NCBI RefSeq assembly: GCF_014697615.1
Contig: NZ_JACJSD010000009.1
Location: 62,001 to 126,000 of the forward strand
Length of the DNA stretch: 64,000 nucleotides
Reading direction: 5' to 3'
From: Nostoc sp. FACHB-280
GTDB lineage: Bacteria; Cyanobacteriota; Cyanobacteriia; Cyanobacteriales; Nostocaceae
Shown in pieces: positions 1 to 64,000 of this stretch. The position numbers and the translations under genes were made by a program. Under the pieces are notes generated by a model that was given only the letters and a program-made list of their open reading frames with translations, did not search any database and was not told the origin of the DNA. The first letter of the stretch is position 1, and every line of letters begins with the position of its first letter.

Positions 1-512
1 AGACATTTTTCGACTTTGGAGATAATCAAGTCAGACCGAATAAATTAATCGATACGAAAATTTCTAGCCCACTGTTTAACTTGCCACTTCAGACTATTGG
101 TTCAGGTACTCCTCCGACTTCACTTATCCAACGTAACCTGCTCCGACACCTGACTTGGTTACTACCATCTGGTCAAAGCATTGCCCAGAGGATGGGTGTA
201 CCTGTACTCAGTAAGTACGACTTGGCAGAACTGCGGAGTATTTACCCTACCTTCGATACTTCCACACCGCTTTGGTACTACATCCTCAAAGAAGCTGAAC
301 TGAAAGAAAAAGGCTTGCATCTAGGCCAAGTTGGCGGTCGGATTGTTGGTGAGGTAATTATCGGTCTGCTTCAGGTTGACCCAAATTCTTATCTCAATGT
401 AAATCCGTCTTGGGTGCCGACTTTACCCACTAAAACTGGTAAACCTCAAGATTTTCGGATGACTGATTTCTTAACTTTTGCTGGGGTAGATCCGGTTAGT
501 CGTGGTCAGTGA
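1..512 (+). CDS. Haem peroxidase family protein, C-terminal part (5' end outside window)
   Basis: The reading frame is open from the left edge (codons begin at base 3) to a TGA at 510-512, so this is the end of a longer gene; the TTG at base 81 is not a believable start. The visible 170 residues match the C-terminal part of animal-type (cyclooxygenase-like) haem peroxidases of bacteria, with the GRIVGEVIIGLLQ helix and the closing MTDFLTFAGVDP segment. The haem ligands and catalytic residues would lie upstream, so activity cannot be judged here. Such proteins oxidise organic substrates with peroxide. A hairpin terminator follows at about 601-629. Confidence 0.75.
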   Translation, partial: TFFDFGDNQVRPNKLIDTKISSPLFNLPLQTIGSGTPPTSLIQRNLLRHLTWLLPSGQSIAQRMGVPVLSKYDLAELRSIYPTFDTSTPLWYYILKEAELKEKGLHLGQVGGRIVGEVIIGLLQVDPNSYLNVNPSWVPTLPTKTGKPQDFRMTDFLTFAGVDPVSRGQ

Positions 513-600
513 TGTTATTGTCGGACTTTTCATAAGTTTGGTTTATTTCCACCGACCTAACTACAACTGAGCAGCTTGATAAAATATCCAAACAGTAAAG

Positions 601-637
601 AAAGCAGGTGAGCATAACTCACTTGCTTTTTGCTTTT
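601..637 (+). terminator. Rho-independent-like terminator after peroxidase gene
   Basis: A 12-bp imperfect stem (601-612 with 618-629, loop CATAA) is followed by a T-rich run (TTTTGCTTTTTT). It lies 90 bases after the peroxidase stop codon. Confidence 0.6.
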
Positions 638-647
638 TTATAAAAAT

Positions 648-764
648 AGGACTTACGCAAAAGTATGAAAAAACGAACCGCAAAGGACGCATAGACACGA
701 AGTGGCTTCCCGAAGGGTAGGACACAAAGTTATAAGAGTTTGAGAGAGTTATTGCGTAAGTCCT
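648..764. repeat. MITE-like element with 13-bp terminal inverted repeats
   Basis: The ends AGGACTTACGCAA (648-660) and TTGCGTAAGTCCT (752-764) are exact inverted copies and enclose about 90 bases without a gene. Related GACTTACGCA-type ends recur near 13596, 41078-41090, 41286 and 57392 in this window, so this is a dispersed family. Outside this element and the terminator, the 513-1012 gap shows nothing I can name, apart from a HIP1 site near 966. Confidence 0.55.
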
Positions 765-1012
765 GAAATATTCTCTAAATTTACCTGTTCCTAGTATTTC
801 CTTAACCTTGATTAAGTAAATTTTCGGGGACGATTTACACAGAAAAATTAGTCTCTACTTAATTTGCTGTATATACAAAAACACTCAATGCAGTCGCATA
901 GAACTTGTTTTATCGGGACTGCTTGATTGAAGCGTAATTCTATGTTTACGAGCGAAGCACATCTGGCGATCGCTCTAAATTTCATGAGCTATACATCTGA
1001 GGAAAAATAATA

Positions 1013-4000
1013 ATGTCGATTCAATTTAATGGCTCTTATTCTGAGAACTTTGATACTTTGGCATCTTCTGGGAATAGTAGTGTACTTCCTAATGGTTGGG
1101 CATTGTTAGAAACTGGAACCAGTGCAAATGTCAACGGACAGTACACGGCTGGTACTGGCTCTAATAACGCAGGGGATACATATAGTTTTGGCGCGACAGG
1201 TTCTAGTGAGAGAGCTTTTGGAAGCTTGCTTTCAGGTACGATAACTCCTACAATCGGCGCAAACTTTACAAATACAACAGGTAGCACAATTACAACATTG
1301 AATCTGTCCTATAGAGGTGAACAATGGCGTTTGGGTGCAACTGGTAGGGCTGATCGCTTGGATTTTCAGTACAGTCTGGATGCAACATCTTTAAATACAG
1401 GAACTTGGGTAGATGTTGATAGTTTAGATTTCAGTTCCCCTGTAACTACTGGAACCGCAGGAGCATTAGATGGAAATACTAATAGCAGCCAAATCACCGC
1501 AAGTATTACAGGGCTAAATATCCCTAGTGGAGGCACCTTTTGGTTCCGTTGGGTGGATTTTAACGCCTCTGGTTCAGATGATGGTTTGGGAATTGATGAT
1601 TTTTCGCTTTCTACTGGGGTTACACCGCCTGCGGTTCCCACAGTGGCGATCGCAGCTACAGATGCAACCGCCGCCGAAGCAGCAGCCGACCCCGGAACTT
1701 TCCGCATCACCCGCACAGGCGATACAACTAATGCGCTGACTGTTAATTACACGGTTGGGGGTGGTGCAAATCAGACAGACTACACACCAAACTTGACGGG
1801 TAGTGTTGTCATCCCTGTTGGACAGTCCTTTGTGGATATCACAATCACACCCGTGGATGATTCGCTGCTGGAAGGGAATGAAACAGTTACTCTGACACTT
1901 GTAGACACTGCGGATTATGATTTAGGTGCAACTGCCACAGCCACCGTAACAATTGCTGATAATGATGTTGCGCCTGGGGCAATTCGTATTCATGATATTC
2001 AAGGCACTGCACATATTTCACCCCTCAATGGCCAAGGTGTGGTGAATGTCGCCGGGATTGTTACAGCGATCGCTTCTAACGGTTTCTACATCCAAGACCC
2101 AAATCCCGATAACAATGATGCAACTTCTGAAGGGATTTTTATCTTCACCGGGACTACTTCTACTCTTCTCAGCGCCCGCACAGTTGGCGAAGCGGTTTTA
2201 GTTAGTGGTACGGTATCAGAGTTTCGTCCTGGTGGTAGCTCTAACAACCTGACTATTACTCAAATTGGCAATAATAACAGTGTACAAAGCCTGAGTGTGA
2301 GTGCTTGGACGGATGCACCAACTACAACTATTACTCCAACAATACTGGGCAATGGCGGACGGACGATTCCCACCCAGGTAATCAACGATGACTTTGCTAC
2401 TAGCGGTAATGTAGAAACCAGTGGAGATTTCGACCCTGTAAATGAAGGTATTGATTTCTACGAAAGTGTAGAAGGGATGTTGATTCAAATTAATAATCCC
2501 GTGGCGACCTCTCCCACTGCCAACTTTAGTACTTCTGAGGAAATCTGGGTACTGGCTGACAATGGAGTTAATGCCACAAGCCGGACTGAGCGCGGTGGTA
2601 GCTTGATTACAGCCACCGACAGTAACCCAGAACGGATTCAGATTGATGATTTAATCAATGGCACAGTGACATTACCTGATGTAAATGTCGGCGCTCAACT
2701 CAGTACAATTACAGGTGTGGTTAGCTATGATTTCAACAATTATGAAGTCCTAGTTTCATCTGCACCGACGGTAGTACAGCCATCTACTCTGCAAAGAGAA
2801 GTTACAAACTTAACAGGCACTGCTGATCAATTGACGGTTGCAACTTTCAACGTGGAAAATCTTGATCCGGGTGATGGTGAAACCCAGTTTAATAACTTGG
2901 CTAACCGAATTGTGAATAACTTGCGATCGCCTGACATTATCTCTCTAGAAGAAATTCAGGATAATAACGGGGCGACAAATGACAGTGTAGTTGATGCCAG
3001 TGTAACTTTTCAGACATTAATAAATGCGATCGCCCAAGCTGGCGGCCCTACCTACGAATATCGTCAAATTAACCCAGTGGATGATACCAACGGTGGTGAA
3101 CCTGGGGGTAATATTCGTGTCGGCTTCTTGTTTAACCCCAATCGCGTCAGCTTTGTTGACCGTCCTGGTGGTGGTTCCACTACGAACATTTCCGTTACTA
3201 ATGCTGATGGTACTCCTACCCTTTCTACTAGTCCTGGGTTAATTGACCCGACAAACCCCGCTTTCAACAGCAGCCGTAAACCTTTAGTTGGTGAATTTGT
3301 CTTTAACGGTCAAAGTGTTTATCTCATTGGCAATCACTTTAACTCTAAAGGTGGCGACCAACCTTTATTCGGGCCAAATCAACCGCCAGTCCTCAGCAGT
3401 GAATCGCAACGCCAGCAACAAGCCACAATTGTCAGAAACTTTGTGCAAGAGATTTTGGCAATTGACCCGAATGCGAATGTGGTTGTGCTGGGTGACTTGA
3501 ATGATTTTGAGTTTTCTAATCCTCTCACCACATTAGAAAGTGCGGGACTGACTTCTTTAATTGAAACTCTACCTGCAAACGAGCGTTACACCTATAACTT
3601 TCAAGGTAACGCCCAGGTACTTGACCATATTTTGGCAAGTCAGAACTTGGTGAATAACTTAGATGGCTATGATGTAGTTCATATCAACTCAGAGTTTTTT
3701 GATCAAGTTAGCGACCATGATCCTGTAATTGCCAGGTTCAATTTACCACCAGCCAACCAACCACCAACGGCGGTGATATTTAATAATACTGTTACCAGCA
3801 TCAACGAAAATACAAATACCACCAACCGCATCAAAGTTGCAGACATCGCCATTACTGATGATGGACGAGGCACAAATAACCTGAGTTTGACTGGTGCAGA
3901 TGCGAGTTTATTTGAAATCGATAATTCTGTATTGTATCTGCGGGCTAACACTAACTTAGATTTTGAAACCCGTTCTAACTACAGTGTAACGGTGGCTGTT

Positions 4001-4975
4001 GATGATCCGACAGTTGGTAATACTCCCGATGCTACTACTAATTTCTCCTTAGCTGTCAATAACGTCAACGAAACACCAATTGCGAATAATGACAGCGCCA
4101 CCACCACTGACATTCAACCAGTCATTATTAATGTCTTAGCTAATGATAGCGACCCAGATAGCAATCCCCTGACTATCAACAGCTTTACCAATCCCACAAC
4201 AGGTACTTTAGTCAGAAATAACGACAACACCTTTACTTACACACCGGAAATTGGCTTTACTGGGACTGACAGTTTTACTTACACCGTTAGCGATGGCAAT
4301 TTAACTACCACCGCTACAGTTAATCTGACTGTTACCCTTGGTAGTAATCAGATTAACGGCACTAACGGCAGTAATATACTTTTGGGAACTAGCAGAGTTG
4401 ATGTTATCCGAGGTTTGGGGGGTAACGATATTATTAGCGGTTTAGGTAATAACGATGTCATCTATGGTGGAGATGGCAATGACATGACAGATGGTGGCGC
4501 TGGTAATGACAGTCTCTATGGCGAGAATGGCAATGATATTCTGACTGGTGGAGATGGCAATGACACCGTGAATGGTGGTGCGGGTGACGATATGCTGCTT
4601 GGTAATGGTGGTAATGATATCCTCATAGGTGGCTTAGGTCGAGATATTCTGACTGGTGGCAATGGTAGAGATGGTTTCTATCTCAATAATGGGGCGGGAA
4701 ATGCCGATATTATCACTGATTTTGTATCGGGCGTTGATAGCTTTGTAATTTCGCAGTCAGAGTTTGGGTTTAACCAAGCACTAGGTATACTAGAGCCTAG
4801 TTTATTCCGTTTGGGTTCAAGTGCTGCTACAGCCAGCGATCGCTTTATCTACGACAGAAACACAGGTAAACTATTCTTTGATCAAGATGGTATTGGTAGT
4901 GTGGCGAAAGTTCAAATAGCGCAACTGTCTAATCGACCAACTCTGAGCAGTACTGATTTTACTGTGATTGCATAG
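1013..4975 (+). CDS. ExeM/NucH-type extracellular endonuclease with Calx-beta, cadherin-like and RTX repeats
   Basis: This 1320-residue secreted, modular protein has an N-terminal beta-rich region (about 1-205), a Calx-beta repeat (about 208-320), and an OB-like nucleic-acid-binding segment (about 325-420, starting RIHDIQGTAH). An endonuclease/exonuclease/phosphatase domain follows (about 605-920) with the landmarks ATFNVENL, SLEEIQ, GNHFNSKGGD, LGDLNDF and SDHDPV, which hold the expected metal-binding and catalytic residues. Cadherin-like and Ig-like repeats (about 925-1115) and then RTX calcium-binding nonapeptides of the GGxGxD type (about 1120-1235) complete it. There is no N-terminal signal peptide; the RTX tail predicts type I secretion. 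The likely role is degrading extracellular DNA for nutrients or during biofilm turnover. A perfect-stem terminator follows at 5000-5030. Confidence 0.88.
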   Translation: MSIQFNGSYSENFDTLASSGNSSVLPNGWALLETGTSANVNGQYTAGTGSNNAGDTYSFGATGSSERAFGSLLSGTITPTIGANFTNTTGSTITTLNLSYRGEQWRLGATGRADRLDFQYSLDATSLNTGTWVDVDSLDFSSPVTTGTAGALDGNTNSSQITASITGLNIPSGGTFWFRWVDFNASGSDDGLGIDDFSLSTGVTPPAVPTVAIAATDATAAEAAADPGTFRITRTGDTTNALTVNYTVGGGANQTDYTPNLTGSVVIPVGQSFVDITITPVDDSLLEGNETVTLTLVDTADYDLGATATATVTIADNDVAPGAIRIHDIQGTAHISPLNGQGVVNVAGIVTAIASNGFYIQDPNPDNNDATSEGIFIFTGTTSTLLSARTVGEAVLVSGTVSEFRPGGSSNNLTITQIGNNNSVQSLSVSAWTDAPTTTITPTILGNGGRTIPTQVINDDFATSGNVETSGDFDPVNEGIDFYESVEGMLIQINNPVATSPTANFSTSEEIWVLADNGVNATSRTERGGSLITATDSNPERIQIDDLINGTVTLPDVNVGAQLSTITGVVSYDFNNYEVLVSSAPTVVQPSTLQREVTNLTGTADQLTVATFNVENLDPGDGETQFNNLANRIVNNLRSPDIISLEEIQDNNGATNDSVVDASVTFQTLINAIAQAGGPTYEYRQINPVDDTNGGEPGGNIRVGFLFNPNRVSFVDRPGGGSTTNISVTNADGTPTLSTSPGLIDPTNPAFNSSRKPLVGEFVFNGQSVYLIGNHFNSKGGDQPLFGPNQPPVLSSESQRQQQATIVRNFVQEILAIDPNANVVVLGDLNDFEFSNPLTTLESAGLTSLIETLPANERYTYNFQGNAQVLDHILASQNLVNNLDGYDVVHINSEFFDQVSDHDPVIARFNLPPANQPPTAVIFNNTVTSINENTNTTNRIKVADIAITDDGRGTNNLSLTGADASLFEIDNSVLYLRANTNLDFETRSNYSVTVAVDDPTVGNTPDATTNFSLAVNNVNETPIANNDSATTTDIQPVIINVLANDSDPDSNPLTINSFTNPTTGTLVRNNDNTFTYTPEIGFTGTDSFTYTVSDGNLTTTATVNLTVTLGSNQINGTNGSNILLGTSRVDVIRGLGGNDIISGLGNNDVIYGGDGNDMTDGGAGNDSLYGENGNDILTGGDGNDTVNGGAGDDMLLGNGGNDILIGGLGRDILTGGNGRDGFYLNNGAGNADIITDFVSGVDSFVISQSEFGFNQALGILEPSLFRLGSSAATASDRFIYDRNTGKLFFDQDGIGSVAKVQIAQLSNRPTLSSTDFTVIA

Positions 4976-4999
4976 TGGAGTCATAGTTATTACTTTTCA

Positions 5000-5030
5000 G
5001 ATAGCCGACTTCTGCTAGAAGTCGGCTATC
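5000..5030 (+). terminator. Strong hairpin after the nuclease gene
   Basis: A 14-bp perfect stem (5000-5013 with 5017-5030) has a three-base loop and lies 25 bases after the stop codon. It has no long T run, only TTGTT. Confidence 0.6.
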
Positions 5031-5112
5031 TTGTTGAAATCGAATGATTGAGGATGGCTATACTTAATCATATTTGGTGCGATCGCTCATCTCATGAATA
5101 AATTGCAATTAC

Positions 5113-5268
5113 GATGTTGAGAGTATTGGGGTGGCGTTTGCCAAAATGGAAATGAAGATTGTTGCTGCCCATCTTTTACGCAGCTATGATTGGGAAGTCT
5201 TACCTAACCAAAGTTTGGCTTCAGTCAGAATTCCCTCAAATTGTCCTAAAGATGGGTTGCAGGTTTGA
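5113..5268 (+). pseudogene. Cytochrome P450 C-terminal remnant
   Basis: Read in the frame beginning at 5113, this stretch encodes a peptide running IGVAFAKMEMKIVAAHLL, then a Tyr-Asp-Trp, then a proline-rich PKDGLQV ending at a TGA (5266-5268). This is the region from the haem-ligand helix to the C-terminus of a CYP120-like P450. The position expected for the haem cysteine reads AGT (Ser), and nothing upstream continues the gene. It is therefore a decayed fragment. Identification rests on remembered family sequence. Confidence 0.6.
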
Positions 5269-5291
5269 TTTCAACCTCGGTGAGATTGTAT

Positions 5292-6002
5292 ATGACACCT
5301 GAAATAAATCTCAGTTTGCCGTCAGGAGTGTCTCAAAGTTGGCAAAGTATGAAAAATGTTGTCAACCAAGGGGTTAACTCTGTGAATAATTCTCTGCAAC
5401 AAGTTGGCGAGTCTTGGCAAGAAACAGCTACAACAACCTTAGAACAAGCTAAATCTTCTATTGGTCAAGGTTTGCAAACTGCTGACCAATTTAAGAATAC
5501 AACATCAGATGCAGTGGAACGTGCGATCGCCTCTTCCATTAACGACTGGCTCACACAACATCCCACAATGTTGCGCTTACTACACGCACTTAATTGGGCT
5601 GCAAATCACCCGATTATTAGTATAGTAATTATCCTCTTGAGTCTGGCGATTCTTTTTGGTCTGGTGAATGCAATTATTCGCTTATTTACAACAGCCAGTT
5701 TTTCTCTATTACAAGCACCATTAAAATTATTACAGGCTTTAATTAAATTTATTTTTATTAGTATAGCTAAACTTACTGGTTTTACTTGGAATAAAATCAG
5801 CCATCATCAACCAAGAGATAATACAAATACCATTCAAACTCTTTATCCAGATAAACAGCAAAGATTAGCTGAAATTTCCTCTCGGTTAGAAGCACTCCAA
5901 CAAGAACAAAAACAACTTTTACAAGAAGCGACTGAAATCATTGCCACAGATAGCACAAATCTAGAAATTAGATTTAGCCAAAATCACACTAATGTTATTT
6001 AA
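5292..6002 (+). CDS. Hypothetical membrane protein with amphipathic N-terminus
   Basis: Family not recognised. I chose the ATG at 5292 (MTPEINLS) over a TTG 27 bases upstream, because those upstream bases belong to the tail of the P450 remnant and beyond. The product of about 236 residues starts with a polar, Gln/Asn/Ser-rich amphipathic region of about 80 residues. A hydrophobic stretch around residues 105-165 contains one clear membrane segment (IISIVIILLSLAILFGLV) and a second weaker one. A charged coiled-coil-like tail (RLEALQQEQKQLLQEATEI) ends the protein. It probably sits in the inner membrane with the tail in the cytoplasm. A hairpin follows at 6056-6080. Confidence 0.6.
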   Translation: MTPEINLSLPSGVSQSWQSMKNVVNQGVNSVNNSLQQVGESWQETATTTLEQAKSSIGQGLQTADQFKNTTSDAVERAIASSINDWLTQHPTMLRLLHALNWAANHPIISIVIILLSLAILFGLVNAIIRLFTTASFSLLQAPLKLLQALIKFIFISIAKLTGFTWNKISHHQPRDNTNTIQTLYPDKQQRLAEISSRLEALQQEQKQLLQEATEIIATDSTNLEIRFSQNHTNVI

Positions 6003-6055
6003 TCAATATTTCATCTGCGTCTATCTGCGGTTATTTTTATTCAAAAGATATAAAA

Positions 6056-6080
6056 AGCTATCACATCTAAAGTGATAGCT
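6056..6080 (+). terminator. Hairpin after the 5292-6002 gene
   Basis: AGCTATCAC (6056-6064) pairs with GTGATAGCT (6072-6080). It lies between two convergent genes and can serve both strands. Just upstream (6013-6033) is one copy of the dispersed ATCTGCG...CTGCGGTTA repeat. Confidence 0.45.
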
Positions 6081-6185
6081 AATTGGTATATGAATCTTGA
6101 GGTTTATGTTATAGAAAGATGACTGAAATAATTGTTTTGCCAACTTTCTATTTCATTACCATAGCACATTGCCGTTTACGTAGAG

Positions 6186-7691
6186 CTAACAATTACGACG
6201 TAACTGTGTTAATAGGACAACAATCTCATCAACAGCTTGGCGAATTGTACTGGCTGGTTGGTCAGATTGATTCACGATAATGCTAAAAACTAACGGTTCA
6301 TATTGTGGTGAATCTATATATCCTGATAAAGCAACTACTCCTCTTAAAGTACCTGTTTTAGCTTGCACAATTCCCTCTGCTGATGTGTTGCGAAAGCGAT
6401 TTTGTAAACTACCACTCACCCCAGCTACAGGTAAAGTAGCACGAAAAACTTTAGCTTCTGGGGATACTGCGATCGCTTCTAACAATTGTACCAAAGCTTC
6501 TGGACTAATTAAATTTTTCCGCGATAAACCAGAACCATCAAATACGCTATAACTGTTGGGGTTAACTCCAAATTGAGTTAAGGTTTCTTGCATAATTTTC
6601 AAACCAACATCGGCAGTATTTTGATTTTTGGTTAATTGTTGTTTATGGGCTAAAGTTCTTAATAAAGCCTCGGCAAATAAATTATTACTATTAACATTAG
6701 TTTCAGTTAATAAATCAGACAAAGGCGGAGATTCAATTGCAGCAACTTCTCGTTCATTATCACCACCATTAGCAATAGATGTTTGCTGCACAGAAATTCC
6801 GTTTGCTGCTAAACTTTGGCGAAATTTACGTAAGAAATTTTGTGTAGGATCAAAAACTGCGATCGCACTAACTACTGGTGCAGCATTCACAGGTAATTGT
6901 CCTTGCAAATACAGCACCGCCCCTTTTAAATCACGCTTAATTTCTACTAATCCTGGTTCATCTTTCTGCACAGTTACAGAATTATTTTCGACTCGCCATT
7001 GATATGCTTCTGTAGGATCAGCCCATTTAATTTGTAATGGGTTGCCTACTGTTTGTGGCAACAAAGTTAACACGGCAGCATTTTCATTTAAAATTAAACT
7101 GTTAACTGGTGCGCCATAATCAGCTTGCACATCTTCCCATTGCCAACTCGGATTTACAATATCTCCTTGAAAATAACTATCATCAGCAATTAAATTAGTA
7201 ATTTGAGTAATTCCCTGTTGGCGTAATTGCTTGGCTAATTCTGTTAATTGAGCATTTTTTAAACTCGGATCTCCCCTACCAACAACACGCAAACTACCAT
7301 CAGCATCTTGATAAACAGAAGTACGAATGCGAAAATCTGCACCTAATTGTTTTAGTGCTGCTGCTGTAGTTAACAACTTAGTATTAGAAGCAGGAATAAA
7401 ATATTTCTCACCATCACGGTTATAAAGAGTTTGACTAGAAACTAAATTTTTTACTAAAATTCCCCAACGGGCGCGACTAAACAAGGGACGATTAATAGTA
7501 GTATCTATCAGTGTGCCTAATTGGGCAGGGCAGACTGATTTTGTTGTAGATGTAGGGGAAGCTGAAGTTTGGGCTGTAACTGCTTGTTGAGTAATACCAA
7601 TGTGCATCCCCAGAAACAGTAGCATTAAACTCAGAGAAATTTTGTGTGTTTGGCGATTAATTCTGCTCAACATTGGTTTTAGTATATTCAC
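6186..7691 (-). CDS. dacB: D-alanyl-D-alanine carboxypeptidase/endopeptidase, PBP4 (peptidase S13) family
   Basis: The 501-residue protein carries the three active-site motifs of class C penicillin-binding proteins: SNTK (102-105, nucleophile Ser102 and Lys105), SNN (335-337) and KTG (445-447). The large insertion between the first and second motifs is typical of family S13. A hydrophobic segment near residues 18-40 serves as the signal sequence, so it acts in the periplasm, trimming or cleaving peptidoglycan cross-links. The annotated start is a GTG at 7691; an ATG six codons later (7673) is equally possible, and neither has a clear ribosome-binding site. It stands alone, convergent with the gene on its left. 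Confidence 0.9.
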   Translation of the reverse strand: MNILKPMLSRINRQTHKISLSLMLLFLGMHIGITQQAVTAQTSASPTSTTKSVCPAQLGTLIDTTINRPLFSRARWGILVKNLVSSQTLYNRDGEKYFIPASNTKLLTTAAALKQLGADFRIRTSVYQDADGSLRVVGRGDPSLKNAQLTELAKQLRQQGITQITNLIADDSYFQGDIVNPSWQWEDVQADYGAPVNSLILNENAAVLTLLPQTVGNPLQIKWADPTEAYQWRVENNSVTVQKDEPGLVEIKRDLKGAVLYLQGQLPVNAAPVVSAIAVFDPTQNFLRKFRQSLAANGISVQQTSIANGGDNEREVAAIESPPLSDLLTETNVNSNNLFAEALLRTLAHKQQLTKNQNTADVGLKIMQETLTQFGVNPNSYSVFDGSGLSRKNLISPEALVQLLEAIAVSPEAKVFRATLPVAGVSGSLQNRFRNTSAEGIVQAKTGTLRGVVALSGYIDSPQYEPLVFSIIVNQSDQPASTIRQAVDEIVVLLTQLRRNC

Positions 7692-7817
7692 TCACAAGTA
7701 TCGTTTATTTATTTAAGCATTGACTTTGGAACGAGTGAATACACCGAAGACAAAATTTACTAATCTCAACCACAATATACTTACTTATTCACACACATCT
7801 GCATCCTAAAACTATCA

Positions 7818-9335
7818 GTGTTATTCCCTACATACGATTTTTTCCTATTCTTTATAGGTACATTTGCTTGTGCCAGTTTTTTAAAATCTCACGTTCTGGC
7901 TTACAAATATTTTCTGTTAATTGTTAATGTAATTTTTTATGCTTTCTTTGGCTGGCATTTCCTAGAATTGTTAAGTGCCAATGTTATAACTAACTTTCTA
8001 ATACTTGAAGGAATCAGCACAGATAAAAATAGACGCTTTTTTCTGGTCTTTGGTATAGTTATCAACTTGATATACCTGGGCTTTTTTAAATATTATAATT
8101 TTTTCATTGATTCTTTACAAGAAGTCTTAAATACATTCAAAATTTCCAGCGAAATTCCAATTTTACAAGTTTTAATTCCCGTTGGGATTTCCTTTTATAC
8201 ATTCCGAGTTATTGCTCATTTGATTGACTGCTATAAAAATCAACTTGCTTGTCCCAAGTTTTTAGATTATGCAGTTTACATTACTTACTTTCCGCAAATT
8301 GCGTCAGGGCCAATAGCTAGAGCAACGGAATTTTATCAACAGTTAAACAGCGAGAAGAAATATAATTATCAGATAGAAAGAGTCATTATTTTGATAATTT
8401 CTGGATTGTTTAAGAAATACACTTTATCGAGTTTTTTATTTAACTTTATCAAAGTACCGTTTCAACTACCAGAACAATACTCAAGTTTCGATTTAATTTT
8501 AGCTGCACTAGCTTATTCTTGCTATATATATGTTGATTTTAGTGGTTATTCTGATTTAGCAAATGCTATTTCTAGCTTGTTAGGATTTCCGCCAGTTCTT
8601 AATTTTAATATGCCTTATTGCGCTCAAAGTTTGCAGGAGTTTTGGCGCAGATGGCACATTAGTCTCTCAGAATGGTTGCGGGATTATTTATATATTTCCT
8701 TGGGAGGAAGCCGTAAGGGGAATTTGAGGAAACATTTTAATTTACTAATTACGATGGTAATTGGTGGTTTTTGGCATGGTGCAGGAGTGAATTTCTTGAT
8801 TTGGGGGTTTTTACATGGAATTGGTTTGGTTTTTACTCACCTTGTGAAAGATTTGATGAAAAACTTTCAAACCAAAAAGCAATCTTATCAGTCTTTAACT
8901 AGCAGCCATATTATTGTTTTTTCACAGAGGAGTCAAACGCAAGTTTGGCTAAATTGGTGCCGATTTTATTTTCAACAAGCTGTATATATATTTAAGCCAA
9001 TATTTGCTTGTGCTTTGACTTTTAGCTATGTAACTTTATGTTGGATATTTTTCAATACCTCTAACTGGGAAACTGCACTGAAATTTTTACAGCAGATGGT
9101 GAATTTCTCATCTAATTTGGAGGTGCGATCGCAATTTAATCTTTGGCAGTTATATATAACCTTCGCCATCATATTTATGATGAATTTTCATGGAGATAAA
9201 ATTAGTATTTATTTACAAAATATCTTAGCCAAGCGTAATTTTATTGTTCAAGCCATACTTACATCTACTCTACTTTATATTGTGTTTAGATTAGGGCCGA
9301 ATACCGTACCACCATTCGTTTATTTTGGCTTCTAA
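7818..9335 (+). CDS. MBOAT family membrane O-acyltransferase (AlgI-like)
   Basis: The 505-residue polytopic membrane protein starts at a GTG (MLFPTYDF, the usual start of this family). MBOAT signatures are the WRRWHISLSEWLRDY stretch followed by the YISLGG loop, and FWHGAGVNFLIWG, which contains the conserved histidine. Proteins of this family move acyl groups, usually acetyl, across the membrane onto polysaccharides or teichoic acids. The next gene, 30 bases on, encodes an SGNH-type partner, and the pair resembles AlgI/AlgX or PatA/PatB. The acceptor is unknown; a cell-envelope or exopolysaccharide is inferred. Confidence 0.88.
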   Translation: MLFPTYDFFLFFIGTFACASFLKSHVLAYKYFLLIVNVIFYAFFGWHFLELLSANVITNFLILEGISTDKNRRFFLVFGIVINLIYLGFFKYYNFFIDSLQEVLNTFKISSEIPILQVLIPVGISFYTFRVIAHLIDCYKNQLACPKFLDYAVYITYFPQIASGPIARATEFYQQLNSEKKYNYQIERVIILIISGLFKKYTLSSFLFNFIKVPFQLPEQYSSFDLILAALAYSCYIYVDFSGYSDLANAISSLLGFPPVLNFNMPYCAQSLQEFWRRWHISLSEWLRDYLYISLGGSRKGNLRKHFNLLITMVIGGFWHGAGVNFLIWGFLHGIGLVFTHLVKDLMKNFQTKKQSYQSLTSSHIIVFSQRSQTQVWLNWCRFYFQQAVYIFKPIFACALTFSYVTLCWIFFNTSNWETALKFLQQMVNFSSNLEVRSQFNLWQLYITFAIIFMMNFHGDKISIYLQNILAKRNFIVQAILTSTLLYIVFRLGPNTVPPFVYFGF

Positions 9336-9365
9336 TTCTTGAAATATTTTGAGATTTATAATATT

Positions 9366-10361
9366 ATGAAAGACTTAAAGTTTTTATCTATTTGCGGTTT
9401 AGTCACTTACAGTCTGATTATGCTTAATGAACCTATCTTTCTGAAAAGTTTAGGTTCTAGTCCCATCGCACCTACTGAAGTTAAACAAGTAGCCCAACAA
9501 GTTGAATTAGAAGGATTTAGTAAAGTTGAATCTGATTTTTGGGATAGTATCAAAGAAATTGATGGAAAATCTCAAGCCACAGCACAAGCTACAGAAGTTC
9601 CTATAAAACCTGAACCTCAGATTCAAAAAAAACCTGAAACTACTATTCCAACCCCATCAGTTACTAGTCCACCTATCAAGCAAGCAGAACCAGCAAAACG
9701 TTTCTTATTGCTGGGTGATTCGATTATGAGTTTTTTGGGAGTTGCATTTGAGAATGATGTTAAAAAATCCGATTACGGCTTGGAAAGTATTAAAGTTTTT
9801 TATAAAATTTCCACAGGCTTAAATCGTATCGATTTTTATGATTGGTACTCCCGCACACGCGAACTGATTCAACAAAATAACCCTGATGTGATGGTAGTGA
9901 TTTTTGGTGGTAATGATGACCAGAATATTTTAGATGCTAACAAAAAGTTGTATGCAGAGTTAACACCAGAGTGGGAAAAAGCTTATGAGGAACGTGTAGA
10001 AAGATATGCAAAATTACTCGATGAATATCCTGTCAAAAAAGTTTACTGGATAGGTCATCCAATATCTAATGTGTCTAGATATAATAAGTTCTTTCCAATT
10101 TTTAATCGGATTTATCAGAAGGTATCAGCAGTCCACCCTAAAATTGAATTTGTTGATTATTGGAATACCTTTGCTGTCAACGGTAAATTTTCACCTATAG
10201 CTGCTGACAGTACAGGGAGAAAAGCAAGAGTTAGGTATAACGATGGCTTACATCCAACTGAACATGGCGCTAAAATTATGATTGAAATTCTCAAAAAGAG
10301 AATGATAGATGAAGGTGTCTTAAAACCAAAACCAAAACCTGCAACTCCGCCGAAAAAATAA
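9366..10361 (+). CDS. SGNH/GDSL hydrolase-fold protein (DUF459-like), MBOAT partner
   Basis: I chose the ATG at 9366 (MKDLKFLS) rather than an upstream TTG at 9339. The N-terminus has one hydrophobic anchor, then a Pro/Lys/Gln-rich linker (about residues 60-110). The SGNH domain has LLGDSIM (block I, nucleophile Ser), IFGGNDDQN (block III, Asn) and DGLHPTEHG (block V, Asp and His), so the catalytic triad is intact. It is probably anchored in the membrane facing the periplasm and transfers the acyl group exported by the MBOAT protein onto the glycan. A lysine/proline-rich tail ends it. It could instead be an esterase removing acyl groups. Confidence 0.8.
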   Translation: MKDLKFLSICGLVTYSLIMLNEPIFLKSLGSSPIAPTEVKQVAQQVELEGFSKVESDFWDSIKEIDGKSQATAQATEVPIKPEPQIQKKPETTIPTPSVTSPPIKQAEPAKRFLLLGDSIMSFLGVAFENDVKKSDYGLESIKVFYKISTGLNRIDFYDWYSRTRELIQQNNPDVMVVIFGGNDDQNILDANKKLYAELTPEWEKAYEERVERYAKLLDEYPVKKVYWIGHPISNVSRYNKFFPIFNRIYQKVSAVHPKIEFVDYWNTFAVNGKFSPIAADSTGRKARVRYNDGLHPTEHGAKIMIEILKKRMIDEGVLKPKPKPATPPKK

Positions 10362-10460
10362 TTGATATGAATAAGAGACTTCAGGGAAACAAGGGAGATA
10401 GAGGTTTTTAAATTATTTAGGAATGCTATAGCTCTTTATAGTCTGCTGAGGTAAAAATTT

Positions 10461-10494
10461 ATCTGCGTCCATCCGCGTCCATCTGCGGTTAATT
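10461..10494. repeat. Dispersed ATCTGCGTCC-type repeat
   Basis: Three tandem 10-base units (ATCTGCGTCC, ATCCGCGTCC, ATCTGCGGTT) are followed by AATTA. Shorter or reversed copies lie at 6013-6033 and 46191-46226. It is intergenic, with no coding sense apparent. Confidence 0.5.
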
Positions 10495-10529
10495 ATTCCT
10501 AAAAATATCACCTCAAGTTAATTAGTCTT

Positions 10530-11453
10530 ATGATACTTAAAACCAAATCACATCGTCAGTTTTATCTCATTGCGGCTATTGTTACTCTCGCTATTATAAT
10601 TTTGAATAGTGGGCAAGTCTTTGCTAATCAGCTTGCACAGGTAAATCAACGCCAAGTTTATAATTTAGAACGCAACATTGTTTATGAAAAAGTAAATGAA
10701 ACTAAATTAACTCTTGATGTTTATAAAAATAAAAAATCTGGCTTACGTCCTACATTAATGGTAATTCATGGCGGAGGTTGGATTAAAGGTGAAAAAGAAG
10801 ATGAATTATTTTTTAAACCTTATTTTGATTGGGGATTTTCTGTAGTTAACATTGAATATAGATTAGCCAAGGTAGCATTAGCACCAGCCGCAGTGGAAGA
10901 TACTGTATGTGCTTTAAATTGGGTAGTTAATAACGCCTCAAAATATAACTTTGATACCAAGAAAATTGTCTTAACTGGCTTTTCCGCAGGTGGACATTTA
11001 TCATTAACTACGGGAATGATGCCTGATGTGACAAAATTTAATCAAAACTGCCCCGAAAGCAAACCAACCAAAGTTGCTGCTATAGTTAATTGGTCAGGAA
11101 TTACTGATGTCAATGATTTGTTAATTGGACGTAATCAAAAATATTTTGCTGTACAATGGTTTGGTAATCGCAATTCTCCGCGAGAAATAGAAATTGCAAA
11201 AAGCGTTTCTCCAATTAATTTTGTGCGTCCAAATCTTCCACCAATTCTAACGATACATGGTGAAAAAGATAATTTTGTGCCTTATAGTCATGCAGTGAGA
11301 CTACATCAAGCATTACGTCAAGCTGGAACTGTTAATCAATTATTTACTGTGAAAGGTGCAGAACATGGAGGTTTTAGTAAAGCGCAAAAAAGACAAATTT
11401 ATGCAACTATTAAAACGTTTTTGATTAAGCAAGGTGTGATTAGGAATAATTGA
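10530..11453 (+). CDS. Secreted alpha/beta hydrolase, acetyl-esterase type (BD-FAE-like)
   Basis: The 307-residue protein has an N-terminal hydrophobic signal segment (about 10-32). The oxyanion-hole motif HGGGW lies near residue 81, the nucleophile elbow GFSAGG near 152, an Asp in HGEKDNFVP, and the catalytic His in GAEHGGF near the C-terminus. This is a complete triad of the esterase/lipase family that removes acyl groups from polysaccharides or small esters. It follows the MBOAT/SGNH pair by 168 bases and may act on the same acylated glycan, but it could be independent. Confidence 0.82.
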   Translation: MILKTKSHRQFYLIAAIVTLAIIILNSGQVFANQLAQVNQRQVYNLERNIVYEKVNETKLTLDVYKNKKSGLRPTLMVIHGGGWIKGEKEDELFFKPYFDWGFSVVNIEYRLAKVALAPAAVEDTVCALNWVVNNASKYNFDTKKIVLTGFSAGGHLSLTTGMMPDVTKFNQNCPESKPTKVAAIVNWSGITDVNDLLIGRNQKYFAVQWFGNRNSPREIEIAKSVSPINFVRPNLPPILTIHGEKDNFVPYSHAVRLHQALRQAGTVNQLFTVKGAEHGGFSKAQKRQIYATIKTFLIKQGVIRNN

Positions 11454-11533
11454 TACAGCTTTCAAGGGGAGAGAGGTTAGGGGCTAGAGGCTAGTACAAC
11501 AAGGCAAAAGTAAAAAGTTGAGCAGAACGATAG

Positions 11534-11569
11534 CGAAACCCAACATAATCAAGACTTTGTTGGGTTTCG
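11534..11569. terminator. Bidirectional hairpin between convergent genes
   Basis: A 12-bp perfect stem (11534-11545 with 11558-11569) lies between the esterase gene and the convergent metal-ATPase gene. Upstream at about 11492-11518 is a short repeat (ACAACAAGGCAAAAGTAAAAAG) found inverted at about 46335-46372. Confidence 0.55.
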
Positions 11570-11605
11570 TTCCTCAAATTAATCTACGCTTTTTCAAACA
11601 TCCTC

Positions 11606-13519
11606 TTAAAATCTCCTTAGCAAGCGCAAACCATTAAGAGTAACCAAGACTGTTGAACCTTCATGGCCAATGACACCGATGGGTAGGTTAATATTCCCCA
11701 GAAAGTTAGCCAACATTAACAAAATAATGGATGTCAGTGCAAAGGCGATGTTTTGTTTAATAATAAATTGCGATCGCCTGCCGAGTTCCATTGCTACAAC
11801 TATTTTTTCGAGTCTGTCTGCAATTAAAACAATATCTGCCGTTTCCAAGGCGACATCGCTACCCGCACTACCCATTGCTATTCCTACAGATGCTTGGGCT
11901 AAAGCAGGTGCATCATTAATTCCATCTCCCACCATTGCTACAGTTTCGTACTGTTTCTGCAAGCTGCGGATAAGATTGAGTTTATCTTCTGGTAGGAGTT
12001 GGGCGTAAATTTGAGTGATACCTATGGTTTGAGCGACACTTTGGGCTGTACGCTGGTTATCGCCTGTCATCATGACAATTTCTTCTACTCCCAACTGACG
12101 CAGATGGCGAATGGTAGCAGCAGCTTCTGGTCTAATCATATCTGCAATCGCGATCGCGCCGATAACTTCCGCATTTTGGGCAACCCAAACTACAGTTCTA
12201 CCCTCAGATTCCCAACTATGCGCCAAATCTTGTAATTTATTGGGTAGCTGTGTGACATATTGCTGAATAAAAGCAGCATTGCCCAGGGTAATTTTTTGAT
12301 TGTCAAGCATTCCCAAAATCCCCTGTCCTGGTATTGCTTGCACATCAGTACCCCGTTGCCAATTTAAATCATTCGCTGCTTGGACAATGGCTTTGGCTAT
12401 GGGGTGTTCGGAAGATGCTTCTAAAGCGGCTGCTACTTTTAACACGTCTGCTTGAGTATATGCCTCAGTGGGCATTACCTGAGATACTTGCACTTGTCCT
12501 GTAGTTAAAGTACCAGTTTTATCAAAAGCGATCGCCCGGACTTTACCCATATTCTCTAACTGTGCGCCATTTTTGAATAAAATACCTTGTTTCGCGCCAT
12601 TGGCAATGCCTGATAATAATGCTGGCATAATTGCTGCCATCAAAGCACAAGGAGAAGCCACCACTAAAAAAGTCAAAGCGCGATAAATCGTCGTTTCCCA
12701 ATCCCAAGCCCAAATAAACGGCGGTAAAATTGCCAGCAATATGCCAGCCATCACAATTACCTTGGCATATCCCCGTTCAAATTTTTCGATAAACTCTTGG
12801 GAAGGTGGCGCAGTTTCTTGGGCTTCGGCGACTAACTTAATCACTCGTTGAATCAAATTACTCGCAGCAGGTTTGTGAACTTGCAACTTCAGCGCCCCAT
12901 AACCATTAAGTGTCCCCGCAAACACTTCCTCGCCGACTGTTTTTTCTACAGGTAAAGATTCCCCAGTAATCGCTGCTTGATTAATCGTGCTGTAACCAGA
13001 CAAAATTATCCCATCGGTGGGAATTAACTCTCCGGGTTTGACAATAATTTCATCCCCCACCTTTAATTGACTAATGGGTAGCATCTGTTCATCTCCCTGA
13101 TGCAAAACCCTGGCTGTATCTGGTGTCAAACTCATCAAACTGCGAATACTCCTTTCGGTGCGCCCCATTGCATAGCCTTCTAACGCGCCACTGATGGCAA
13201 AGATAAGAATTAAAATTGCGCCATCAATGATTAAGTGATATTCTCTACGCCATAAACCCAAACCAGCCGCACCAACAGCCGCCACAATCATCAGCAAATC
13301 TACATCTAGCTCTTTTTCTTTAATTAATGTAGTGATTCCCTCACGGGCGCTTTCGTAACCACCAATGATATAAGCAGCAGGTAACAACAGCATTGCCCAT
13401 CCCAACCAACCCAGATGTAAAGCGAACCATCCGAGAAATAACAACAGTCCACAAACCAAGGCTGCTAAGATATCGGCGTGTTCTTTTGTGAATTTGGTGA
13501 AATGCTGTGGGTAAACCAT
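11606..13519 (-). CDS. coaT: P1B-4-type metal-exporting ATPase (CoaT-like, Co/Zn/Fe)
   Basis: Numbering uses the ATG at 13519, giving 637 residues. Motifs: TGES (185-188, actuator), SPC in the metal-binding membrane helix (289-291), DKTGT (Asp333 is phosphorylated), SEHPIAKA, GDGINDAP, and HEGST in the last helix (His619). SPC together with HEGG/S-T marks subgroup P1B-4, exemplified by cyanobacterial CoaT, rather than the CPC copper or zinc/cadmium pumps. There is no N-terminal HMA domain. An upstream TTG (13597) and ATG (13564) are in frame. The ATG at 13564 lies inside the palindromic operator, and the predicted promoter would start transcription near 13542, so 13519 is the better start. 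The protein exports excess divalent metal across the inner membrane. Confidence 0.85.
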   Translation of the reverse strand: MVYPQHFTKFTKEHADILAALVCGLLLFLGWFALHLGWLGWAMLLLPAAYIIGGYESAREGITTLIKEKELDVDLLMIVAAVGAAGLGLWRREYHLIIDGAILILIFAISGALEGYAMGRTERSIRSLMSLTPDTARVLHQGDEQMLPISQLKVGDEIIVKPGELIPTDGIILSGYSTINQAAITGESLPVEKTVGEEVFAGTLNGYGALKLQVHKPAASNLIQRVIKLVAEAQETAPPSQEFIEKFERGYAKVIVMAGILLAILPPFIWAWDWETTIYRALTFLVVASPCALMAAIMPALLSGIANGAKQGILFKNGAQLENMGKVRAIAFDKTGTLTTGQVQVSQVMPTEAYTQADVLKVAAALEASSEHPIAKAIVQAANDLNWQRGTDVQAIPGQGILGMLDNQKITLGNAAFIQQYVTQLPNKLQDLAHSWESEGRTVVWVAQNAEVIGAIAIADMIRPEAAATIRHLRQLGVEEIVMMTGDNQRTAQSVAQTIGITQIYAQLLPEDKLNLIRSLQKQYETVAMVGDGINDAPALAQASVGIAMGSAGSDVALETADIVLIADRLEKIVVAMELGRRSQFIIKQNIAFALTSIILLMLANFLGNINLPIGVIGHEGSTVLVTLNGLRLLRRF

Positions 13520-13547
13520 GAGAGTGAATTCATTGACAACTGATCTC

Positions 13548-13579
13548 ACGTTAAACCTTGACATTAATGTTAAGGTCAA
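13548..13579 (-). promoter_or_regulatory. MerR-type operator/promoter of the metal ATPase gene
   Basis: A 22-bp near-perfect palindrome (13555-13576; half-sites ACCTTGACATT and ACCTTAACATT, 10 of 11 matching) lies between a -35 (TTGACC, 13579-13574) and a -10 (TTTAAC, 13555-13550, spacer 18; or TAACGT, 13553-13548, spacer 20). An over-long spacer spanned by an ACCTT...AAGGT dyad is the hallmark of MerR-family activator sites, as at CoaR-controlled coaT. No MerR-type gene is in the window. Confidence 0.7.
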
Positions 13580-13746
13580 GCAATTGTTTTTCCACAAGAC
13601 TTATGCACAAAGAATGGGTGTGAGGGTATAAGGGTGTGGGAGGATGGTGAAGAAATCTTTCCCCCCACACTCCCCACACTCCCCACACCCCTTCACCCTT
13701 CCTAAACCCTTGATTTTTAATTCCTATCTACCAGGAGGCATTGTAA

Positions 13747-14496
13747 ATGGCACGCTTGCATAACAAAACTGCTGTGATTACCGGGGGTACATCAGGTATT
13801 GGTTTTGAGACGGCAAAACAGTTTGTTGCGGAAGGTGCGCGAGTAATTATTACTGGGCAAGATGAACAACGTTTACACACCGCAGCCCAAGCACTCAATT
13901 CTCAGGTAATTCCAGTATTAGCAGATGTGCGATCGCTTTCTCAACTTGATAATTTAGCAGCAAGAGTCAAATCAGAATTTGGCAGTCTTGATATTTTATT
14001 CGCTAACGCTGGTATCGGATTTTTTGCCGCTTTAGAAGCAATAGACGAAACTTTGTATGACAATCAATTTGATGTCAACGTTAAAGGTGTGTTTTTCACT
14101 GTACAAAAGCTTTCTAGTTTACTAAACCCCGGCGCTAGTGTGATTTTAAATGCTTCATCTGTCAATGAAAAGGGTATGGCGATGGGCAGTATTTATTGTG
14201 CAACAAAAGCGGCTGTGCGTTCCTTGGCTCGCAATTTAGCGGCAGAATTAGGATCGCGCCAAATTAGGGTAAATGCTATTAGTCCTGGTTTAATACCTAC
14301 TGATTTTCAAACCAAAATGGGCTTATCACCAGAAGCACTGGAAAATTTTGGTAATTATATTAAGCAAACCGTACCTTTAGAACGCTTTGGTAAACCAGAA
14401 GAAATTGCGGCGGCGGTAGTGTTTTTGGCTAGTGATGAGTCTTCTTACATGACTGCGGCAGATTTAGTTGTTGATGGTGGCTATATGAACGTTTAG
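13747..14496 (+). CDS. Short-chain dehydrogenase/reductase (classical SDR)
   Basis: The 249-residue protein has the full classical SDR set: TGGTSGIG cofactor loop (12-19), NAG (87-89), catalytic Ser137/138, and Tyr150/Lys154 in YCATK. A strong ribosome-binding site (AGGAGG, 13734-13739) precedes the ATG. It is a soluble NAD(P)-dependent oxidoreductase with unknown substrate, similar to many annotated as 3-oxoacyl-ACP or glucose dehydrogenases. The gene stands alone, divergent from the metal ATPase. The 150 bases upstream contain GTGTGGGGA/CCCCACAC-rich dispersed repeat sequence. Confidence 0.85.
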   Translation: MARLHNKTAVITGGTSGIGFETAKQFVAEGARVIITGQDEQRLHTAAQALNSQVIPVLADVRSLSQLDNLAARVKSEFGSLDILFANAGIGFFAALEAIDETLYDNQFDVNVKGVFFTVQKLSSLLNPGASVILNASSVNEKGMAMGSIYCATKAAVRSLARNLAAELGSRQIRVNAISPGLIPTDFQTKMGLSPEALENFGNYIKQTVPLERFGKPEEIAAAVVFLASDESSYMTAADLVVDGGYMNV

Positions 14497-14785
14497 TAAT
14501 AATGTAGCAAAGCTCAAATAGTTGCAGTGCGATCGCGCTACCTGTCATCAGCAAAATTCGAGAAGGCCACTAAAATAAACAACACAGTTATGAGGCGTAA
14601 AGCCATCAGCAACTACAACCTAAAGCCACAACTCCCTATCACCTGATGAACTGGATTTAACCCGCGATCGCAAATACACCACATTAATATTTGTGTGTAC
14701 ACAGTAGCTTATACTTCTACCACATACACACAGGTCTTTGAAAATTGCCACGCCAGTAAAATAAATTAATAAATACAACTTGCTG

Positions 14786-14931
14786 CATTCACAATGTGAA
14801 GCGACACATTCACAATTTGACTTGATACATTCACAATGTGAGGCGACGCATTAACAATGTAAAACAACGCATTTAGAATGTGAAAGAACACATTCACATT
14901 GGACTTGCTACATTCACAATGTGAGACAACG
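14786..14931. repeat. Seven tandem 21-nt repeats with palindromic core
   Basis: Units start at 14786, 14807, 14828, 14849, 14870, 14891 and 14911. All are 21 nt except the sixth (20). Each begins CATTCACAATGTGA or a variant, followed by a variable seven bases. TCACAATGTGA is itself palindromic around the central base. The length is a multiple of seven, as in heptamer-based repeats of Nostocales. The 189-base open frame on the minus strand across it simply repeats HIVNVS-like heptapeptides and is not a credible gene. The rest of the 14497-15123 gap holds only the repeat below. Confidence 0.85.
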
Positions 14932-15038
14932 TTATAACATTGCTGATTAAACAACTAATAATATTTAGCTTAATTAGTTATAATGCCGGAAATCTTTGCA
15001 GAAACGTTAAAACCCTCTCCTCTGTTCCCGCTCACCGA

Positions 15039-15077
15039 GCGTTCGCGCAGCGTCTCCGACAGGAGAAGTCGAGGTGC
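15039..15077. repeat. Dispersed GCGTTCGCGCAGCGTCTCC-type repeat
   Basis: GCGTTCGCGCAGCGTCTCC is followed by GACAGGAGAAG, with GTCTCC/GGAGA able to pair. I recognise this as a common short intergenic palindrome of filamentous cyanobacteria. No coding function is seen. Confidence 0.5.
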
Positions 15078-15123
15078 TACTCTCTCTGCTCCTTTAATCA
15101 TAAGTCATTGACCGGACACAATA

Positions 15124-16269
15124 TTACTCCCCTTGCTGCTTAATAGCTCTCCGCGCTAACTTGACATAGGTTTTCACCGTTTCCGGGCGCATTTGTAAAT
15201 CATCTGCGATCGCCTGTAATGATTCTCCCATTTCTCGACGCGCTAAGATAGTTGCCCATGTAGAAGCAATTTTATCAGTGCGATCGCCCCCCTTACGTTT
15301 GCGTTGGGCAGTAAATAATTCCGTCAGTTCTTCAATTCGTTCTGCCAACATATTGGTTAACAACTGCGCCGTTGTAGCTGAGTTTTGTTCTACCCACTCC
15401 AAGCGTGTTTGTCCTAACCCAAAAGTAGTTTTATGTCCTGTACCGCAGTAAGGCGCAAGCCTCACCAAAGCATAAAATAACTGCGTAAATTCAGTATTTG
15501 CTAACCCCGCTTTACTCAAACCCAAAGAAATCGCCCCTGTAAACCCTGTAACAGAACCTTGTTTTCCGGCTGCAACTTTCATCGATTCCAAGCGGTGTTG
15601 ATGAATAATCACACTTTCATCAACCCATTTCAAAAAAGCCTCTGTTTCTACAGATATCCCAGAAAAATCATTCCATCGCCGCAAGTAGCTATGAAACAGA
15701 TTTTCGGGTACTGGTAGCGGGAAATGATGACCTTTGCGACGAAAACTGGTGGGTGAAACAAAACTCAGATTAACAACAGATTGATGATTTGAAGATTTGA
15801 GCAATTGTGCATAAGTCGTGGGTGGATGAGCAATATTAACCTGTTTAATTGCTAAAGGTGTCCCACTCAACTCCATAGTTGGAGGTAAAAAAGTCAACCA
15901 CTGCTTGAGAAACAATGCTACCTTTGGCGACAGTGCATTAATTTGCCAATGATAAACTTGATTAGCGACTAACTTCAGTTGCTTCCCACTCGGTAACAAT
16001 TGACCTTCTAGCGCCGAAATATTGAAAGGTTTTTCCGACTCGCCATCATGGAGATAAGCTGATAACTCAGGATCAACTTGTCGCACCTGATCCAGAAACC
16101 AGGCATGAAGCCCAATCGTATAGTGTGAGTAAAGCGAAGCAGAAACAGTTGCTTCCAAATCAAACACCAAACCCACTAATTCAGTCTCATCCGCCCATGT
16201 AGGAACTGAAGACGTAGACGCAGACTTGGCTTTTGGCTGACGCTTCGTGGTTGTAGCTGCTCGTGGCAT
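15124..16269 (-). CDS. cas6: CRISPR pre-crRNA endoribonuclease Cas6 with C-terminal HTH extension
   Basis: The 381-residue RAMP-fold protein has a central and C-terminal Cas6 domain with the FTGAISLGL strand, then PYCGTGHKTTFGLGQTRLEWV, the glycine-rich G-loop of Cas6. The last 80 residues (from about 300) form a basic linker (AQRKRKGGDRTDK) and a predicted helix-turn-helix (ESLQAIADDLQMRPETVKTYVKLARRAIK), an add-on seen in some cyanobacterial Cas6 proteins. It cuts CRISPR precursor RNA in the repeat. It lies 1.5 kb downstream of the type III-D operon on the same strand, separated by degenerate repeats and toxin-antitoxin genes. The catalytic His is not assigned. Confidence 0.82.
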   Translation of the reverse strand: MPRAATTTKRQPKAKSASTSSVPTWADETELVGLVFDLEATVSASLYSHYTIGLHAWFLDQVRQVDPELSAYLHDGESEKPFNISALEGQLLPSGKQLKLVANQVYHWQINALSPKVALFLKQWLTFLPPTMELSGTPLAIKQVNIAHPPTTYAQLLKSSNHQSVVNLSFVSPTSFRRKGHHFPLPVPENLFHSYLRRWNDFSGISVETEAFLKWVDESVIIHQHRLESMKVAAGKQGSVTGFTGAISLGLSKAGLANTEFTQLFYALVRLAPYCGTGHKTTFGLGQTRLEWVEQNSATTAQLLTNMLAERIEELTELFTAQRKRKGGDRTDKIASTWATILARREMGESLQAIADDLQMRPETVKTYVKLARRAIKQQGE

Positions 16270-16308
16270 TGCTATAGGATACTTAATTGATGTTCAATAT
16301 TCTAAGCA

Positions 16309-16342
16309 ATTCCATCCCCAAAAGGGGATAAATCTTATCATC
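16309..16342 (-). repeat. Degenerate CRISPR-repeat-like element
   Basis: Read on the minus strand it contains CCCC-TTTT-GGGGATGGAAT, a short GC stem followed by a tail resembling the GGGGATTGAAAC end of cyanobacterial type III repeats. It lies directly upstream of cas6. A single copy with no neighbouring repeat-spacer periodicity, so it is a remnant at best. Confidence 0.35.
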
Positions 16343-16350
16343 AATTAGCA

Positions 16351-16521
16351 TTAATCGAACTCAGTTAAGGTTATCTCTTCATTGGAGAAATGAGCCACTA
16401 TTTTTAATTTTCCACCCAAAGCTTTAATACAACGAGAGAGTGTAGATACTTGAATATCCTCCTGGGTTTCTAATTCAGAAATCGCAGACTCAAAAACACT
16501 GAGGTCTTTTTCTAAATTCAT
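16351..16521 (-). pseudogene. Truncated XRE/HigA-like antitoxin remnant
   Basis: From the ATG at 16521 the frame encodes 56 residues. The segment QVSTLSRCIKALGGKLKIVAHF is the C-terminal half of a HigA/XRE antitoxin DNA-binding domain. The N-terminal helix-turn-helix region is missing; in-frame sequence further upstream (16575-16522) derives from a CRISPR-repeat-like element and does not resemble protein. No toxin partner adjoins it. It might still be expressed as a small peptide. Confidence 0.55.
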
Positions 16522-16526
16522 TCTTT

Positions 16527-16629
16527 GATTAAGTCCCCTTGCGGGGAAGTGGTGAAAACAGAAGCAACTGTTCAATCACCATACTAGAGCTGTGTTTCAA
16601 TCCCCTTTCGGGGTAATTTGATAAATAAT
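16527..16629 (-). CRISPR. Possible remnant of a CRISPR array (two repeat-like units, one spacer-sized gap)
   Basis: Two elements with CCCCTT(T/G)CGGGG stems lie at 16527-16559 and 16594-16629, separated by 34 bases, the size of a spacer. On the minus strand the second ends GGGGATTGAAAC, a classic repeat 3' end; the first ends GGTGAAAAC only on the plus strand, so they are not clean copies. The interpretation is an eroded array next to the cas genes. The first unit also supplies upstream sequence to the antitoxin remnant. Confidence 0.35.
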
Positions 16630-16746
16630 TTTTTTATTAGAAACACTAATTTCTCTAGTTAGTTGATACATTAGTGGAATGTTGGGCAAAAGTCAAGCCA
16701 GTAGTAATCTAATCAGGAATAATGATATTTCTCTGAATTTATATCC

Positions 16747-17058
16747 TCATTCATCTATTTCATCTTCATCGTTCGCATCAATTCCTAGTTCCTCAAACAA
16801 TTCATTAATTGTTTGAGGCTTAATTACTTTTGCTTTAGCTTGCTCTAGTGCATCATATAAACGACTAGCATTAGCACGGGAACTAAGTAAATGTATAGTT
16901 TCTTTCATGCTACTTAATTCATCAGCTGCAATGAGAGCAACATTTTCACCGTCTTCTCTCTCGATGAGAACGATCTCTCTACTCTGAATAACATTATGGC
17001 AAAGTTCATCAAGTTGAGCTTGAGCTTCTTTGTAGGTGTAAACGATTTGGGTTGACAT
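16747..17058 (-). CDS. Type II antitoxin, Phd/YefM family
   Basis: The 103-residue protein has the Phd/YefM fold: an N-terminal ARQLDEL-like segment (YKEAQAQLDELCHNVIQSREIVLIERE) for DNA binding, an AALIAADELSSMKET-like core, then an acidic tail that would wrap the toxin. Such antitoxins neutralise a YoeB/RelE-type ribonuclease and repress their own promoter. The likely toxin lies upstream on the same strand, 167 bases away, so the gene order is opposite to the usual antitoxin-first arrangement. Confidence 0.8.
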   Translation of the reverse strand: MSTQIVYTYKEAQAQLDELCHNVIQSREIVLIEREDGENVALIAADELSSMKETIHLLSSRANASRLYDALEQAKAKVIKPQTINELFEELGIDANDEDEIDE

Positions 17059-17225
17059 GGTTCAAATTTCCTAATGATGTAATGCTCTCTTCTACAGTAA
17101 TCATAATCAAAAGACACTGTAGAACCACTAATCTTTTGAGAGCATCTCCCAGAGCAAAACTTTCATTCACTCTAGGAGAACAAAATATACACAAGGTTGT
17201 ACAGCTACACCATTAGCTTCTACCT

Positions 17226-17555
17226 TTATTTATCATCGTAATGAAATCGAGCCTGAAGAAAATCAATCTGTTCAGCACCCACAAGATATACCAGACGGTG
17301 CTTCTTATCTATTTCGCGTGACCAAACGTTCGAGCCTTGATATTTAAGAGGTTTTGGATTTCCCTTACCTTTAAATGGATCAAGTATGATAGCCTTTATT
17401 AGCTGACGGATACGATTCAATTTTTTGGGTGATACTTTTTCCCAATATTGGAGGTCTTCCTTAAACTGCGGATGGAAAACCGATGCGCGTAAATTATTTT
17501 CTAATTGGTCATTGTAGGGAGTAGAATGTTGACCATCTAAGGAGTATATCTTCAT
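17226..17555 (-). CDS. yoeB: Type II toxin, Txe/YoeB family mRNA interferase
   Basis: I chose the ATG at 17555 (MKIYSLDG), preceded by GAGAGG eight bases upstream. It yields 109 residues, against 148 for the longest frame, whose extra N-terminus is an 11-residue repeat. The core FHPQFKEDLQYWEKVSPKKLNRIRQLI, DPFKGKG..PLKY, WSREID and HRLVY...HYDDK matches YoeB, including the C-terminal His-Tyr. It cuts mRNA in the ribosome A site when released from antitoxin. The spacing to the antitoxin (167 bases) suggests separate or rearranged transcription. Confidence 0.82.
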   Translation of the reverse strand: MKIYSLDGQHSTPYNDQLENNLRASVFHPQFKEDLQYWEKVSPKKLNRIRQLIKAIILDPFKGKGNPKPLKYQGSNVWSREIDKKHRLVYLVGAEQIDFLQARFHYDDK

Positions 17556-17579
17556 GATTACCTCTCTGGTTTTCAAATA

Positions 17580-17645
17580 CGCTCTGGCTGGTGCTTGAAT
17601 AGTTGATTCAGTCGCTCTATCTGAGGCTTGAAGAGTTGATTCTGG
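17580..17645 (-). repeat. Two 33-nt direct repeats upstream of yoeB
   Basis: On the minus strand GAATCAACTCTTCAAGC and GAATCAACTATTCAAGC recur 33 bases apart with similar tails ending CAGAGCG or GATAGAGCG. They could be in-frame coding repeats (STLQASDRATE / STIQAPARAYL) of an extended toxin N-terminus, but a ribosome-binding site after them argues for leader sequence. The 17646-17788 stretch shows nothing further. Confidence 0.5.
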
Positions 17646-17788
17646 TAAAAGCAAATGTTTCTGCCTATACATAAACTAAAATTCTCCTGACAAAGTATTA
17701 AAACTGACATACCAACAGGATTTTCTGGGTATAAATCCTATGTTAGACCCATCACACTGAAAATAACCATAAAGAAATAGATAATTTT

Positions 17789-18412
17789 TCAGTCAATACA
17801 TTTGATTTTTTTGATACTTCCATCTTCTTTAAGGTCTAAAATCTCGACCTTAACTTTTTGTCCTTCACTGAGTAATAATGCTCTTTTAGGCTCTTTTTCA
17901 GTCAGCTTTTGAGTAGTTTCTAGAATTTCGTAAGTTACCTTATTACCTTTAATGGCAGTAACTAGAGCTTCTATGATTTGACCAACCACAAAATTTTGAT
18001 TACTAATAGCCTGTAAAATTTCCGCCTGACGCGCTGACTCTGGAGGTGGTGCGGTGGGTGTAGCAATTTCACCAATGGGAACGCCAGCATCTTTGTAATA
18101 ACGCATGAGGCGAGATACCCAGCCTAAAATTTGCAGGATGGTGTGAGCATCATTAATACTTTTGAGATAATCACTACAGGCTTTATCGATACTAATGTAA
18201 TAGTCTGTTGTTTTTTTACTGTGTCCTATTTGCCTACCATTGCTTACCAAGGTTTTGAGATATTTGAAAAACCTGGAAGTTGCATCTGGTTGATGAATGT
18301 AACCACGCAGATAAGCAACGGCTTTTCCTACCTCATTGACATCAGTATTATCTTTTACTAGAGTAAGAGCGATCGCATGAGCAATTTCCCACTGTGCATC
18401 TGATATAGTCAT
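17789..18412 (-). CDS. CRISPR III-D operon protein, unrecognised helical protein (candidate small subunit)
   Basis: The family is not firmly recognised. The 207-residue protein has a mainly helical N-terminal part (1-115) rich in aromatic and basic residues (FFKYLKTLVSNGRQIGHSKKT, ILGWVSRLMRYYKDAG). A Pro-rich linker follows (about 118-125), then a second helix pair and a small beta end (GQKVKVEILDLKEDGSIKKIK) resembling an OB/TRAM-like strand set. It is the last gene of the cas operon, two bases after the preceding RAMP gene, so it is almost certainly part of the system. A Cas11-like (Csm2/Cmr5) filament subunit is one possibility; an accessory RNA-binding protein is another. Confidence 0.65.
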   Translation of the reverse strand: MTISDAQWEIAHAIALTLVKDNTDVNEVGKAVAYLRGYIHQPDATSRFFKYLKTLVSNGRQIGHSKKTTDYYISIDKACSDYLKSINDAHTILQILGWVSRLMRYYKDAGVPIGEIATPTAPPPESARQAEILQAISNQNFVVGQIIEALVTAIKGNKVTYEILETTQKLTEKEPKRALLLSEGQKVKVEILDLKEDGSIKKIKCID

Positions 18413-18414
18413 GA

Positions 18415-19470
18415 TTAATACATCCCTGATGGTGGTTCGCGGTCGGTGGGGTAGCGTAGCACGTTTGTTAATTCTTCGAGTTGTTGTTTTTGAACTAAAC
18501 GCGAGTGAGCAGCTTGTATATGTTTCTGTTTAAATTGTGCTAATTTCTCGCCCGTGAGTTCATCGGCTTCGCTAATTTCATAGGATGAATAACGCTGTTT
18601 TAAACTTTGTGGCTGTTTGATTTTATCGATAGTTACTGTCATTGTTCCCATCCCAATAGGCTTACCACCACCGACTTTTAAAGCTAAGGGATATTTAGAA
18701 TCTTGTCCTAATACAATTAATAAAGTTCCTAGTTCTTCTGGGAGTAAATTCTTGAAATGTAATTGCGTTTTAAAAGTATATTCTCTCCCCGCTTGTTGGA
18801 CGGGAATACCAGAATTTTGTCCTTTATCAATGGCTTTGATGGTATGGTAATAAAACTTACGTCCTGCGGCTTTACCTCTAATAAAGTATGCCCTACTTTG
18901 GTCTGGTCGGGGACGATATAAGGATGGCATAAATCCAGTAGTAAAGCCGATGCTTTCACACTTGGCATCATTAAAATCTAACAGACCTTGCCAATTTAAC
19001 GCACCAAATACACGACTAGCGGGACACAGGTTTTCTTTATCATTACAAGGTAAACGTTCATTAGGATATTTATTATCCCTTTTGTATTTAGAAGTAACAA
19101 CTGCTAATGTACTATTAGTAACCGCTTCATATACAGACCGAATGCAGCCTTTGAGAGAACTACCTTGAATTGATAGTTTTTGGTCAACACCCTGCACCAT
19201 TGTTTTAATTAGGGGGATGCGGTTATTCCCGATGTCGCTACCCATTGCAACTATCCCTGTTGATATGTGCAGAGATGTTTGTACTTTCAGGGTAAGGTAG
19301 AGTGTACCATGTAGGCGATCGCTCAAATATTTATGATGTCCCACCGGACGCTGTAAATTAGGCCGTTCTGACGGGAAAGATACGAATTCATAAGGCTTTG
19401 GTGCTAGTTCTGGGTTAGATGAACCTGCTGAATTAGGTTTTCTTGGGGGTTGGTAAGGAGTTCTACTCAT
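18415..19470 (-). CDS. Type III RAMP protein (Cas7-like)
   Basis: The 351-residue RAMP-superfamily protein has SIQGSSLKGCIRSVYEA (the conserved backbone-shaping loop), CPASRVFGALNW, and a glycine-rich loop KVGGGKPIGMGTM near residue 275. An Asp in VAMGSDIGNNRIPLI sits where Cas7 proteins carry the RNA-cleaving Asp. The N-terminal 50 residues are a Pro/Ser-rich extension, and the 60-residue C-terminal tail is charged. It forms part of the crRNA-binding backbone of the effector complex, perhaps as the terminal Csm5-like subunit. The start codon overlaps nothing; it follows the Csx19-like gene by two bases. Confidence 0.78.
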   Translation of the reverse strand: MSRTPYQPPRKPNSAGSSNPELAPKPYEFVSFPSERPNLQRPVGHHKYLSDRLHGTLYLTLKVQTSLHISTGIVAMGSDIGNNRIPLIKTMVQGVDQKLSIQGSSLKGCIRSVYEAVTNSTLAVVTSKYKRDNKYPNERLPCNDKENLCPASRVFGALNWQGLLDFNDAKCESIGFTTGFMPSLYRPRPDQSRAYFIRGKAAGRKFYYHTIKAIDKGQNSGIPVQQAGREYTFKTQLHFKNLLPEELGTLLIVLGQDSKYPLALKVGGGKPIGMGTMTVTIDKIKQPQSLKQRYSSYEISEADELTGEKLAQFKQKHIQAAHSRLVQKQQLEELTNVLRYPTDREPPSGMY

Positions 19471-19472
19471 GT

Positions 19473-19913
19473 TTATTTGTTAGTGGTAAGTGCAACAAAA
19501 TGTACAGTTGCGGTTTTTTTATCAATGAAATATCGCTGTTTTACATCTACATTTTGAGTTTTGAAGCCTTTAGGAAATCTGGTTTCTGTGGCAGGATATA
19601 TATAAGCATTGTGTTCTTGTACTAACCAATCTTCACCCAATAACTCAAAATCTGGATGATTGCCATTAATGCTTAATAGCAGCACTTCATAATTATTTTG
19701 CGGCTTATACTTCCAACGTAATTCAAAATCGTGACTAAACATTTGTCCCTCAAGCATAGGGAACTCTGTTTTTTTTGGCTGTTCCTTTCTTATGCCGCTA
19801 ACTGCATGAGTCCAACGTAAGAAGTAATAACTAGATTTAGTAGGAAATTTATTAATTAATTCTAGCAACTTAGTGACTGATACAGCTTCTTTAAAACCTA
19901 CAAAATTACTCAT
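19473..19913 (-). CDS. Csx19-like CRISPR III-D protein
   Basis: The 146-residue protein has the LEGQMFSHDFELRWKY...YEVLLLS stretch and TRFPKGF, comparable to the FxxxxELRW...VLLS region of Csx19 (TIGR03984), a subunit found with Csx10 in type III-D systems. The C-terminal QRYFIDKKTATVHFVALT ends in a strand. No catalytic motif is visible. Its start overlaps the stop of the upstream RAMP gene by four bases (ATGA), so translation is coupled. Assignment to Csx19 rests on motif memory and position; it may be a divergent relative. Confidence 0.55.
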   Translation of the reverse strand: MSNFVGFKEAVSVTKLLELINKFPTKSSYYFLRWTHAVSGIRKEQPKKTEFPMLEGQMFSHDFELRWKYKPQNNYEVLLLSINGNHPDFELLGEDWLVQEHNAYIYPATETRFPKGFKTQNVDVKQRYFIDKKTATVHFVALTTNK

Positions 19914-20860
19914 TTAGCACCCGCTAGTAACTGACTCCAAGACCTAACACATCTTTCAAATAAATCGTTAACTGTTCCTTCTTGCCAAACAAGTTGGACA
20001 CCAAAACCTAAATCCATTGCTTGCGCGGCGACTGGTGTATCTTGATAGTCTGGTTTAGCAAAACCATATAATTTTGCGTCTTCAATCTGTAAAAATTCCC
20101 CTACACCTAAAAGAAAAGTCTTACTCCATTTCTGCTCACTACCCAAAGCGTGAATTTCTTGTTCATCTTCTGATAAAATACAACCAGGATACTGTAAAAC
20201 AGCTTGATTTAATTTCACTTTCACAGTACCCAATCCGCGAGATTTGGCAAAGCCTAAACCAAACCAACCATCATTTAAATCTCGCAAGACTAAGCCAATT
20301 AAACCTAGTTGCGCTAAGGTAAAATTTTTGATGTGAATTTTAGTTTTAAATTCCCCAGCCGTACACACTTGATAATTAAACGGCCCCACTGCAACAGAAC
20401 CAAAGACTCTATCAATTGCTACACCATTACGTTCCTCAATTCTCAGAGGCTGTGAACTATCTGGGTGAGCATCTTCAATTCTGACACGACTAGCGATCAC
20501 AGTATTACCAAACATTTGATCTGTAAAACAAGAAAGTTTATAAATATCGCTGGTTGAAGTCACATTATTGAGATAGTCATATTTATCATTTAATGGGTCA
20601 TTTGCCCAAGGTAAACTAGAACTAGTATCGCGTCTATCTCTCCCTACAGTCCTCACTATGCGTTCTGCATGAGCGCGAATTGCTCCTTTTAAACTGCTTC
20701 CTGGTAAATAAATTGAACGTCCCCCAGCGTGATAGGTTTCGACAAATTCCATATCAGGTTTTGTGGGGTCTGCTCCTTCTTTTCCTGACTTAATTAAAAT
20801 CGGCCCATCAGGTATGATGGTTAAATCGATTGTGCAGTGATTAACAAATCTTTTGTGCAT
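19910..20860 (-). CDS. Csm3-like Cas7 RAMP protein
   Basis: The 316-residue protein has LIKSGKEGADPTKPDMEFV (Asp31 or Asp36 at the place of the Csm3 RNA-cleaving Asp), YLPGSSLKGAIRAHAERI, RIEERNGVAIDRVFGSV, and the glycine-rich LGFAKSRGLGTVKVKL loop. This is the standard Csm3/Cas7 arrangement. A C-terminal part (from about 230) extends beyond the usual core. It binds crRNA and cuts bound target RNA at 6-nt steps as part of the backbone. It lies within the operon, 25 bases after the nuclease-like gene. Confidence 0.82.
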   Translation of the reverse strand: MHKRFVNHCTIDLTIIPDGPILIKSGKEGADPTKPDMEFVETYHAGGRSIYLPGSSLKGAIRAHAERIVRTVGRDRRDTSSSLPWANDPLNDKYDYLNNVTSTSDIYKLSCFTDQMFGNTVIASRVRIEDAHPDSSQPLRIEERNGVAIDRVFGSVAVGPFNYQVCTAGEFKTKIHIKNFTLAQLGLIGLVLRDLNDGWFGLGFAKSRGLGTVKVKLNQAVLQYPGCILSEDEQEIHALGSEQKWSKTFLLGVGEFLQIEDAKLYGFAKPDYQDTPVAAQAMDLGFGVQLVWQEGTVNDLFERCVRSWSQLLAGAK

Positions 20861-20885
20861 GACTGGATTTATTTGATAATAAAGA

Positions 20886-21506
20886 TTAAGCAGCTACTAA
20901 ATTATTTAGCTGTACTTCACACTGTTGGAATATGAAATTAACAGCAGCAAATAATTTATCTAGTTCGTATATAGTGTAAGGCGTGATATTTCTAGTAAAT
21001 TTTTCTCCTTCTAATTTACCAAACTGCCATGTTGCACCATTAGAAACAATGCCATAAATTACTACTTGATATTCTCCATTTAATCGTTGAGCCGCAATCA
21101 TTTCTGCTAGACATTGCGCCCAACCTGTCTCAAAGTTGTCTTGTTTAGCTTCAACTAAGATAAAATATGGTTTATCAAAGACAACTTTACCTAATGGAGA
21201 ACGTTTAGCTAAAATATATTCAGGAAATCCTGATAGTTTCTCATTATAATTTAATGATTGATGACTCCAGAGAATAAAATGATGGCGGTAGGTTTTCCAG
21301 ACTTCTTTGATAACCGGATAAATTAGATTTTCGCAAATAGCAAACTCTGAGTTATCGACAACCGCATCCCGCATCATCAGTTCTAAATCTTCGCGGAAAT
21401 AGTCAGAAATAGTAAAAGCCAGTTCACTAATAAAATTTGCTTCGGTGTAAGTGACTTGAAATGCTTTGAGAACTTCACCAATGGTTTTGAAATTACTAAA
21501 AGCCAT
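20886..21506 (-). CDS. PD-(D/E)XK-like nuclease-fold protein embedded in the III-D operon
   Basis: The 206-residue protein shows GFPEYILAK (Pro95-Glu96), YFILVEAKQDNFETGWAQ (Glu119-x-Lys121) and a following helix with QCLAEMIAAQ. This is the alpha-beta core pattern of PD-(D/E)XK phosphodiesterases, with Glu replacing the usual Asp. Stand-alone proteins of this kind are common in cyanobacteria and usually unnamed. Here it sits between two cas7 genes with 10- and 25-base spacing, so it is co-expressed with the effector complex. It could be an ancillary nuclease, or a passenger with a decayed active site; the complete ExK argues against decay. Confidence 0.6.
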   Translation of the reverse strand: MAFSNFKTIGEVLKAFQVTYTEANFISELAFTISDYFREDLELMMRDAVVDNSEFAICENLIYPVIKEVWKTYRHHFILWSHQSLNYNEKLSGFPEYILAKRSPLGKVVFDKPYFILVEAKQDNFETGWAQCLAEMIAAQRLNGEYQVVIYGIVSNGATWQFGKLEGEKFTRNITPYTIYELDKLFAAVNFIFQQCEVQLNNLVAA

Positions 21507-21516
21507 ATTTACCTCT

Positions 21517-22395
21517 TCAAGAATTTTGGGTTACTTCGGTAGTGAGAGTATTAGCTTTATTTTCTCTTAAATGATTGATTAGTGATTGCGTCCAAGCTTG
21601 CTTTTTCGACTCGTTTACATCTTGATAGCTTGGTAGTTTATCACCTAGATTACTATTTACTAATTCTTGTAAGTAAGTTAATAATTTTTCTGGGTCATTT
21701 TCAACATCAAGCCAATACATTTTCTCAATATCTAGTTTAACGACACCCAAGCCACGCGATCGCCCTCCACCTAGTGGTATTTGTTCCGTCTCAAACTGGT
21801 GTAACCCAATCATCAACAGTCCTAGTTCATATTCCTCGGCGTTTTCTACCACCGCTTTAAATTGAAACTGCGTCCCTGCTGGAACTACTTGAAAGTCGTA
21901 GAGTTTCCCGTCTGCGGCGGTTTCGGTATCTCTGTCGATAGCTACACCGTCTCTCTCTTGATATTGTCCAAACCAAGTATCAGGGACTACTGTTAAATCT
22001 CTGACTTGGAATTTGCTTGCTATCCAAGGTGAACCAAAGAGGAGAGAAGTTATATCTGTTTGCTTGATGAGTTCCTTAGTCAAAGTCTCATCATCTTCGC
22101 AACTATCTTTTAACTGCTTTATTTCCTGAGAAGTAATTGACCATTCTTCCTCAATGGCGGGGTTGGCTACTAATTTGCGATTATTACCTACAATACCTCG
22201 GAGGAAGCTTTCTAGGCGCGATCGCATTGCGCCTTTAAAGCTAGATCCTGGGATTAATGGATTACCCAAACTATCTTTAATTACAGGTAAATCTGAGCCT
22301 ATCGGTTCACTCGAACGACCTGCGCTGATACGTAATGCTGTTTTTGTTTTCAGTACGCCTATAATTTCTAGGCGATTTTTGAAGGTGTCAAACAT
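21517..22395 (-). CDS. Csm3-like Cas7 RAMP protein
   Basis: The 292-residue protein is a clean Csm3/SSO1426-type RAMP. It has LRISAGR..., SDLPVIKDSLGNPLIPGSSFKGAMRSRLE (Asp35 is the predicted RNA-cleaving residue), LFGSPWIASKFQVRD, RDGVAIDRDTETA and PLGGGRSRGLGVVKLD (glycine-rich loop). It forms the repeated crRNA-binding backbone and the target-RNA cleavage sites. The C-terminal 40 residues are a helical, polar tail. It is one of three Csm3-like copies in this operon, the number expected when each backbone position has its own gene. Confidence 0.85.
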   Translation of the reverse strand: MFDTFKNRLEIIGVLKTKTALRISAGRSSEPIGSDLPVIKDSLGNPLIPGSSFKGAMRSRLESFLRGIVGNNRKLVANPAIEEEWSITSQEIKQLKDSCEDDETLTKELIKQTDITSLLFGSPWIASKFQVRDLTVVPDTWFGQYQERDGVAIDRDTETAADGKLYDFQVVPAGTQFQFKAVVENAEEYELGLLMIGLHQFETEQIPLGGGRSRGLGVVKLDIEKMYWLDVENDPEKLLTYLQELVNSNLGDKLPSYQDVNESKKQAWTQSLINHLRENKANTLTTEVTQNS

Positions 22396-22421
22396 AGCTT
22401 ATTACTTGAGTATTTGTATTT

Positions 22422-23564
22422 TTAGGGATTTTTATTTACTTCGGGTTCTTTTCCGTAGCGGCGAAGTTTTAGTATTTCATTAATCGAAATACAACTTATT
22501 CGTAAGCCTTGAGTAACTCGAAAATGTGCAACATCATCATTCCTATTCGTATATTTATCATATCTAAAACCTGGATGTTCTTTTAATACACTAGTATTAC
22601 CATTTGATTGGTTGAGTAAATTTGATACTTTCGCAAGGTCTTCTTGGAGTTGTAATTTTTCTTTTTTATCTCTTATTCGGTTATAATCACTCCTAAAGCT
22701 ATCTTCATAATAAAGTTTTGGAAAAATTAATAAATCTTCTGAGAGCAAATTTATTTTGCACTGATTCCAAATTAATAGTCCCCAATTAGAAATAGTTACT
22801 TTTCCATCAATTTCAGTGAATAATGATTCTTCAATATTTTCATCCTCAATTTGTTTAGGGAAAAAACTAGCTCCAGCATTTAATAATGCTAAGGTAACTT
22901 TATGCTTTTTAACTCGCTCATAATCTAGAGTAATAGGTAAACGTGGAATAGTAATTAACTTAGATGATTCACCTTCAAACACATATATAATTTTATCGGC
23001 ATAGAACATACCAATAGTATTCATATATCCTTGAATTGCCTTAAACCCGCCAACTAAATTAAAGTAGATAAAATAACCATCTTTCTGAGACTCTTCATAT
23101 CTTTTAGAAAGCCAATCAATTAGGTCGTCTATTCCTTGTTTAAAGTTTGCTGTATCTTCTGTAGAAAGCTGATCAGGGGTATATATTTCAATAAAATTGA
23201 CTTGCTTGTGTAAAAAATCTTTAATTATTTTTGCTGTTGTTTGTCCTTGATATGTTTCAGTTGTAATCAACCAGTGAGTATCTAACTTAGCATTATCAAC
23301 GTTATCTTTATATAAGCTATAGATACCATTTAGTTCAGCACTAGCTTCTTTAATTTCTAAAATATTGCCGCTATTTAACTTTTCTTCAGCTCTGTTTTTT
23401 AGGTCTAGAAGAATATTAATCACTTCCGGCTCATGTTGTTTAATTCTCTCCTCTGTCCAGTTGGCAGTTTTATCAAGTAGTCCCTTCCAACTTTTTGGAT
23501 CTTTCGGGCGAATTTGGTTAGAGAGTAAACTTGTGCCAACAGTTGATACAACAAAGCGGTACAT
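22422..23564 (-). CDS. CARF-domain protein with C-terminal HEPN motif (APE2256/Csm6-like)
   Basis: The 380-residue protein starts with FVVSTVGTSLLSN (residues 4-16), the nucleotide-binding loop of CARF domains of the APE2256 type. A FNLVGGFKAIQGYMNTIG segment lies near 173-190, another CARF landmark. In the C-terminal part RNDDVAH (Arg341 to His347) fits the HEPN ribonuclease signature Rx4-6H. The likely role is sensing cyclic oligoadenylate made by Cas10 and cleaving RNA in response. It lies inside the operon, so it is an integral effector. A pure CARF regulator with a chance RxxxxxH is the alternative. Confidence 0.7.
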   Translation of the reverse strand: MYRFVVSTVGTSLLSNQIRPKDPKSWKGLLDKTANWTEERIKQHEPEVINILLDLKNRAEEKLNSGNILEIKEASAELNGIYSLYKDNVDNAKLDTHWLITTETYQGQTTAKIIKDFLHKQVNFIEIYTPDQLSTEDTANFKQGIDDLIDWLSKRYEESQKDGYFIYFNLVGGFKAIQGYMNTIGMFYADKIIYVFEGESSKLITIPRLPITLDYERVKKHKVTLALLNAGASFFPKQIEDENIEESLFTEIDGKVTISNWGLLIWNQCKINLLSEDLLIFPKLYYEDSFRSDYNRIRDKKEKLQLQEDLAKVSNLLNQSNGNTSVLKEHPGFRYDKYTNRNDDVAHFRVTQGLRISCISINEILKLRRYGKEPEVNKNP

Positions 23565-23596
23565 CTTTAAACACTCCTAAAAATTTGATAAATGTT

Positions 23597-24103
23597 TTAT
23601 TTTTGTAAATTCATTTCACCGACTGAGGCTGTATGTTCTCTAGCTAAATATCCTAAAAACAGTTGCACAAGTTTAATATGAACATTTTTGCGTAGTTGAG
23701 TTTGATTATCAATGTCATTTAAATGTGCTTCCAAACCATGACCTTTAGGAAGATTTCTCCTCAATTCTGTTAAGATAGATTGTGCATTTTTTTCTAGGTC
23801 ATCTAGTGCATTTACTAGAGATTTAGCAAATATATCTTTACCATGTGGTGTTGTCCAAATGGGGCTTGAACCACTCCTTCCTACTTGGTAACGAATGTAA
23901 TTTTTAATAATTTCAATTGAAGAACTCGAATCAACAGCAACAGCCAGGACATTTCTGAAAGGAGATTTTTTATCTTTATTTGCTATGGCGAATTTATCTG
24001 ATAAATCTTTAATTTTCTCGATAACTTCATCCATTTGGTTACTGATACATTTATCAACTCTTAAAGCCAGTTGTTCTTTTAATAAATTATCTAGTTCCGC
24101 CAT
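23597..24103 (-). CDS. CRISPR III-D operon protein, unrecognised, all-helical (candidate Cas11)
   Basis: The family is not recognised by name. The 168-residue protein is predicted helical throughout, with a basic and aromatic middle (KNYIRYQVGRSGSSPIWTT) and a long C-terminal helix (LRKNVHIKLVQLFLGYLA). Its size, helicity and position between csx10 and the CARF gene, two bases from csx10, suit a small-subunit (Cas11) protein that bridges target strands. A structure prediction would test this. It has no nuclease motif. Confidence 0.6.
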   Translation of the reverse strand: MAELDNLLKEQLALRVDKCISNQMDEVIEKIKDLSDKFAIANKDKKSPFRNVLAVAVDSSSSIEIIKNYIRYQVGRSGSSPIWTTPHGKDIFAKSLVNALDDLEKNAQSILTELRRNLPKGHGLEAHLNDIDNQTQLRKNVHIKLVQLFLGYLAREHTASVGEMNLQK

Positions 24104-24105
24104 GA

Positions 24106-25365
24106 CTAAACAGCCTCCTCTCTGAAGATCAAATGAAATTCATTGCAAATTTGGACTTGTCCGAAGCCTTCGCAGGTGCGATCGCCTATTCCGTAAACCT
24201 CTAAATCTTCCCAAGCTTGTAGCCAGAGATTCTTATTTTCTGTACTGAATAAATAGACGCTTCCTTTATTTGTCACTAACTCTACATCTTTCATTAAACC
24301 CAAGGCAGAATTCCACCCTGAACGATAATCATAGCTACTGTAAGCAGCGTGAATATGTAAAGATAAATCACTTACACCAGTATACTGCTGTAGCATTTCT
24401 GGAGAAATTACCGTTGTACGCTGCCATTTTTCAGTTAATATTGCATCTGCTTGTAAATCTAGAGTGAAATAAGTACGATTTTCTGGCAATATCTCTAAAG
24501 GATTACCAAATATTTTGCCCCATTCACTCCAGCGTTGACCTAATTTTTGATTAAAATTATCTATTCGTTGAATTACTGTTGATTTAATATCAGTAGGTGC
24601 TTTTGCTGTAATTTTTACCTTACCTAAGCCTCGTGAACCTGCACCACCTAAACGTAAATCATCCTGATGATTTTGAATAAAATGTTGTAAAGGTACAGCT
24701 AAATCATCATTTACTAAAACTAGACCTGTATATGTGACAGGTCTTTGTTTATTTTCTTGAGATTCATTTAAAACCGCAATACTATATAGTACCCTTTCTT
24801 CAGAAGTTGCACGGCGGCGATTAATACCTACTCTAGTTAATAGACGATCATTTGCAGAAGGGGTGTAGTAATCATCATCATGTTCACTATAAAAACCGCT
24901 AAAATTATCAACTCTTCTTCCATAAGTTGAATGTTCTGTCGGGCAATTTGGATCATATATTTGAGCATACTTTTCAGCACAAAAACGGTCTATTAAAGTA
25001 TCAAAAACACCATTCTTTTCGGAGTCACCTGTCTTAAATCCAGATTTACTCTTAGAACTCAGTACAGTAGCAGGTAATACTTGTACATTAGGTTTAAAAA
25101 CACAATCACCATAAATAGTGATAATTCCTGGGTAGGCATTTTGAAAAATTGCTGGCTTATCTCCTAGAAATAATTGATGAAAATCATCATCATCACTAAT
25201 TGATTGATTAGTTCGCTTGAGTATTTGACTAGCAACTGCACCGCGAATCACAGAACCAGGAATATATTGTTCAACTTCACTCACATTTCCACCTGGTTTT
25301 TGTCTACCAATTGCTAAAGGAGACAGTGCTTTAATTTCTAGATTAATTTTCTTCATTGTTTTCAA
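24106..25365 (-). CDS. csx10: Csx10, Cas5-like RAMP (type III-D signature)
   Basis: The 419-residue RAMP has the Csx10 hallmarks: SPLAIGRQKPGG, YIPGSVIRGAVASQIL, LTRVGINRRRATSEERVLYS, and the glycine-rich LRLGGAGSRGLGKVKI, with a second C-terminal RAMP-like half ending TCEGFGQVQI. In type III-D it takes the Cas5 place, holding the 5' handle of the crRNA next to Cas10. Csx10 is used to define subtype III-D, so it supports the classification here. It overlaps the upstream cas7 by 23 bases (or 14 if the ATG at 25356 is used). Confidence 0.85.
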   Translation of the reverse strand: MKTMKKINLEIKALSPLAIGRQKPGGNVSEVEQYIPGSVIRGAVASQILKRTNQSISDDDDFHQLFLGDKPAIFQNAYPGIITIYGDCVFKPNVQVLPATVLSSKSKSGFKTGDSEKNGVFDTLIDRFCAEKYAQIYDPNCPTEHSTYGRRVDNFSGFYSEHDDDYYTPSANDRLLTRVGINRRRATSEERVLYSIAVLNESQENKQRPVTYTGLVLVNDDLAVPLQHFIQNHQDDLRLGGAGSRGLGKVKITAKAPTDIKSTVIQRIDNFNQKLGQRWSEWGKIFGNPLEILPENRTYFTLDLQADAILTEKWQRTTVISPEMLQQYTGVSDLSLHIHAAYSSYDYRSGWNSALGLMKDVELVTNKGSVYLFSTENKNLWLQAWEDLEVYGIGDRTCEGFGQVQICNEFHLIFREEAV

Positions 25366-26071
25366 ATCCTTTAGCCAGAAAATCCCACGCAGCTTGTTCT
25401 ACAGGTAAAGTAGGTAATTCCCAATGTAGCCAACCTAAACCTGCTGATTTACTACCACCTAAAGCATTAATATGGCGCAATCCAGCTAAAATTAATGGTG
25501 CTGCATAACTAGGCGCATTCGATAAATAAATATTACCTGTAAACTTCAGTTGAATATTTACTGGTGATGTTTCTAAAAAATAAAGTTTGTCTTCTTCAGC
25601 AGTCCGGCAACGGCGGTTGATAGTTACACCAGGACGTATAACTTCTGGTAAATTATCTGGTTCTTCTTCACAAATTAGGTCATCTAAAATGATGCGGGAA
25701 GGTAAAACAGGATTGCCAAAAATTTGACAAATTAAACAATGATGATGTTTATCTTCTTCTGATTCTGATATTTTATATTCTGTCCTAGCAAAATTCTCTG
25801 TTAAACCTGCTCTTTGGGGACACATAGTTTGAGGATTGGGAGAATAGCAAATAGGCCACTTTAAACCCCTAGCAATTTTTTCGCACTCATGGCGCAAACG
25901 CCCTTTAAGTTGAGAACCTGGAATTAGTAAATTATCTTCAGCGTTACGAACAATTGGTTTATCTGCTAGAGAACCAGAAGAACCACCAGCACCAATACAT
26001 AAAGCCGTATCAATGACTGCTGTAATGGGGTAAGTTTGCAATGAGTTGGATAATTCTTGTAGTTTAATCAT
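25343..26071 (-). CDS. Csm3-like Cas7 RAMP with zinc-binding cysteines
   Basis: The 242-residue protein has SLADKPIVRNAEDNLLIPGSQLKGRLRHECEKI (Asp37 predicted catalytic), PGVTINRRCRTAEEDKLYFLE and ALGGSKSAGLGWLHW. An insertion holds Cys/His clusters (CYSPNPQTMCPQ and HHHCLICQ), a likely zinc-finger thumb as in several Cas7 proteins. It is the first RAMP after cas10, overlapping its stop by four bases (ATGA). It belongs to the crRNA backbone. Confidence 0.83.
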   Translation of the reverse strand: MIKLQELSNSLQTYPITAVIDTALCIGAGGSSGSLADKPIVRNAEDNLLIPGSQLKGRLRHECEKIARGLKWPICYSPNPQTMCPQRAGLTENFARTEYKISESEEDKHHHCLICQIFGNPVLPSRIILDDLICEEEPDNLPEVIRPGVTINRRCRTAEEDKLYFLETSPVNIQLKFTGNIYLSNAPSYAAPLILAGLRHINALGGSKSAGLGWLHWELPTLPVEQAAWDFLAKGFENNEEN

Positions 26072-28434
26072 GACTCAAACCCCACCGATGCAACTTCTGA
26101 TGTTTCATTTTCTGGTACTTCTACAAAATCGTAGACATCTACCATATCTCGCCAAATCGTTTCATAAAATGGATCTTCAGGATGTTTCGGATCAAGTCTG
26201 CCGTTATCATACATCCAAGGAGCTAAATTACCGTTATTTTCTTTATCTTTAGGTAGACACCAAGCCTCTTCAAAATCTCTGAGTAATGCTTCTTTACCTT
26301 GTTTTAGTCTTACTCGAAAATAGCGATAGTTAAGAATAGCTGTGTGTTTACCCCGTTCTAATAAACTGCGAATTTGATAAAGTTGTGATTTGGGAAATTT
26401 AGCCTTTTTCAAGGCTGAAATAGAGGTGATTAATCCTCCTAATTCATGTAAAGTGTATGGTGCGGCGTAGAATTTTAATTTTGGGGGGATATTTTTAGTT
26501 AATGCTTGTTCACGAAAATCTTTAACATTGGATGAAATCATTGTAACTGATTTGAGAGTTAAAAAATCAACTGTTCCCCCACAATATCCAGCTTTTTGTA
26601 ATTTTTTAGTGCGTTCTTTAGCCGATTTCAATAATTGCTCTACTAAATTTCTGGCGTAATATATGTGTGTGTTTACAGCCGTAATTAATACACCAATTGA
26701 TGTACTTAGTTCACAGTCAGAACGTTTTGCTGTTAATGGTTTATAACGTTGATATTTTTGCGGTTCAAATGGTTTGGTGTGATTTAGGCGATAATCACCA
26801 GTTATTTTTTTAGTTTCTCCATTGTCTGACTGATTTTCATTAATTTGAATCTCTTGCAATAGGATTTTTTCAAATCTCTCGCCTATCATCTGAGATATTT
26901 CTAAAGCTTTATTTGCAGGAACAATCAATAAAATATCATCACCACCAATGGTAAGTATTTCAAAAGGATGAATAAATTCACCATTCTTTAAATTTGATTC
27001 GTCATCATTTAAGTTACGTAGTTTATGAGGATGTAAGTTTTCAGCTAATGCTTGGTAAACTGCATATTCGGTTGCTAAAGCCACATCTTGACTAAATTCT
27101 TGATATTTTTTTGGTGTCAGAATTTGTTGGATATAACCACCCATATTATTACCATCGGCGTAAATATAGGCGATATAACCACTACTGGCGTTAGATACTT
27201 GGGTTAAGGTTTCAGCAATTTCTATTCGTTTATTTATGGTATTATCGTAGTATTTGGCTTTTAAACTTGGATTTTGATCTAAAAATAATTTAAATCTATT
27301 TACCCAGCTTTCAATAACTCCTCTTTGCCAAGTTAGCCCAGACTCATCATACCAACGAGGATTATGGCTTAAACTATCTTTTGCTCTGTCGCCTACTAAA
27401 TACTTACGTACTGATGCTTCTGAAAAATTGGTTTCCCTTGGTAGTTGATCTACTCGCATGATAGCAGAACGGCGATCGCTACCATCACGCATTAGGTAAG
27501 GATGGGTTTCAAACATCGGTGGATAGCGGCGACTAGGACGATTAGCTGTATCATTCCCACTACGACGCTGATTAAACAAAATATTTAATTTCGTAGTTAA
27601 TTCGTTAAAACTCTTACGTCTTTTAAATGCTTCTATTCTCTCTGATTCATTACTAGGATAACCAAAATAAGCTTGAACTAATGGCTGATTAAATTCTCGA
27701 TGATACCAATCTAACCATAATGTACTTTCAATTGGATCGTGTAACAAACCAAACCGCAGTTCCAACAATCTAAATTTATCACCTACTGCGCAAGAATTAG
27801 CTGTTAACGTTTCTTCGGTGTAGCGTTTTTCAATCGCATTAGCTAACTCATCGACATAAGCAGCAGGACAAAAAGCTAGGATATTACCACCTGTAGAATA
27901 GATAATTAACTCTGGAATTAGCGCATCAGATAATTTATGTTCTCCAGGAAAATTTTTATTCAGCCAATTTTGTATTTCATTATACTGAGCAGTATACAAA
28001 TTAGGTTGATTTTTATCAGGATTATATTTCTGACCAAAAAAAGCAGGTAAATCAATGATGTTGATTCTATCTAATAAACCAGATGCACCACGAATTTCTT
28101 GAATTTTGGCTGACTCAAACACATATTGTTTAATCTTAGTCGCACCACCATAAACTAAACCGATTGGAGTATTCTGATTCCACAAATCAGTGTATTTGGT
28201 TTGTAACTCCTCAAGAGTTTGTGGAAAGTAATTTTTATCAATTCCTTGTAGTTCCTGCGCTTGCTTCACTAAAGCCTGAACTTCTTCCGGGACTTCTATT
28301 CCTTGATTCAAGGCTCCACGCATTTGGCGCAACACTTCTAAGCTATGTTTAGGTTCACGCTCATCACCCCAAGCCAAACACCAAGCGATCGCAGTTGTAA
28401 TAGAATTATGATTCTGCATCTCTAGTTTTTCCAT
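26068..28434 (-). CDS. cas10: Cas10 (type III-D) without HD domain
   Basis: I chose the ATG at 28434 (MEKLEMQ), which has AGGAG nine bases upstream, over a TTG at 28452; this gives 788 residues. Only about 100 residues precede the first Palm segment (KQYVFESAKIQEIRGAS), so the N-terminal HD nuclease of many Cas10 proteins is absent and no HD pair is visible. The second Palm has IYADGNNMGG and the cyclase motif GGDD (residues 497-500). The protein should make cyclic oligoadenylate when target RNA binds, but not cut DNA. It heads the RAMP genes and overlaps the next by four bases. Confidence 0.88.
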   Translation of the reverse strand: MEKLEMQNHNSITTAIAWCLAWGDEREPKHSLEVLRQMRGALNQGIEVPEEVQALVKQAQELQGIDKNYFPQTLEELQTKYTDLWNQNTPIGLVYGGATKIKQYVFESAKIQEIRGASGLLDRINIIDLPAFFGQKYNPDKNQPNLYTAQYNEIQNWLNKNFPGEHKLSDALIPELIIYSTGGNILAFCPAAYVDELANAIEKRYTEETLTANSCAVGDKFRLLELRFGLLHDPIESTLWLDWYHREFNQPLVQAYFGYPSNESERIEAFKRRKSFNELTTKLNILFNQRRSGNDTANRPSRRYPPMFETHPYLMRDGSDRRSAIMRVDQLPRETNFSEASVRKYLVGDRAKDSLSHNPRWYDESGLTWQRGVIESWVNRFKLFLDQNPSLKAKYYDNTINKRIEIAETLTQVSNASSGYIAYIYADGNNMGGYIQQILTPKKYQEFSQDVALATEYAVYQALAENLHPHKLRNLNDDESNLKNGEFIHPFEILTIGGDDILLIVPANKALEISQMIGERFEKILLQEIQINENQSDNGETKKITGDYRLNHTKPFEPQKYQRYKPLTAKRSDCELSTSIGVLITAVNTHIYYARNLVEQLLKSAKERTKKLQKAGYCGGTVDFLTLKSVTMISSNVKDFREQALTKNIPPKLKFYAAPYTLHELGGLITSISALKKAKFPKSQLYQIRSLLERGKHTAILNYRYFRVRLKQGKEALLRDFEEAWCLPKDKENNGNLAPWMYDNGRLDPKHPEDPFYETIWRDMVDVYDFVEVPENETSEVASVGFES

Positions 28435-28452
28435 CTGTACGTACTCCTGCAA

Positions 28453-29373
28453 TTACTCCTTTGTATTCAACCCTACCAACAACCGCGCCAAAGCCTGAAT
28501 CACTGGGCGCTGCGATACATCTTCACCTCGCTGTAATCTATGAACACTACCACGTACAATTGGCGATTCTGACTCAACCACATCAGTATTCCCAAAAAAG
28601 TCGCTGAAAATTATCGCAATAACTTCTAACTTCAACTCGTCACAAAACTTCACCCAAGGCGCAATCTCTGATTCATCTTTGACTAAAATCACTGCATGGG
28701 TGGCTTCTTTCATAATCAAGCGATTCTCGTCGGAGATTCTTCCGCCAATATCAAAGACGAATATAGGAGTATTCACACCTCGGACTTCCTGCGCCTTAAG
28801 TTTGGCGAACTCTGGGCTAAATCCGGCTTTGTATCGTGCTTTCAACTCTGCGGCTAAATCAGGATCACGTCTGGAGGTTTCGCTGTACCATGAACCATCG
28901 CCATCGGGACAGCCGGAAATAAAGTATGATTCTGGTGCGTCGGGAATCTGCAATAGTGCTTGTTTTAATCCTTCCCGAAAGCAAGTCTTTCCGGTATTCG
29001 CAAAACCACACAAGACAACTTTCAAGTTAGTTTGGTGAGATTCTCGCACGACATCTAAAATATCACCGACTTGATAGTTAGAATTTCGGCTAATGGTGAC
29101 GACATATCTATCTATTCCTGGTTCACCGATTTTGGGATCTAATAAAGCTATAGAATCATATATTTTCCCTAATTTATCGGCTAATACCTGACTAACTAAT
29201 ACGGAAATTCGGCCATTGATTTTGATAAGACTACCACCGGGTAATTCTCCTGTAGTTATCATCTCATCTAATTTTGCTGCTACATCCCGGACTATGCGAT
29301 CGCCTGTTGCGCGTGTATTGCCAAATCCTACTTTGAGGATATCACCCTGTAACTTTATCTGGTAGGTACACAT
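28453..29373 (-). CDS. csx3: Csx3 domain fused to a P-loop ATPase domain
   Basis: The 306-residue protein has residues 1-105 of the Csx3 fold (EGIGDRIV-like RIVRDVAAKLDEM, LDPKIG...RYVV) fused to a P-loop domain with Walker A GFANTGKT (123-130) and a DIGGR Walker B-like segment. Csx3 is a ring nuclease that degrades cyclic tetra-adenylate. The residues equivalent to the stand-alone copy's His69 and His90 are Lys70 and Arg96 here, so the ring-nuclease site is probably altered or lost, while Asp79 and Lys81 remain. The ATPase partner is of unknown function. It precedes cas10 by 18 bases. Confidence 0.78.
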   Translation of the reverse strand: MCTYQIKLQGDILKVGFGNTRATGDRIVRDVAAKLDEMITTGELPGGSLIKINGRISVLVSQVLADKLGKIYDSIALLDPKIGEPGIDRYVVTISRNSNYQVGDILDVVRESHQTNLKVVLCGFANTGKTCFREGLKQALLQIPDAPESYFISGCPDGDGSWYSETSRRDPDLAAELKARYKAGFSPEFAKLKAQEVRGVNTPIFVFDIGGRISDENRLIMKEATHAVILVKDESEIAPWVKFCDELKLEVIAIIFSDFFGNTDVVESESPIVRGSVHRLQRGEDVSQRPVIQALARLLVGLNTKE

Positions 29374-29502
29374 GATTGCAGATTTGGGATAAAACCCCTC
29401 TATTTAAAAAGTCAAAAGAAAATCTTCTGTTAATTTTTCTTTTAAAGAATTTATTCTTTTGCCTTTTACCTTTTGCCTTTTGACTTTTATCTTCCTCAAA
29501 TA

Positions 29503-29808
29503 TCAATCTATTAAGTCTCCTAATTTATACGCTGGATTATGTGTGATACAAATCACATATTTACCTAACTTAGGATCGTAGAAAGCAACTGCTCCGTATA
29601 TGTGAGCCAGTTTATGTGCTAAAACAAATGCTACAGGGATAGAAATCGGCCCGTTAATTTTGAGTAACTGTCCTCCGGCTAGTTCTCCTGATGCAGACAT
29701 CTCTTCTAATCTGGCGGCTGCATCACGTACAATCTGATCATTTTGGGCTGGTTCGCCAAAACTAACTCTTAATAAATCTTCTTTAATTTCAATTTTGTAG
29801 GTAGACAT
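29503..29808 (-). CDS. csx3: Stand-alone Csx3 (cyclic oligoadenylate ring nuclease)
   Basis: The 101-residue single-domain protein has the conserved Csx3 strand order QIVRDAAARLEEM, LLKINGPISIPVAFVLAHKLAHIYGAVAFYDPKLGKYVICITHNPAY. His69, Asp78, Lys80 and His90 line up with the residues reported for the archaeal Csx3 active site (equivalence from memory). It would switch off the response by cleaving cA4. It lies 129 bases upstream of the fused copy on the same strand, and its 5' end faces the WYL regulator gene across a 101-base divergent promoter. Confidence 0.75.
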   Translation of the reverse strand: MSTYKIEIKEDLLRVSFGEPAQNDQIVRDAAARLEEMSASGELAGGQLLKINGPISIPVAFVLAHKLAHIYGAVAFYDPKLGKYVICITHNPAYKLGDLID

Positions 29809-29847
29809 TAGCGTTGCCTTGATTTGCTGGATATATCATACACGCCG

Positions 29848-29867
29848 TTGGAAAAGTTGTCTTCCAA
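29848..29867. promoter_or_regulatory. Candidate operator in the divergent CRISPR promoter
   Basis: TTGGAA and TTCCAA form a perfect 6-bp dyad with an 8-base spacer between the csx3 start (29808) and the WYL gene start (29910). Its position suits a repressor site that would control both directions, probably used by the WYL protein encoded next door. This is inferred, not established. Confidence 0.4.
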
Positions 29868-29909
29868 TAGGCTGTATCTTAAGGAAAGTTATTTGTTGAG
29901 ATTAACTTA

Positions 29910-31274
29910 GTGTCTGAATTGGTATTTCAAGATTTACCCCAAGTTGATTTACTGCAATGGTTAGCTAGGGGTTCACTCAAGCAGAAACTATTGCGGACAA
30001 TTCGCTTGTGGGTGTGGTTGCGTTCTTTATACGGTGGTCATCAAGAACGGTTAATGTTAAATGATGGTTTTACTTATGCAGAGTGGCGGGATGCTTTTTT
30101 TAGTCCTACCCACACTAAAGGCGAAGAAATTCCCCATTTACATGACTCTCGTTGTGCTTGTGCGAAAACAACAGCCCAATGGTTATTTAATGAAAATACT
30201 GGAATTGTTGCTCACCAGTGGCAGGAATCAATCATCGCACATACTGATATTACAAAACCTAAATTAGATAAAGTTCTACAGCAAAGATTATTTGCTGTAA
30301 CTCGTCGTTCTCTGCATGGCGATTTACAAACTTTAGTTAGTTTGAATTGGCTAATTTATCAAAATGATAAATATTATCGTGTCAGTGAATTTCCATCGCG
30401 TCCAATGTTAGCCAAAGCGGACAATAATTATGAATTGAATTTTCTGCACGAAGATTTGGTAGGATTTGCCGAAAATCACTCGCAAAAAATTAACGGAGTT
30501 CAAAGATTTTTTCTCAAGTTAGATTATATTACACCCCGCAGTAACTTAGATGCTGTTGATGATTGGCAACATCAGTTAAGAGAGTTATGGACAAAAACCT
30601 TAGTCCCACCAATCAAACTAACTTATAACAGTGCCAAGGCAGGAAGTAAAATTGATTGTATTGTTTATCCAGTCTGTATTTACTATATTCAAAGGGCAGT
30701 TTATTTATGCGCTTATGGTGAAAGTCCTGATGTTCAGAATCAATGGTATAACTTTCGCCTTGACCATATTCAAAAAATGCACCCTTTAAGCTGGGATCAC
30801 GCCCAAATTCCAGCAAATTTACGACAAGATTATCAAAGACATACTTTACCCACACCCGATTATGTGGCTTTAGAAATGTCTAAGGCTTGGGGGTTTGATT
30901 TCTATTTACCTGCACAATTGATGTTATTACGGTTTGATAGAGAGTTTGGCGATCGCTATGTTAAAGGTACAGAACGTCATGAAACATTTCAAGCGATTTC
31001 TTACCAGCAAGCACAAAATTTAATCAAACAAAAAGTTACACAACCCCAACAACAAAAAGCTTTATTGAAAATCCTTGCCAATCGTTCACCAGCAGATGCT
31101 TATTATCAAGTATTTATTAGATATCAAGATGCTAAAAATCGAGATAATAACGTGATGATGCGTCTGCGTGCATGGCGACCGAAATGTGAGGTTATATTTC
31201 CTTACGAATTAAGACAAAGTATTGCGGCTGATGTCGCTCAAGAATTTCAGCTTTATCATCAAGATGAATTATGA
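29910..31274 (+). CDS. TIGR03985-type CRISPR-associated WYL-domain regulator
   Basis: The 454-residue protein starts at GTG. It begins with VDLLQWLARGSLKQKLLRTIRLWVWLRSLYG, the characteristic N-terminus of the cyanobacterial CRISPR-associated TIGR03985 family. A helix-turn-helix region lies near 130-180 and a WYL-like ligand domain near 235-310 (YPVCIYYIQRAVYLCAY...FRLDHIQKM). WYL proteins bind nucleotides or nucleic acid and control CRISPR loci, as Sll7009 does in Synechocystis. It is transcribed away from the cas operon across a 101-base region with a candidate dyad, and it overlaps the next gene by four bases. Confidence 0.75.
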   Translation: MSELVFQDLPQVDLLQWLARGSLKQKLLRTIRLWVWLRSLYGGHQERLMLNDGFTYAEWRDAFFSPTHTKGEEIPHLHDSRCACAKTTAQWLFNENTGIVAHQWQESIIAHTDITKPKLDKVLQQRLFAVTRRSLHGDLQTLVSLNWLIYQNDKYYRVSEFPSRPMLAKADNNYELNFLHEDLVGFAENHSQKINGVQRFFLKLDYITPRSNLDAVDDWQHQLRELWTKTLVPPIKLTYNSAKAGSKIDCIVYPVCIYYIQRAVYLCAYGESPDVQNQWYNFRLDHIQKMHPLSWDHAQIPANLRQDYQRHTLPTPDYVALEMSKAWGFDFYLPAQLMLLRFDREFGDRYVKGTERHETFQAISYQQAQNLIKQKVTQPQQQKALLKILANRSPADAYYQVFIRYQDAKNRDNNVMMRLRAWRPKCEVIFPYELRQSIAADVAQEFQLYHQDEL

Positions 31275-31843
31275 ATAAAGTACAGTTAACCGCCAATTTT
31301 GAATCAGCATTAGTGTATGCAACTCGTCTGCATACGAATCAAACTCGCAAAATTAGTGGTGTTCCTTATATCAGTCATTTACTAAGTGTTGCAGCACTGG
31401 TTTTAGAAGCAGGCGGAACCGAAGCAGAGGCGATCGCAGCTCTACTACATGATAGTATCGAAGACCAAGGCGGAAAATCCACCCGTGAAGAAATCCGCCA
31501 GCGTTTCGGTGATACAGTCGTTACCATAGTCGATGGTTGCACAGAATCTGACACATACCCCAAACCACCTTGGGAAGAACGTAAACAAAAGTATTTAGAA
31601 AATCTGCGTTGTGCTTCACCTTCAATTCGATTGGTATCTTTAGCCGATAAACTACACAATGCTAGGTCATTATTAGCGGATTTACGCCAACATGGTAACG
31701 GCATTTGGCAAGAGTTTAAGGCGGGTAGAGAAAGAACTTTATGGTTTTATCAACAGTTGCAAGAAGTTTATACTGCAACTGGTTCCGACTTTCTCACCCA
31801 AGAGTTTTCACGGGTGATTCAAGAACTCAACAACGAAAGCTAA
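31271..31843 (+). CDS. MESH1-like HD-domain phosphohydrolase ((p)ppGpp-hydrolase family)
   Basis: The 190-residue protein is a small, single HD domain with the RelA/SpoT hydrolase pattern: YATRLHTNQ..., His36 in VPYISHLLSV, ALLHDSIED (His60-Asp61, Glu64-Asp65), VDGCTESD and LADKLHNARSL. Small alarmone hydrolases of this type (MESH1) remove pyrophosphate from (p)ppGpp or other 3'-phosphorylated nucleotides. The gene overlaps the stop of the WYL regulator by four bases (ATGA), so the two are made together. A link to nucleotide signalling in the CRISPR response is attractive, but it may simply be a neighbour. Confidence 0.78.
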   Translation: MNKVQLTANFESALVYATRLHTNQTRKISGVPYISHLLSVAALVLEAGGTEAEAIAALLHDSIEDQGGKSTREEIRQRFGDTVVTIVDGCTESDTYPKPPWEERKQKYLENLRCASPSIRLVSLADKLHNARSLLADLRQHGNGIWQEFKAGRERTLWFYQQLQEVYTATGSDFLTQEFSRVIQELNNES

Positions 31844-31857
31844 TGAGTATAGCAGAA

Positions 31858-31978
31858 GGCAGTGGTTCGGCTACTTCGGCTGCGCTCAGTACAAGTTCGC
31901 TCACCAACCGGGCAGGAGGTAGTGGTTCGGCTCCTTTCGGCTTCGCTCAAGGCAAGTCGCTCATCAACCGGAGGTAAA
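31858..31978. repeat. Two 60-bp imperfect direct repeats
   Basis: The two copies, from 31861 and from 31921, begin AGTGGTTCGGCT and share CTTCGGCT, GCTCA, AGT(T/C)CGCTCA and CAACCGG. The period is exactly 60 bases. There is a plus-strand open frame through them (31741-31977), but it looks like low-complexity Ser/Gly sequence from repeats. The rest of 31844-32158 holds a palindromic GCACTGAGCTTGTCGAAGTG element near 32090-32111. Confidence 0.6.
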
Positions 31979-32158
31979 AGTCTTACTATAACTAGCATTC
32001 GTGCTTTTAAATGTCCTAACCTATACTTTGACTGCCATACTACACAGAATTAATTACACAAATTCTCTTCCTGTTCATCGTTCCCCGCGATGCACTGAGC
32101 TTGTCGAAGTGTTCCTTATTCCCTACTCCTACCAAAGAACTTGTTCAGCAAACCCGAC

Positions 32159-33499
32159 TTAAGCATCTAGTAAACGATTGCTATTGTTAACAGGTGTTTG
32201 CGGTTCTGTAAACGCTTCTCGGCCTGTAATTAATCTAGAGCGACGATTTCGAGTGATATAGTTCCAAGCCCACTGGAAGACTACGAGTAATTTAGTGTCA
32301 AACTCAATTAAGAAATAGATGTGAATTATGAGCCAAAATACCCAAGCTGGGAAACCTGTCAGTTGCAGGAAACCTAAATCGACAACAGCTAAATTCTGCC
32401 CAATCATTGCCAAACTACCAACATCGTTGTAGTGGAATTGTGGCAAAGTCGAATTTCTCAAGCGTCGTCTAATCAGTTTAGCGACATATTCTCCTTGTTG
32501 TTTGGCGACTGGTGCAACACCAGGTAAGGGTTTACTATCTTGATGGGAAAAGTTAGCTAAATCTCCAATCACGAAAATGTTTTTGTAATCTCTAACAGTC
32601 AAGTCTGGTTCTACAACTACACGTCCAGCATGATCAAGTTCTACATCTGTACGTTCTGCTAAAATTGCCCCCATTGTCGAACCTTTCACACCAGCCGCCC
32701 ATAAAATAGTTTTGGAGTGAATAGAGCTAATTTCACCGTTTTGCTTGAAAGTAACAATGTCATTTTCAATGTCGGTGACTCTGGTTTTAGTGTTAATCAC
32801 CACACCTAACTTTCTCAAGGATGCTGTTGCTTCTTCTGACAAATCTGGTGAAATGTGGGGGAGAATGCGATCGCCACCTTGCAATAGTAAAATTTTGGTT
32901 TCGGATGTATCGATACTGCGGAAGTCTTCTTTGAGAGTTTTGTATGCCAACTCAGCGATCGCACCTGCCAATTCTACACCTGTAGGGCCACCACCCACAA
33001 TCACAAAAGTCAACCAAGCACTACGCTTTTCAGGATCAGTTTCTTTTTCGGCGGCTTCAAATGCACCAAATATTCGGCGGCGCATTTCGATAGCATCTTC
33101 CACAGTTTTTAAGCCAGGAGCCAAGTCTTTCCAGTGTTCTTTACCAAAATAAGAATGGTTTGCACCTGTCGCCACAATTAAAGTGTCATAGGGTATTACC
33201 TGATTACCCATCATCACTTTTTGGGTTTTTGGGTCAATATCGCTGACTTCTCCTAACAATACCTGAGTATTTTTACTTTTGCTGAACACAGCTCGTAATG
33301 GTGAGGAAATATCACCGGGTGATAGCGTACCTGTAGCAACTTGATATAACAGTGGCTGAAATAAATGGAAGTTCCGTTTATCAATGAGAGTAACGTTTAC
33401 ATTAGCGTTAGCCAAATATTTTGCTGTATATAATCCCCCAAAGCCACCACCTACAATTACTACCTGATGTTTGGTATTCTTCTCACCTGCGGCAACCAT
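32159..33499 (-). CDS. ndh: Type II NADH dehydrogenase (NDH-2)
   Basis: I chose the ATG at 33499 (MVAAGEKNT), with AAGGA nine bases upstream, giving 446 residues; a longer frame adds 15 unlikely residues. Landmarks: N-terminal FAD-binding VVIVGGGFGGLYTA, second dinucleotide fold VIVGGGPTGVELAGAIAELA for NADH, IPYDTLIVATGANHSYFG, ILWAAGVKGS, and FVIGDLANF. The C-terminal hydrophobic segment (AWVFWLIIHIYFLIEF) anchors it at the membrane face. It oxidises NADH and reduces quinone without pumping protons, helping to balance the redox state of the plastoquinone pool. The gene stands alone. Confidence 0.9.
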   Translation of the reverse strand: MVAAGEKNTKHQVVIVGGGFGGLYTAKYLANANVNVTLIDKRNFHLFQPLLYQVATGTLSPGDISSPLRAVFSKSKNTQVLLGEVSDIDPKTQKVMMGNQVIPYDTLIVATGANHSYFGKEHWKDLAPGLKTVEDAIEMRRRIFGAFEAAEKETDPEKRSAWLTFVIVGGGPTGVELAGAIAELAYKTLKEDFRSIDTSETKILLLQGGDRILPHISPDLSEEATASLRKLGVVINTKTRVTDIENDIVTFKQNGEISSIHSKTILWAAGVKGSTMGAILAERTDVELDHAGRVVVEPDLTVRDYKNIFVIGDLANFSHQDSKPLPGVAPVAKQQGEYVAKLIRRRLRNSTLPQFHYNDVGSLAMIGQNLAVVDLGFLQLTGFPAWVFWLIIHIYFLIEFDTKLLVVFQWAWNYITRNRRSRLITGREAFTEPQTPVNNSNRLLDA

Positions 33500-33710
33500 A
33501 ATAATATTTCCTTGTGTTAAGAGCGTTGTAACTTTTCTTAACAAAGATGTAACAGCATTATAGTTACGTTGCCGCTTATTTAGAACTATTTAAAAAACCA
33601 AAAAAGTAGTTAAAACTACAGCAGAAGCCAGAAAGCAGAATAAGAATAGGCTCTCGTTCATATCAATTTCAGATCATCACCCTTGTCTTCCTTGTCTCCC
33701 TTGTCCCCCT

Positions 33711-34409
33711 CTAACACAACACAGGGGAGTAAATTTGACGCTCAATGCCGTTAAAAAATTGGTAGCGAGCTTCCATTGCTTCGAGAATAGCTAATTGGAT
33801 AGCAAAAGCAATATCATCATTATTCATATTGAGATAAGGTTCTATGACTGCTGCGAGTTTTGCTGCATGACTATCATCCACATCAATATGAAGTTCAAAA
33901 AATATCAAAGACTCTTTCGGTAAAGGTGTAGAGTCAACTATTCCTCTATATAGTTGTGTATACAAAGAGCTAACAATTCCTTCGGAAGCGTAACAAACCG
34001 CACCCAAAGCAGCTAAGTAGCCATATTGAGCCGGAATTCTCAAGTAAGTTTCAATTAAAGCTTGAGTTTCGGGTGTGGTAGGTAAGGCAGTTAGAGTATG
34101 GTCATCAATACCAATAGCTCTAGTAAATCGCCGAAACAATTCTGGATGAGACTGACTTAAATCGCCTTGTCCCATTTCATCAAATAAGTTTTCTAAAATT
34201 ACTATCTGAGCAGCTTCATCATGACAGCAAGATAAAATTTTAGCTAAAATTCGGTTAAATTCTTTAGAAAATTTATACATCTGCACAGCTAAAATTTGAA
34301 TGCTTTCCAGAGATAAATTCTCAGTACGACATCGCCTTAAAAACTGATGATTCCATAAAGGATGATTAACTGTTAATCCCTGAAAAGAGTGTTTTGGTAA
34401 ATGCAACAT
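33711..34409 (-). CDS. Haem-oxygenase-like diiron oxygenase (HDO/TenA-PqqC fold)
   Basis: The 232-residue all-helical protein has the ligand pattern of the HDO superfamily: Glu78 in LFDEMG, His88 in SQSHPEL, Glu143 in ASEGI, and His174-x3-Asp178-x2-His181 in ELHIDVDDSHA. Members such as UndA, SznF and CADD use a dinuclear iron site for oxygenation or decarboxylation of metabolites. It follows the methyltransferase gene by six bases and, further upstream, a DHDPS-like aldolase gene, so a small biosynthetic operon is likely. The product is unknown. Confidence 0.75.
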   Translation of the reverse strand: MLHLPKHSFQGLTVNHPLWNHQFLRRCRTENLSLESIQILAVQMYKFSKEFNRILAKILSCCHDEAAQIVILENLFDEMGQGDLSQSHPELFRRFTRAIGIDDHTLTALPTTPETQALIETYLRIPAQYGYLAALGAVCYASEGIVSSLYTQLYRGIVDSTPLPKESLIFFELHIDVDDSHAAKLAAVIEPYLNMNNDDIAFAIQLAILEAMEARYQFFNGIERQIYSPVLC

Positions 34410-34415
34410 AAAAGT

Positions 34416-35180
34416 TTATTTTGATACTTGAATTGCTAAATGCAGTGGGAAATCTAGCAAGGGGCTAAAGAAAGATTCATCTAATGCAATATGCTCAGGA
34501 GTGACACGTAACTCTTTAAGAGATGGCATTGTCGTAAAACTCGCAATCTGCAAACAATGAAAGTAATCTTCTAGAGTTTTGTGAATCAGTTGTACATTGA
34601 GCCAAGAATCATCACGTTTCCAAATTTGGCCAGGAAATAGCTGATCTCTTTTGCTAAAGTAACCTTTCCCCTCAACTTGAAAATAAAAAGGATATTCTGG
34701 CTCACGCATATATGGAAAACAAGGATGAGGAATGCTGAAGATAAATCGACCACCAGGACGTAGTATGCGTGCAATTTCTTTCATACATTCCTGAGTTTGA
34801 GCAATTGTTAAATAGTTAAATAAAAAAACGGCAACAACTAAATCAAATTCCTCATTACCAAACTGTTGGAGATTTGTTGCACATCCAATTTCATATTTAA
34901 TCCCTAAAGGATTTTCTAATTCTTGCAAGCGTGCTGCTTCAATCATCTTTTGGGAAACATCTAACCCATATACTTGCGCTGCTCCCCGTCGGCTTAACTC
35001 TCGTGTACAGTAACCTTCACCACAGCCTAAATCCAGCACTTGCAGTTGATGAATAGGTTCGCACATTTCTAACACAATAGGACGTGCGGTAAAGTCTGAA
35101 AGAGAAAGGGGCTGTTGTCTCACCCACTCGGATGCAGTGTGATTGTAAAGATTTACAGTGGTGCTTTTGTTATTAACCAT
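34416..35180 (-). CDS. Class I SAM-dependent methyltransferase
   Basis: The 254-residue protein has the SAM-binding motif VLDLGCGEGYCTREL, the acidic GLDVSQKMIEAAR motif II and FDLVVAVFLFNYL. A family-specific C-terminal region starts at the YMREPEYPFYF segment. It transfers a methyl group to an unknown small molecule. The operon context is a DHDPS-like aldolase upstream and a diiron oxygenase downstream (six-base gap), suggesting successive tailoring of one metabolite. Confidence 0.85.
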   Translation of the reverse strand: MVNNKSTTVNLYNHTASEWVRQQPLSLSDFTARPIVLEMCEPIHQLQVLDLGCGEGYCTRELSRRGAAQVYGLDVSQKMIEAARLQELENPLGIKYEIGCATNLQQFGNEEFDLVVAVFLFNYLTIAQTQECMKEIARILRPGGRFIFSIPHPCFPYMREPEYPFYFQVEGKGYFSKRDQLFPGQIWKRDDSWLNVQLIHKTLEDYFHCLQIASFTTMPSLKELRVTPEHIALDESFFSPLLDFPLHLAIQVSK

Positions 35181-35294
35181 TGCTAATTTTTAATTATTTA
35201 TTTGGGCAAATGATGAAAAAATATCATTTTCACCCAAAAAATGTTGAGCAATTACATTGTTAACACTGGCTAATTTGAGATATTGAGAGTGTTT

Positions 35295-36188
35295 TTACTG
35301 ATTTTTAGAATTACATATATTTACGTTGTTTTCAATGCCTCGACTGGAGCATTCATTAATACCATAGCTACGAATTTTGGCACAAAAAATTATCTCTCGA
35401 TGTTTTAAAATAGCTTTCCTCACTGCTAATCCGCCTTGATATTCGTATTGTAGTAAAGGTAAATAACGCTCATACTCTTGAGTAGCTTCTACTAATTTAC
35501 CCCTACGAAAATACTCCATAATTGTCAGTAAATGTTCTGGGTAAGCATAACCTGTCATCAACCCGTGGCTACCGGCTTGTAGTTCTGGTAAGCAGTTTAT
35601 ACCGCCTAGTCCGCCAAAAATCCCCAAGCGATCGCCTAAACTATTACGTAATAGCCTAATTTTCTCAAATGTTGGTTCCTCTTCTAATTTAATCGCCTGT
35701 ACTTGCTCTACTTCCTCTACCAAAGTTTCGAGAAAATTCACAGATAATTTTCCTGTTAAGGGCGGATAATCTAAAACTACTAACGGCATTTGAGTAGTAA
35801 TACCAATTTCCTGATAGTGTTTTTTTACCTTTTGAATATCAGAAAATTTAGGAGGTACAACCAACAAACCCTTAGCACCTAATTCAGACATTTTAACACC
35901 AAAATTTGCGGCTGAATCGGCTTTGCCACCTACTCCTACCACTACAGGCACACGATTTTTTACTTGCCGTAAGACAACTTCTGCTACACGTAAACGCTCT
36001 TGAGTTGTTAATTTAGATTCTTCTCCCAAGACAGTTAAGATTGCCAGTCCATGTACTTGTTTTTGAATATAAAACTCAACTAACTTCTCTAAACTTATTT
36101 CGTCTAATTCACCTTTTGTATTGAATGGTGTGACTAAAACGGCGTAAAGATTGGGTGCTAAAAAATTGTGTGTAAAAAATTTTTCCAT
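35295..36188 (-). CDS. Dihydrodipicolinate synthase/N-acetylneuraminate lyase family aldolase
   Basis: The 297-residue (beta/alpha)8 aldolase has AVLVTPFNTKGELD at the N-terminus, LTVLGEESKLT (variant of the usual GTTGE motif), VVVGVGG, the Tyr141 in LDYPP, and the Schiff-base Lys167 in AIKLEEEPT. The divergent substrate loop suggests it is not the housekeeping DapA but an aldolase for another keto acid. The last 30 residues are unlike the family. It is probably transcribed with the methyltransferase (114 bases downstream) and the diiron enzyme. Confidence 0.8.
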   Translation of the reverse strand: MEKFFTHNFLAPNLYAVLVTPFNTKGELDEISLEKLVEFYIQKQVHGLAILTVLGEESKLTTQERLRVAEVVLRQVKNRVPVVVGVGGKADSAANFGVKMSELGAKGLLVVPPKFSDIQKVKKHYQEIGITTQMPLVVLDYPPLTGKLSVNFLETLVEEVEQVQAIKLEEEPTFEKIRLLRNSLGDRLGIFGGLGGINCLPELQAGSHGLMTGYAYPEHLLTIMEYFRRGKLVEATQEYERYLPLLQYEYQGGLAVRKAILKHREIIFCAKIRSYGINECSSRGIENNVNICNSKNQ

Positions 36189-36415
36189 TAGCTAGATAAA
36201 AACTAATCTCACAAAGGTAAATGTAATTACTTTCTAACAATATTTTTATCTAGCGCAAATATTAATTATACTTATTTGCTTGGGTCTATTTATTACATCT
36301 AGTTTAAAAAGTTATTTTTTATGATCTCAGCTAAATTACTTATAATATTAATCTTGTTAATGTATTGTATTGCAAAAATAATTATTAATAGTTTAGTTGC
36401 CCATAACTAAAAATT

Positions 36416-36435
36416 GCCAAGGCGTTAACCTTGGC
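36416..36435. terminator. Hairpin terminator downstream of the Ser-rich protein gene
   Basis: GCCAAGG (36416-36422) pairs with CCTTGGC (36429-36435), with T runs on both sides (GGCTTTTTC on plus, AATTTTTAG on minus). It lies 71 bases beyond the stop of the minus-strand gene at 36507. The remaining 36189-36506 sequence is AT-rich and shows nothing else. Confidence 0.6.
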
Positions 36436-36506
36436 TTTTTCAGATTAATTATTTTTATATTTCTTGTAGCTTAGACATCTTGTCCAAGCTAATATTGAAA
36501 ATGGCA

Positions 36507-37154
36507 TTATTTATCTTGCAGTAGTTGGTTCACTTGTTGTCCGCGACGACCTGTTTTAATTTCATAGCGGCGGGTTAAGTTGTCTTGGTAGTTAATATCT
36601 CTAGCCGCAGCAGCGTTAACAAAAGCATCGCAATTTTTACCTTGAACCACAGTTGAAGAACTACTGCTATTTTCTTCGTTGCGGTTGGTGCGACTATCAC
36701 GAGATTCACTATTATTTTGACTACCTTGACTCGCACCACTACCGCTAACGCCAATTCCCAAAATGCTGACACCTCCGCCACCGCCATCATTATGACTACG
36801 AGAAGAACTGGAACGAGTGCTAGTAGAAGTTGCTAAAGCAATTTTGCTGGAACTCGTGCGGGTGTTGTTACCTAAGCCAACATCACTACACAAAGCGCGG
36901 GGGTCATTGGCGAGAGTGTTGTGGTCAACCCAAGACTGATGGTCGCCTAAGCCTTGAATTTCACTATTACCTACTGGGTTGCTGGGTGTGCTGGGTGTAG
37001 ATTTATTCACATTACCGACAGCCCCAGGAACCACATCAGTGGGGCGGAATATTCCAGATGGTCTAACATCAAAGGGGCCAGCAAAAGCAGGAAATGTCGT
37101 GGTCAAAAGTGCAGTAGCAGTCAATAAAGAACTGGTGATATGGCTGAATTTCAT
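36507..37154 (-). CDS. Secreted Ser/Asn/Gly-rich hypothetical protein
   Basis: The family is not recognised. The 215-residue protein has a clean signal peptide (cleavage expected after AFA, near residue 25). A Pro/Thr/Asn segment follows, then a low-complexity Ser-rich stretch (about 100-170) with a run of five glycines, and a basic C-terminal region (DAFVNAAAARDINYQDNLTRRYEIKTGRRG). Two cysteines (in ALCSDVG and GKNCDAF) may form a disulfide. RBS AGGAG lies about 10 bases before the ATG. Probably exported to the periplasm or surface; function unknown. Confidence 0.65.
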   Translation of the reverse strand: MKFSHITSSLLTATALLTTTFPAFAGPFDVRPSGIFRPTDVVPGAVGNVNKSTPSTPSNPVGNSEIQGLGDHQSWVDHNTLANDPRALCSDVGLGNNTRTSSSKIALATSTSTRSSSSRSHNDGGGGGVSILGIGVSGSGASQGSQNNSESRDSRTNRNEENSSSSSTVVQGKNCDAFVNAAAARDINYQDNLTRRYEIKTGRRGQQVNQLLQDK

Positions 37155-37283
37155 AATCTGGTCTCCTAATATTTTCGTGTTTGTTGCTTGGGTTTAACCC
37201 CTTCACTAACTCAATAGGTTGACCTAGATTTTTTTATGCAGCCTCTTGGCAGATTTTTGCAAAATTTCCCCTATCTAAGATTA

Positions 37284-38159
37284 TTAACAACGTCCCGAAC
37301 GTGGGAGCATAAACTTCTGTCCTTCAGCCGCAAACTCGCCTCGAACCATCAGCACGCCATCGTCTAGTTTATGGGGAAAAGCTTCAATCTGTTCTATATC
37401 TAGCAATTCTGGACTAAAGTAGATGAACACTTCTTCAATGCTGTAGGGGATGCGTGCCAGAATTTCTGTTAAGGGATAGATTTGTGGTGCAACTAAATCA
37501 AAAATATGCAATTGCTGGTTTTCTCTGCTCATACAGCTAATTAAATCTAAATCGGCTGCATAATATAAACTTCTGCCACCTTCGTTAAAGCAGAATAAGG
37601 GTTTTTCGTTAAAAATTCCAACGATGTGAGAAACAGGCGATCGCACTTCTAACAATCTGTGCAATAATTCTAAATCTTGATGATCAGCAATATCTAACAC
37701 TCGAAAGCCGTTGCTGCCAGCTTGTAACTTACACTTGGTTTGAAATAAGTATTCTGGAATAATGCGAAAACCAAAGGGCGTGTAAATTTCTGGGTTGGAT
37801 GTAGTTAAGACAAGAGTTTTATATAATTGGTCGCAATATTTTAATACCTCTGTCATTACTTCACGGTAATAGCCGCGTCTTTGAAATTCTGGATGGGTAG
37901 CAACAGCATGAATTCCTCCGACTGTCAGAGTCTGACTCATGATTTGCATTGGAATTTCCAATACTCCTACATGACTAATTGCTATATCGTTCTGAAACTT
38001 GATAAATGGAGTGGAAGCACTTTCCCAAGATACACCTAATCGCTGAATTTGTTCTGCTCCATCCCTAATACCAGGAAACACAAGTTCTAGTAAGTTAAAT
38101 AACTGTTCACTAATATCTGTGTTTTCAGCAAATGAGCGTTTAAAACGATATTGACTCAT
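37284..38159 (-). CDS. GNAT family N-acetyltransferase
   Basis: The 291-residue protein has the GNAT acetyl-CoA loop in GGIHAVATHPEFQRRGYYREVM (residues about 84-105), preceded by the beta strand with HVGVLEIPM. The C-terminal half is a second, less conserved domain, as in Eis-like or two-domain GNATs. It transfers acetyl groups to an unknown amine. There is no operon partner. Confidence 0.78.
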   Translation of the reverse strand: MSQYRFKRSFAENTDISEQLFNLLELVFPGIRDGAEQIQRLGVSWESASTPFIKFQNDIAISHVGVLEIPMQIMSQTLTVGGIHAVATHPEFQRRGYYREVMTEVLKYCDQLYKTLVLTTSNPEIYTPFGFRIIPEYLFQTKCKLQAGSNGFRVLDIADHQDLELLHRLLEVRSPVSHIVGIFNEKPLFCFNEGGRSLYYAADLDLISCMSRENQQLHIFDLVAPQIYPLTEILARIPYSIEEVFIYFSPELLDIEQIEAFPHKLDDGVLMVRGEFAAEGQKFMLPRSGRC

Positions 38160-38330
38160 AGCTTATCCTATTGTGAATGATTAGACTGAGTATTACTGTC
38201 TGGGTTTGGAGGCTGTCAAACCTTTTAAATAAAGTAATGTCTCAATTTGTATATATTAGTTACGAAAATATGGGTTATTTAGGGCTTTTGGGATTAATAG
38301 AGCCATCAACCTTGTTGCTTCTACTGAATT

Positions 38331-38915
38331 ATGCAGTATCCTTTGGAACTTACATTTAAATTTTGGGCATTAGCACCGCAAATTTCTATTGTTAACGCTC
38401 AGGGTAATTTAGTTTTTTACGTTAAACAGAAACTTTTTAAGCTCAAAGAAGCTATAACAGTTTTTGCTGATGCTGAACAAACTAACCCCCTATACTACAT
38501 CAAAGCCGATCGCATTATTGATTTCTCGGCTCGTTATGAATTTAGCGACACTAACGGGACAACTATCGGTGCAGTCAAACGTCGGGGTTTAAAATCTATT
38601 TGGCGGGCGCGTTATGACATTTTTGATGGCGAAAATACTTATTTAACTATCCAAGAGAAAAATCCTTGGGTGAAGGTTGCAGATGCTTTATTTGCAGAAA
38701 TTCCTGTTTTAGGTATGTTTACGGGTTTTGTGTTTAACCCTGTCTATTTGGTGAGTCGGGCGGATGGTACGGTGGTAATGCGGTTAGAGAAAATTCCGAC
38801 TTTCTTGTCGCGGAAATTTATGATTAAAGCTGTTGATCAAGTTAGCGATCGCGAAGAACAACAGATTTTGTTAAGTTTAATTATGATGCTGCTATTAGAA
38901 AAAAATCGTGGCTAA
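38331..38915 (+). CDS. LURP-one-related/scramblase-like family protein
   Basis: The 194-residue beta-rich protein has the order expected of LURP-one-related proteins: QISIVNAQGNLVFYVKQKLFKLKEAITVF, then RIIDFSARYEF, YDIFDGENTYLTIQEKN, and a hydrophobic segment VLGMFTGFVFNPVYLVSRADGTVVMRLEK. The family shares the fold of phospholipid scramblases and Tubby, and probably binds lipid at a membrane. Function unknown. It is convergent with the amidase gene, separated by a hairpin. Confidence 0.65.
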   Translation: MQYPLELTFKFWALAPQISIVNAQGNLVFYVKQKLFKLKEAITVFADAEQTNPLYYIKADRIIDFSARYEFSDTNGTTIGAVKRRGLKSIWRARYDIFDGENTYLTIQEKNPWVKVADALFAEIPVLGMFTGFVFNPVYLVSRADGTVVMRLEKIPTFLSRKFMIKAVDQVSDREEQQILLSLIMMLLLEKNRG

Positions 38916-38921
38916 TGCCAG

Positions 38922-38950
38922 CAGGCAAAATAAAACTTTTATTTTGCCTG
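38922..38950. terminator. Bidirectional terminator between convergent genes
   Basis: The inverted repeat CAGGCAAAATAAAA (38922-38935) and its complement (38937-38950) flank one base. T-rich tracts on both strands make it fit termination of both the LURP-like gene and the amidase gene. Confidence 0.65.
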
Positions 38951-38966
38951 TCTTTATTGCTAATTA

Positions 38967-39911
38967 TTAGCCAATTAATTTTTGCCAAGTATTTGGCCCA
39001 ATAATTCCATCAGCAGTTAAACCATTTTGCTGCTGATATTTCTTAATTGCTGCTTCTGTTTGTGGCCCGTAAATCCCATCAGCTTCTACACCGACACGGT
39101 ATTGTAGATATCTCACAACTGTTCCACCAGCATGGTTTGGGCGGATGATGCGTTTAGCCAAAATCAAATTAATTGCATTCCATGTAGATGTATTAGCCAC
39201 ACCTGATGGGGCTATTCCGACAATTTTTTGGAAGTTTTCTACAGCAGAACTCGTGATTTCGCCCAATACATTATCTTCTACCAAAGCTTTACCATTTTTA
39301 TCGGTAATTTTTAACCGATTTAAAGCTTTTTGTAATCGAAGAGTTGTCGTATCAACATTCTGTTCTTCATCTGGTACAGGCGGAACAGGAGTAGTTGGTA
39401 CTTTACCAGTTAAACCTTTGACAATAGCGTTAGCCATTGCTTCCCCGTTATAGAGATTCACATCTTTTTGCGAGTCGATAAAGCAACCTTCAACTAAAAT
39501 CGCAGGCATATTAGTATTTCTAATTACAAATAAGTGCGAACCACTTTTAACACCGCGATTAAAAAATCCTAATTTGACAATTTCATCTAGTACAGGCTTT
39601 GCTATTTTTCTACTTGTTTCACTACCCGCAAAAACTTCTGTACCGTTGGCTTGACCGTTAAATGAATTAAAATGTATAGATACAAAAACATCTACTCGGT
39701 TAGCATTGGCTTTATTTACTCTTTGAGAAAGTGAATCTTTTACCGAGGAACTAGGCCGATCTGGCTTACAGGATATAACTTCATGTCCCAAGGCTTTGAG
39801 TTTCTCTATAACTTTAGTACCAACTTCTAATGTTAAATTATCTTCTATTTTGATGCCTCTAGCACCTGTATCTGGTGGAGAGTTATGTCCGATATCAATT
39901 CCAAATTTCAT
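38967..39911 (-). CDS. N-acetylmuramoyl-L-alanine amidase (Amidase_3) with peptidoglycan-binding domains
   Basis: The 314-residue protein starts directly with the Amidase_3 domain (about 1-172): zinc ligands His9 in GIDIGHN, Glu near residue 29 (LTLEVG), His in VSIHFNS, and catalytic Glu in AILVEGCFID. After a Pro-rich linker (PTTPVPPVPDEEQN) come one weaker (about 185-250) and one clear (about 265-314, ADGIYGPQTEAAIKKYQQQ...GIIGPNTWQ) PG_binding_1 domain. No signal peptide is visible, which is odd for a cell-wall enzyme; it could be exported by another route or act on endolysosome-like prey material. Confidence 0.85.
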   Translation of the reverse strand: MKFGIDIGHNSPPDTGARGIKIEDNLTLEVGTKVIEKLKALGHEVISCKPDRPSSSVKDSLSQRVNKANANRVDVFVSIHFNSFNGQANGTEVFAGSETSRKIAKPVLDEIVKLGFFNRGVKSGSHLFVIRNTNMPAILVEGCFIDSQKDVNLYNGEAMANAIVKGLTGKVPTTPVPPVPDEEQNVDTTTLRLQKALNRLKITDKNGKALVEDNVLGEITSSAVENFQKIVGIAPSGVANTSTWNAINLILAKRIIRPNHAGGTVVRYLQYRVGVEADGIYGPQTEAAIKKYQQQNGLTADGIIGPNTWQKLIG

Positions 39912-40474
39912 GCGCTGTTCCTTGTTTTTATTTGATACTAATTTACGGCTTAAAAGCCTATAACCTTGCTTTTAAGCAATCTATATTTTCCTAAATATAC
40001 TATTTACAATAAACTTCTACTTATGCCACTGTTATTTTAACAAACACTAATTGTTATTTACTTTATTTATTAACCTAGACAGAATTATAATAATTTATTT
40101 ATTTTTTAATGAGAAAAAAATACACCCTCCATTGCCACATTAATAATATAGTGCAGCCAGACTAATCCATTTGATTTGAGAAGGCTGGTGAATTAAACCT
40201 CCGTATCTGGTTGCAGCAAAACAAGTTAAGAATAGCATGGGATCTAGGCTGGTTTTGCAGATGTTTAAGTTCACTTCATAACTCAAATGATAGGGACTAT
40301 CTAAGCTTATTGCACATAAACGGCAAAAATTAGCAAATAATTAATGGTTTGGCGCTAATGAAGGTGCGATCGCCGCTAAAATGCCTACTAACAGTTGTTG
40401 TGCTAACGCTTGTTAGAGATATGACATTGCAGCGCCTCAAACGAAGAGAGTTGATTTTCCAGAAATTGCGCCAG
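39912..40474. other. Intergenic stretch without recognised gene
   Basis: AT-rich up to about 40140, then ordinary composition. The frame open from 40349 to 40474 reads into the next gene but is not like a signal peptide or known protein, and holds a HIP1 site. I see no repeat, terminator or RNA here. Confidence 0.4.
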
Positions 40475-40768
40475 ATGAAATATTCTGCCCTGATATTGCT
40501 ACTCATACTCTCAAATTTCTACATTTACCCCGCTTATGCTGCTGTATGCCGTAATTACAATGGTCATCAGATTTGCATTCTCAGTATTAACCGCAGCGCC
40601 AAAAATTATTGGGAGTATCGGGCAGTTCTCAGCGTAGATGGTAAGAAAAGACCCCTGGAAGTATATAACTGCCGTCAAAAAGTCAAAATTGAGTCAGATG
40701 GGACGGTTGTACCCTGGGAAAATCAAGACCCTGGCCAGTTCATCTGTAACTTTTTCAAAAAACCCTGA
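40475..40768 (+). CDS. Small secreted hypothetical protein
   Basis: I chose the ATG at 40475 because it begins a typical signal peptide (MKYSALILLLILSNFYIYPAYA), giving 97 residues. The mature part of about 75 residues has four cysteines (AVCRNYNGHQIC, YNCRQ, FICNF) that could form two disulfides, in a small beta-rich domain. Such small Cys proteins are frequent in filamentous cyanobacteria, usually unnamed. The function is not known. It is convergent with a possible 34-residue membrane protein. Confidence 0.6.
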   Translation: MKYSALILLLILSNFYIYPAYAAVCRNYNGHQICILSINRSAKNYWEYRAVLSVDGKKRPLEVYNCRQKVKIESDGTVVPWENQDPGQFICNFFKKP

Positions 40769-40780
40769 CTTGTCTCAGTG

Positions 40781-40885
40781 TTATTTTCTCTGGGTGGCAA
40801 ACACGCAACCAATGATAAACACTGTAAACGCTACATAACCCAAGACTGTTACCCATTCTTCCCAGCTACCCAATGTATTGTTCAT
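40781..40885 (-). CDS. Possible 34-residue single-helix membrane protein
   Basis: An ATG (40885-40883) to TAA frame encodes MNNTLGSWEEWVT, then a hydrophobic helix (VLGYVAFTVFIIGCVFA) and a basic end (TQRK). The layout is that of small photosynthetic or respiratory-complex subunits, which are often missed in annotation. I cannot match it to a named subunit. The ribosome-binding site is weak (GGAGAG about 17 bases upstream). Confidence 0.4.
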   Translation of the reverse strand: MNNTLGSWEEWVTVLGYVAFTVFIIGCVFATQRK

Positions 40886-41227
40886 CCGTTGCTAAAACTA
40901 GACTCTCCATTTAAATCCTAAAGGCTGGGGTTGTTAGTTGTGCATGAATATTGTCCAAAATATAGGACGTATACCAATTCGCAATTCGCAAGTCGTAATT
41001 AAAAAATAAGGATTTATCCAAAATCCTTACACCCCATACCCTTACACCCTTTCACCCAGTTTCTACAGAGAAACTGTGTGCGTAAGTTCAAAATAGTTAG
41101 ACAAATTCCCAAAAAATTTTTCCTCGGTTTCCGGAATTCATCTTGGTGTAGTGGTATTACCTATCAGTACAGCGATTTATACAGAAACTCTATATGTAAA
41201 TTTGGGGAATATAGCCCCACTGCCTTT

Positions 41228-41262
41228 CTCAAAAGCCCGGCCATTATGGCTGGGCTTTTGAG
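41228..41262. terminator. Strong hairpin in the 40886-41506 intergenic region
   Basis: An 11-bp stem CTCAAAAGCCC / GGGCTTTTGAG (41228-41238 with 41252-41262) encloses a further GGCCA/TGGCT pair. No annotated gene ends here on either strand, so it could end a small RNA from the 41090-41220 stretch. Confidence 0.5.
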
Positions 41263-41285
41263 TGTCAGAGGTTGAGTATAAGGCA

Positions 41286-41400
41286 GGACTTACGCACAAA
41301 AATTTTCTGCGGAGACTGGGTGTAAGGGTTAAAGGGTGTGGGGTGTAAGAGTTTTGGACACATACACCCCTATACCCCTTCACCCTCCCTCAAACCTTTT
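41286..41400. repeat. GACTTACGCA-type dispersed repeat
   Basis: This copy begins GGACTTACGCACAAA (41286) and continues with GGGTGTAAGGG...GTGTGGGGTGTAAG...ACACCCC-type purine/pyrimidine tracts that can fold back on themselves. An inverted end GTGCGTAAGT occurs at 41078-41087 after a similar ACACCC tract (41025-41058), so 41078-41295 is bracketed by two family members in opposite orientation. Confidence 0.5.
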
Positions 41401-41506
41401 ATTTTGCTGATCACTGTGTCAATCTAAAAAGAATATCTCCCTTTGGAAACAAACAGACTGGTCTAGATTTTGAGTAGATTAGGAATAGACCATCCTAGAG
41501 AAAGTT

Positions 41507-42310
41507 ATGAGTGCTGAAGATTTGGTGCTAGTTGTTGGTGCTACTGGTGGAGTTGGGCAGTTAGTCGTGGGTAAGCTGTTAGAGAAGAATGTCAAGGTGC
41601 GCGTCCTGACACGAAATGCGGCAAAAGCCGAAAAAATGTTTGATAACAAAGTAGAAATTGCTGTAGGAGATATTCGGGAGGCTGACACATTACCAGCAGC
41701 GATGCCGAATATTACTCACATTATTTGTTGTACTGGCACGACTGCCTTTCCTTCAGCAAGATGGGACTTTGACCCTCAACCAAATTTCTTAGAATGGGGA
41801 CAAATTTTTCTGGACTCTGAATATCGGGAAGCTAAGGCGAAAAATACGCCGGCTAAGGTAGATGCAGAAGGGGTGAGTAACTTAGTAGCGGCTGCACCTC
41901 AAAATTTGCAACGATTTGTGTTTGTGTCTTCTTGTGGTGTTCACCGCAAGGATAAATTTCCCTTTAGTGTGCTGAATGCTTTTGGTGTATTGGATGCTAA
42001 ACAAAAAGGTGAGGCTGCGATCGCTAATTCTGGTTTACCATACACTATCATCCGCCCCGGTCGTTTAATTGACGGGCCTTTCACTTCCTATGACTTGAAT
42101 ACTCTCCTCAAAGCCACCACTAATGGTAAGTTGGGCGTAGTGTTAGGTCAAGGCGACACCTTATCAGGAGATGCCAGCCGTATCGATGTTGCCGCCGCTT
42201 GTGTAGAATCAATTTTTGTACCATCTACCACCAATAAAGCTTTTGACATCATCAATCAAGGAACTAGACCTGCTGTAATTAACTGGGAAGCACTGTTTTC
42301 TCAGTTCTAG
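41507..42310 (+). CDS. NAD(P)-binding atypical SDR (NmrA/Ycf39-like)
   Basis: The 267-residue protein has the atypical SDR cofactor loop VVGATGGVGQLVV (9-21), VFVSSCGVHRKD, and YTIIRPGRLIDGPF. It has the C-terminal NmrA-like arrangement and no classical YxxxK. Cyanobacterial and plastid relatives act as NAD(P)H-sensing or assembly factors, e.g. of photosystem II or chlorophyll metabolism. Specific role unknown. Single gene. Confidence 0.78.
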   Translation: MSAEDLVLVVGATGGVGQLVVGKLLEKNVKVRVLTRNAAKAEKMFDNKVEIAVGDIREADTLPAAMPNITHIICCTGTTAFPSARWDFDPQPNFLEWGQIFLDSEYREAKAKNTPAKVDAEGVSNLVAAAPQNLQRFVFVSSCGVHRKDKFPFSVLNAFGVLDAKQKGEAAIANSGLPYTIIRPGRLIDGPFTSYDLNTLLKATTNGKLGVVLGQGDTLSGDASRIDVAAACVESIFVPSTTNKAFDIINQGTRPAVINWEALFSQF

Positions 42311-42424
42311 CAAAGTGCTGAGTGCTGAGTCAAAACCTAGTAATTTCAATGCTTTGAGTAATCGATACTGTCCTAGCCTATATGACTACGACTATAACTG
42401 AAACTAGGGAGTAGGAAGTGGGGA

Positions 42425-43078
42425 GTGGCGGAAACACATAAATTATTTCATCACTGGCAACACACACTGGAATTTTTTGGCGTTGACCAAGATAAAATAG
42501 CCACAACTTTTACTCAAATAGTTGACGCATATAATACCTCTGGGCGTTATTACCATACACTGCAACATATTGATGATGTGTTGTATAACATTCAAGCTTT
42601 GCAAGCTTATGCTCAAAATTTGCCTGTTGTACAGCTTGCGGCTTGGTTTCATGATGTGGTTTATGATTCTCAAGCGCCAGATAACGAAGCTAAAAGTGCT
42701 GAATATGCTGGACAGGTGTTAACTTATTTGGCAATTCCGCTAAATCAAATCACAACTGTTCAGCGTCTCATTCTCAACACTAAACATCATCAAGCAGCTA
42801 GTGACGATATTGATAGCCAAATTTTATTAGATGCTGATTTGGCAATTTTAGCTGCTGACTCTGTTGATTATCAAAAATATGCTCACGCCATTCGTCAAGA
42901 ATACGCTTGGGTAACAGAAACAGAATATATTCAAGGGCGCAAACAAGTCTTAGAAAAATTTTTGCAAAGACAGCGTATATATTTTACACCTCTAATGTTT
43001 GAGGTGGCCGAAGCAACTGCCAGAGCTAACTTGCAAGCAGAAATTCACAGCCTTTCTAGTAAAATTCCTGAGAAATAA
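42425..43078 (+). CDS. HD-domain metal-dependent phosphohydrolase family protein
   Basis: The 217-residue protein begins at GTG (MAETHKLF). The HD-type pattern is present as GRYYHTLQHIDDVL (His), AAWFHDVVYD (His-Asp), IQRLILNTKHH (His) and LLDADLAILA (Asp). These predicted hydrolases, sometimes misnamed after NMDA receptor subunits, act on an unknown nucleotide or phosphoester. Convergent with the P450 gene across a double hairpin. Confidence 0.75.
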   Translation: MAETHKLFHHWQHTLEFFGVDQDKIATTFTQIVDAYNTSGRYYHTLQHIDDVLYNIQALQAYAQNLPVVQLAAWFHDVVYDSQAPDNEAKSAEYAGQVLTYLAIPLNQITTVQRLILNTKHHQAASDDIDSQILLDADLAILAADSVDYQKYAHAIRQEYAWVTETEYIQGRKQVLEKFLQRQRIYFTPLMFEVAEATARANLQAEIHSLSSKIPEK

Positions 43079-43111
43079 TGTAGAGGGACATAAATAATTG
43101 TAATTAAGTCA

Positions 43112-43179
43112 GCTTATTGAGCATTTCGACTTCGCTCAATGCTCAATAAGCACGTACACTGAGCGAAGTCGAAGTGTAC
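43112..43179. terminator. Double hairpin between convergent genes
   Basis: A 14-bp perfect stem (43112-43125 with 43138-43151; loop TCGACTTCGCTC) is followed by a second (43154-43160 with 43173-43179; loop GAGCGAAGTCGA). The two loops are complementary inverted copies, so one long alternative fold is also possible. Contains the dispersed CACTGAGCGAAGTCGAAGTG repeat; likely a bidirectional terminator. Confidence 0.55.
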
Positions 43180-43180
43180 A

Positions 43181-44545
43181 TTACTCAGCACTCAGCACTT
43201 GTTTTGTGGCTACCATCTGCATTCCGGCGGGTGAGGCTAAAGTTAAACCACGACGCACGGGACGCACTGGGCGTTTATTTAGTAAAGAGACTTGGAACTG
43301 CGACAAAATTGTGGCGAGGGCAATTTTCATTTCATACTGAGCAAAGGCTAAACCAATACACCGACGATTTCCGCCACCAAAGGGTAAATATTCATAAGGG
43401 GAAAATTGTCTTTCTAAAAAGCGTTCTGGGTTGAATTGGTTTGGCTGTGGGTAAACTTCTGGGCGATGGTGGGCTAAATAAATACTAGGCAAAACTCTTG
43501 TACCTGCGGGTAATTTGTAGCCCATAATTTCAATTGGCGATTTTAACACCCGAAAGAAAGCAGTGATTACAATTGGATATATTCGTAAGGTTTCTTGGCA
43601 AACGGCTGTTAAATAAGGCAATTTGGCAATTTCACTTGGTTCCGGGTTAGTTCCCAAAGTAGACAATTCTTGGAGTAATTTTTCGCGGACTTCTGGTAAA
43701 CGGTCAAGCCAGTAAAATGCCCAAGTTAATGCGGAAGCTGTGGTTTCATGTCCAGCAAGCAGCATTGTCATTAATTCATCGCGTAATTCGACATCTGACA
43801 TTGGTTGACCATCGTCATAACGTGCTGAAATCAGTAAACTGAGGATATCTTGTCGATTCTGCCCAGTTTCAGCCCGTCGTTCTTGAATGAGTGCATAAAT
43901 GAGTTGATCAATTTGTTGGAGTTGGCGGACAATTTTTCCCCAAGGACTCCATTCACCCCAGTCTTGTTGCAGAAACCGAAAGAAGAAAGCACTAGACATC
44001 AAAGGTGAACTCATAATGTCTAAGGTAGAAGTGAGTAATTGACGCAGTTGTTGAAACATCGGCCCTTCATCCACACCAAACACCACTCGCAAAATGACGC
44101 GCAAGGTGATTTCTTGCATAGAGGCGCGGATATTAAAGGGTTTACCCATTACCCATTCATGGCTAACTTCTTGGGTGATGTTGCGGATATTTTGACCGTA
44201 AGCCCGCATTCGCTCACCATGAAAAGGCGGTGTGAGCAATTGGCGTTGGCGTTGGTGGCGATCGCCATCTAGTAATATCAAGGAATGATCACCAAGCAAA
44301 AATCTTAAAACTTGATTACCTCTGCCAGCCTCAAAATGACTGGCATCATTAGTAAAAATCTGCTCTAGTGCTTGGGGATGACTAAAATAAACAAGTTGAT
44401 TTTCCCCCTTACTCCAAACTGTGAAGTTATCACCGTAAACCTTGGCAAAGTCTTCGACATAATCTATCGGTCGAAAGATCAACTTAATCATTCGCAGCCA
44501 GTACGGTATTTTTGGCCCATCAGGCAAGCTGTTAGTTAATGTCAT
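43181..44545 (-). CDS. Cytochrome P450, CYP110-like
   Basis: I chose the ATG at 44545 (MTLTNSLPDGPK, the usual CYP110 start), giving 454 residues rather than 485. Motifs: oxygen-binding helix AGHETTASAL, ExxR in ETLRIYP, PERF, and the haem-binding FGGGNRRCIG with the cysteine at residue 396. CYP110 enzymes of Nostocales hydroxylate fatty acids, alkanes or terpenoids. The electron donor is a separate ferredoxin system. No biosynthetic partner is adjacent. A remnant of a second P450 lies at 5113-5268. Confidence 0.9.
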   Translation of the reverse strand: MTLTNSLPDGPKIPYWLRMIKLIFRPIDYVEDFAKVYGDNFTVWSKGENQLVYFSHPQALEQIFTNDASHFEAGRGNQVLRFLLGDHSLILLDGDRHQRQRQLLTPPFHGERMRAYGQNIRNITQEVSHEWVMGKPFNIRASMQEITLRVILRVVFGVDEGPMFQQLRQLLTSTLDIMSSPLMSSAFFFRFLQQDWGEWSPWGKIVRQLQQIDQLIYALIQERRAETGQNRQDILSLLISARYDDGQPMSDVELRDELMTMLLAGHETTASALTWAFYWLDRLPEVREKLLQELSTLGTNPEPSEIAKLPYLTAVCQETLRIYPIVITAFFRVLKSPIEIMGYKLPAGTRVLPSIYLAHHRPEVYPQPNQFNPERFLERQFSPYEYLPFGGGNRRCIGLAFAQYEMKIALATILSQFQVSLLNKRPVRPVRRGLTLASPAGMQMVATKQVLSAE

Positions 44546-44847
44546 AAAATCTCGTAAGAATTTATCATAAATCTGTAATAATTCAGAAATCAGAAGCCAG
44601 AAGTCAGAATTTACAAGCGATTTAGCCTGATTAATCAATTAGTTGAAAAAACTTTGCCTAAATTCTGACTCTTGAATTGTGACTCCTAAATCCTTACTTG
44701 ACTATTTTTATTTTGGCGATTTTTCCTTGTGCTGCGGGTCACAGAAAGCGGTATATTTTTGTATGGCGGGATAGAAAGCCATAGCAATTTGCAAAAAATG
44801 CGACACCTCAAGCCATCTCCAATCCAAAATCTCAAATCGTAGAAGCA

Positions 44848-45480
44848 GTGCCAAAAATCGTCGCTATCCTCAACGGTAAAGGAGGAGTCGGCAAAACGAC
44901 TACCTCAATCAATTTAGCTGCACAATTTTCTAAACGAAAAAAAGTGCTGTTGGTAGATGCAGATATTCAAGGTTCTGCTAGTTGGTGGTTTGGACGCAAT
45001 GATCAAGGAATGGGGTTTGATTTATCGCAAGAAACAGATCCACAGCTACTAGGCCATTTACGCAAAGTAAAAGGTTACGATTTAGTAGTGGTGGATACGC
45101 CTCCAGCTTTGCACTCTGAAGCCTTGGCAACAGTAGTAGCGATCGCAGATTATATACTTTTACCTACACCCCCATCCGCAATGGATTTAGCTGTTTTGAT
45201 TGAAACAGTAAAATCAGCCGTCGTCCCCACAGGAGTTCCCCATCGTGTACTCTTGACTAAAGTCGATGCGCGGAGTATTGGTGAAGCAATGGAAGCACAA
45301 AACTCTCTCGTGAAGCTAGGTATCCCCGTTTGTAAAGGCTTTGTCCGTACCTATAAAGCCCACGAAAGAGCCGCATTAGAGGGTGTCGCAATCAATCAAT
45401 GGCGGGGCAAAAATGCTTGGGAGGCGGAATCAGACTATCGCCGCGTGGCTGATGAATTACAGCGTGATTGGAGAAAATAA
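44848..45480 (+). CDS. ParA/MinD family ATPase
   Basis: The 210-residue protein starts at GTG. It has the deviant Walker A KGGVGKTTTS (11-20, signature Lys retained), VDADIQGSA, Walker B VVVDTPP, and a C-terminal ParA end. It forms a dynamic nucleoid-bound pattern that positions cargo. Its stop overlaps the start of the next gene by one base (TAATG), and that gene encodes a coiled-coil protein, so the two form a unit: either plasmid-style partition or a cargo-positioning system such as McdAB of carboxysomes. Confidence 0.85.
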   Translation: MPKIVAILNGKGGVGKTTTSINLAAQFSKRKKVLLVDADIQGSASWWFGRNDQGMGFDLSQETDPQLLGHLRKVKGYDLVVVDTPPALHSEALATVVAIADYILLPTPPSAMDLAVLIETVKSAVVPTGVPHRVLLTKVDARSIGEAMEAQNSLVKLGIPVCKGFVRTYKAHERAALEGVAINQWRGKNAWEAESDYRRVADELQRDWRK

Positions 45481-46049
45481 TGGCTAGGAAACAAAATCTT
45501 TCTGACTTAATTCAAGCAGAAGCACAAAAATTAACACCCAATAGTGCAGTAGACGAAGGTGCAATCGAAGTTCCGGCTGTGGAAGTTGTAGAATCAACAA
45601 CAGCCGCAGATGCAGAAGTCAATGAATCCACATCTGCTAAACGTAATATTCCTACCAAAGCAGACTTAGAAGCTACTATTAAAGACTTAAAAACAACTTT
45701 AGAAAAAAATCAGGACACAGAAAAAGCTCTGCAACAACAAATTAAAGAATTAAAATCAGCTTTATCAGAACAGAAAACCTCTTTATCAGAACAGCAAGCC
45801 TCTGTAGAACGCCTAACCAAAGAATTAGAAGAAGCAAAAACCACTGTACTTCAACTTGCAGAAGCCAATTCTAAACTTATCGAAGAAAATAAAGCCCTAC
45901 AACAACCAAAGGCGAGTATTGTTCCTCAGAAAAAAGACAATTATCACCAAATTGATTACAGAAAATCTCACCGCGCCCCCGAAAAACTTCCTGATATGCC
46001 AGCAGAAACAAAAGATGATTTTGCGGCTAATACTTGGTTGTATGACTAA
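45480..46049 (+). CDS. Coiled-coil partner of ParA (McdB-like candidate)
   Basis: The ATG at 45480 overlaps the ParA stop. The 189-residue protein has a basic N-terminus (MARKQNLSDLIQAEAQKL), an acidic, disordered segment (about 20-60), a long coiled coil (about 62-140, KDLKTTLEKNQDTEKALQQQ...), and a polar tail ending in Trp near the C-terminus (NTWLYD). A charged N-terminus, Gln-rich coiled coil and C-terminal Trp are features described for McdB, the adaptor that couples carboxysomes to McdA. This link is inference; another cargo adaptor is possible. Confidence 0.6.
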   Translation: MARKQNLSDLIQAEAQKLTPNSAVDEGAIEVPAVEVVESTTAADAEVNESTSAKRNIPTKADLEATIKDLKTTLEKNQDTEKALQQQIKELKSALSEQKTSLSEQQASVERLTKELEEAKTTVLQLAEANSKLIEENKALQQPKASIVPQKKDNYHQIDYRKSHRAPEKLPDMPAETKDDFAANTWLYD

Positions 46050-46100
46050 ATATCAGTAACTTAAAGCCCTCAGACTAAAAGTCTAGGGATAGATAAACAA

Positions 46101-46123
46101 AGCCTGCCTAGCCAACGCAGGCT
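46101..46123 (+). terminator. Terminator after the ParA/coiled-coil operon
   Basis: AGCCTGC (46101-46107) pairs with GCAGGCT (46117-46123), extended by ACAAA and TTTGT outside the stem, 50 bases after the stop codon. Confidence 0.6.
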
Positions 46124-46190
46124 ATTTGTCTTATCTTTTGCGTGAAATTTGATATAGCGTTTCTAATTCTAGTGAAGTACAAGCAAGAAT

Positions 46191-46226
46191 AATTAACCGC
46201 AGATAAACGCAGATGGACGCGGATGG
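46191..46226. repeat. Inverted copy of the dispersed ATCTGCGTCC-type repeat
   Basis: AATTAACCGCAGATAAACGC and AGATGGACGCGGATGG are the complement of the element at 10461-10494. A further shared repeat (CTTTTTACTTTTGCC...TTGTTGT) lies at about 46335-46372. The rest of 46050-46492 shows nothing else. Confidence 0.5.
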
Positions 46227-46492
46227 AATTTCGATGATTGCAATAAATTAGCTGTGTGAGTCTACTAGTACAGGTCTGCGGAAATAAACAGACCATAAGA
46301 AATTGCTAAAAAGCTTGTGGTATCGTTATTCTTTCTTTTTACTTTTGCCTTTTTACTTTTGCCTTGTTGTACTAGTTTGCTTCTGGCATCAGATAAATTA
46401 TTGTGCGATAAATAATTATTCATCAAAATATAACTTGTACTGTACTTAAATTATTGATTTTATCGCTGGCAAGTATCACTGAGGAGAAAAAC

Positions 46493-47512
46493 ATGAAATT
46501 GTGTGGTTATACGATCGCAGGTACTCTTGTGACAATTTTAGTAGGAGCGATCGCAAATGGATATACAAGTTTTGCTACTTCCAATGTGCAGCCAAGCAAA
46601 AGCGTAAATCCTCCCACCGCCACACATCAAGCCCAGCTTCCTCACACTAACAATTCCGTCTCCAAGCTGAATCTCCAAGCGGGTATGCCATACCAAAAAG
46701 CACGAGAACGAGTGCTTCAACAAGGTTGGCAACCAAATCTACAAGGAGATGCGCCTAATCTTCAAGATAGTTCAGTGAAAGAATTATATGATTTCGGATA
46801 TACAGAGGTGAAAGACTGTTCCGGGACAGGTGTTGGTGCTTGTCGATTTGAGTTTACCAACCAAGCCGGAGAACTATTGTGGATTTCAGCCACCATCGCT
46901 GACCGCACTAATACAGAACGAGTCGTTTGGCATTGGTCAATTGAGAAAAATGCCAATCAACAAACTTCACAGTCTTCTCGTCTAGAAAAACCACCATTTA
47001 TCGGGACTCGCTTATTTAATTTTCTCGGAGGCAGTGGCACAGGTCAATCAATTGCGATCGCACCTGATGGCACTACTATAGTTAAACTTCAGGGTACCTT
47101 TGAAAGTTCCATTCAATACCAAGGCAAATTCTCCAATCCCATCATCTTGCAAGATGGCAGTGGTTTAGGATTACTTTTTAAAGATGATAAAATTTACAGC
47201 CTCGCAGCTAATGGACAAATCGCCAAAGGTTGTAAAGGTGATGAAACGGTTTGCGAATCAGCTTTAATCGCAACTACATCTGCGCCAATTAAACCAGGGT
47301 TTTATGTACTTGGCGGAACTGATCAAGGTCTAGAAGTCAAAGGAGAACAGTATCGATATTATGATGAGGCTGGCGAACAAGAATGGAGACCAATTTCTGA
47401 GTTGAATTATATTCAAGAAAATCTCATATTTGATGGTCAGAATTATTGGTGCATTCCGCCCAGAAGTGAAGCAGGAGTATGCACCAAAAATGGCTGGATG
47501 CCTGTAAGATAA
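46493..47512 (+). CDS. Secreted hypothetical protein with repeat-like N-terminal domain
   Basis: I chose the ATG at 46493, which has a strong GAGGAG eight bases upstream, giving 339 residues. A hydrophobic signal segment (about 5-28) predicts export. The following LNLQAGMPYQKARERVLQQGWQPN...VKDCSGTGVGACRFEF stretch (about 62-135) resembles a small PASTA-like domain found in cyanobacterial secreted proteins, with a Cys pair. The C-terminal part has further cysteines (GCKGDETVCES, YWCIPPRSEAGVC). Function not recognised. Confidence 0.6.
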   Translation: MKLCGYTIAGTLVTILVGAIANGYTSFATSNVQPSKSVNPPTATHQAQLPHTNNSVSKLNLQAGMPYQKARERVLQQGWQPNLQGDAPNLQDSSVKELYDFGYTEVKDCSGTGVGACRFEFTNQAGELLWISATIADRTNTERVVWHWSIEKNANQQTSQSSRLEKPPFIGTRLFNFLGGSGTGQSIAIAPDGTTIVKLQGTFESSIQYQGKFSNPIILQDGSGLGLLFKDDKIYSLAANGQIAKGCKGDETVCESALIATTSAPIKPGFYVLGGTDQGLEVKGEQYRYYDEAGEQEWRPISELNYIQENLIFDGQNYWCIPPRSEAGVCTKNGWMPVR

Positions 47513-47546
47513 TAAGCTGATTAATTTGAAAATTCAATAACTATTT

Positions 47547-48500
47547 ATGGTCAAAAAAACTCAAAGCCCCCTTAAAAAAAATTGGATTAAAGAGATACTG
47601 AGATTTCAAGGTTCTGTAATTCCTGGAGTATTAGAACGTTCTCTTTTTTGTGGTGCATTTGGATTTTTGATTTCTTTTCTTTACTCTCGGCAATTACCAG
47701 TTTCTGAACCAATGTTAGGTGGTGTAATTCCTAGCATTGTTTTGGGTTTATTGTTAGTTTTTCGGACTAATACAGCTTATGAACGATTTTGGGAAGGGAG
47801 AAAACTTTGGGGTAGTACAGTTAACACTGTTCGTAATTTAGCTTGGAAAATTTGGGTTGCAGTGGACGAAGTTGAACCTGACGACAGAGAACGCAAAATA
47901 TCCGCTTTACGTTTATTACCAGCATTTGCGATCGCTAAAAAATTATATCTTCGTTATGAACCAGCCAGTGAAGAATTAAAACCTTGGGTTTCTCCTACTC
48001 AATATAGCAATTTGCAAAATATTCAAAACATGCCTTTAGAAATTTCCCGCCTCTTAGGAAATTACTTACAGCAAGAATATAAACGCGGTCTGTTAACAAA
48101 TTATCAATTAGCTAGTATTCATACTCTCATGAATAACTTGATGGATAATGTCGGCGGCTGCGAACGGATTTTAAAAACCCCAATTCCCCCAGCTTATGTG
48201 ATTCATCTCAATCAATTAGTACTCATCTATTGTTTAATTTTGCCTTTTCATTTTGTTAAAGACTTGGGTTGGTGGACAGGTGTATTTGTGGCTATTGTCA
48301 GTTTTGCTTTGTTTGGTATTGAAGAAATTGGCGTAGAGATTGAAAATCCCTTTGGTTACGATCATAATGATTTACCATTAGATAAAATTTGCCAAACTAT
48401 TCAAAATAATATTGAAGAATTTATTGAGTCTCAAACAAACCAAGACCAAGACAATCTAGAAAAACAAATCAACTTATCCTATACTAATACAGACATCTAA
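47547..48500 (+). CDS. Bestrophin-like (UPF0187) chloride/bicarbonate channel protein
   Basis: The 317-residue protein has the bestrophin fold signature: N-terminal amphipathic region with RFQGSVIPGVL, a first membrane helix, GLLLVFRTNTAYERFWEGRKLWG (the strongly conserved motif), and late membrane helices. Cyanobacterial and plant bestrophins carry anions and, in algae, bicarbonate toward carboxysomes or thylakoids. No inorganic-carbon gene adjoins, though a possible McdAB pair lies 1.5 kb upstream. It sits 34 bases after the preceding gene. Confidence 0.85.
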   Translation: MVKKTQSPLKKNWIKEILRFQGSVIPGVLERSLFCGAFGFLISFLYSRQLPVSEPMLGGVIPSIVLGLLLVFRTNTAYERFWEGRKLWGSTVNTVRNLAWKIWVAVDEVEPDDRERKISALRLLPAFAIAKKLYLRYEPASEELKPWVSPTQYSNLQNIQNMPLEISRLLGNYLQQEYKRGLLTNYQLASIHTLMNNLMDNVGGCERILKTPIPPAYVIHLNQLVLIYCLILPFHFVKDLGWWTGVFVAIVSFALFGIEEIGVEIENPFGYDHNDLPLDKICQTIQNNIEEFIESQTNQDQDNLEKQINLSYTNTDI

Positions 48501-48560
48501 CCGCACAAATTTTTGGATGTTCAATAAAGTGCGATCGCCTATATTTACATAATTTATTTT

Positions 48561-48947
48561 ATGAAAACTCTCGGTATACATCATATAGCAATAATTTGTT
48601 CTAACTATGAACGCTCAAAAAGATTTTATGTCGATATTCTCGGCTTTGCCATTATTCAAGAAACATTCCGATCTACCAGAAACTCTTATAAACTAGATTT
48701 ACGTGTTAACGAACATACTCAGATAGAATTATTTTCTTTTCCCCACCCTCCCCAAAGATTCAGTAATCCTGAAGCTTGTGGTTTAAGACATTTAGCCTTT
48801 GCTGTGGAAAATATAGAAGAAACTGTAGATTATTTAAAATCACACAATATAGAAACAGAAAATATTAGGATTGATGAAATTACGGGTAAAAAATTTACCT
48901 TTTTTCAAGACCCAGATAAATTACCATTAGAAATTTATGAGGTTTAA
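48561..48947 (+). CDS. VOC (glyoxalase I-like) family protein
   Basis: The 128-residue protein has two paired beta-alpha-beta-beta-beta units, His5/6 in LGIHHIAIIC, Glu in IELFSFP, His in LRHLAFAVEN and Glu in LPLEIYEV. This is the usual metal-binding quartet of SMU1112c/YwbC-like proteins. Probably a small metalloenzyme isomerising or cleaving a small molecule; substrate unknown. Confidence 0.82.
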   Translation: MKTLGIHHIAIICSNYERSKRFYVDILGFAIIQETFRSTRNSYKLDLRVNEHTQIELFSFPHPPQRFSNPEACGLRHLAFAVENIEETVDYLKSHNIETENIRIDEITGKKFTFFQDPDKLPLEIYEV

Positions 48948-49233
48948 CAACTCAATTCTTAGCTACCTATAGCAATCCTCAATAACTGACAAACATCTTT
49001 TCGTTGTCTACCTTGTCTCTGTTGTTCAGATATCATAGGTATTGGGTAATACATAAGGTATATTATCGATATCTAACTTTAGTACAGTATATTTATTGAA
49101 ACTCAAGATAGATGAGAGATCATTTATCTCAGATATTAAAATATACAACAATTAGAGCAAAGATTAAAATAAAAAAAATCAACAAATAAATCCTTATACA
49201 ATAGATATAAATTAACAAATCCAGGATTTGCGG

Positions 49234-50007
49234 ATGACTCAGATAGATTTATTATCATCACAATCACCAAAACCAGATTTTGCTATTAATGCAGAAGCAA
49301 AAACATCTCCAGGTATTTTCATTGCTAGTCTGATTTTAGGCTTGTGGGTAATAAGTATCACATTATTTTTTTTACTCAATATTTATAAAACCCCAATTCC
49401 CTTAATAGCTATAGCGATACTTTGGCAGACATTTCTATATACGGGATTATTTATTACTGCTCATGATGCTATGCACGGTGTAGTTTTTCCTCAGAATCCC
49501 AAAGTTAATAATTGGGTAGGTAGAATATGTGTGTTTTTGTACGCATTATTTTCTTATCAAGAGCTACTCCAAAAACACTGGTCACATCACCGCTATCCGG
49601 CTACTAAAGATGACCCAGATTTTTACGATCAGCAGCAGCAAAATTTTTTCGCTTGGTATTTTAACTTCATTAAATCATATTGGAATTGGCGACAACATTT
49701 GAGATTTATATTGGTATATATTTTTCTGAGATATATCTGTAATATACCTGAAGCTAATTTAATTTTATTCTGGTGTATACCATCTATTTTTAGTTCAATT
49801 CAACTATTTTATTTCGGCACATTTCTCCCTCATAGAAGACTCGCAGAAGGCTACACAAGTTTACACTGTACACGCAGTACACATTTACCTGTGTTTTGGT
49901 CATTTATTACTTGCTACCATTTTGGTTATCATAAAGAACATCACGAATATCCTCATGTTCCTTGGTGGAGATTACCAGAGGTTTATCAGGCGGGGAAGTA
50001 TCAATAG
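49234..50007 (+). CDS. crtW: Beta-carotene ketolase CrtW (fatty-acid desaturase fold)
   Basis: I chose the ATG at 49234 (MTQIDLL) over a TTG at 49228. The product of 257 residues is an integral membrane protein with four His-box regions: HDAMHG, HWSHHRYPAT...DPDF, YFGTFLPHR, and CYHFGYHKEHHEYPHVPWWRLP. All are diagnostic of bacterial and cyanobacterial CrtW. It adds keto groups at C4 of beta-carotene rings to give echinenone/canthaxanthin, which protect against light. No other carotenoid gene is adjacent, as usual in cyanobacteria. The 286 bases upstream are AT-rich without a clear motif. Confidence 0.92.
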   Translation: MTQIDLLSSQSPKPDFAINAEAKTSPGIFIASLILGLWVISITLFFLLNIYKTPIPLIAIAILWQTFLYTGLFITAHDAMHGVVFPQNPKVNNWVGRICVFLYALFSYQELLQKHWSHHRYPATKDDPDFYDQQQQNFFAWYFNFIKSYWNWRQHLRFILVYIFLRYICNIPEANLILFWCIPSIFSSIQLFYFGTFLPHRRLAEGYTSLHCTRSTHLPVFWSFITCYHFGYHKEHHEYPHVPWWRLPEVYQAGKYQ

Positions 50008-50142
50008 GTTTATCCGGTATTTTAGATTAACCTTCCGGTAGCGTTTGGAAGTTTAATAGAGAATTCAAGACAATATAATCTGTGAGGTAGACATACTACC
50101 TCACAGATTCCTTGCTTAATTCAGCAAGTTATAATTGCCAGA

Positions 50143-50808
50143 CTAGACAGCAACAGGTGTAGCAAATCTAGCATAACGCTCTATGTAAAATTCCTTGGGA
50201 TTAGCGATCGCTTTTACAGAATCTCTTTCTTTGAGAGCATGTTTCCACTGTTTCAGACGGGTGAATTCGGCTGGTAGGGGAAAATCACGATATTTCTTGA
50301 GTGCAGCCCAACGCTCAAACCAAGGAAAGAAGGTAAAATCTACCAAACTAATGGATTCACCAAACCAATAGGGGCCGTCTTTCGACAACTTTCCAAATGC
50401 TTCGTTTTCAATGAATTCTAAATGTTTGTAGAGTTCTTTTTTCGCTTCTTCTTGTTTTTGAATATCTGGACTCCGCAAGAGGCTAGAAAAAGCTGGAACG
50501 AATCTAGTGTTAGCAAAATCAATCCAGATGCGAGCTTGAGCTTTATCTATGGCATTGTTGGGTAACAATGGCGGATTAGGAAATACTTCATCCAGATATT
50601 CGTTAATGACAGCAGATTCCCAAACGCGGTGATCGCCATGTACCAAAGCTGGTACTTTGCCATAAGGAGAAATATCTGTAAATCCCGTTGGCTTATTCTG
50701 CAAGTCAATTTCAATCAAATCAAAGTCGATTCCCTTTTCTTGCAATACCAAGCGAGAACGGTGAGCAAAAGGACAAACGACGGCGCTATATATTTTAACT
50801 TCAGCCAT
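50143..50808 (-). CDS. Glutathione S-transferase family protein (omega-like)
   Basis: The 221-residue protein has the thioredoxin-like N-terminal half with CPFAHR (Cys12), KVPALVHGDHRVWESAVINEYLDEVFP (glutathione-binding Pro/Glu-Ser), and an all-helical second half. A Cys in the active site suggests omega- or lambda-like thiol transferase or dehydroascorbate reductase activity rather than conjugation. It lies 132 bases from the propeller gene on the same strand; the two may be co-expressed. Confidence 0.85.
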   Translation of the reverse strand: MAEVKIYSAVVCPFAHRSRLVLQEKGIDFDLIEIDLQNKPTGFTDISPYGKVPALVHGDHRVWESAVINEYLDEVFPNPPLLPNNAIDKAQARIWIDFANTRFVPAFSSLLRSPDIQKQEEAKKELYKHLEFIENEAFGKLSKDGPYWFGESISLVDFTFFPWFERWAALKKYRDFPLPAEFTRLKQWKHALKERDSVKAIANPKEFYIERYARFATPVAV

Positions 50809-50940
50809 GTTTACGTTCCTTTGTGAATCGGAATTTGTAGTCGGCTTTGAGATAGTTCATCCCAAATCTGTTAATTAGACAGAGACAGAAGTATTCAACT
50901 TTTTTCCCTCCTGTCTCCTGCCTTCTTCCTCCTCCCTTCT

Positions 50941-52065
50941 TTACAGCCAAGGCACTTCTTCAGGTGCGTAACGGAAGGCGCGGAAGACTGAATTCTGTTC
51001 CCCACGAGCCACCAACGACTTTTCGCCAGGGACATTACGAGTCGCAAAATGGGGGTTGACGTATTCCCAAACTAGTTCCCCTTCTCCAGTCACCTCAAAG
51101 ATGCGCCCATAAGCACCTTCGGTAATCAAAGTATTACCATTCGCAAGGCGTTGCGCTCCTGATATGTAGGAACTAAAGAAGTTATGTGGTGGACTATCGG
51201 TATACTCCCAAACGATTTCTTGAGTTTGGCGGTTCACTTCAATCACACGGGAAAAATTTAGTGCTGTATGACGACGATGTGCGCCATTATCAAAAATCAA
51301 GATGTTGCCGTTAGGTAATTCGTTAGGAAAATGCTGCTGTGCTAGTACATTATCCCCCAACGTCCAGATAATATTTCCGGTTTGGCGATCGATAATAGCA
51401 ACGGTAGAAATATTACGAAAGCTCACGATAATATTGCCATCAGCCAGTTCCCCGACAGTATTACCGTGAGTCCATTCATGTCGTTGGTCTTGGGGAGTAA
51501 TAAAAAATTTCTCTGGGTCGAGATGTTCGTAAGCGTGCCAAGTCCAAACAATCTCGCCTTTAGAAGTGACTTCGTAAAGTACATCAGCATAGATATCACC
51601 ATCGGCTTCTGTGCCGGCGATACCGCCTTTGATGTGAGGAACTAGAGATTGGGGTATTTTTTCAATAGCTAATAAAATTACATTGCCATTGCGGAGTTTT
51701 CGCCCATCATGATGATGATCTGGATGCTGATATTCCCAGATGATCTTGCCTTTGGGGTCTACTTCTAAAACCACACCACCTTTAAACGCCGACCACAAAG
51801 GAAAGCGCGGGGGAATCTCCGGTGTCTTACCGTTATAGAACAAATTGCCATTCGGTAAGAGATAACCATATAACCCTGGCGGATAAGGCAGATTCCATTG
51901 ATGTACCACTTCCCCTTGCAAGTCCAAAAGATATACTTCTCCATTACCCGTCAAAGGTGTAAAGAGTGTATACCCTTTAAAAACTTTCTCAGGATTGTAA
52001 GCTTTTAAGCCAGTACCTCGACGACGGATAGTATTTTGTTCAACAAACGTTTTGGCGAGAGTCAT
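50941..52065 (-). CDS. Arylsulfotransferase-like (ASST) beta-propeller protein
   Basis: The 374-residue protein is a six-bladed-type propeller with repeats such as GEVVHQWNLPYPPG, GKIIWEYQHPDHHHDG, GEIVWTWHAYEHLDP and GELVWEYVNPHF, matching bacterial arylsulfotransferase/PQQ-like propellers. His-rich motifs (PDHHHDGRKL, HEWTHGNTV) include the candidate catalytic His. No signal peptide is visible, so a cytoplasmic role or a different activity is possible. Flanked by GST and AKR genes on the same strand, with an SsuA protein gene further along; a sulfur or detoxification context is inferred. Confidence 0.75.
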   Translation of the reverse strand: MTLAKTFVEQNTIRRRGTGLKAYNPEKVFKGYTLFTPLTGNGEVYLLDLQGEVVHQWNLPYPPGLYGYLLPNGNLFYNGKTPEIPPRFPLWSAFKGGVVLEVDPKGKIIWEYQHPDHHHDGRKLRNGNVILLAIEKIPQSLVPHIKGGIAGTEADGDIYADVLYEVTSKGEIVWTWHAYEHLDPEKFFITPQDQRHEWTHGNTVGELADGNIIVSFRNISTVAIIDRQTGNIIWTLGDNVLAQQHFPNELPNGNILIFDNGAHRRHTALNFSRVIEVNRQTQEIVWEYTDSPPHNFFSSYISGAQRLANGNTLITEGAYGRIFEVTGEGELVWEYVNPHFATRNVPGEKSLVARGEQNSVFRAFRYAPEEVPWL

Positions 52066-52120
52066 TTTCTACCTGGGAAATCTCTAAATGTTGGAGTTCA
52101 ATTAGCAGAACGAAAAACTT

Positions 52121-53158
52121 TTAAGGTGCTGGGTTGGGATGTTGAATATTAATTTCATCCAACTCTGCCAAAATCTCTTTACTGAGAACTACATTCGCAC
52201 TATCTATGTTTTCTTGGAGTTGTTCTAAGGTTGTTGCACCAATAATTGTGCTAGTTACGAACCAACGACTCCGCACAAATGCTAAAGCTAATTGTGCAGG
52301 GCTAAGTTGATGACGTTTGGCTAGTTCTACATAAGCTGCAACTGCTTCGGTGACTTTTGGTTTGAGATAGCGTTGACCAAAGTTTTCAAATAGGGTGATT
52401 CTGGTATTTTCTGGTTTGCCGTTGAGATATTTACCAGTTAAAAAACCAAAGGCTAAAGGACTGTAAGCTAATAAACCAATGTTTTCGTAATAAACTGCTT
52501 CAGCCAAAGCACCATCAAATACTCGGTTGAGTAAGTTATAAGCATTTTGGATGGAAATAACTTTGGGTAATCCTAATTGTTTCGCAGCATTACTAAACTG
52601 CACAACCCCCCAAGGGGTTTCATTACTCAAACCAAGATAACGAATTTTTCCAGCTTGAATAATATCAGCAAAAGCTTCTAGTTGTTCGACTATCGGCACA
52701 GATGGTTTTGCTTGGGTAGGGTCGAAAATTGTCTGTCCGAAACGTGGCACATAGCGGTCTGGCCAGTGAATTTGATAAAGGTCAATATAGTCTGTTTGTA
52801 ATCTTTTTAAGCTATCATCTACAGCTTGTTTAATATTATCGCGCTCAATGGCATCTGCTCCGCCACGTAACCATTTAAAGCCACGTCCAGGGCCAGCAAT
52901 TTTAGTTGCTACTATAACTTTATCTCGCTGCTGGTGTTTCAACCATTCACCAATGTATGTTTCTGTAAAACCATAAGTAGCCTCTTGCGGTGGTACTGGG
53001 TACATTTCCGCAGCATCAATAAAATTAACCCCGTTAGCAATAGCATAGTCTAGCTGTTGGTGAGCTTCTGCAATACTATTTTGCCGTCCGTAAGTCATTG
53101 TACCAAGGCAAATTTCCGAAACTTTGAGGTCACTTTCACCTAGTTGGTTATAACGCAT
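52121..53158 (-). CDS. Aldo/keto reductase (Tas-like)
   Basis: The 345-residue (beta/alpha)8 oxidoreductase has the AKR tetrad: Asp48 (FIDAAEMYP), Tyr53, Lys86 (VIVATK) and His131 (LYQIHWPD). NADPH-binding elements are near the C-terminus (SPAQLALAFVRSRWFVTSTIIGATTLEQLQEN). The long loop after the first strands is as in Tas/YghZ-type enzymes. It reduces aldehydes or ketones; substrate unknown. It starts 55 bases upstream of the propeller gene, so a GST-propeller-AKR transcription unit is likely. Confidence 0.88.
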   Translation of the reverse strand: MRYNQLGESDLKVSEICLGTMTYGRQNSIAEAHQQLDYAIANGVNFIDAAEMYPVPPQEATYGFTETYIGEWLKHQQRDKVIVATKIAGPGRGFKWLRGGADAIERDNIKQAVDDSLKRLQTDYIDLYQIHWPDRYVPRFGQTIFDPTQAKPSVPIVEQLEAFADIIQAGKIRYLGLSNETPWGVVQFSNAAKQLGLPKVISIQNAYNLLNRVFDGALAEAVYYENIGLLAYSPLAFGFLTGKYLNGKPENTRITLFENFGQRYLKPKVTEAVAAYVELAKRHQLSPAQLALAFVRSRWFVTSTIIGATTLEQLQENIDSANVVLSKEILAELDEINIQHPNPAP

Positions 53159-53879
53159 ATTTCTGTGTGATTGATCAATTAAATAATTTACTTTTTCGAG
53201 ATGCTCAATTTTCTAATTTAATGATTAAATACTGAATTCTGTCAACTCTCGATGTTTGTATATTTATCTAATAACTAAAATATGAACAAGCATATTATTT
53301 TCACAATGTTTTAACTATACAAATCACAAAATAAATGTCATACATATCAAGATAAATGGCTTTTATTTAAGCCTATTTTTGCTACCAATTATATGAGAAA
53401 CTGCATTCCATAAATCTTGTAGAGAGTTTTGTACACAACCTCTCTACGACAACCGATAAATTACAGCGTTATCGAGTAATAGTACTATACCTCTTCTACA
53501 AAATACGATAAATCTGTCTACTTACCGTAGATTCTACCAGAAAGTTATCCAGATTTCTCAGTTACAAAAGTTTATATAACTTGGTTCTGAGTATGAGTTT
53601 GGAAAAAGTTGCAGAATTTAGCAGTCAAAATCAACCAGTGGGAGATTCAGTCCAACCACTGATTGAGCGTGAGTTTTAAACTCAGGTAAATTCTGATTCC
53701 TGAATTCTGACTCCTGAATTCTGTTTGATAAAAACTTATCTGTCAAAAAGCTCCAGCAATTAGCTTGCTTTTTTAATTTGTCTGTGTTAAGTTTTGTTTG
53801 TACTCTAAACAACGGTAAGTCGCTCGATAAACCGATGTTTAAGGACACGATATCACAGCTAAATGGGCGGTAATTATAG
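53159..53879. other. Intergenic region, mostly featureless
   Basis: AT-rich sequence. A dispersed CTGAATTCTGACTCCTGAATTCTG-like repeat lies at about 53692-53724 (variants also near 44650, 56480 and 58300). An open frame on the minus strand (53848-53618) crosses the repeat and does not look like a protein. No gene or RNA recognised. Confidence 0.4.
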
Positions 53880-53970
53880 GAGAGTGCTGGAGTTCACCTC
53901 TAGGCTCTCATCTTTCTTATGAAGAGTAAAAGTATAGATGCGATCGCAATTTTGATAGTTCAGAGGTGAA
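53880..53970 (+). ncRNA. Possible remnant guide-RNA (omega-RNA) scaffold upstream of RRXRR fragment
   Basis: Perfect 9-base complements TTCACCTCT (53893-53901) and AGAGGTGAA (53962-53970), 60 bases apart, plus a local GAGAG/CTCTC stem (53880-53884 with 53905-53909), lie just upstream of the RRXRR fragment. In IscB loci a structured omega-RNA occupies this position. The evidence is only the fold potential and position. Confidence 0.3.
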
Positions 53971-54021
53971 ATCAGCAAATGCGATCGCTTAATCAGTGGA
54001 ACTAACAGTATTTTTTGACTT

Positions 54022-54276
54022 ATGACTAAAGTTTTAATTCTTGATGCCAATCAACAACCGCTATCTCCGGTACGTATCAGCCATGCCAGAGCATTATTAT
54101 CTCAAGGTAAAGCGACTGTCTTTCAACGATATCCCTTCACAATTATTTTGAAAGAGTCTTTATCGCAAATCCAACTAGAACAACTCGGCTTTAAACTCCA
54201 ACTCAGCACGGTTGTTACCAAACACAAAAAAGTGGGGATGGAGATGAGCTACCTTGGCAAGCGCGGTTATCGTTAA
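54022..54276 (+). pseudogene. IscB-type RRXRR (PLMP-domain) protein, truncated
   Basis: The first 50 residues (VLILDANQQPLSPVRISHARALLSQGKATVFQRYPFTIIL) match the N-terminal RRXRR/PLMP domain of IscB and related RNA-guided HNH nucleases. Only 84 residues remain; the RuvC-like pieces, bridge helix and HNH domain are missing, and nothing downstream to 54400 resembles them. It is therefore a remnant of an IS200/605-associated iscB gene or a solo PLMP peptide. Confidence 0.7.
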
Positions 54277-54401
54277 CAGAAAACAGGGGAGATTTGCAAG
54301 TGATCACTCCTGATTATCGTGTCAACTTCCCCTGAATTAATAGTATACAACTGTAACTCTATAGATTTATAGTATTTAAAAAGGTTTGGAGAAATATTCT
54401 C

Positions 54402-55523
54402 ATGACTAGCTTGATATTTCGCCACTTAATTGCTAGGTGGCGATCGCTAATTAAATTTCTCAATCTGCCCTTACAAAAATCTCCTGGATTTCGCTTTTAT
54501 ACTGCACCTTTACCCATAGCAGGAGCTTTCATTACAGGTCTTTGTTTGAGTTTGTTGTTTGCCGCTTGCTCATCACCATCGAATGTTAGTACTTCTAATA
54601 CTAGCGCCAGTCCAGTTAGTAATTCAGCACCTCAAGAAGCTAAAGTAATTAGATTTGGCTATCAAAAATCACTCATTTTGCTCAAGGCTAAAGGAGTATT
54701 AGAAAAGCGATTTGCACCAGAAGGAAAATCTGTAGAATGGATTGAATTTCCCGCCGGGCCACAACTACTAGAAGCGATGAATGTCGGTAGTATTGACTTT
54801 GGTCATGTCGGTGAATCACCACCAATCTTTGCCCAAGCCGCAGGTGCCGCATTGACTTATGTGGCTGGTATTGCACCTAGTCCAGCAGGTTCAGCAATTC
54901 TTGTCCCAGAAAATTCTCAAATTAAGCAATTGAGCGACCTGAAAGGTAAAAAAATTGCTTTTCAAAAAGGTTCTAGCGCCCATTTATTACTAGTTCAAGC
55001 TCTGGAAAAAGGTGGCGTAAAATATAGTGAAATTGAGCCAAAATATTTACCACCAGCAGATGCACGGGCAGCTTTTGTCAAAGGTAGTGTTGATGCTTGG
55101 GTAATTTGGGATCCGTTTTATGCAGCAGCCCAAAAAGCCACGAATGCGCGTGTACTTGTTGATGGTACAGGCATTAATAAACAAGGGGGATATTATATCG
55201 GGAGCCGTAAGTTTGTTACCGAAAATCCCCAAAGTGTGAAAGCAATTCTGGAAGAGATTCAAAAACTAGAAGAATGGTCAGCACAAAATCGAGATGAAGT
55301 TGCTCAAACTCTTGCACCTGTGTTGGGTATTGATTTAGAAACCATGAAAAAAGCAACTAGTAGGCGTAGTTTTGGTGTAGTGCCGATTGATGAAAATCTC
55401 ATCAATTTACAACAAGGAGTTGCCGATACCTATTATCAACTAAAGTTGATTCCTAAACAGGTGAATGTCAGAGATGCACTCTTAACCAAAGAACAATACG
55501 CGGCCTTTTCACCCAAGACGTAA
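54402..55523 (+). CDS. ssuA: Aliphatic sulfonate ABC transporter substrate-binding lipoprotein
   Basis: The 373-residue protein has a long basic N-terminus followed by a lipobox LLFAAC (Cys56), so it is a periplasmic lipoprotein. The mature domain matches SsuA/NMT1-type binding proteins: VIRFGYQKSLILLKAKGVLEKRF, EFPAGPQLLEAMNVGSIDFGHVGESPP, KIAFQKGSSAHLLLVQAL and AWVIWDPFYAAA. Its role is capture of alkanesulfonates or related sulfur compounds. No ssuB/ssuC permease or ATPase genes adjoin, so it must share a transporter encoded elsewhere. Confidence 0.85.
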   Translation: MTSLIFRHLIARWRSLIKFLNLPLQKSPGFRFYTAPLPIAGAFITGLCLSLLFAACSSPSNVSTSNTSASPVSNSAPQEAKVIRFGYQKSLILLKAKGVLEKRFAPEGKSVEWIEFPAGPQLLEAMNVGSIDFGHVGESPPIFAQAAGAALTYVAGIAPSPAGSAILVPENSQIKQLSDLKGKKIAFQKGSSAHLLLVQALEKGGVKYSEIEPKYLPPADARAAFVKGSVDAWVIWDPFYAAAQKATNARVLVDGTGINKQGGYYIGSRKFVTENPQSVKAILEEIQKLEEWSAQNRDEVAQTLAPVLGIDLETMKKATSRRSFGVVPIDENLINLQQGVADTYYQLKLIPKQVNVRDALLTKEQYAAFSPKT

Positions 55524-55626
55524 TAATTAAGAATCCAGAGTTGGGAAGCCAAAATTCATCATGGAATATACTCTTCTTCAATTCTGGATTTAACAAAAAC
55601 CGCAATTCTATACTCTGTCATTATCT

Positions 55627-56448
55627 ATGAGCAATCCTACAGAACTATTACACTCGCGCTATGGTGAACTTCCTTTTAATTCCCAAATTGATTGGAATGA
55701 ATCACTGACAACATTACTGTCTCACCGTTCCATCCGTTCTTATCTCAGTGATTCTCTACCACCAGGAACATTAGAGATTTTAGTGACAGCCGCGCAGTCT
55801 GCATCGACATCTTCTAATCTGCAAACCTGGAGTGTAGTAGCAGTTGAAGATTCCCAGCGCAAAGAAGAACTATCAAAACTAGCGGGTAATCAAGCACATA
55901 TTCGACAAGCACCACTATTTTTGGTTTGGTTAGCAGACTTGGCACGGCTGAGTTACGTTGCCGACAGTCGCGGTATCAACCATGAAGCTTTAGACTATTT
56001 AGAGATGTTTGTTATGGCAACCGTTGATGCTACCTTAGCCGCCCAAAACGCCACGATCGCAGCTGAATCTCTAGGCTTGGGAACAGTATACATCGGTGGG
56101 ATTCGCAACCGCCCAGAAGAAGTAGCACGCATCCTCAACTTACCTTCCTCTGTATATGCAGTATTTGGGTTATGTGTGGGTTATCCTAACCCCGAAGTAA
56201 ATGCCGCAATCAAACCGCGTCTACCACAATCAGCCGTATTGCATCGAGAAACTTATAAATTAGCTGAACAAGATGAAGCGATCGCCCACTACAACGACAT
56301 CATCAAACAGTTTTATACTGAACAACAGATGAACGTTGCTGGTGATTGGTCACAACATTCCTCTGAGCGTATTGCCACAGTAGAATCTTTAAGAGGACGC
56401 GATCGCCTGCGTGAAGCCTTAAATAATCTCGGTTTTCAGTTACGATAA
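55627..56448 (+). CDS. NfsA-type nitroreductase/FMN oxidoreductase
   Basis: The 273-residue protein has HRSIRSYLSDSLPPGTLE (FMN-phosphate binding Arg/Ser), AAQSASTSSNLQTWSVV, APLFLVWLADLARL and GLGTVYIGGIRNRPEEVARIL. These are landmarks of the NfsA/FRase I family of NADPH-dependent FMN enzymes that reduce nitroaromatics, quinones or supply reduced flavin. Reduced flavin is needed by alkanesulfonate monooxygenases, so the position after SsuA is suggestive. It follows ssuA by 103 bases on the same strand. Confidence 0.85.
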   Translation: MSNPTELLHSRYGELPFNSQIDWNESLTTLLSHRSIRSYLSDSLPPGTLEILVTAAQSASTSSNLQTWSVVAVEDSQRKEELSKLAGNQAHIRQAPLFLVWLADLARLSYVADSRGINHEALDYLEMFVMATVDATLAAQNATIAAESLGLGTVYIGGIRNRPEEVARILNLPSSVYAVFGLCVGYPNPEVNAAIKPRLPQSAVLHRETYKLAEQDEAIAHYNDIIKQFYTEQQMNVAGDWSQHSSERIATVESLRGRDRLREALNNLGFQLR

Positions 56449-56533
56449 TCAAGAATTCAGAAGTCAGAATAAATCTAGTAAATTCTGAATTCTGGCTCCT
56501 GAATTATGTTTGGATCATTACACAACAAAGCTT

Positions 56534-57322
56534 ATGGATTTGCATCTACATGGCAAAATAGCCTTAGTGACAGCAGCTAGTAAAGGTCTAGGTAAAGCTA
56601 CAGCACGGCAATTTGCCCGTGAAGGTGCAAAAATTGTCATTTGTGCGCGGAGTGAAATTATAGAAAAAGCTGCTGCTGAAATTGAGGCGGAAACAGGTAC
56701 AGAAGTTTTGGCTTTACGTGCAGATGTTACCCAACCAGCAGATATAGAACGGGTGATTAATGCTACTGTCGAGAAATTTGGCGGCTTAGATATTCTCGTC
56801 ACCAATGCAGGTGGGCCACCCCCCGGCACATTTGATGATACTGATATTACAGCGTGGGAAAATGCAATTAACTTAAATCTGCTGAGTGCAGTGCAGTTAG
56901 TCAAATCGGCTTTGCCTTACTTACGCCAATCTACTGCACCAGCAATTCTGACTATTACTTCATCTTCTACAAAACAACCAGTCAAAAATCTTGTCTTGTC
57001 TAATTCGATTCGCTTGGCAGTCATTGGTTTAACTAAAACTTTAAGCCAAGAATTAGGCAGTGAGCAAATTCGTGTCAACAGCATTTTACCTGGTTGGACA
57101 TATACAGAACGAGTAGAAGAATTACTCAACGCTCGTGTAGTTAAAAGTGGCAAAACTAAAGCCGAAGAAATCGCCAGTATTAATACATCTGTGCCTTTAG
57201 GAAGAATGGGGACACCAGAAGAATTTGCTAACGTTGCGGTCTTTTTGTGTTCCCCCGCCGCCTCTTTTGTGAATGGTGTAATGCTACAAGTTGATGGCGG
57301 AATGAATGCCGGTACATTTTAG
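56534..57322 (+). CDS. SDR-family protein lacking the catalytic Tyr/Lys
   Basis: I chose the ATG at 56534 (MDLHLHGK), 262 residues, over a TTG 24 bases upstream. The cofactor loop TAASKGLG (13-20), NAG (91-93) and Ser143 are present. At the YxxxK position the sequence reads Ser156-Asn-Ser-Ile-Arg160, so both Tyr and Lys are replaced. This LSNxxR pattern exists in a known subgroup of SDRs whose reaction is unclear. It may use another proton donor or act on a different reaction. It follows the nitroreductase gene by 85 bases. Confidence 0.8.
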   Translation: MDLHLHGKIALVTAASKGLGKATARQFAREGAKIVICARSEIIEKAAAEIEAETGTEVLALRADVTQPADIERVINATVEKFGGLDILVTNAGGPPPGTFDDTDITAWENAINLNLLSAVQLVKSALPYLRQSTAPAILTITSSSTKQPVKNLVLSNSIRLAVIGLTKTLSQELGSEQIRVNSILPGWTYTERVEELLNARVVKSGKTKAEEIASINTSVPLGRMGTPEEFANVAVFLCSPAASFVNGVMLQVDGGMNAGTF

Positions 57323-57391
57323 AACTTAGCCGTTGTCATAGTAGAGACGTTGTATACAACGTCTCTACAACAATGGAGGCTGTAAAAATAT

Positions 57392-57569
57392 AATCAGACT
57401 TACGCAGTGAGCCGGAAAATCAAGGGTTTAAGGAACGGTAAAGGGGTATAGGTGTTCAAAACCTTTACATACCTACACCATTACCGTCTTCTTAACAGAT
57501 AACCTTTGGACTTAAGTCCCGTATAGATATGAAAAACTCCTACACCTATCTCGACAAAGATAAGTCCTG
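57392..57569. repeat. GACTTACGCA-type dispersed repeat
   Basis: Begins AGACTTACGCAGTGAGCCGG and includes AGGGGTATAGGTGTTC...TTACATACCTACACC tracts; a partial inverted end AAGTCCTGA occurs at about 57562-57570. Same family as the element at 648-764. It separates two convergent genes. Confidence 0.45.
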
Positions 57570-57570
57570 A

Positions 57571-57933
57571 CTATTTATCTTTCTTGGTGTTCTTGTGACT
57601 TTGGCGACCAGCTTCAGCATGTTGCTCTTTGCTACCACCTTGAGTACCTTTTGATTCGGTATCGTCAGAATCTTCGATATCGCCAGCATCATCTTTTTGT
57701 TTTTTGCGACCACCACCGTGAGATTGTTTTCCACCTTCACGACCAATTTCAGCCATGTGTTCTCTATCTTTGCTGACGGTTTCGCCTCCTTTACGTCCAG
57801 CTTCACGGGCTTCTTCAGAAGTAAATTCGTGAGCTGTACCTTTTTCGTGAGCAGCGTGTCCACCTTTGCTGGCGATTTCGCGTTGCTTATCTTCATCCAT
57901 AGAAGCAAAGCCACGTTTACTTGTATCTGACAT
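57571..57933 (-). CDS. KGG-repeat stress-induced hydrophilic protein
   Basis: The 120-residue, highly charged, disordered protein has repeats around KGG (EIASKGGHAAHEKG, AREAGRKGGETVS, AEIGREGGKQSHGGG). This matches the stress-induced KGG/con-10/GsiB-like family linked to dehydration and general stress. It ends in a Lys-rich tail. It probably protects cell components on water loss. Start ATG at 57933 has GGAG about 7 bases upstream. Confidence 0.85.
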   Translation of the reverse strand: MSDTSKRGFASMDEDKQREIASKGGHAAHEKGTAHEFTSEEAREAGRKGGETVSKDREHMAEIGREGGKQSHGGGRKKQKDDAGDIEDSDDTESKGTQGGSKEQHAEAGRQSHKNTKKDK

Positions 57934-58202
57934 AATATTGCTCCTGGTTATGAACTATAGTTTTTGACTGTTACAGTCAGTAAAAACTTTTAGCTGATTC
58001 ACGTTCTCAATTTAGCTATCTAAAAAGCAGCTTTCATTGGCCATAGGAGAGAATAATGCCAAATTAAACCCCAACTTCAGATATATAACCTCCGCTTGAC
58101 TTTATCCTTTTTTGGGGAATGCGATCGCCTTCACTCAGAAGTTTCACCTAAATATTTTCCTAAACTCTTAATTTTCCTGGTTTATAGCTCAGTTTTGCAG
58201 AT

Positions 58203-58237
58203 AAAAAGCGCCACTAGTTTTTTTAGTGACGCTTTTT
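58203..58237. terminator. Hairpin with T-rich ends
   Basis: AAAAAGCG(C)CACTA (58203-58216) pairs with TAGTG(A)CGCTTTTT (58224-58237) across a T-run loop. It can act as a terminator in either direction. The rest of 57934-58344 shows only a HIP1 site and a dispersed CTCCTGAATTCT repeat. Confidence 0.5.
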
Positions 58238-58344
58238 CTCAATGCTGTAGCAGATTATTACAGAATTTAGTTCTCAAGGCTGGTTAGAGAAACTATTCTT
58301 CTGACTCCTGAATTCTCATATCATTAACTAACGGGGACTGGAAA

Positions 58345-58536
58345 TTATTCTGAGGGTTTTTGTAGTTGATATGTCAGGGATTGTTGATTATTTGGGACTA
58401 CATCATTAGAGGAATAATGGGCGATGACAAATAGAGGTAGGGTTAAGGTTAACAGTGCGATCGCGGTTCCCACAAAGTCTGCCAAACGATGGGAATATGT
58501 ATCGGTAGTGTTTGCAGACTGACTATTTGAATCCAT
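58345..58536 (-). CDS. Small single-helix membrane protein
   Basis: The 63-residue protein has a polar Ser/Thr N-terminus (about 1-15), one hydrophobic helix (about 19-41, DFVGTAIALLTLTLPLFVIAHY) and a polar tail. It resembles small conserved membrane proteins of filamentous cyanobacteria, but I recognise no name. Ribosome-binding site weak (GAAGAATTTC). Confidence 0.5.
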   Translation of the reverse strand: MDSNSQSANTTDTYSHRLADFVGTAIALLTLTLPLFVIAHYSSNDVVPNNQQSLTYQLQKPSE

Positions 58537-59378
58537 ACAAATTTGAAATTCTTCAACTCACTTGATAATTTTTCTCTCTCGGAGAGAGTCTTGATGCTAT
58601 TTTAACGATTTTTTACTGACTACTGTGTAGCAGTCAAAAAAGTCAACCAGTTTGGTAGGTGTCATAACAACAATTTTATCTCCGACAAGATTGATACAAA
58701 GTTACAGAAAAACATTTCGGAATTATCTAAGTGAATAATATGTTACGATTCCTTGCAAAGATTTGCCAACTTTGGGTTAAGCACAGGTTAATAAATTGCA
58801 TCAAAAACTACATTTTTTATTTTGTGCCGATATAAATTGATAACTTATCTTAAAACAATTGTTGAGATTATAACATCTGAAAATACTCTAGATAGGCTGG
58901 TTTCACAGGTTTAGATAATTTTACCCATAAGCAATGTCTACCGAAATCTCACTGAATACTTTGATACTTTTTATTATCAAACTCAGCCTCAACAGCAATC
59001 GCATCATTAGTAAATGATTCGATAACAAACGCTCCGAATCAGGATAGACATATTCATTGAGCGCACAAAAAGCCGCCTTGTTAATTCACCATACTAGTGT
59101 TATGTAACATTAATTTGGGTTTGTCAATCTATACATAGGTAGAGTAAAAATACCTTGAGAATAAAGTTTTAGATCCCCGACTTTTCCCAGAAGTCAGGGA
59201 TCTATTTGTTAACAAATAATTAAAGTTTCATGACAAATTGCCGACATAAAAAACCGCCAATAGATAATGGCGGTTGTCTGGTTAAGCAATCGGAGGGTAA
59301 TTAAAGCTTAATCTCTCAACTTAGTGATTGCTGTAGCTGACTTTGCAGTTAATAATTCTCGAAAATTGCCTATTTAAA
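58537..59378. other. Intergenic region with two hairpins
   Basis: Two inverted repeats: 59170-59183 with 59191-59204 (TAGATCCC...GGGATCTA; stem interrupted by one mismatch) and 59252-59259 with 59268-59275 (AACCGCCA/TGGCGGTT). The second lies about 100 bases beyond the 3' end of the DUF362 gene and could terminate it. A 30-residue minus-strand frame (59038-58949, IESFTNDAIAVEAEFDNKKYQ) looks faintly protein-like and may be debris of a lost gene. Nothing else recognised. Confidence 0.45.
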
Positions 59379-60350
59379 CTATCCTCTGCTATATGTATTC
59401 ATCGGTTCTTTGATAAATCGAATGTAAAGATGTTTAAACGTAGATTTGATCACACGGGGCATAGCAAAATCTATTGGCATTAACTTATCAGGTAAGCGCC
59501 AATCTGAGATTTGTAATAAATCAGGATGTAACAGCGGAAATTCAATTTCATCTAGTTCGGGACAAACCCCCAACCTTTGGGAAGCCGCAACAGTCGGAAC
59601 TTGCTGGGGTGAAACATTGAGAATTTCTACCATCGCCCTATCTAAAGCAAACACATCCGATGCGGCGGCTAAAATTCCTAAATTCCGAGGTTCGCCACCA
59701 CTAGGGCCATTACCTTCATGACCAATAATGCCATCTAAAATAGTTAAATCAGGGTTGATTGCTTTAGCCGTTTCTACTAACATCTCACCAAACCGGTTAG
59801 CATCTTTCCCGGCTTCCATGTGCCACCAAGCCTTCATTTTACCGGGAACACAACCAAACAAATTTTTCACACCCAAGGTTACAGTTAATTGCATGTGAGA
59901 TTTAACTTTGGGCAGATTAATCACTACATCGGCTTCCATTGCCTCTTTACACAGTAGCAGGTGGTTGAAATTTTCGCTGACTGTGTGGTAACGCTGTCCA
60001 TGAAATTCGACGATGGGAAGATTGAGTTCTTGGATAAAAGATTGATAACCATTAGCAATAGCGACTCCCTTCGCACTTCCAAAAGCCGGACTATCCCCCA
60101 AAAATGGTTGACCACCAGCTTCGATAACCATTTTGGCAACTTCGTAAACCAGTTCTGGACGAGTAGTGCATTCTTTGGTAGGACGTGCGCCTGTGAGAAG
60201 ATTCGGCTTGAGTAATACCTTTTGTCCTGGTTTGACAAAAGCTGCGATTCCCCCCAGTGGTTCTAGCACAGTGGTTAGGGATTCCCGTAAAGCTTCATTG
60301 TCGTAAGATGTCGCCCTGATTAAGCTAACTGATGGTTTGTATGTCTGCAT
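59379..60350 (-). CDS. DUF362 domain protein
   Basis: The 323-residue protein is a DUF362 family member: VLLKPNLLTG, PELVYEVAKMVIEAGGQPFLGDSP, KVKSHMQLTVTLGVKNLFGCVPGKMK and DGIIGHEGNGPSGGEPRNLG are its conserved blocks. Some relatives carry ferredoxin domains; this one does not. Cys residues are few (in FGCVPGK and VCPEL). The biochemical role is unknown. The start codon is the ATG at 60350. It is divergent from the regulator gene. Confidence 0.85.
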   Translation of the reverse strand: MQTYKPSVSLIRATSYDNEALRESLTTVLEPLGGIAAFVKPGQKVLLKPNLLTGARPTKECTTRPELVYEVAKMVIEAGGQPFLGDSPAFGSAKGVAIANGYQSFIQELNLPIVEFHGQRYHTVSENFNHLLLCKEAMEADVVINLPKVKSHMQLTVTLGVKNLFGCVPGKMKAWWHMEAGKDANRFGEMLVETAKAINPDLTILDGIIGHEGNGPSGGEPRNLGILAAASDVFALDRAMVEILNVSPQQVPTVAASQRLGVCPELDEIEFPLLHPDLLQISDWRLPDKLMPIDFAMPRVIKSTFKHLYIRFIKEPMNTYSRG

Positions 60351-60694
60351 AGGTAAATAATTGCGTTGAAAATGGAATAGGTATGAATATTGAATAACAC
60401 ATTACATGATATTAAATTTTCTCCACAGGAAGCTTAAAATCAGCATTTATCACTTTCATCGTCTGAAAATGTGGAAATTAGCTTGATTTTTCTGTTTTTA
60501 CTAGTCAAGATAAAACTTAGTTGTAATTTGCATAAATTTATTGTGTTTTCTAGATATATATCGTAGTTCCCTTGGATAGCAAATTTTATCCAAATCTAGT
60601 TTTAGATTCTTCGGCTTGTCTGCGGCAAACTCCGTAAAGGCAATCATTTAATTTAGCTACAAATACTGTCTCACCAAACCCAAACTAAACTAGC
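60351..60694. other. Divergent promoter region of DUF362 and response-regulator genes
   Basis: 344 bases, AT-rich. No clear operator dyad or hairpin seen. Both flanking genes must be transcribed from here. Confidence 0.4.
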
Positions 60695-61324
60695 ATGAGC
60701 CAATCTAATGTTATTAGCATTTTGATTGCAGACGATCATCCAATCTTAGGGCAAGCTTTAACAACATTTCTCGAACTTGAGCTAGATATGACAGTAGTCG
60801 GCTATGCTGGCGACGGACGAGAAGCCATACGGCTTTTTCAGCAACATCAGCCTGACATAACTTTGATGGATTTGCAAATGCCAAAGAAGGGAGGTGCTGA
60901 TGTGATCGCTACCATTTGTGCTAAGTTCCCACAAGCGCGGATCATTGTGTTGACTGCTTATGATGGTGACGAAGATATCTATCGTGGATTGCGGGCTGGC
61001 GCAAAAGGCTATCTCCTCAAAAGAAATAAGCCAAAGGAACTCTTAGATGCTATTCGCACCGTTCATAGAGGTGAAAAGTACATTCCGCCAAGTATAGCGG
61101 CCAAGTTAGCCGAACGGATGAGCAACGAAGAATTGAGCGATCGCGAGTTGGAAGTGCTGCGCCTAATTGCCAAGGGGAAGAATAACCAGCAAATTAGCAG
61201 CATCCTGAATATTGCTGAGAGTACCGTCAGGTTTCATATTAATAATATTTTCGGCAAATTAAAAGTGAGCGATCGCACTCAAGCCCTAGTCACCGCTCTG
61301 AAGCGGGGGATTGTTAGGCTGTAG
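60695..61324 (+). CDS. NarL/FixJ-family response regulator
   Basis: The 209-residue protein has a receiver domain (1-125) with acidic pair Asp13/Asp14, phospho-acceptor Asp59 in LMDLQMP, Thr87 and Lys109. A LuxR-type helix-turn-helix follows (about 145-209, LSDRELEVLRLIAKGKNNQQISSILNIAESTVRFHI). It is a phosphorylation-controlled DNA-binding transcription factor. No sensor kinase gene is adjacent. Confidence 0.9.
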   Translation: MSQSNVISILIADDHPILGQALTTFLELELDMTVVGYAGDGREAIRLFQQHQPDITLMDLQMPKKGGADVIATICAKFPQARIIVLTAYDGDEDIYRGLRAGAKGYLLKRNKPKELLDAIRTVHRGEKYIPPSIAAKLAERMSNEELSDRELEVLRLIAKGKNNQQISSILNIAESTVRFHINNIFGKLKVSDRTQALVTALKRGIVRL

Positions 61325-61499
61325 TTTGCGGCTTGTTGACCTCACATTTTGACAGGTTTAAAACCCAACATTTCGCTAGGGACAATGTTGGACTTATTTT
61401 TTATGCTCAGTATATTCACTTAATCAGGAACATTGCTAAATCACTGCAATTATGTGCTGGAATAGCGATCGCACTTCAACCTTTAACAAAAAAATAACC

Positions 61500-62612
61500 A
61501 TGAAATCTGTAAAAGTTTCTGCTTTGATTGCTGGATTATCAATAGCGACGGTTAGCGTACCCCAAGTTAAGGCTTTAGTATCAACTGACTTTTTAAATCA
61601 AAAAAATCAGATTACCTCAAATAGTGTACACAAAGAAGGTCAAGCAAAACCATACCTCTTAAGTAGTATAAGCAACACCCTATCTTCATCTAATTTAAAA
61701 GCTGAGGCTGTACCGCAAGATAGCAAGCTACAGTTTGTCCAAAATACCCAATCTGAAGCTCAACCTGAAGTAATAAAAGAACAAAAAGGGAAACTGATTA
61801 TTGTCAATAATACCCCTTTTATCGCATTGGTACAACTGTATAGACCTAACGCCAATGAGCCAAATAATTATGCAAACATTCAACCCTGTAGCGCAAGAGT
61901 ACTTTATGACACTTATAGTAACAAGTGGGGAGTCAGTTTGAATGCTCAGGAAAAGAAAACGGTCTATGATGTTTCTTTTTATGACAAGACCAGTAATACT
62001 TTTGGAGTAATAACATCTAAGCTGAATCAGGGTACAGGCACAAAGTGGACTTGTGATTATAAACCTGTAGCGTTAGGTATTGGTGAAAAACCATACCTAT
62101 CACAAATCAGAGAATACGATACAAAGGTTACTCAACTTGTCTCAGACTCTCAAAGATCGGCCAATACAGGGGATCTGCCCGCTCAAACTTCAGCCATCCT
62201 TACCAAAATGTACGATACTCAGTGGGATATGGCAATGGCAATGACTGGGCTACCTCCTGAATACATACCACGAGTTATAGATTATGTAGGAAAACATCCT
62301 ACGGGTAACACGCAAGATAGGAATGTACTTAATGCTGCTATTGAGAAGTTTAGTAACAGTGGAAAGGTGATAGACGAGAAGCTATACGCAGAGATGGTTG
62401 AAGCTTCTAATATCATCAAAGAAGCTGCAAGAAGATATTTTCCTCAATTACCTAAACTTAAAGGTACACAGGTGGTGGCGAATTTGTCATCAGAGGTAGC
62501 AACAAAGCTTGATGAGCTTCCTCCGGCGGAAGCTGGTAAGGCTGCGAAGTATGCGGCAGAGAGTCTGCCCGAAGTATGGAAAATAGCAAAAGGGCTTCCT
62601 TGGCTTCGGTAG
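61500..62612 (+). CDS. Secreted hypothetical protein
   Basis: Family not recognised. I chose the ATG at 61500 (MKSVKVSALIAGLSIATVSVPQVKA), a clear signal peptide, over a longer frame starting at 61452; the product has 370 residues. The middle (about 105-190) looks beta-rich with two cysteines (NIQPCSARV, WTCDYKP), and the last 150 residues are helical (LPPEYIPRVIDYVGKH...). A short C-terminal LPEVWKIAKGLPWLR ends it. Likely periplasmic. It precedes the Bell-like gene by 167 bases on the same strand but may be unrelated to it. Confidence 0.6.
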   Translation: MKSVKVSALIAGLSIATVSVPQVKALVSTDFLNQKNQITSNSVHKEGQAKPYLLSSISNTLSSSNLKAEAVPQDSKLQFVQNTQSEAQPEVIKEQKGKLIIVNNTPFIALVQLYRPNANEPNNYANIQPCSARVLYDTYSNKWGVSLNAQEKKTVYDVSFYDKTSNTFGVITSKLNQGTGTKWTCDYKPVALGIGEKPYLSQIREYDTKVTQLVSDSQRSANTGDLPAQTSAILTKMYDTQWDMAMAMTGLPPEYIPRVIDYVGKHPTGNTQDRNVLNAAIEKFSNSGKVIDEKLYAEMVEASNIIKEAARRYFPQLPKLKGTQVVANLSSEVATKLDELPPAEAGKAAKYAAESLPEVWKIAKGLPWLR

Positions 62613-62779
62613 ACTCTCACAAATTACCTTGTAGGAATCATAGCGTAATTGTTTGCGATCGCTCTCCAATTAAGTGATCGCAACATCAACAGACCAAAAG
62701 TATTCATTCAAAAAGTACTTTCTCATCAAGCAAATTCACAGTCAGAAGTTCACTTTCTAAATTTCAGGAGTTAAAAATC

Positions 62780-63160
62780 GTGGAACCAATTACACTTATT
62801 CTCACTGCTTTAGCTGCTGGGGCTACTGCTGCTGCTAAAGATACAGCAGGAACAGCCGTGAAGGATGCCTATGAAGGTTTAAAGACGTTGATTAAGAATC
62901 AGTTTGCAGGTGATCCCTTTGCACAAGGAATGGTCGATGCAAAACCAGAAGAAATTCAGGAAATAGAACGTTTTTTAAAAGACAAAATTATCAAAGCTGG
63001 TGTTGATAAAAATGATGACGTTTTAAAAAAAGCAGAGGAAATTAGGGAAATCATGAAAAAAGAAAATCCTGAAGGAGGTTCAACTGGTAAATATGAAGTT
63101 AATGTACAAGGCAGTAGGCAATTTCAAGTTGGGGATAACAACGTACAACACAATGCCTAA
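62780..63160 (+). CDS. Bell-like cell-death domain protein with C-terminal amyloid (RHIM-like) motif
   Basis: The start is a GTG with AGGAG nine bases upstream. The 126-residue protein begins MEPITLILTALAAGATAAAKDTAGTAVKDAYEGLKTLI, matching the N-terminal helix of bacterial Bell domains, analogues of fungal HeLo/HELL and the MLKL four-helix bundle. The helical region runs to about 95. After a Gly/Ser linker comes VQGSRQFQVGDNNVQHN (109-125), an amyloid-type signalling motif of the RHIM-like Q-x-G form. The next gene carries the same motif at its N-terminus. Predicted role: membrane-damaging executioner triggered by amyloid templating. Identification is by recalled family pattern. Confidence 0.65.
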   Translation: MEPITLILTALAAGATAAAKDTAGTAVKDAYEGLKTLIKNQFAGDPFAQGMVDAKPEEIQEIERFLKDKIIKAGVDKNDDVLKKAEEIREIMKKENPEGGSTGKYEVNVQGSRQFQVGDNNVQHNA

Positions 63161-63511
63161 AGTTAATATCAATTAATATTTAATATCTGTGAGTAAGGTG
63201 TGAACTTTGACTTCAATTAATCAAGCAATCTTCTTATACTTTTGATGGTCGCTTGAAAAGCACCTATGTTGTGGGAATAACCTTAAACTTTGTAATTTTC
63301 CGTAGGTGTGGTGCTGAAATTTTATTTAAAGGCCAGAAATTGGCTTGTACATCAACACTTACAGACATTTACCGCCTTAATTTTAAAACTAAGGCTCAAA
63401 CGTTAATACTAACGACTGTTGTTATTGTCTAGTAAAAGTTTCAACCTTATTCACAGATTTATCCATTATATTCAGTGATAAAAAGGCAAATTTAGAAGAG
63501 CCACTTACCCT
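63161..63511. other. Intergenic region between Bell-like and STAND genes
   Basis: 351 bases, AT-rich, holding only a weak GGCCAGAAATTGGCT hairpin near 63332. It may contain the STAND promoter. The two genes are in the same orientation but not tightly coupled. Confidence 0.4.
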
Positions 63512-64000
63512 ATGAACACTTCTAATATTGGTCAAACAAATAGTATACAAGTCACGCAATCAACGGCATTTCAAGTAGGTGATAACAATAGACAAACAAA
63601 CATATTTTATGGTGATGATCCGGAAGAAGAGAAAGTATCTGACACTATCGATGAAAATTCTCCCTATCTAGGGTTAGAGTCATTTACTGCTAATGATTCT
63701 AATCGATTTTATGGTAGAAAAAAGCTCATCATTGAGTTATTAGAACACTTAGAAAATAATAATTTAATTTTCCTATTGGGGGCATCAGGTAGTGGTAAAT
63801 CTTCCTTAGTAAAAGCAGGAATTATTCCTAAATTTTCTCAGAAAACCAAACTATTTGCTGAACTTAGTTTTGTTCCTGGCGATGATCCATTTGACGCTTT
63901 TTTTGATGAATTACAAACATCCGTTCCTAAACAATTAAAATTTTATAATAAATCTGAAATCAAAAAAATTATTAAAACGGTTGACAACCTCAAATTAAAT
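63512..64000 (+). CDS. nSTAND1-type NTPase with N-terminal amyloid motif (3' end outside window)
   Basis: The frame is open from the ATG at 63512 to the right edge (163 codons), so the gene continues outside. Residues 12-30 (IQVTQSTAFQVGDNNRQTN) carry the amyloid-type motif shared with the Bell-like protein. SPYLGLESF and FYGR (about 50-69) mark the start of an nSTAND1 P-loop domain, with Walker A GASGSGKSS (90-98). Full-length relatives end in WD40 or TPR sensor repeats. Predicted role: an NLR-like sensor that oligomerises on a trigger and nucleates amyloid in the Bell protein. Confidence 0.7.
   Translation, partial: MNTSNIGQTNSIQVTQSTAFQVGDNNRQTNIFYGDDPEEEKVSDTIDENSPYLGLESFTANDSNRFYGRKKLIIELLEHLENNNLIFLLGASGSGKSSLVKAGIIPKFSQKTKLFAELSFVPGDDPFDAFFDELQTSVPKQLKFYNKSEIKKIIKTVDNLKLN

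What the first reader, a model, noticed from the sequence alone, without database searches (positions are those of the whole stretch)
62780..64000. Amyloid-signalling immune pair: Bell-like executioner and nSTAND NTPase sharing the FQVGDNN motif
The 126-residue protein ends VQGSRQFQVGDNNVQHN and the next gene's product begins with VTQSTAFQVGDNNRQTN. Sharing FQVGDNNxQxN at the C-terminus of a membrane-active-type helical protein and the N-terminus of an NLR-like ATPase is the layout of bacterial amyloid-signalling (BASS/RHIM-like) cell-death systems. Members are known in cyanobacteria; this exact pair and its trigger are probably uncharacterised.
Basis: partly seen in the sequence, partly recalled or inferred. 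Interest (0 to 1): 0.8.

Follow-up and report, generated by a model that had tools for sequence, protein, structure and literature searches.

The report
Cyanobacterial amyloid-tag immune gene pair
Two neighbouring cyanobacterial genes, a large sensor protein and a small helical protein that probably kills the cell, carry the same short sticky tag, which very likely passes an alarm from one to the other; this is a new example of a wiring scheme already described in bacteria and fungi.

Summary
A 126-aa helical protein (62780-63160) ends in FQVGDNNVQHN. The next gene, followed past the window edge, encodes a 1188-aa protein: FQVGDNNRQTN tag, nSTAND1 NTPase, WD40 repeats. The tag pattern occurs nowhere else in the 7.6-Mb assembly. 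Relatives of the small protein occur in 48 of 291 genomes sampled from the order, own included. Their bodies are alike, but the tails fall into several motif classes, and 38 of 40 adjacent NLRs carry a matching N-terminal motif: mean score 69.5 against 31.3 for mismatched pairs, 0 of 10,000 permutations, no signal from the protein body. The tag resembles the Frankia BASS3 peptide, reported to aggregate. The 'Bell/MLKL-like' label is not proven: fold searches are inconclusive; the nearest curated family, HetE-N, is matched by relatives but not by this protein; the strict RHIM core and Pfam's RHIM model are not met. Amyloid formation, cell death and trigger are untested. Verdict: new member of a known kind.

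The parts
62766..62770 (+). AGGAG ribosome-binding site, 9 nt before the GTG start
   Evidence: sequence read; supports the GTG start
62780..63160 (+). effector gene, 126 aa
   Evidence: relatives in 48 of 291 order genomes, own included, and 5 named genome-contig loci
62780..63064 (+). effector body, residues 1-95, six predicted helices
   Evidence: AlphaFold2 model, block pLDDT 76-91 over residues 1-90; conserved in alignment A1
63098..63154 (+). C-terminal tag VNVQGSRQFQVGDNNVQHN
   Evidence: pLDDT under 50 in the lone monomer
63185..63458 (.). MITE-like stretch between the two genes: 28-nt terminal inverted repeats, 82% complementary
   Evidence: no second full copy in the genome;'s measure 28 of 40 pairs have a gap of 25 nt or less, against 325 nt here
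63512..64000 (+). NLR gene, first 163 aa; continues to L003:11078, 1188 aa in all
63545..63601 (+). N-terminal tag IQVTQSTAFQVGDNNRQTN
63662..64000 (+). start of nSTAND1 NTPase domain (protein residues 51-448), followed outside the window by WD40 repeats
   Evidence: PF20703 330.2 bits against a cut-off of 27.1; WD40 356 bits

Best explanation
The pair is a STAND/NLR signalling device of the bacterial amyloid-signalling (BASS3, RHIM-like) kind. At rest the NLR is monomeric and the effector's tag is disordered. When the WD40 region senses a trigger, probably phage or another intruder, the NTPase oligomerises and brings many N-terminal FQVGDNN tags together. These nucleate a cross-beta template onto which the effector's C-terminal tags add, clustering the helical bodies. 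The clustered bodies then act, most likely by damaging the cell membrane and killing or arresting the cell. Shown here: gene layout, domains, shared tag, and tag matching across related pairs. Inferred: oligomerisation, templating, membrane attack, immune role, trigger.
For: Tag at both ends, not found elsewhere in the assembly. Full-length nSTAND1-WD40 partner. Over 40 pairs, cognate tail and N-terminus score 69.5 against 31.3, 0 of 10,000 permutations, body control 8768 of 10,000; 38 of 40 score 48 or more, against 19 of 1098 other adjacent ORF pairs. Non-redundant set of 28 pairs: 63.5 against 30.8, 0 of 10,000. NLRs matching at E <= 1e-100 were found in 3 of 291 genomes, own included, and in all 3 the effector is adjacent; the window partners match each other (51) better than across these pairs (21-38). 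Seven effectors without an nSTAND1 neighbour have a neighbouring ORF with a matching tag; Pfam calls NACHT in the three of these that I scanned. A published Frankia BASS3 peptide of the same pattern aggregates. A Streptomyces plasmid fragment carries both a related body end and the tag, though at 29.9% identity and E 1e-3.
Against: No experiment. The tag departs from the strict G-(I,V)-Q-(I,V)-G RHIM core (Q-F-Q-V-G and A-F-Q-V-G), and Pfam's RHIM model does not match either window protein at E <= 1. The BASS3 HMM and Bell profile could not be run. Helix 1 is only moderately hydrophobic (1.56). Some relatives have no matching partner in the stretch fetched (for example L070, L072, L075, L087). 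Cognates rank first in only 17 of 40, top three in 24 of 40, because members of one class match each other. The sister pairs' IQQGDNN tag shares letters with the window tag, so the two may be variants rather than different classes. A 351-nt gap with a MITE-like insert may uncouple expression.
Confidence: 0.8

Rival explanations
1. The tags mediate homotypic recruitment without amyloid, like the effector-associated domains (EADs): a defined small complex brings the effector to the NLR.
For: Kaur et al. describe such adaptors, with copies in adjacent genes more alike than others (PMC7159879 passages). The tail gives a weak EAD10 match, E 0.21, 12.1 bits against a cut-off of 24.1; 3 of 32 family members match EAD10 at E <= 0.5, best 0.015.
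Against: The EAD10 matches are below cut-off; the tag is about 20 residues, disordered in the monomer model, and its pattern is that of BASS3, for which prion-like foci and aggregation were reported.
Confidence: 0.12
2. The small protein is not an executioner but an adaptor or inhibitor of the NLR; the damage is done by another protein or by the NTPase itself.
For: No family above its cut-off in Pfam or NCBIfam, and no PADLOC match, for the small protein; membrane activity is only suggested by helix 1.
Against: In the 40 pairs it is the gene beside the NLR; relatives match HetE-N, the Het-E N-terminal domain of Pfam; Kaur et al. name an uncharacterised effector domain shared with fungal HetE N-termini (PMC8195603 passage), which I take to be the same.
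Confidence: 0.15
3. The shared heptapeptide is chance or low-complexity similarity.
For: Asn/Gln-rich short motif; 1 of 20,000 shuffles reached the score.
Against: Not found elsewhere in the assembly, and family-wide matching, 0 of 10,000 permutations.
Confidence: 0.01

Closest known systems
BASS3 two-gene amyloid signalosomes (Dyrka et al. 2020, not held; known through passages of PMC7889193, PMC8086366, PMC7885112 and PMC9815663, and one section of PMC8086366)
   Same: adjacent NLR and small helical effector; shared RHIM-like motif at effector C-terminus and NLR N-terminus; two-gene clusters reported mainly in actinobacteria and cyanobacteria
   Different: core begins RQF/TAF instead of KGV; the NLR-side tag is effector-like, unlike the VGxxN(I/V)(I/V)(Y/S)N form of the other 11 RHIM-like pairs here; the NLR's close relatives (E <= 1e-100) are in 3 of 291 genomes, own included
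Podospora PNT1/HELLP and Chaetomium PP-motif systems
   Same: NLR plus executioner with a shared RHIM-related motif (PMC7889193 and PMC7885112 passages)
   Different: fungal; HELLP has a HeLo-like domain with homology to the MLKL four-helix bundle, not shown here; PNT1 has NB-ARC and TPR instead of nSTAND1 and WD40
HetE-N domain (PF20701)
   Same: 15 of 32 family members match at E <= 0.5, best 4.1e-13, 49.9 bits over the cut-off of 25; profile comparison of the window group with the group of that best member: 98.8% probability
   Different: the window protein itself does not match; of 20 relatives scanned singly one is over the cut-off; in HetE the domain is at the N-terminus of the receptor, here it is a separate gene

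Membership tests
BASS-type NLR amyloid signalosome | effector and NLR encoded by adjacent genes | tested here: met
   same strand, 351 nt apart; 40 such pairs in the family
BASS-type NLR amyloid signalosome | similar motif at effector C-terminus and NLR N-terminus | tested here: met
   FQVGDNNxQxN in both; permutation test 0 of 10,000
BASS-type NLR amyloid signalosome | motif matches the BASS3 profile HMM | not testable with these tools
   profile not available; by eye QVGDxNVQxN is shared with the Frankia BASS3 peptide
BASS-type NLR amyloid signalosome | motif forms self-propagating amyloid and cross-seeds | not testable with these tools
   needs bench work
RHIM | strict core G-(I,V)-Q-(I,V)-G (PMC7885112 passage) | tested here: not met
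   window has Q-F-Q-V-G and A-F-Q-V-G; relatives such as L055 have G-I-Q-V-G. Works like RHIM/BASS3; not filed as a canonical RHIM
RHIM | Pfam RHIM model (PF12721) | tested here: not met
   not listed for either window protein at E <= 1; relative L005 reaches 12.3 bits, E 0.13, cut-off 20
Bell domain | match to Bell profile | not testable with these tools
   profile not available; defining paper not held
Bell domain | small alpha-helical bundle with hydrophobic transmembrane helix | tested here: inconclusive
   six helices predicted from only 6 sequences; helix 1 Kyte-Doolittle 1.56
MLKL/HeLo four-helix bundle | fold match to solved structures | tested here: inconclusive
HetE-N (PF20701) | Pfam gathering score reached by the window protein | tested here: not met
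   no match at E <= 0.5; the own-genome search found none either, but its controls were silent too
nSTAND1 STAND NTPase | PF20703 above cut-off with P-loop | tested here: met
   330.2 bits, residues 51-448, GASGSGKS

The most novel reading that the evidence does not exclude
The short tag works as an exchangeable address. One helical body carries at least five different kinds of tag, and both partners change tag together; the window's pair has an RHIM-like tag where its nearest NLR relatives have an IQQG-type tag. The same RHIM-like tag also sits near the C-terminus of transcription regulators, among them repressor-like proteins of viral contigs (Mu-like by eye) and a Kitasatospora regulator two genes from an NLR-like gene, so amyloid alarms in bacteria may reach gene expression and be tapped by mobile elements.
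Probability: 0.15. Interest if true: 0.7.

Novelty: new member of a known kind. Interest (0 to 1): 0.4.

Why it matters
It adds a clean cyanobacterial case in which tag, sensor and effector are all intact, and a set of related pairs in which bodies stay alike while tags differ. That set allows a direct test of whether the tag alone sets signalling specificity: swap tags between pairs and ask which NLR activates which effector. In the passages I saw, the outcome of such bacterial signalling was still to be explored (PMC7889193).

Tried and rejected
Chance similarity: rejected. Recent duplication of the tag DNA: 24 of 33 bases identical, four silent differences, rejected. Structured RNA in the 351-nt gap: fold z-score -3.64, but no Rfam match at E <= 1, and the inverted repeats explain it better. 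Other NLRs in the genome sharing the tag: of 20 nSTAND1 matches, 12 were read (L113-L124, one of them the window gene), at most about 220 residues before a P-loop; none of the other 11 shows the tag. Effector relatives in phages and viral contigs: none found. Fold: no significant match, so no fold claim; MLKL and HeLo were not among the listed matches, which excludes nothing; MCL-1 and a FADD death domain appear at E 2.2-9.1, not significant. WD40 repeats as near-identical tandem DNA: none found. Promoter and terminator scan: no more than shuffles. Dyrka 2020 not held. PADLOC: for the NLR only a HEAT-ARM_XIII match, best stretch in the WD40 region. HetE-N in the own genome: nothing, but nothing rang in the controls either.

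Rows dropped: of the matches listed, three places were not fetched (G098:C242, G049:C215, G237:C90); the pair test used 66 loci. In one search, 3 of 43 pairs were left out (effector fragments with under 60 aligned residues). The 27 effector matches without an nSTAND1 neighbour were kept apart and inspected, except L064 and a fragment of L094. Background pairs used the first 90 residues of a stop-bounded frame, not the region before an NTPase, so the comparison is rough; its high rows were not examined, and at least one involves an NLR frame. The class counts rest on patterns of my own.

Full report
Observation. The window holds a 126-residue reading frame at 62780-63160 (GTG start with AGGAG nine bases before it) and the first 163 residues of a second gene from 63512. 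FQVGDNN occurs at residues 115-121 of the first and 20-26 of the second protein. The window is contig C103:62001-126000 of a 7.64-Mb assembly in 113 contigs. Reading on, the second gene encodes 1188 residues without interruption: nSTAND1 at 51-448 with 330.2 bits against a cut-off of 27.1, then WD40 repeats. The DNA pattern for Q-[V/I/M]-G-D-N-N has two matches in the assembly, both here; the reversed control has none.

Family. The effector has relatives at E <= 0.001 in 48 of 291 genomes drawn from its order, own included. A scan of named genomes gave five loci, among them Crocosphaera, Nostoc and Calothrix. Plasmids gave seven records, six cyanobacterial and one Streptomyces; six of the seven are predicted conjugative. 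In the alignment of 32 members the first 95 residues are alike while the tails differ. My own pattern sorting of 40 pairs gave 12 RHIM-like, 10 GDxSGGxINQ, 9 AATSGxGN, 4 TVGGN, 2 IQQG and 3 other.

Tag matching. An effector was paired with a same-strand frame that matches the window's NTPase and starts within 1.5 kb. For 40 pairs, the last 50 effector residues were aligned with the region before the NTPase. Cognate pairs average 69.5, all others 31.3; none of 10,000 permutations reached the observed mean, while the effector body against the same NLR regions gave no signal (8768 of 10,000). With near-duplicates removed, 28 pairs gave 63.5 against 30.8, again 0 of 10,000. Cognates ranked first in 17 of 40 and in the top three in 24 of 40, because members of one class match each other. 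As a rough background, 19 of 1098 other adjacent ORF pairs scored 48 or more, against 38 of 40 here; the two below are L051 (44) and L061 (16). Effector matches without such a neighbour numbered 27. Seven of these have a neighbouring ORF that begins with a matching tag (L079, L080, L081, L084, L085, L089, L091, scores 46-86); the three of them that I scanned are NACHT proteins. Others, such as L070, L072, L075 and L087, have an RHIM-like tail and no matching neighbour in the stretch fetched.

The window pair in this family. NLRs matching the window's NLR (first 453 residues) at E <= 1e-100 were found in 3 of 291 genomes, own included (five candidates scored in each genome listed); in all three the effector is the neighbour. 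The other two carry an EKQVIQQGDNN-type tag on the NLR and a similar one on the effector. The window effector scores 51 with its own NLR and 35 and 33 with the other two; their effectors score 21 and 38 with the window NLR but 56-75 within their own group. So both partners differ together, though the shared QGDNN letters leave open that these are variants of one class. The window NLR tag (FQVGDNNRQTNIF) looks like an effector tag; in the other 11 RHIM-like pairs the NLR side reads VGxxN(I/V)(I/V)(Y/S)N or close to it.

What the tag is. A table in PMC8086366 (section 13 read) gives the Frankia BASS3 effector peptide, which shares QVGDxNVQxN with the window and whose aggregation was reported there from infrared spectra and Congo red. 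PMC9815663 (passages) reports foci from a Streptomyces atratus BASS3 motif in Podospora. PMC7885112 (passages) gives the RHIM core as G-(I,V)-Q-(I,V)-G; the window tags have Q-F-Q-V-G and A-F-Q-V-G, so two positions depart, and Pfam's RHIM model lists neither protein at E <= 1. The BASS3 HMM was not available. A Streptomyces plasmid fragment ending AKGVQVGDHNVQHNTFS, matched at E 1e-3 and 29.9% identity over residues 49-125, links the cyanobacterial and actinobacterial forms.

What the body is. AlphaFold2 on six sequences gives six helices in residues 3-95 and a disordered tail, mean pLDDT 74. Searches against solved structures gave nothing significant; a sequence-profile search listed five chains, best E 0.015, DnaA. 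Pfam finds HetE-N at E <= 0.5 in 15 of 32 members, best 4.1e-13 for L099, not in the window protein. The window protein and L099 align at 26% identity, E 8e-5, and their groups at 98.8% probability (tails were included). Kaur et al. [quoted passage not shown] that this is PF20701 is my inference. Whether HetE-N and Bell are the same thing I could not test. PMC7889193 (passages) states that Bell has no directly detectable sequence homology to HeLo and that its killing role is a hypothesis, while PMC9815663 (passages) calls Bell a homologue of HeLo.

Neighbourhood. Between the genes lies a 274-bp stretch with 28-nt inverted repeats at its ends, without a second full copy, which I read as an old MITE-like insertion. 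By one search's measure (to the stop-bounded start of the NLR frame) 28 of 40 pairs have a gap of 25 nt or less; here it is 325, and five related loci have 461-467. Upstream are a LuxR-type regulator and a 386-aa protein without a family above cut-off; downstream, by eye, a fumarase/aspartase-like enzyme and a Uma2-like gene. I saw no other defence-like gene there, but did not scan for them.

Conclusion. This is a new, intact member of the bacterial amyloid-signalling two-gene kind, with the wiring well supported and the killing step, amyloid state and trigger open.

Noticed in passing
L105:3861-4379, L106:2200-2658, L107:2101-2577, L109:2572-3036, L110:8845-9309 (all minus), L112:734-1198 (plus): Six of eight viral contigs found with the tag pattern carry it near the C-terminus of small HTH regulators (L106, L109 and L112 are nearly identical; Pfam HTH_3 in the two of the six scanned). 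In L106 the gene lies beside genes that look Mu-like by eye. No relative of the tail in the phages collection. An RHIM-like tag on a repressor-like protein is unexpected.
   Followed up: partly
L144:4464-5072: A Kitasatospora plasmid HTH_31 regulator ends EVDLREAKGVQVGDNNTQHNTF, close to the Frankia BASS3 peptide (found at E 3 with a 28-residue query); a TPR protein with a P-loop, NLR-like by eye, and a small protein that looks Bell-like by eye lie upstream.
   Followed up: partly
L108:13420-14118: A seventh viral-contig protein with the tag pattern matches winged-helix regulator families (MarR_2 best); the eighth, in L111, is only a 43-residue frame.
   Followed up: no
window 63185-63458: MITE-like stretch with 28-nt inverted repeats between the two genes, no second full copy in the genome.
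   Followed up: partly
L044:7928-8926: An effector body continuing in frame into a WD40-like stretch with no NTPase between them.
   Followed up: no
L083, L074, L077, L094: Effector copies broken into two reading frames in 4 of 66 loci; decay or assembly error, not resolved.
   Followed up: no
L103:6001-7000: On a conjugative Tolypothrix plasmid the effector is intact but the adjacent NLR-like reading frame is short and ends in stops, with a transposase gene annotated just beyond.
   Followed up: no
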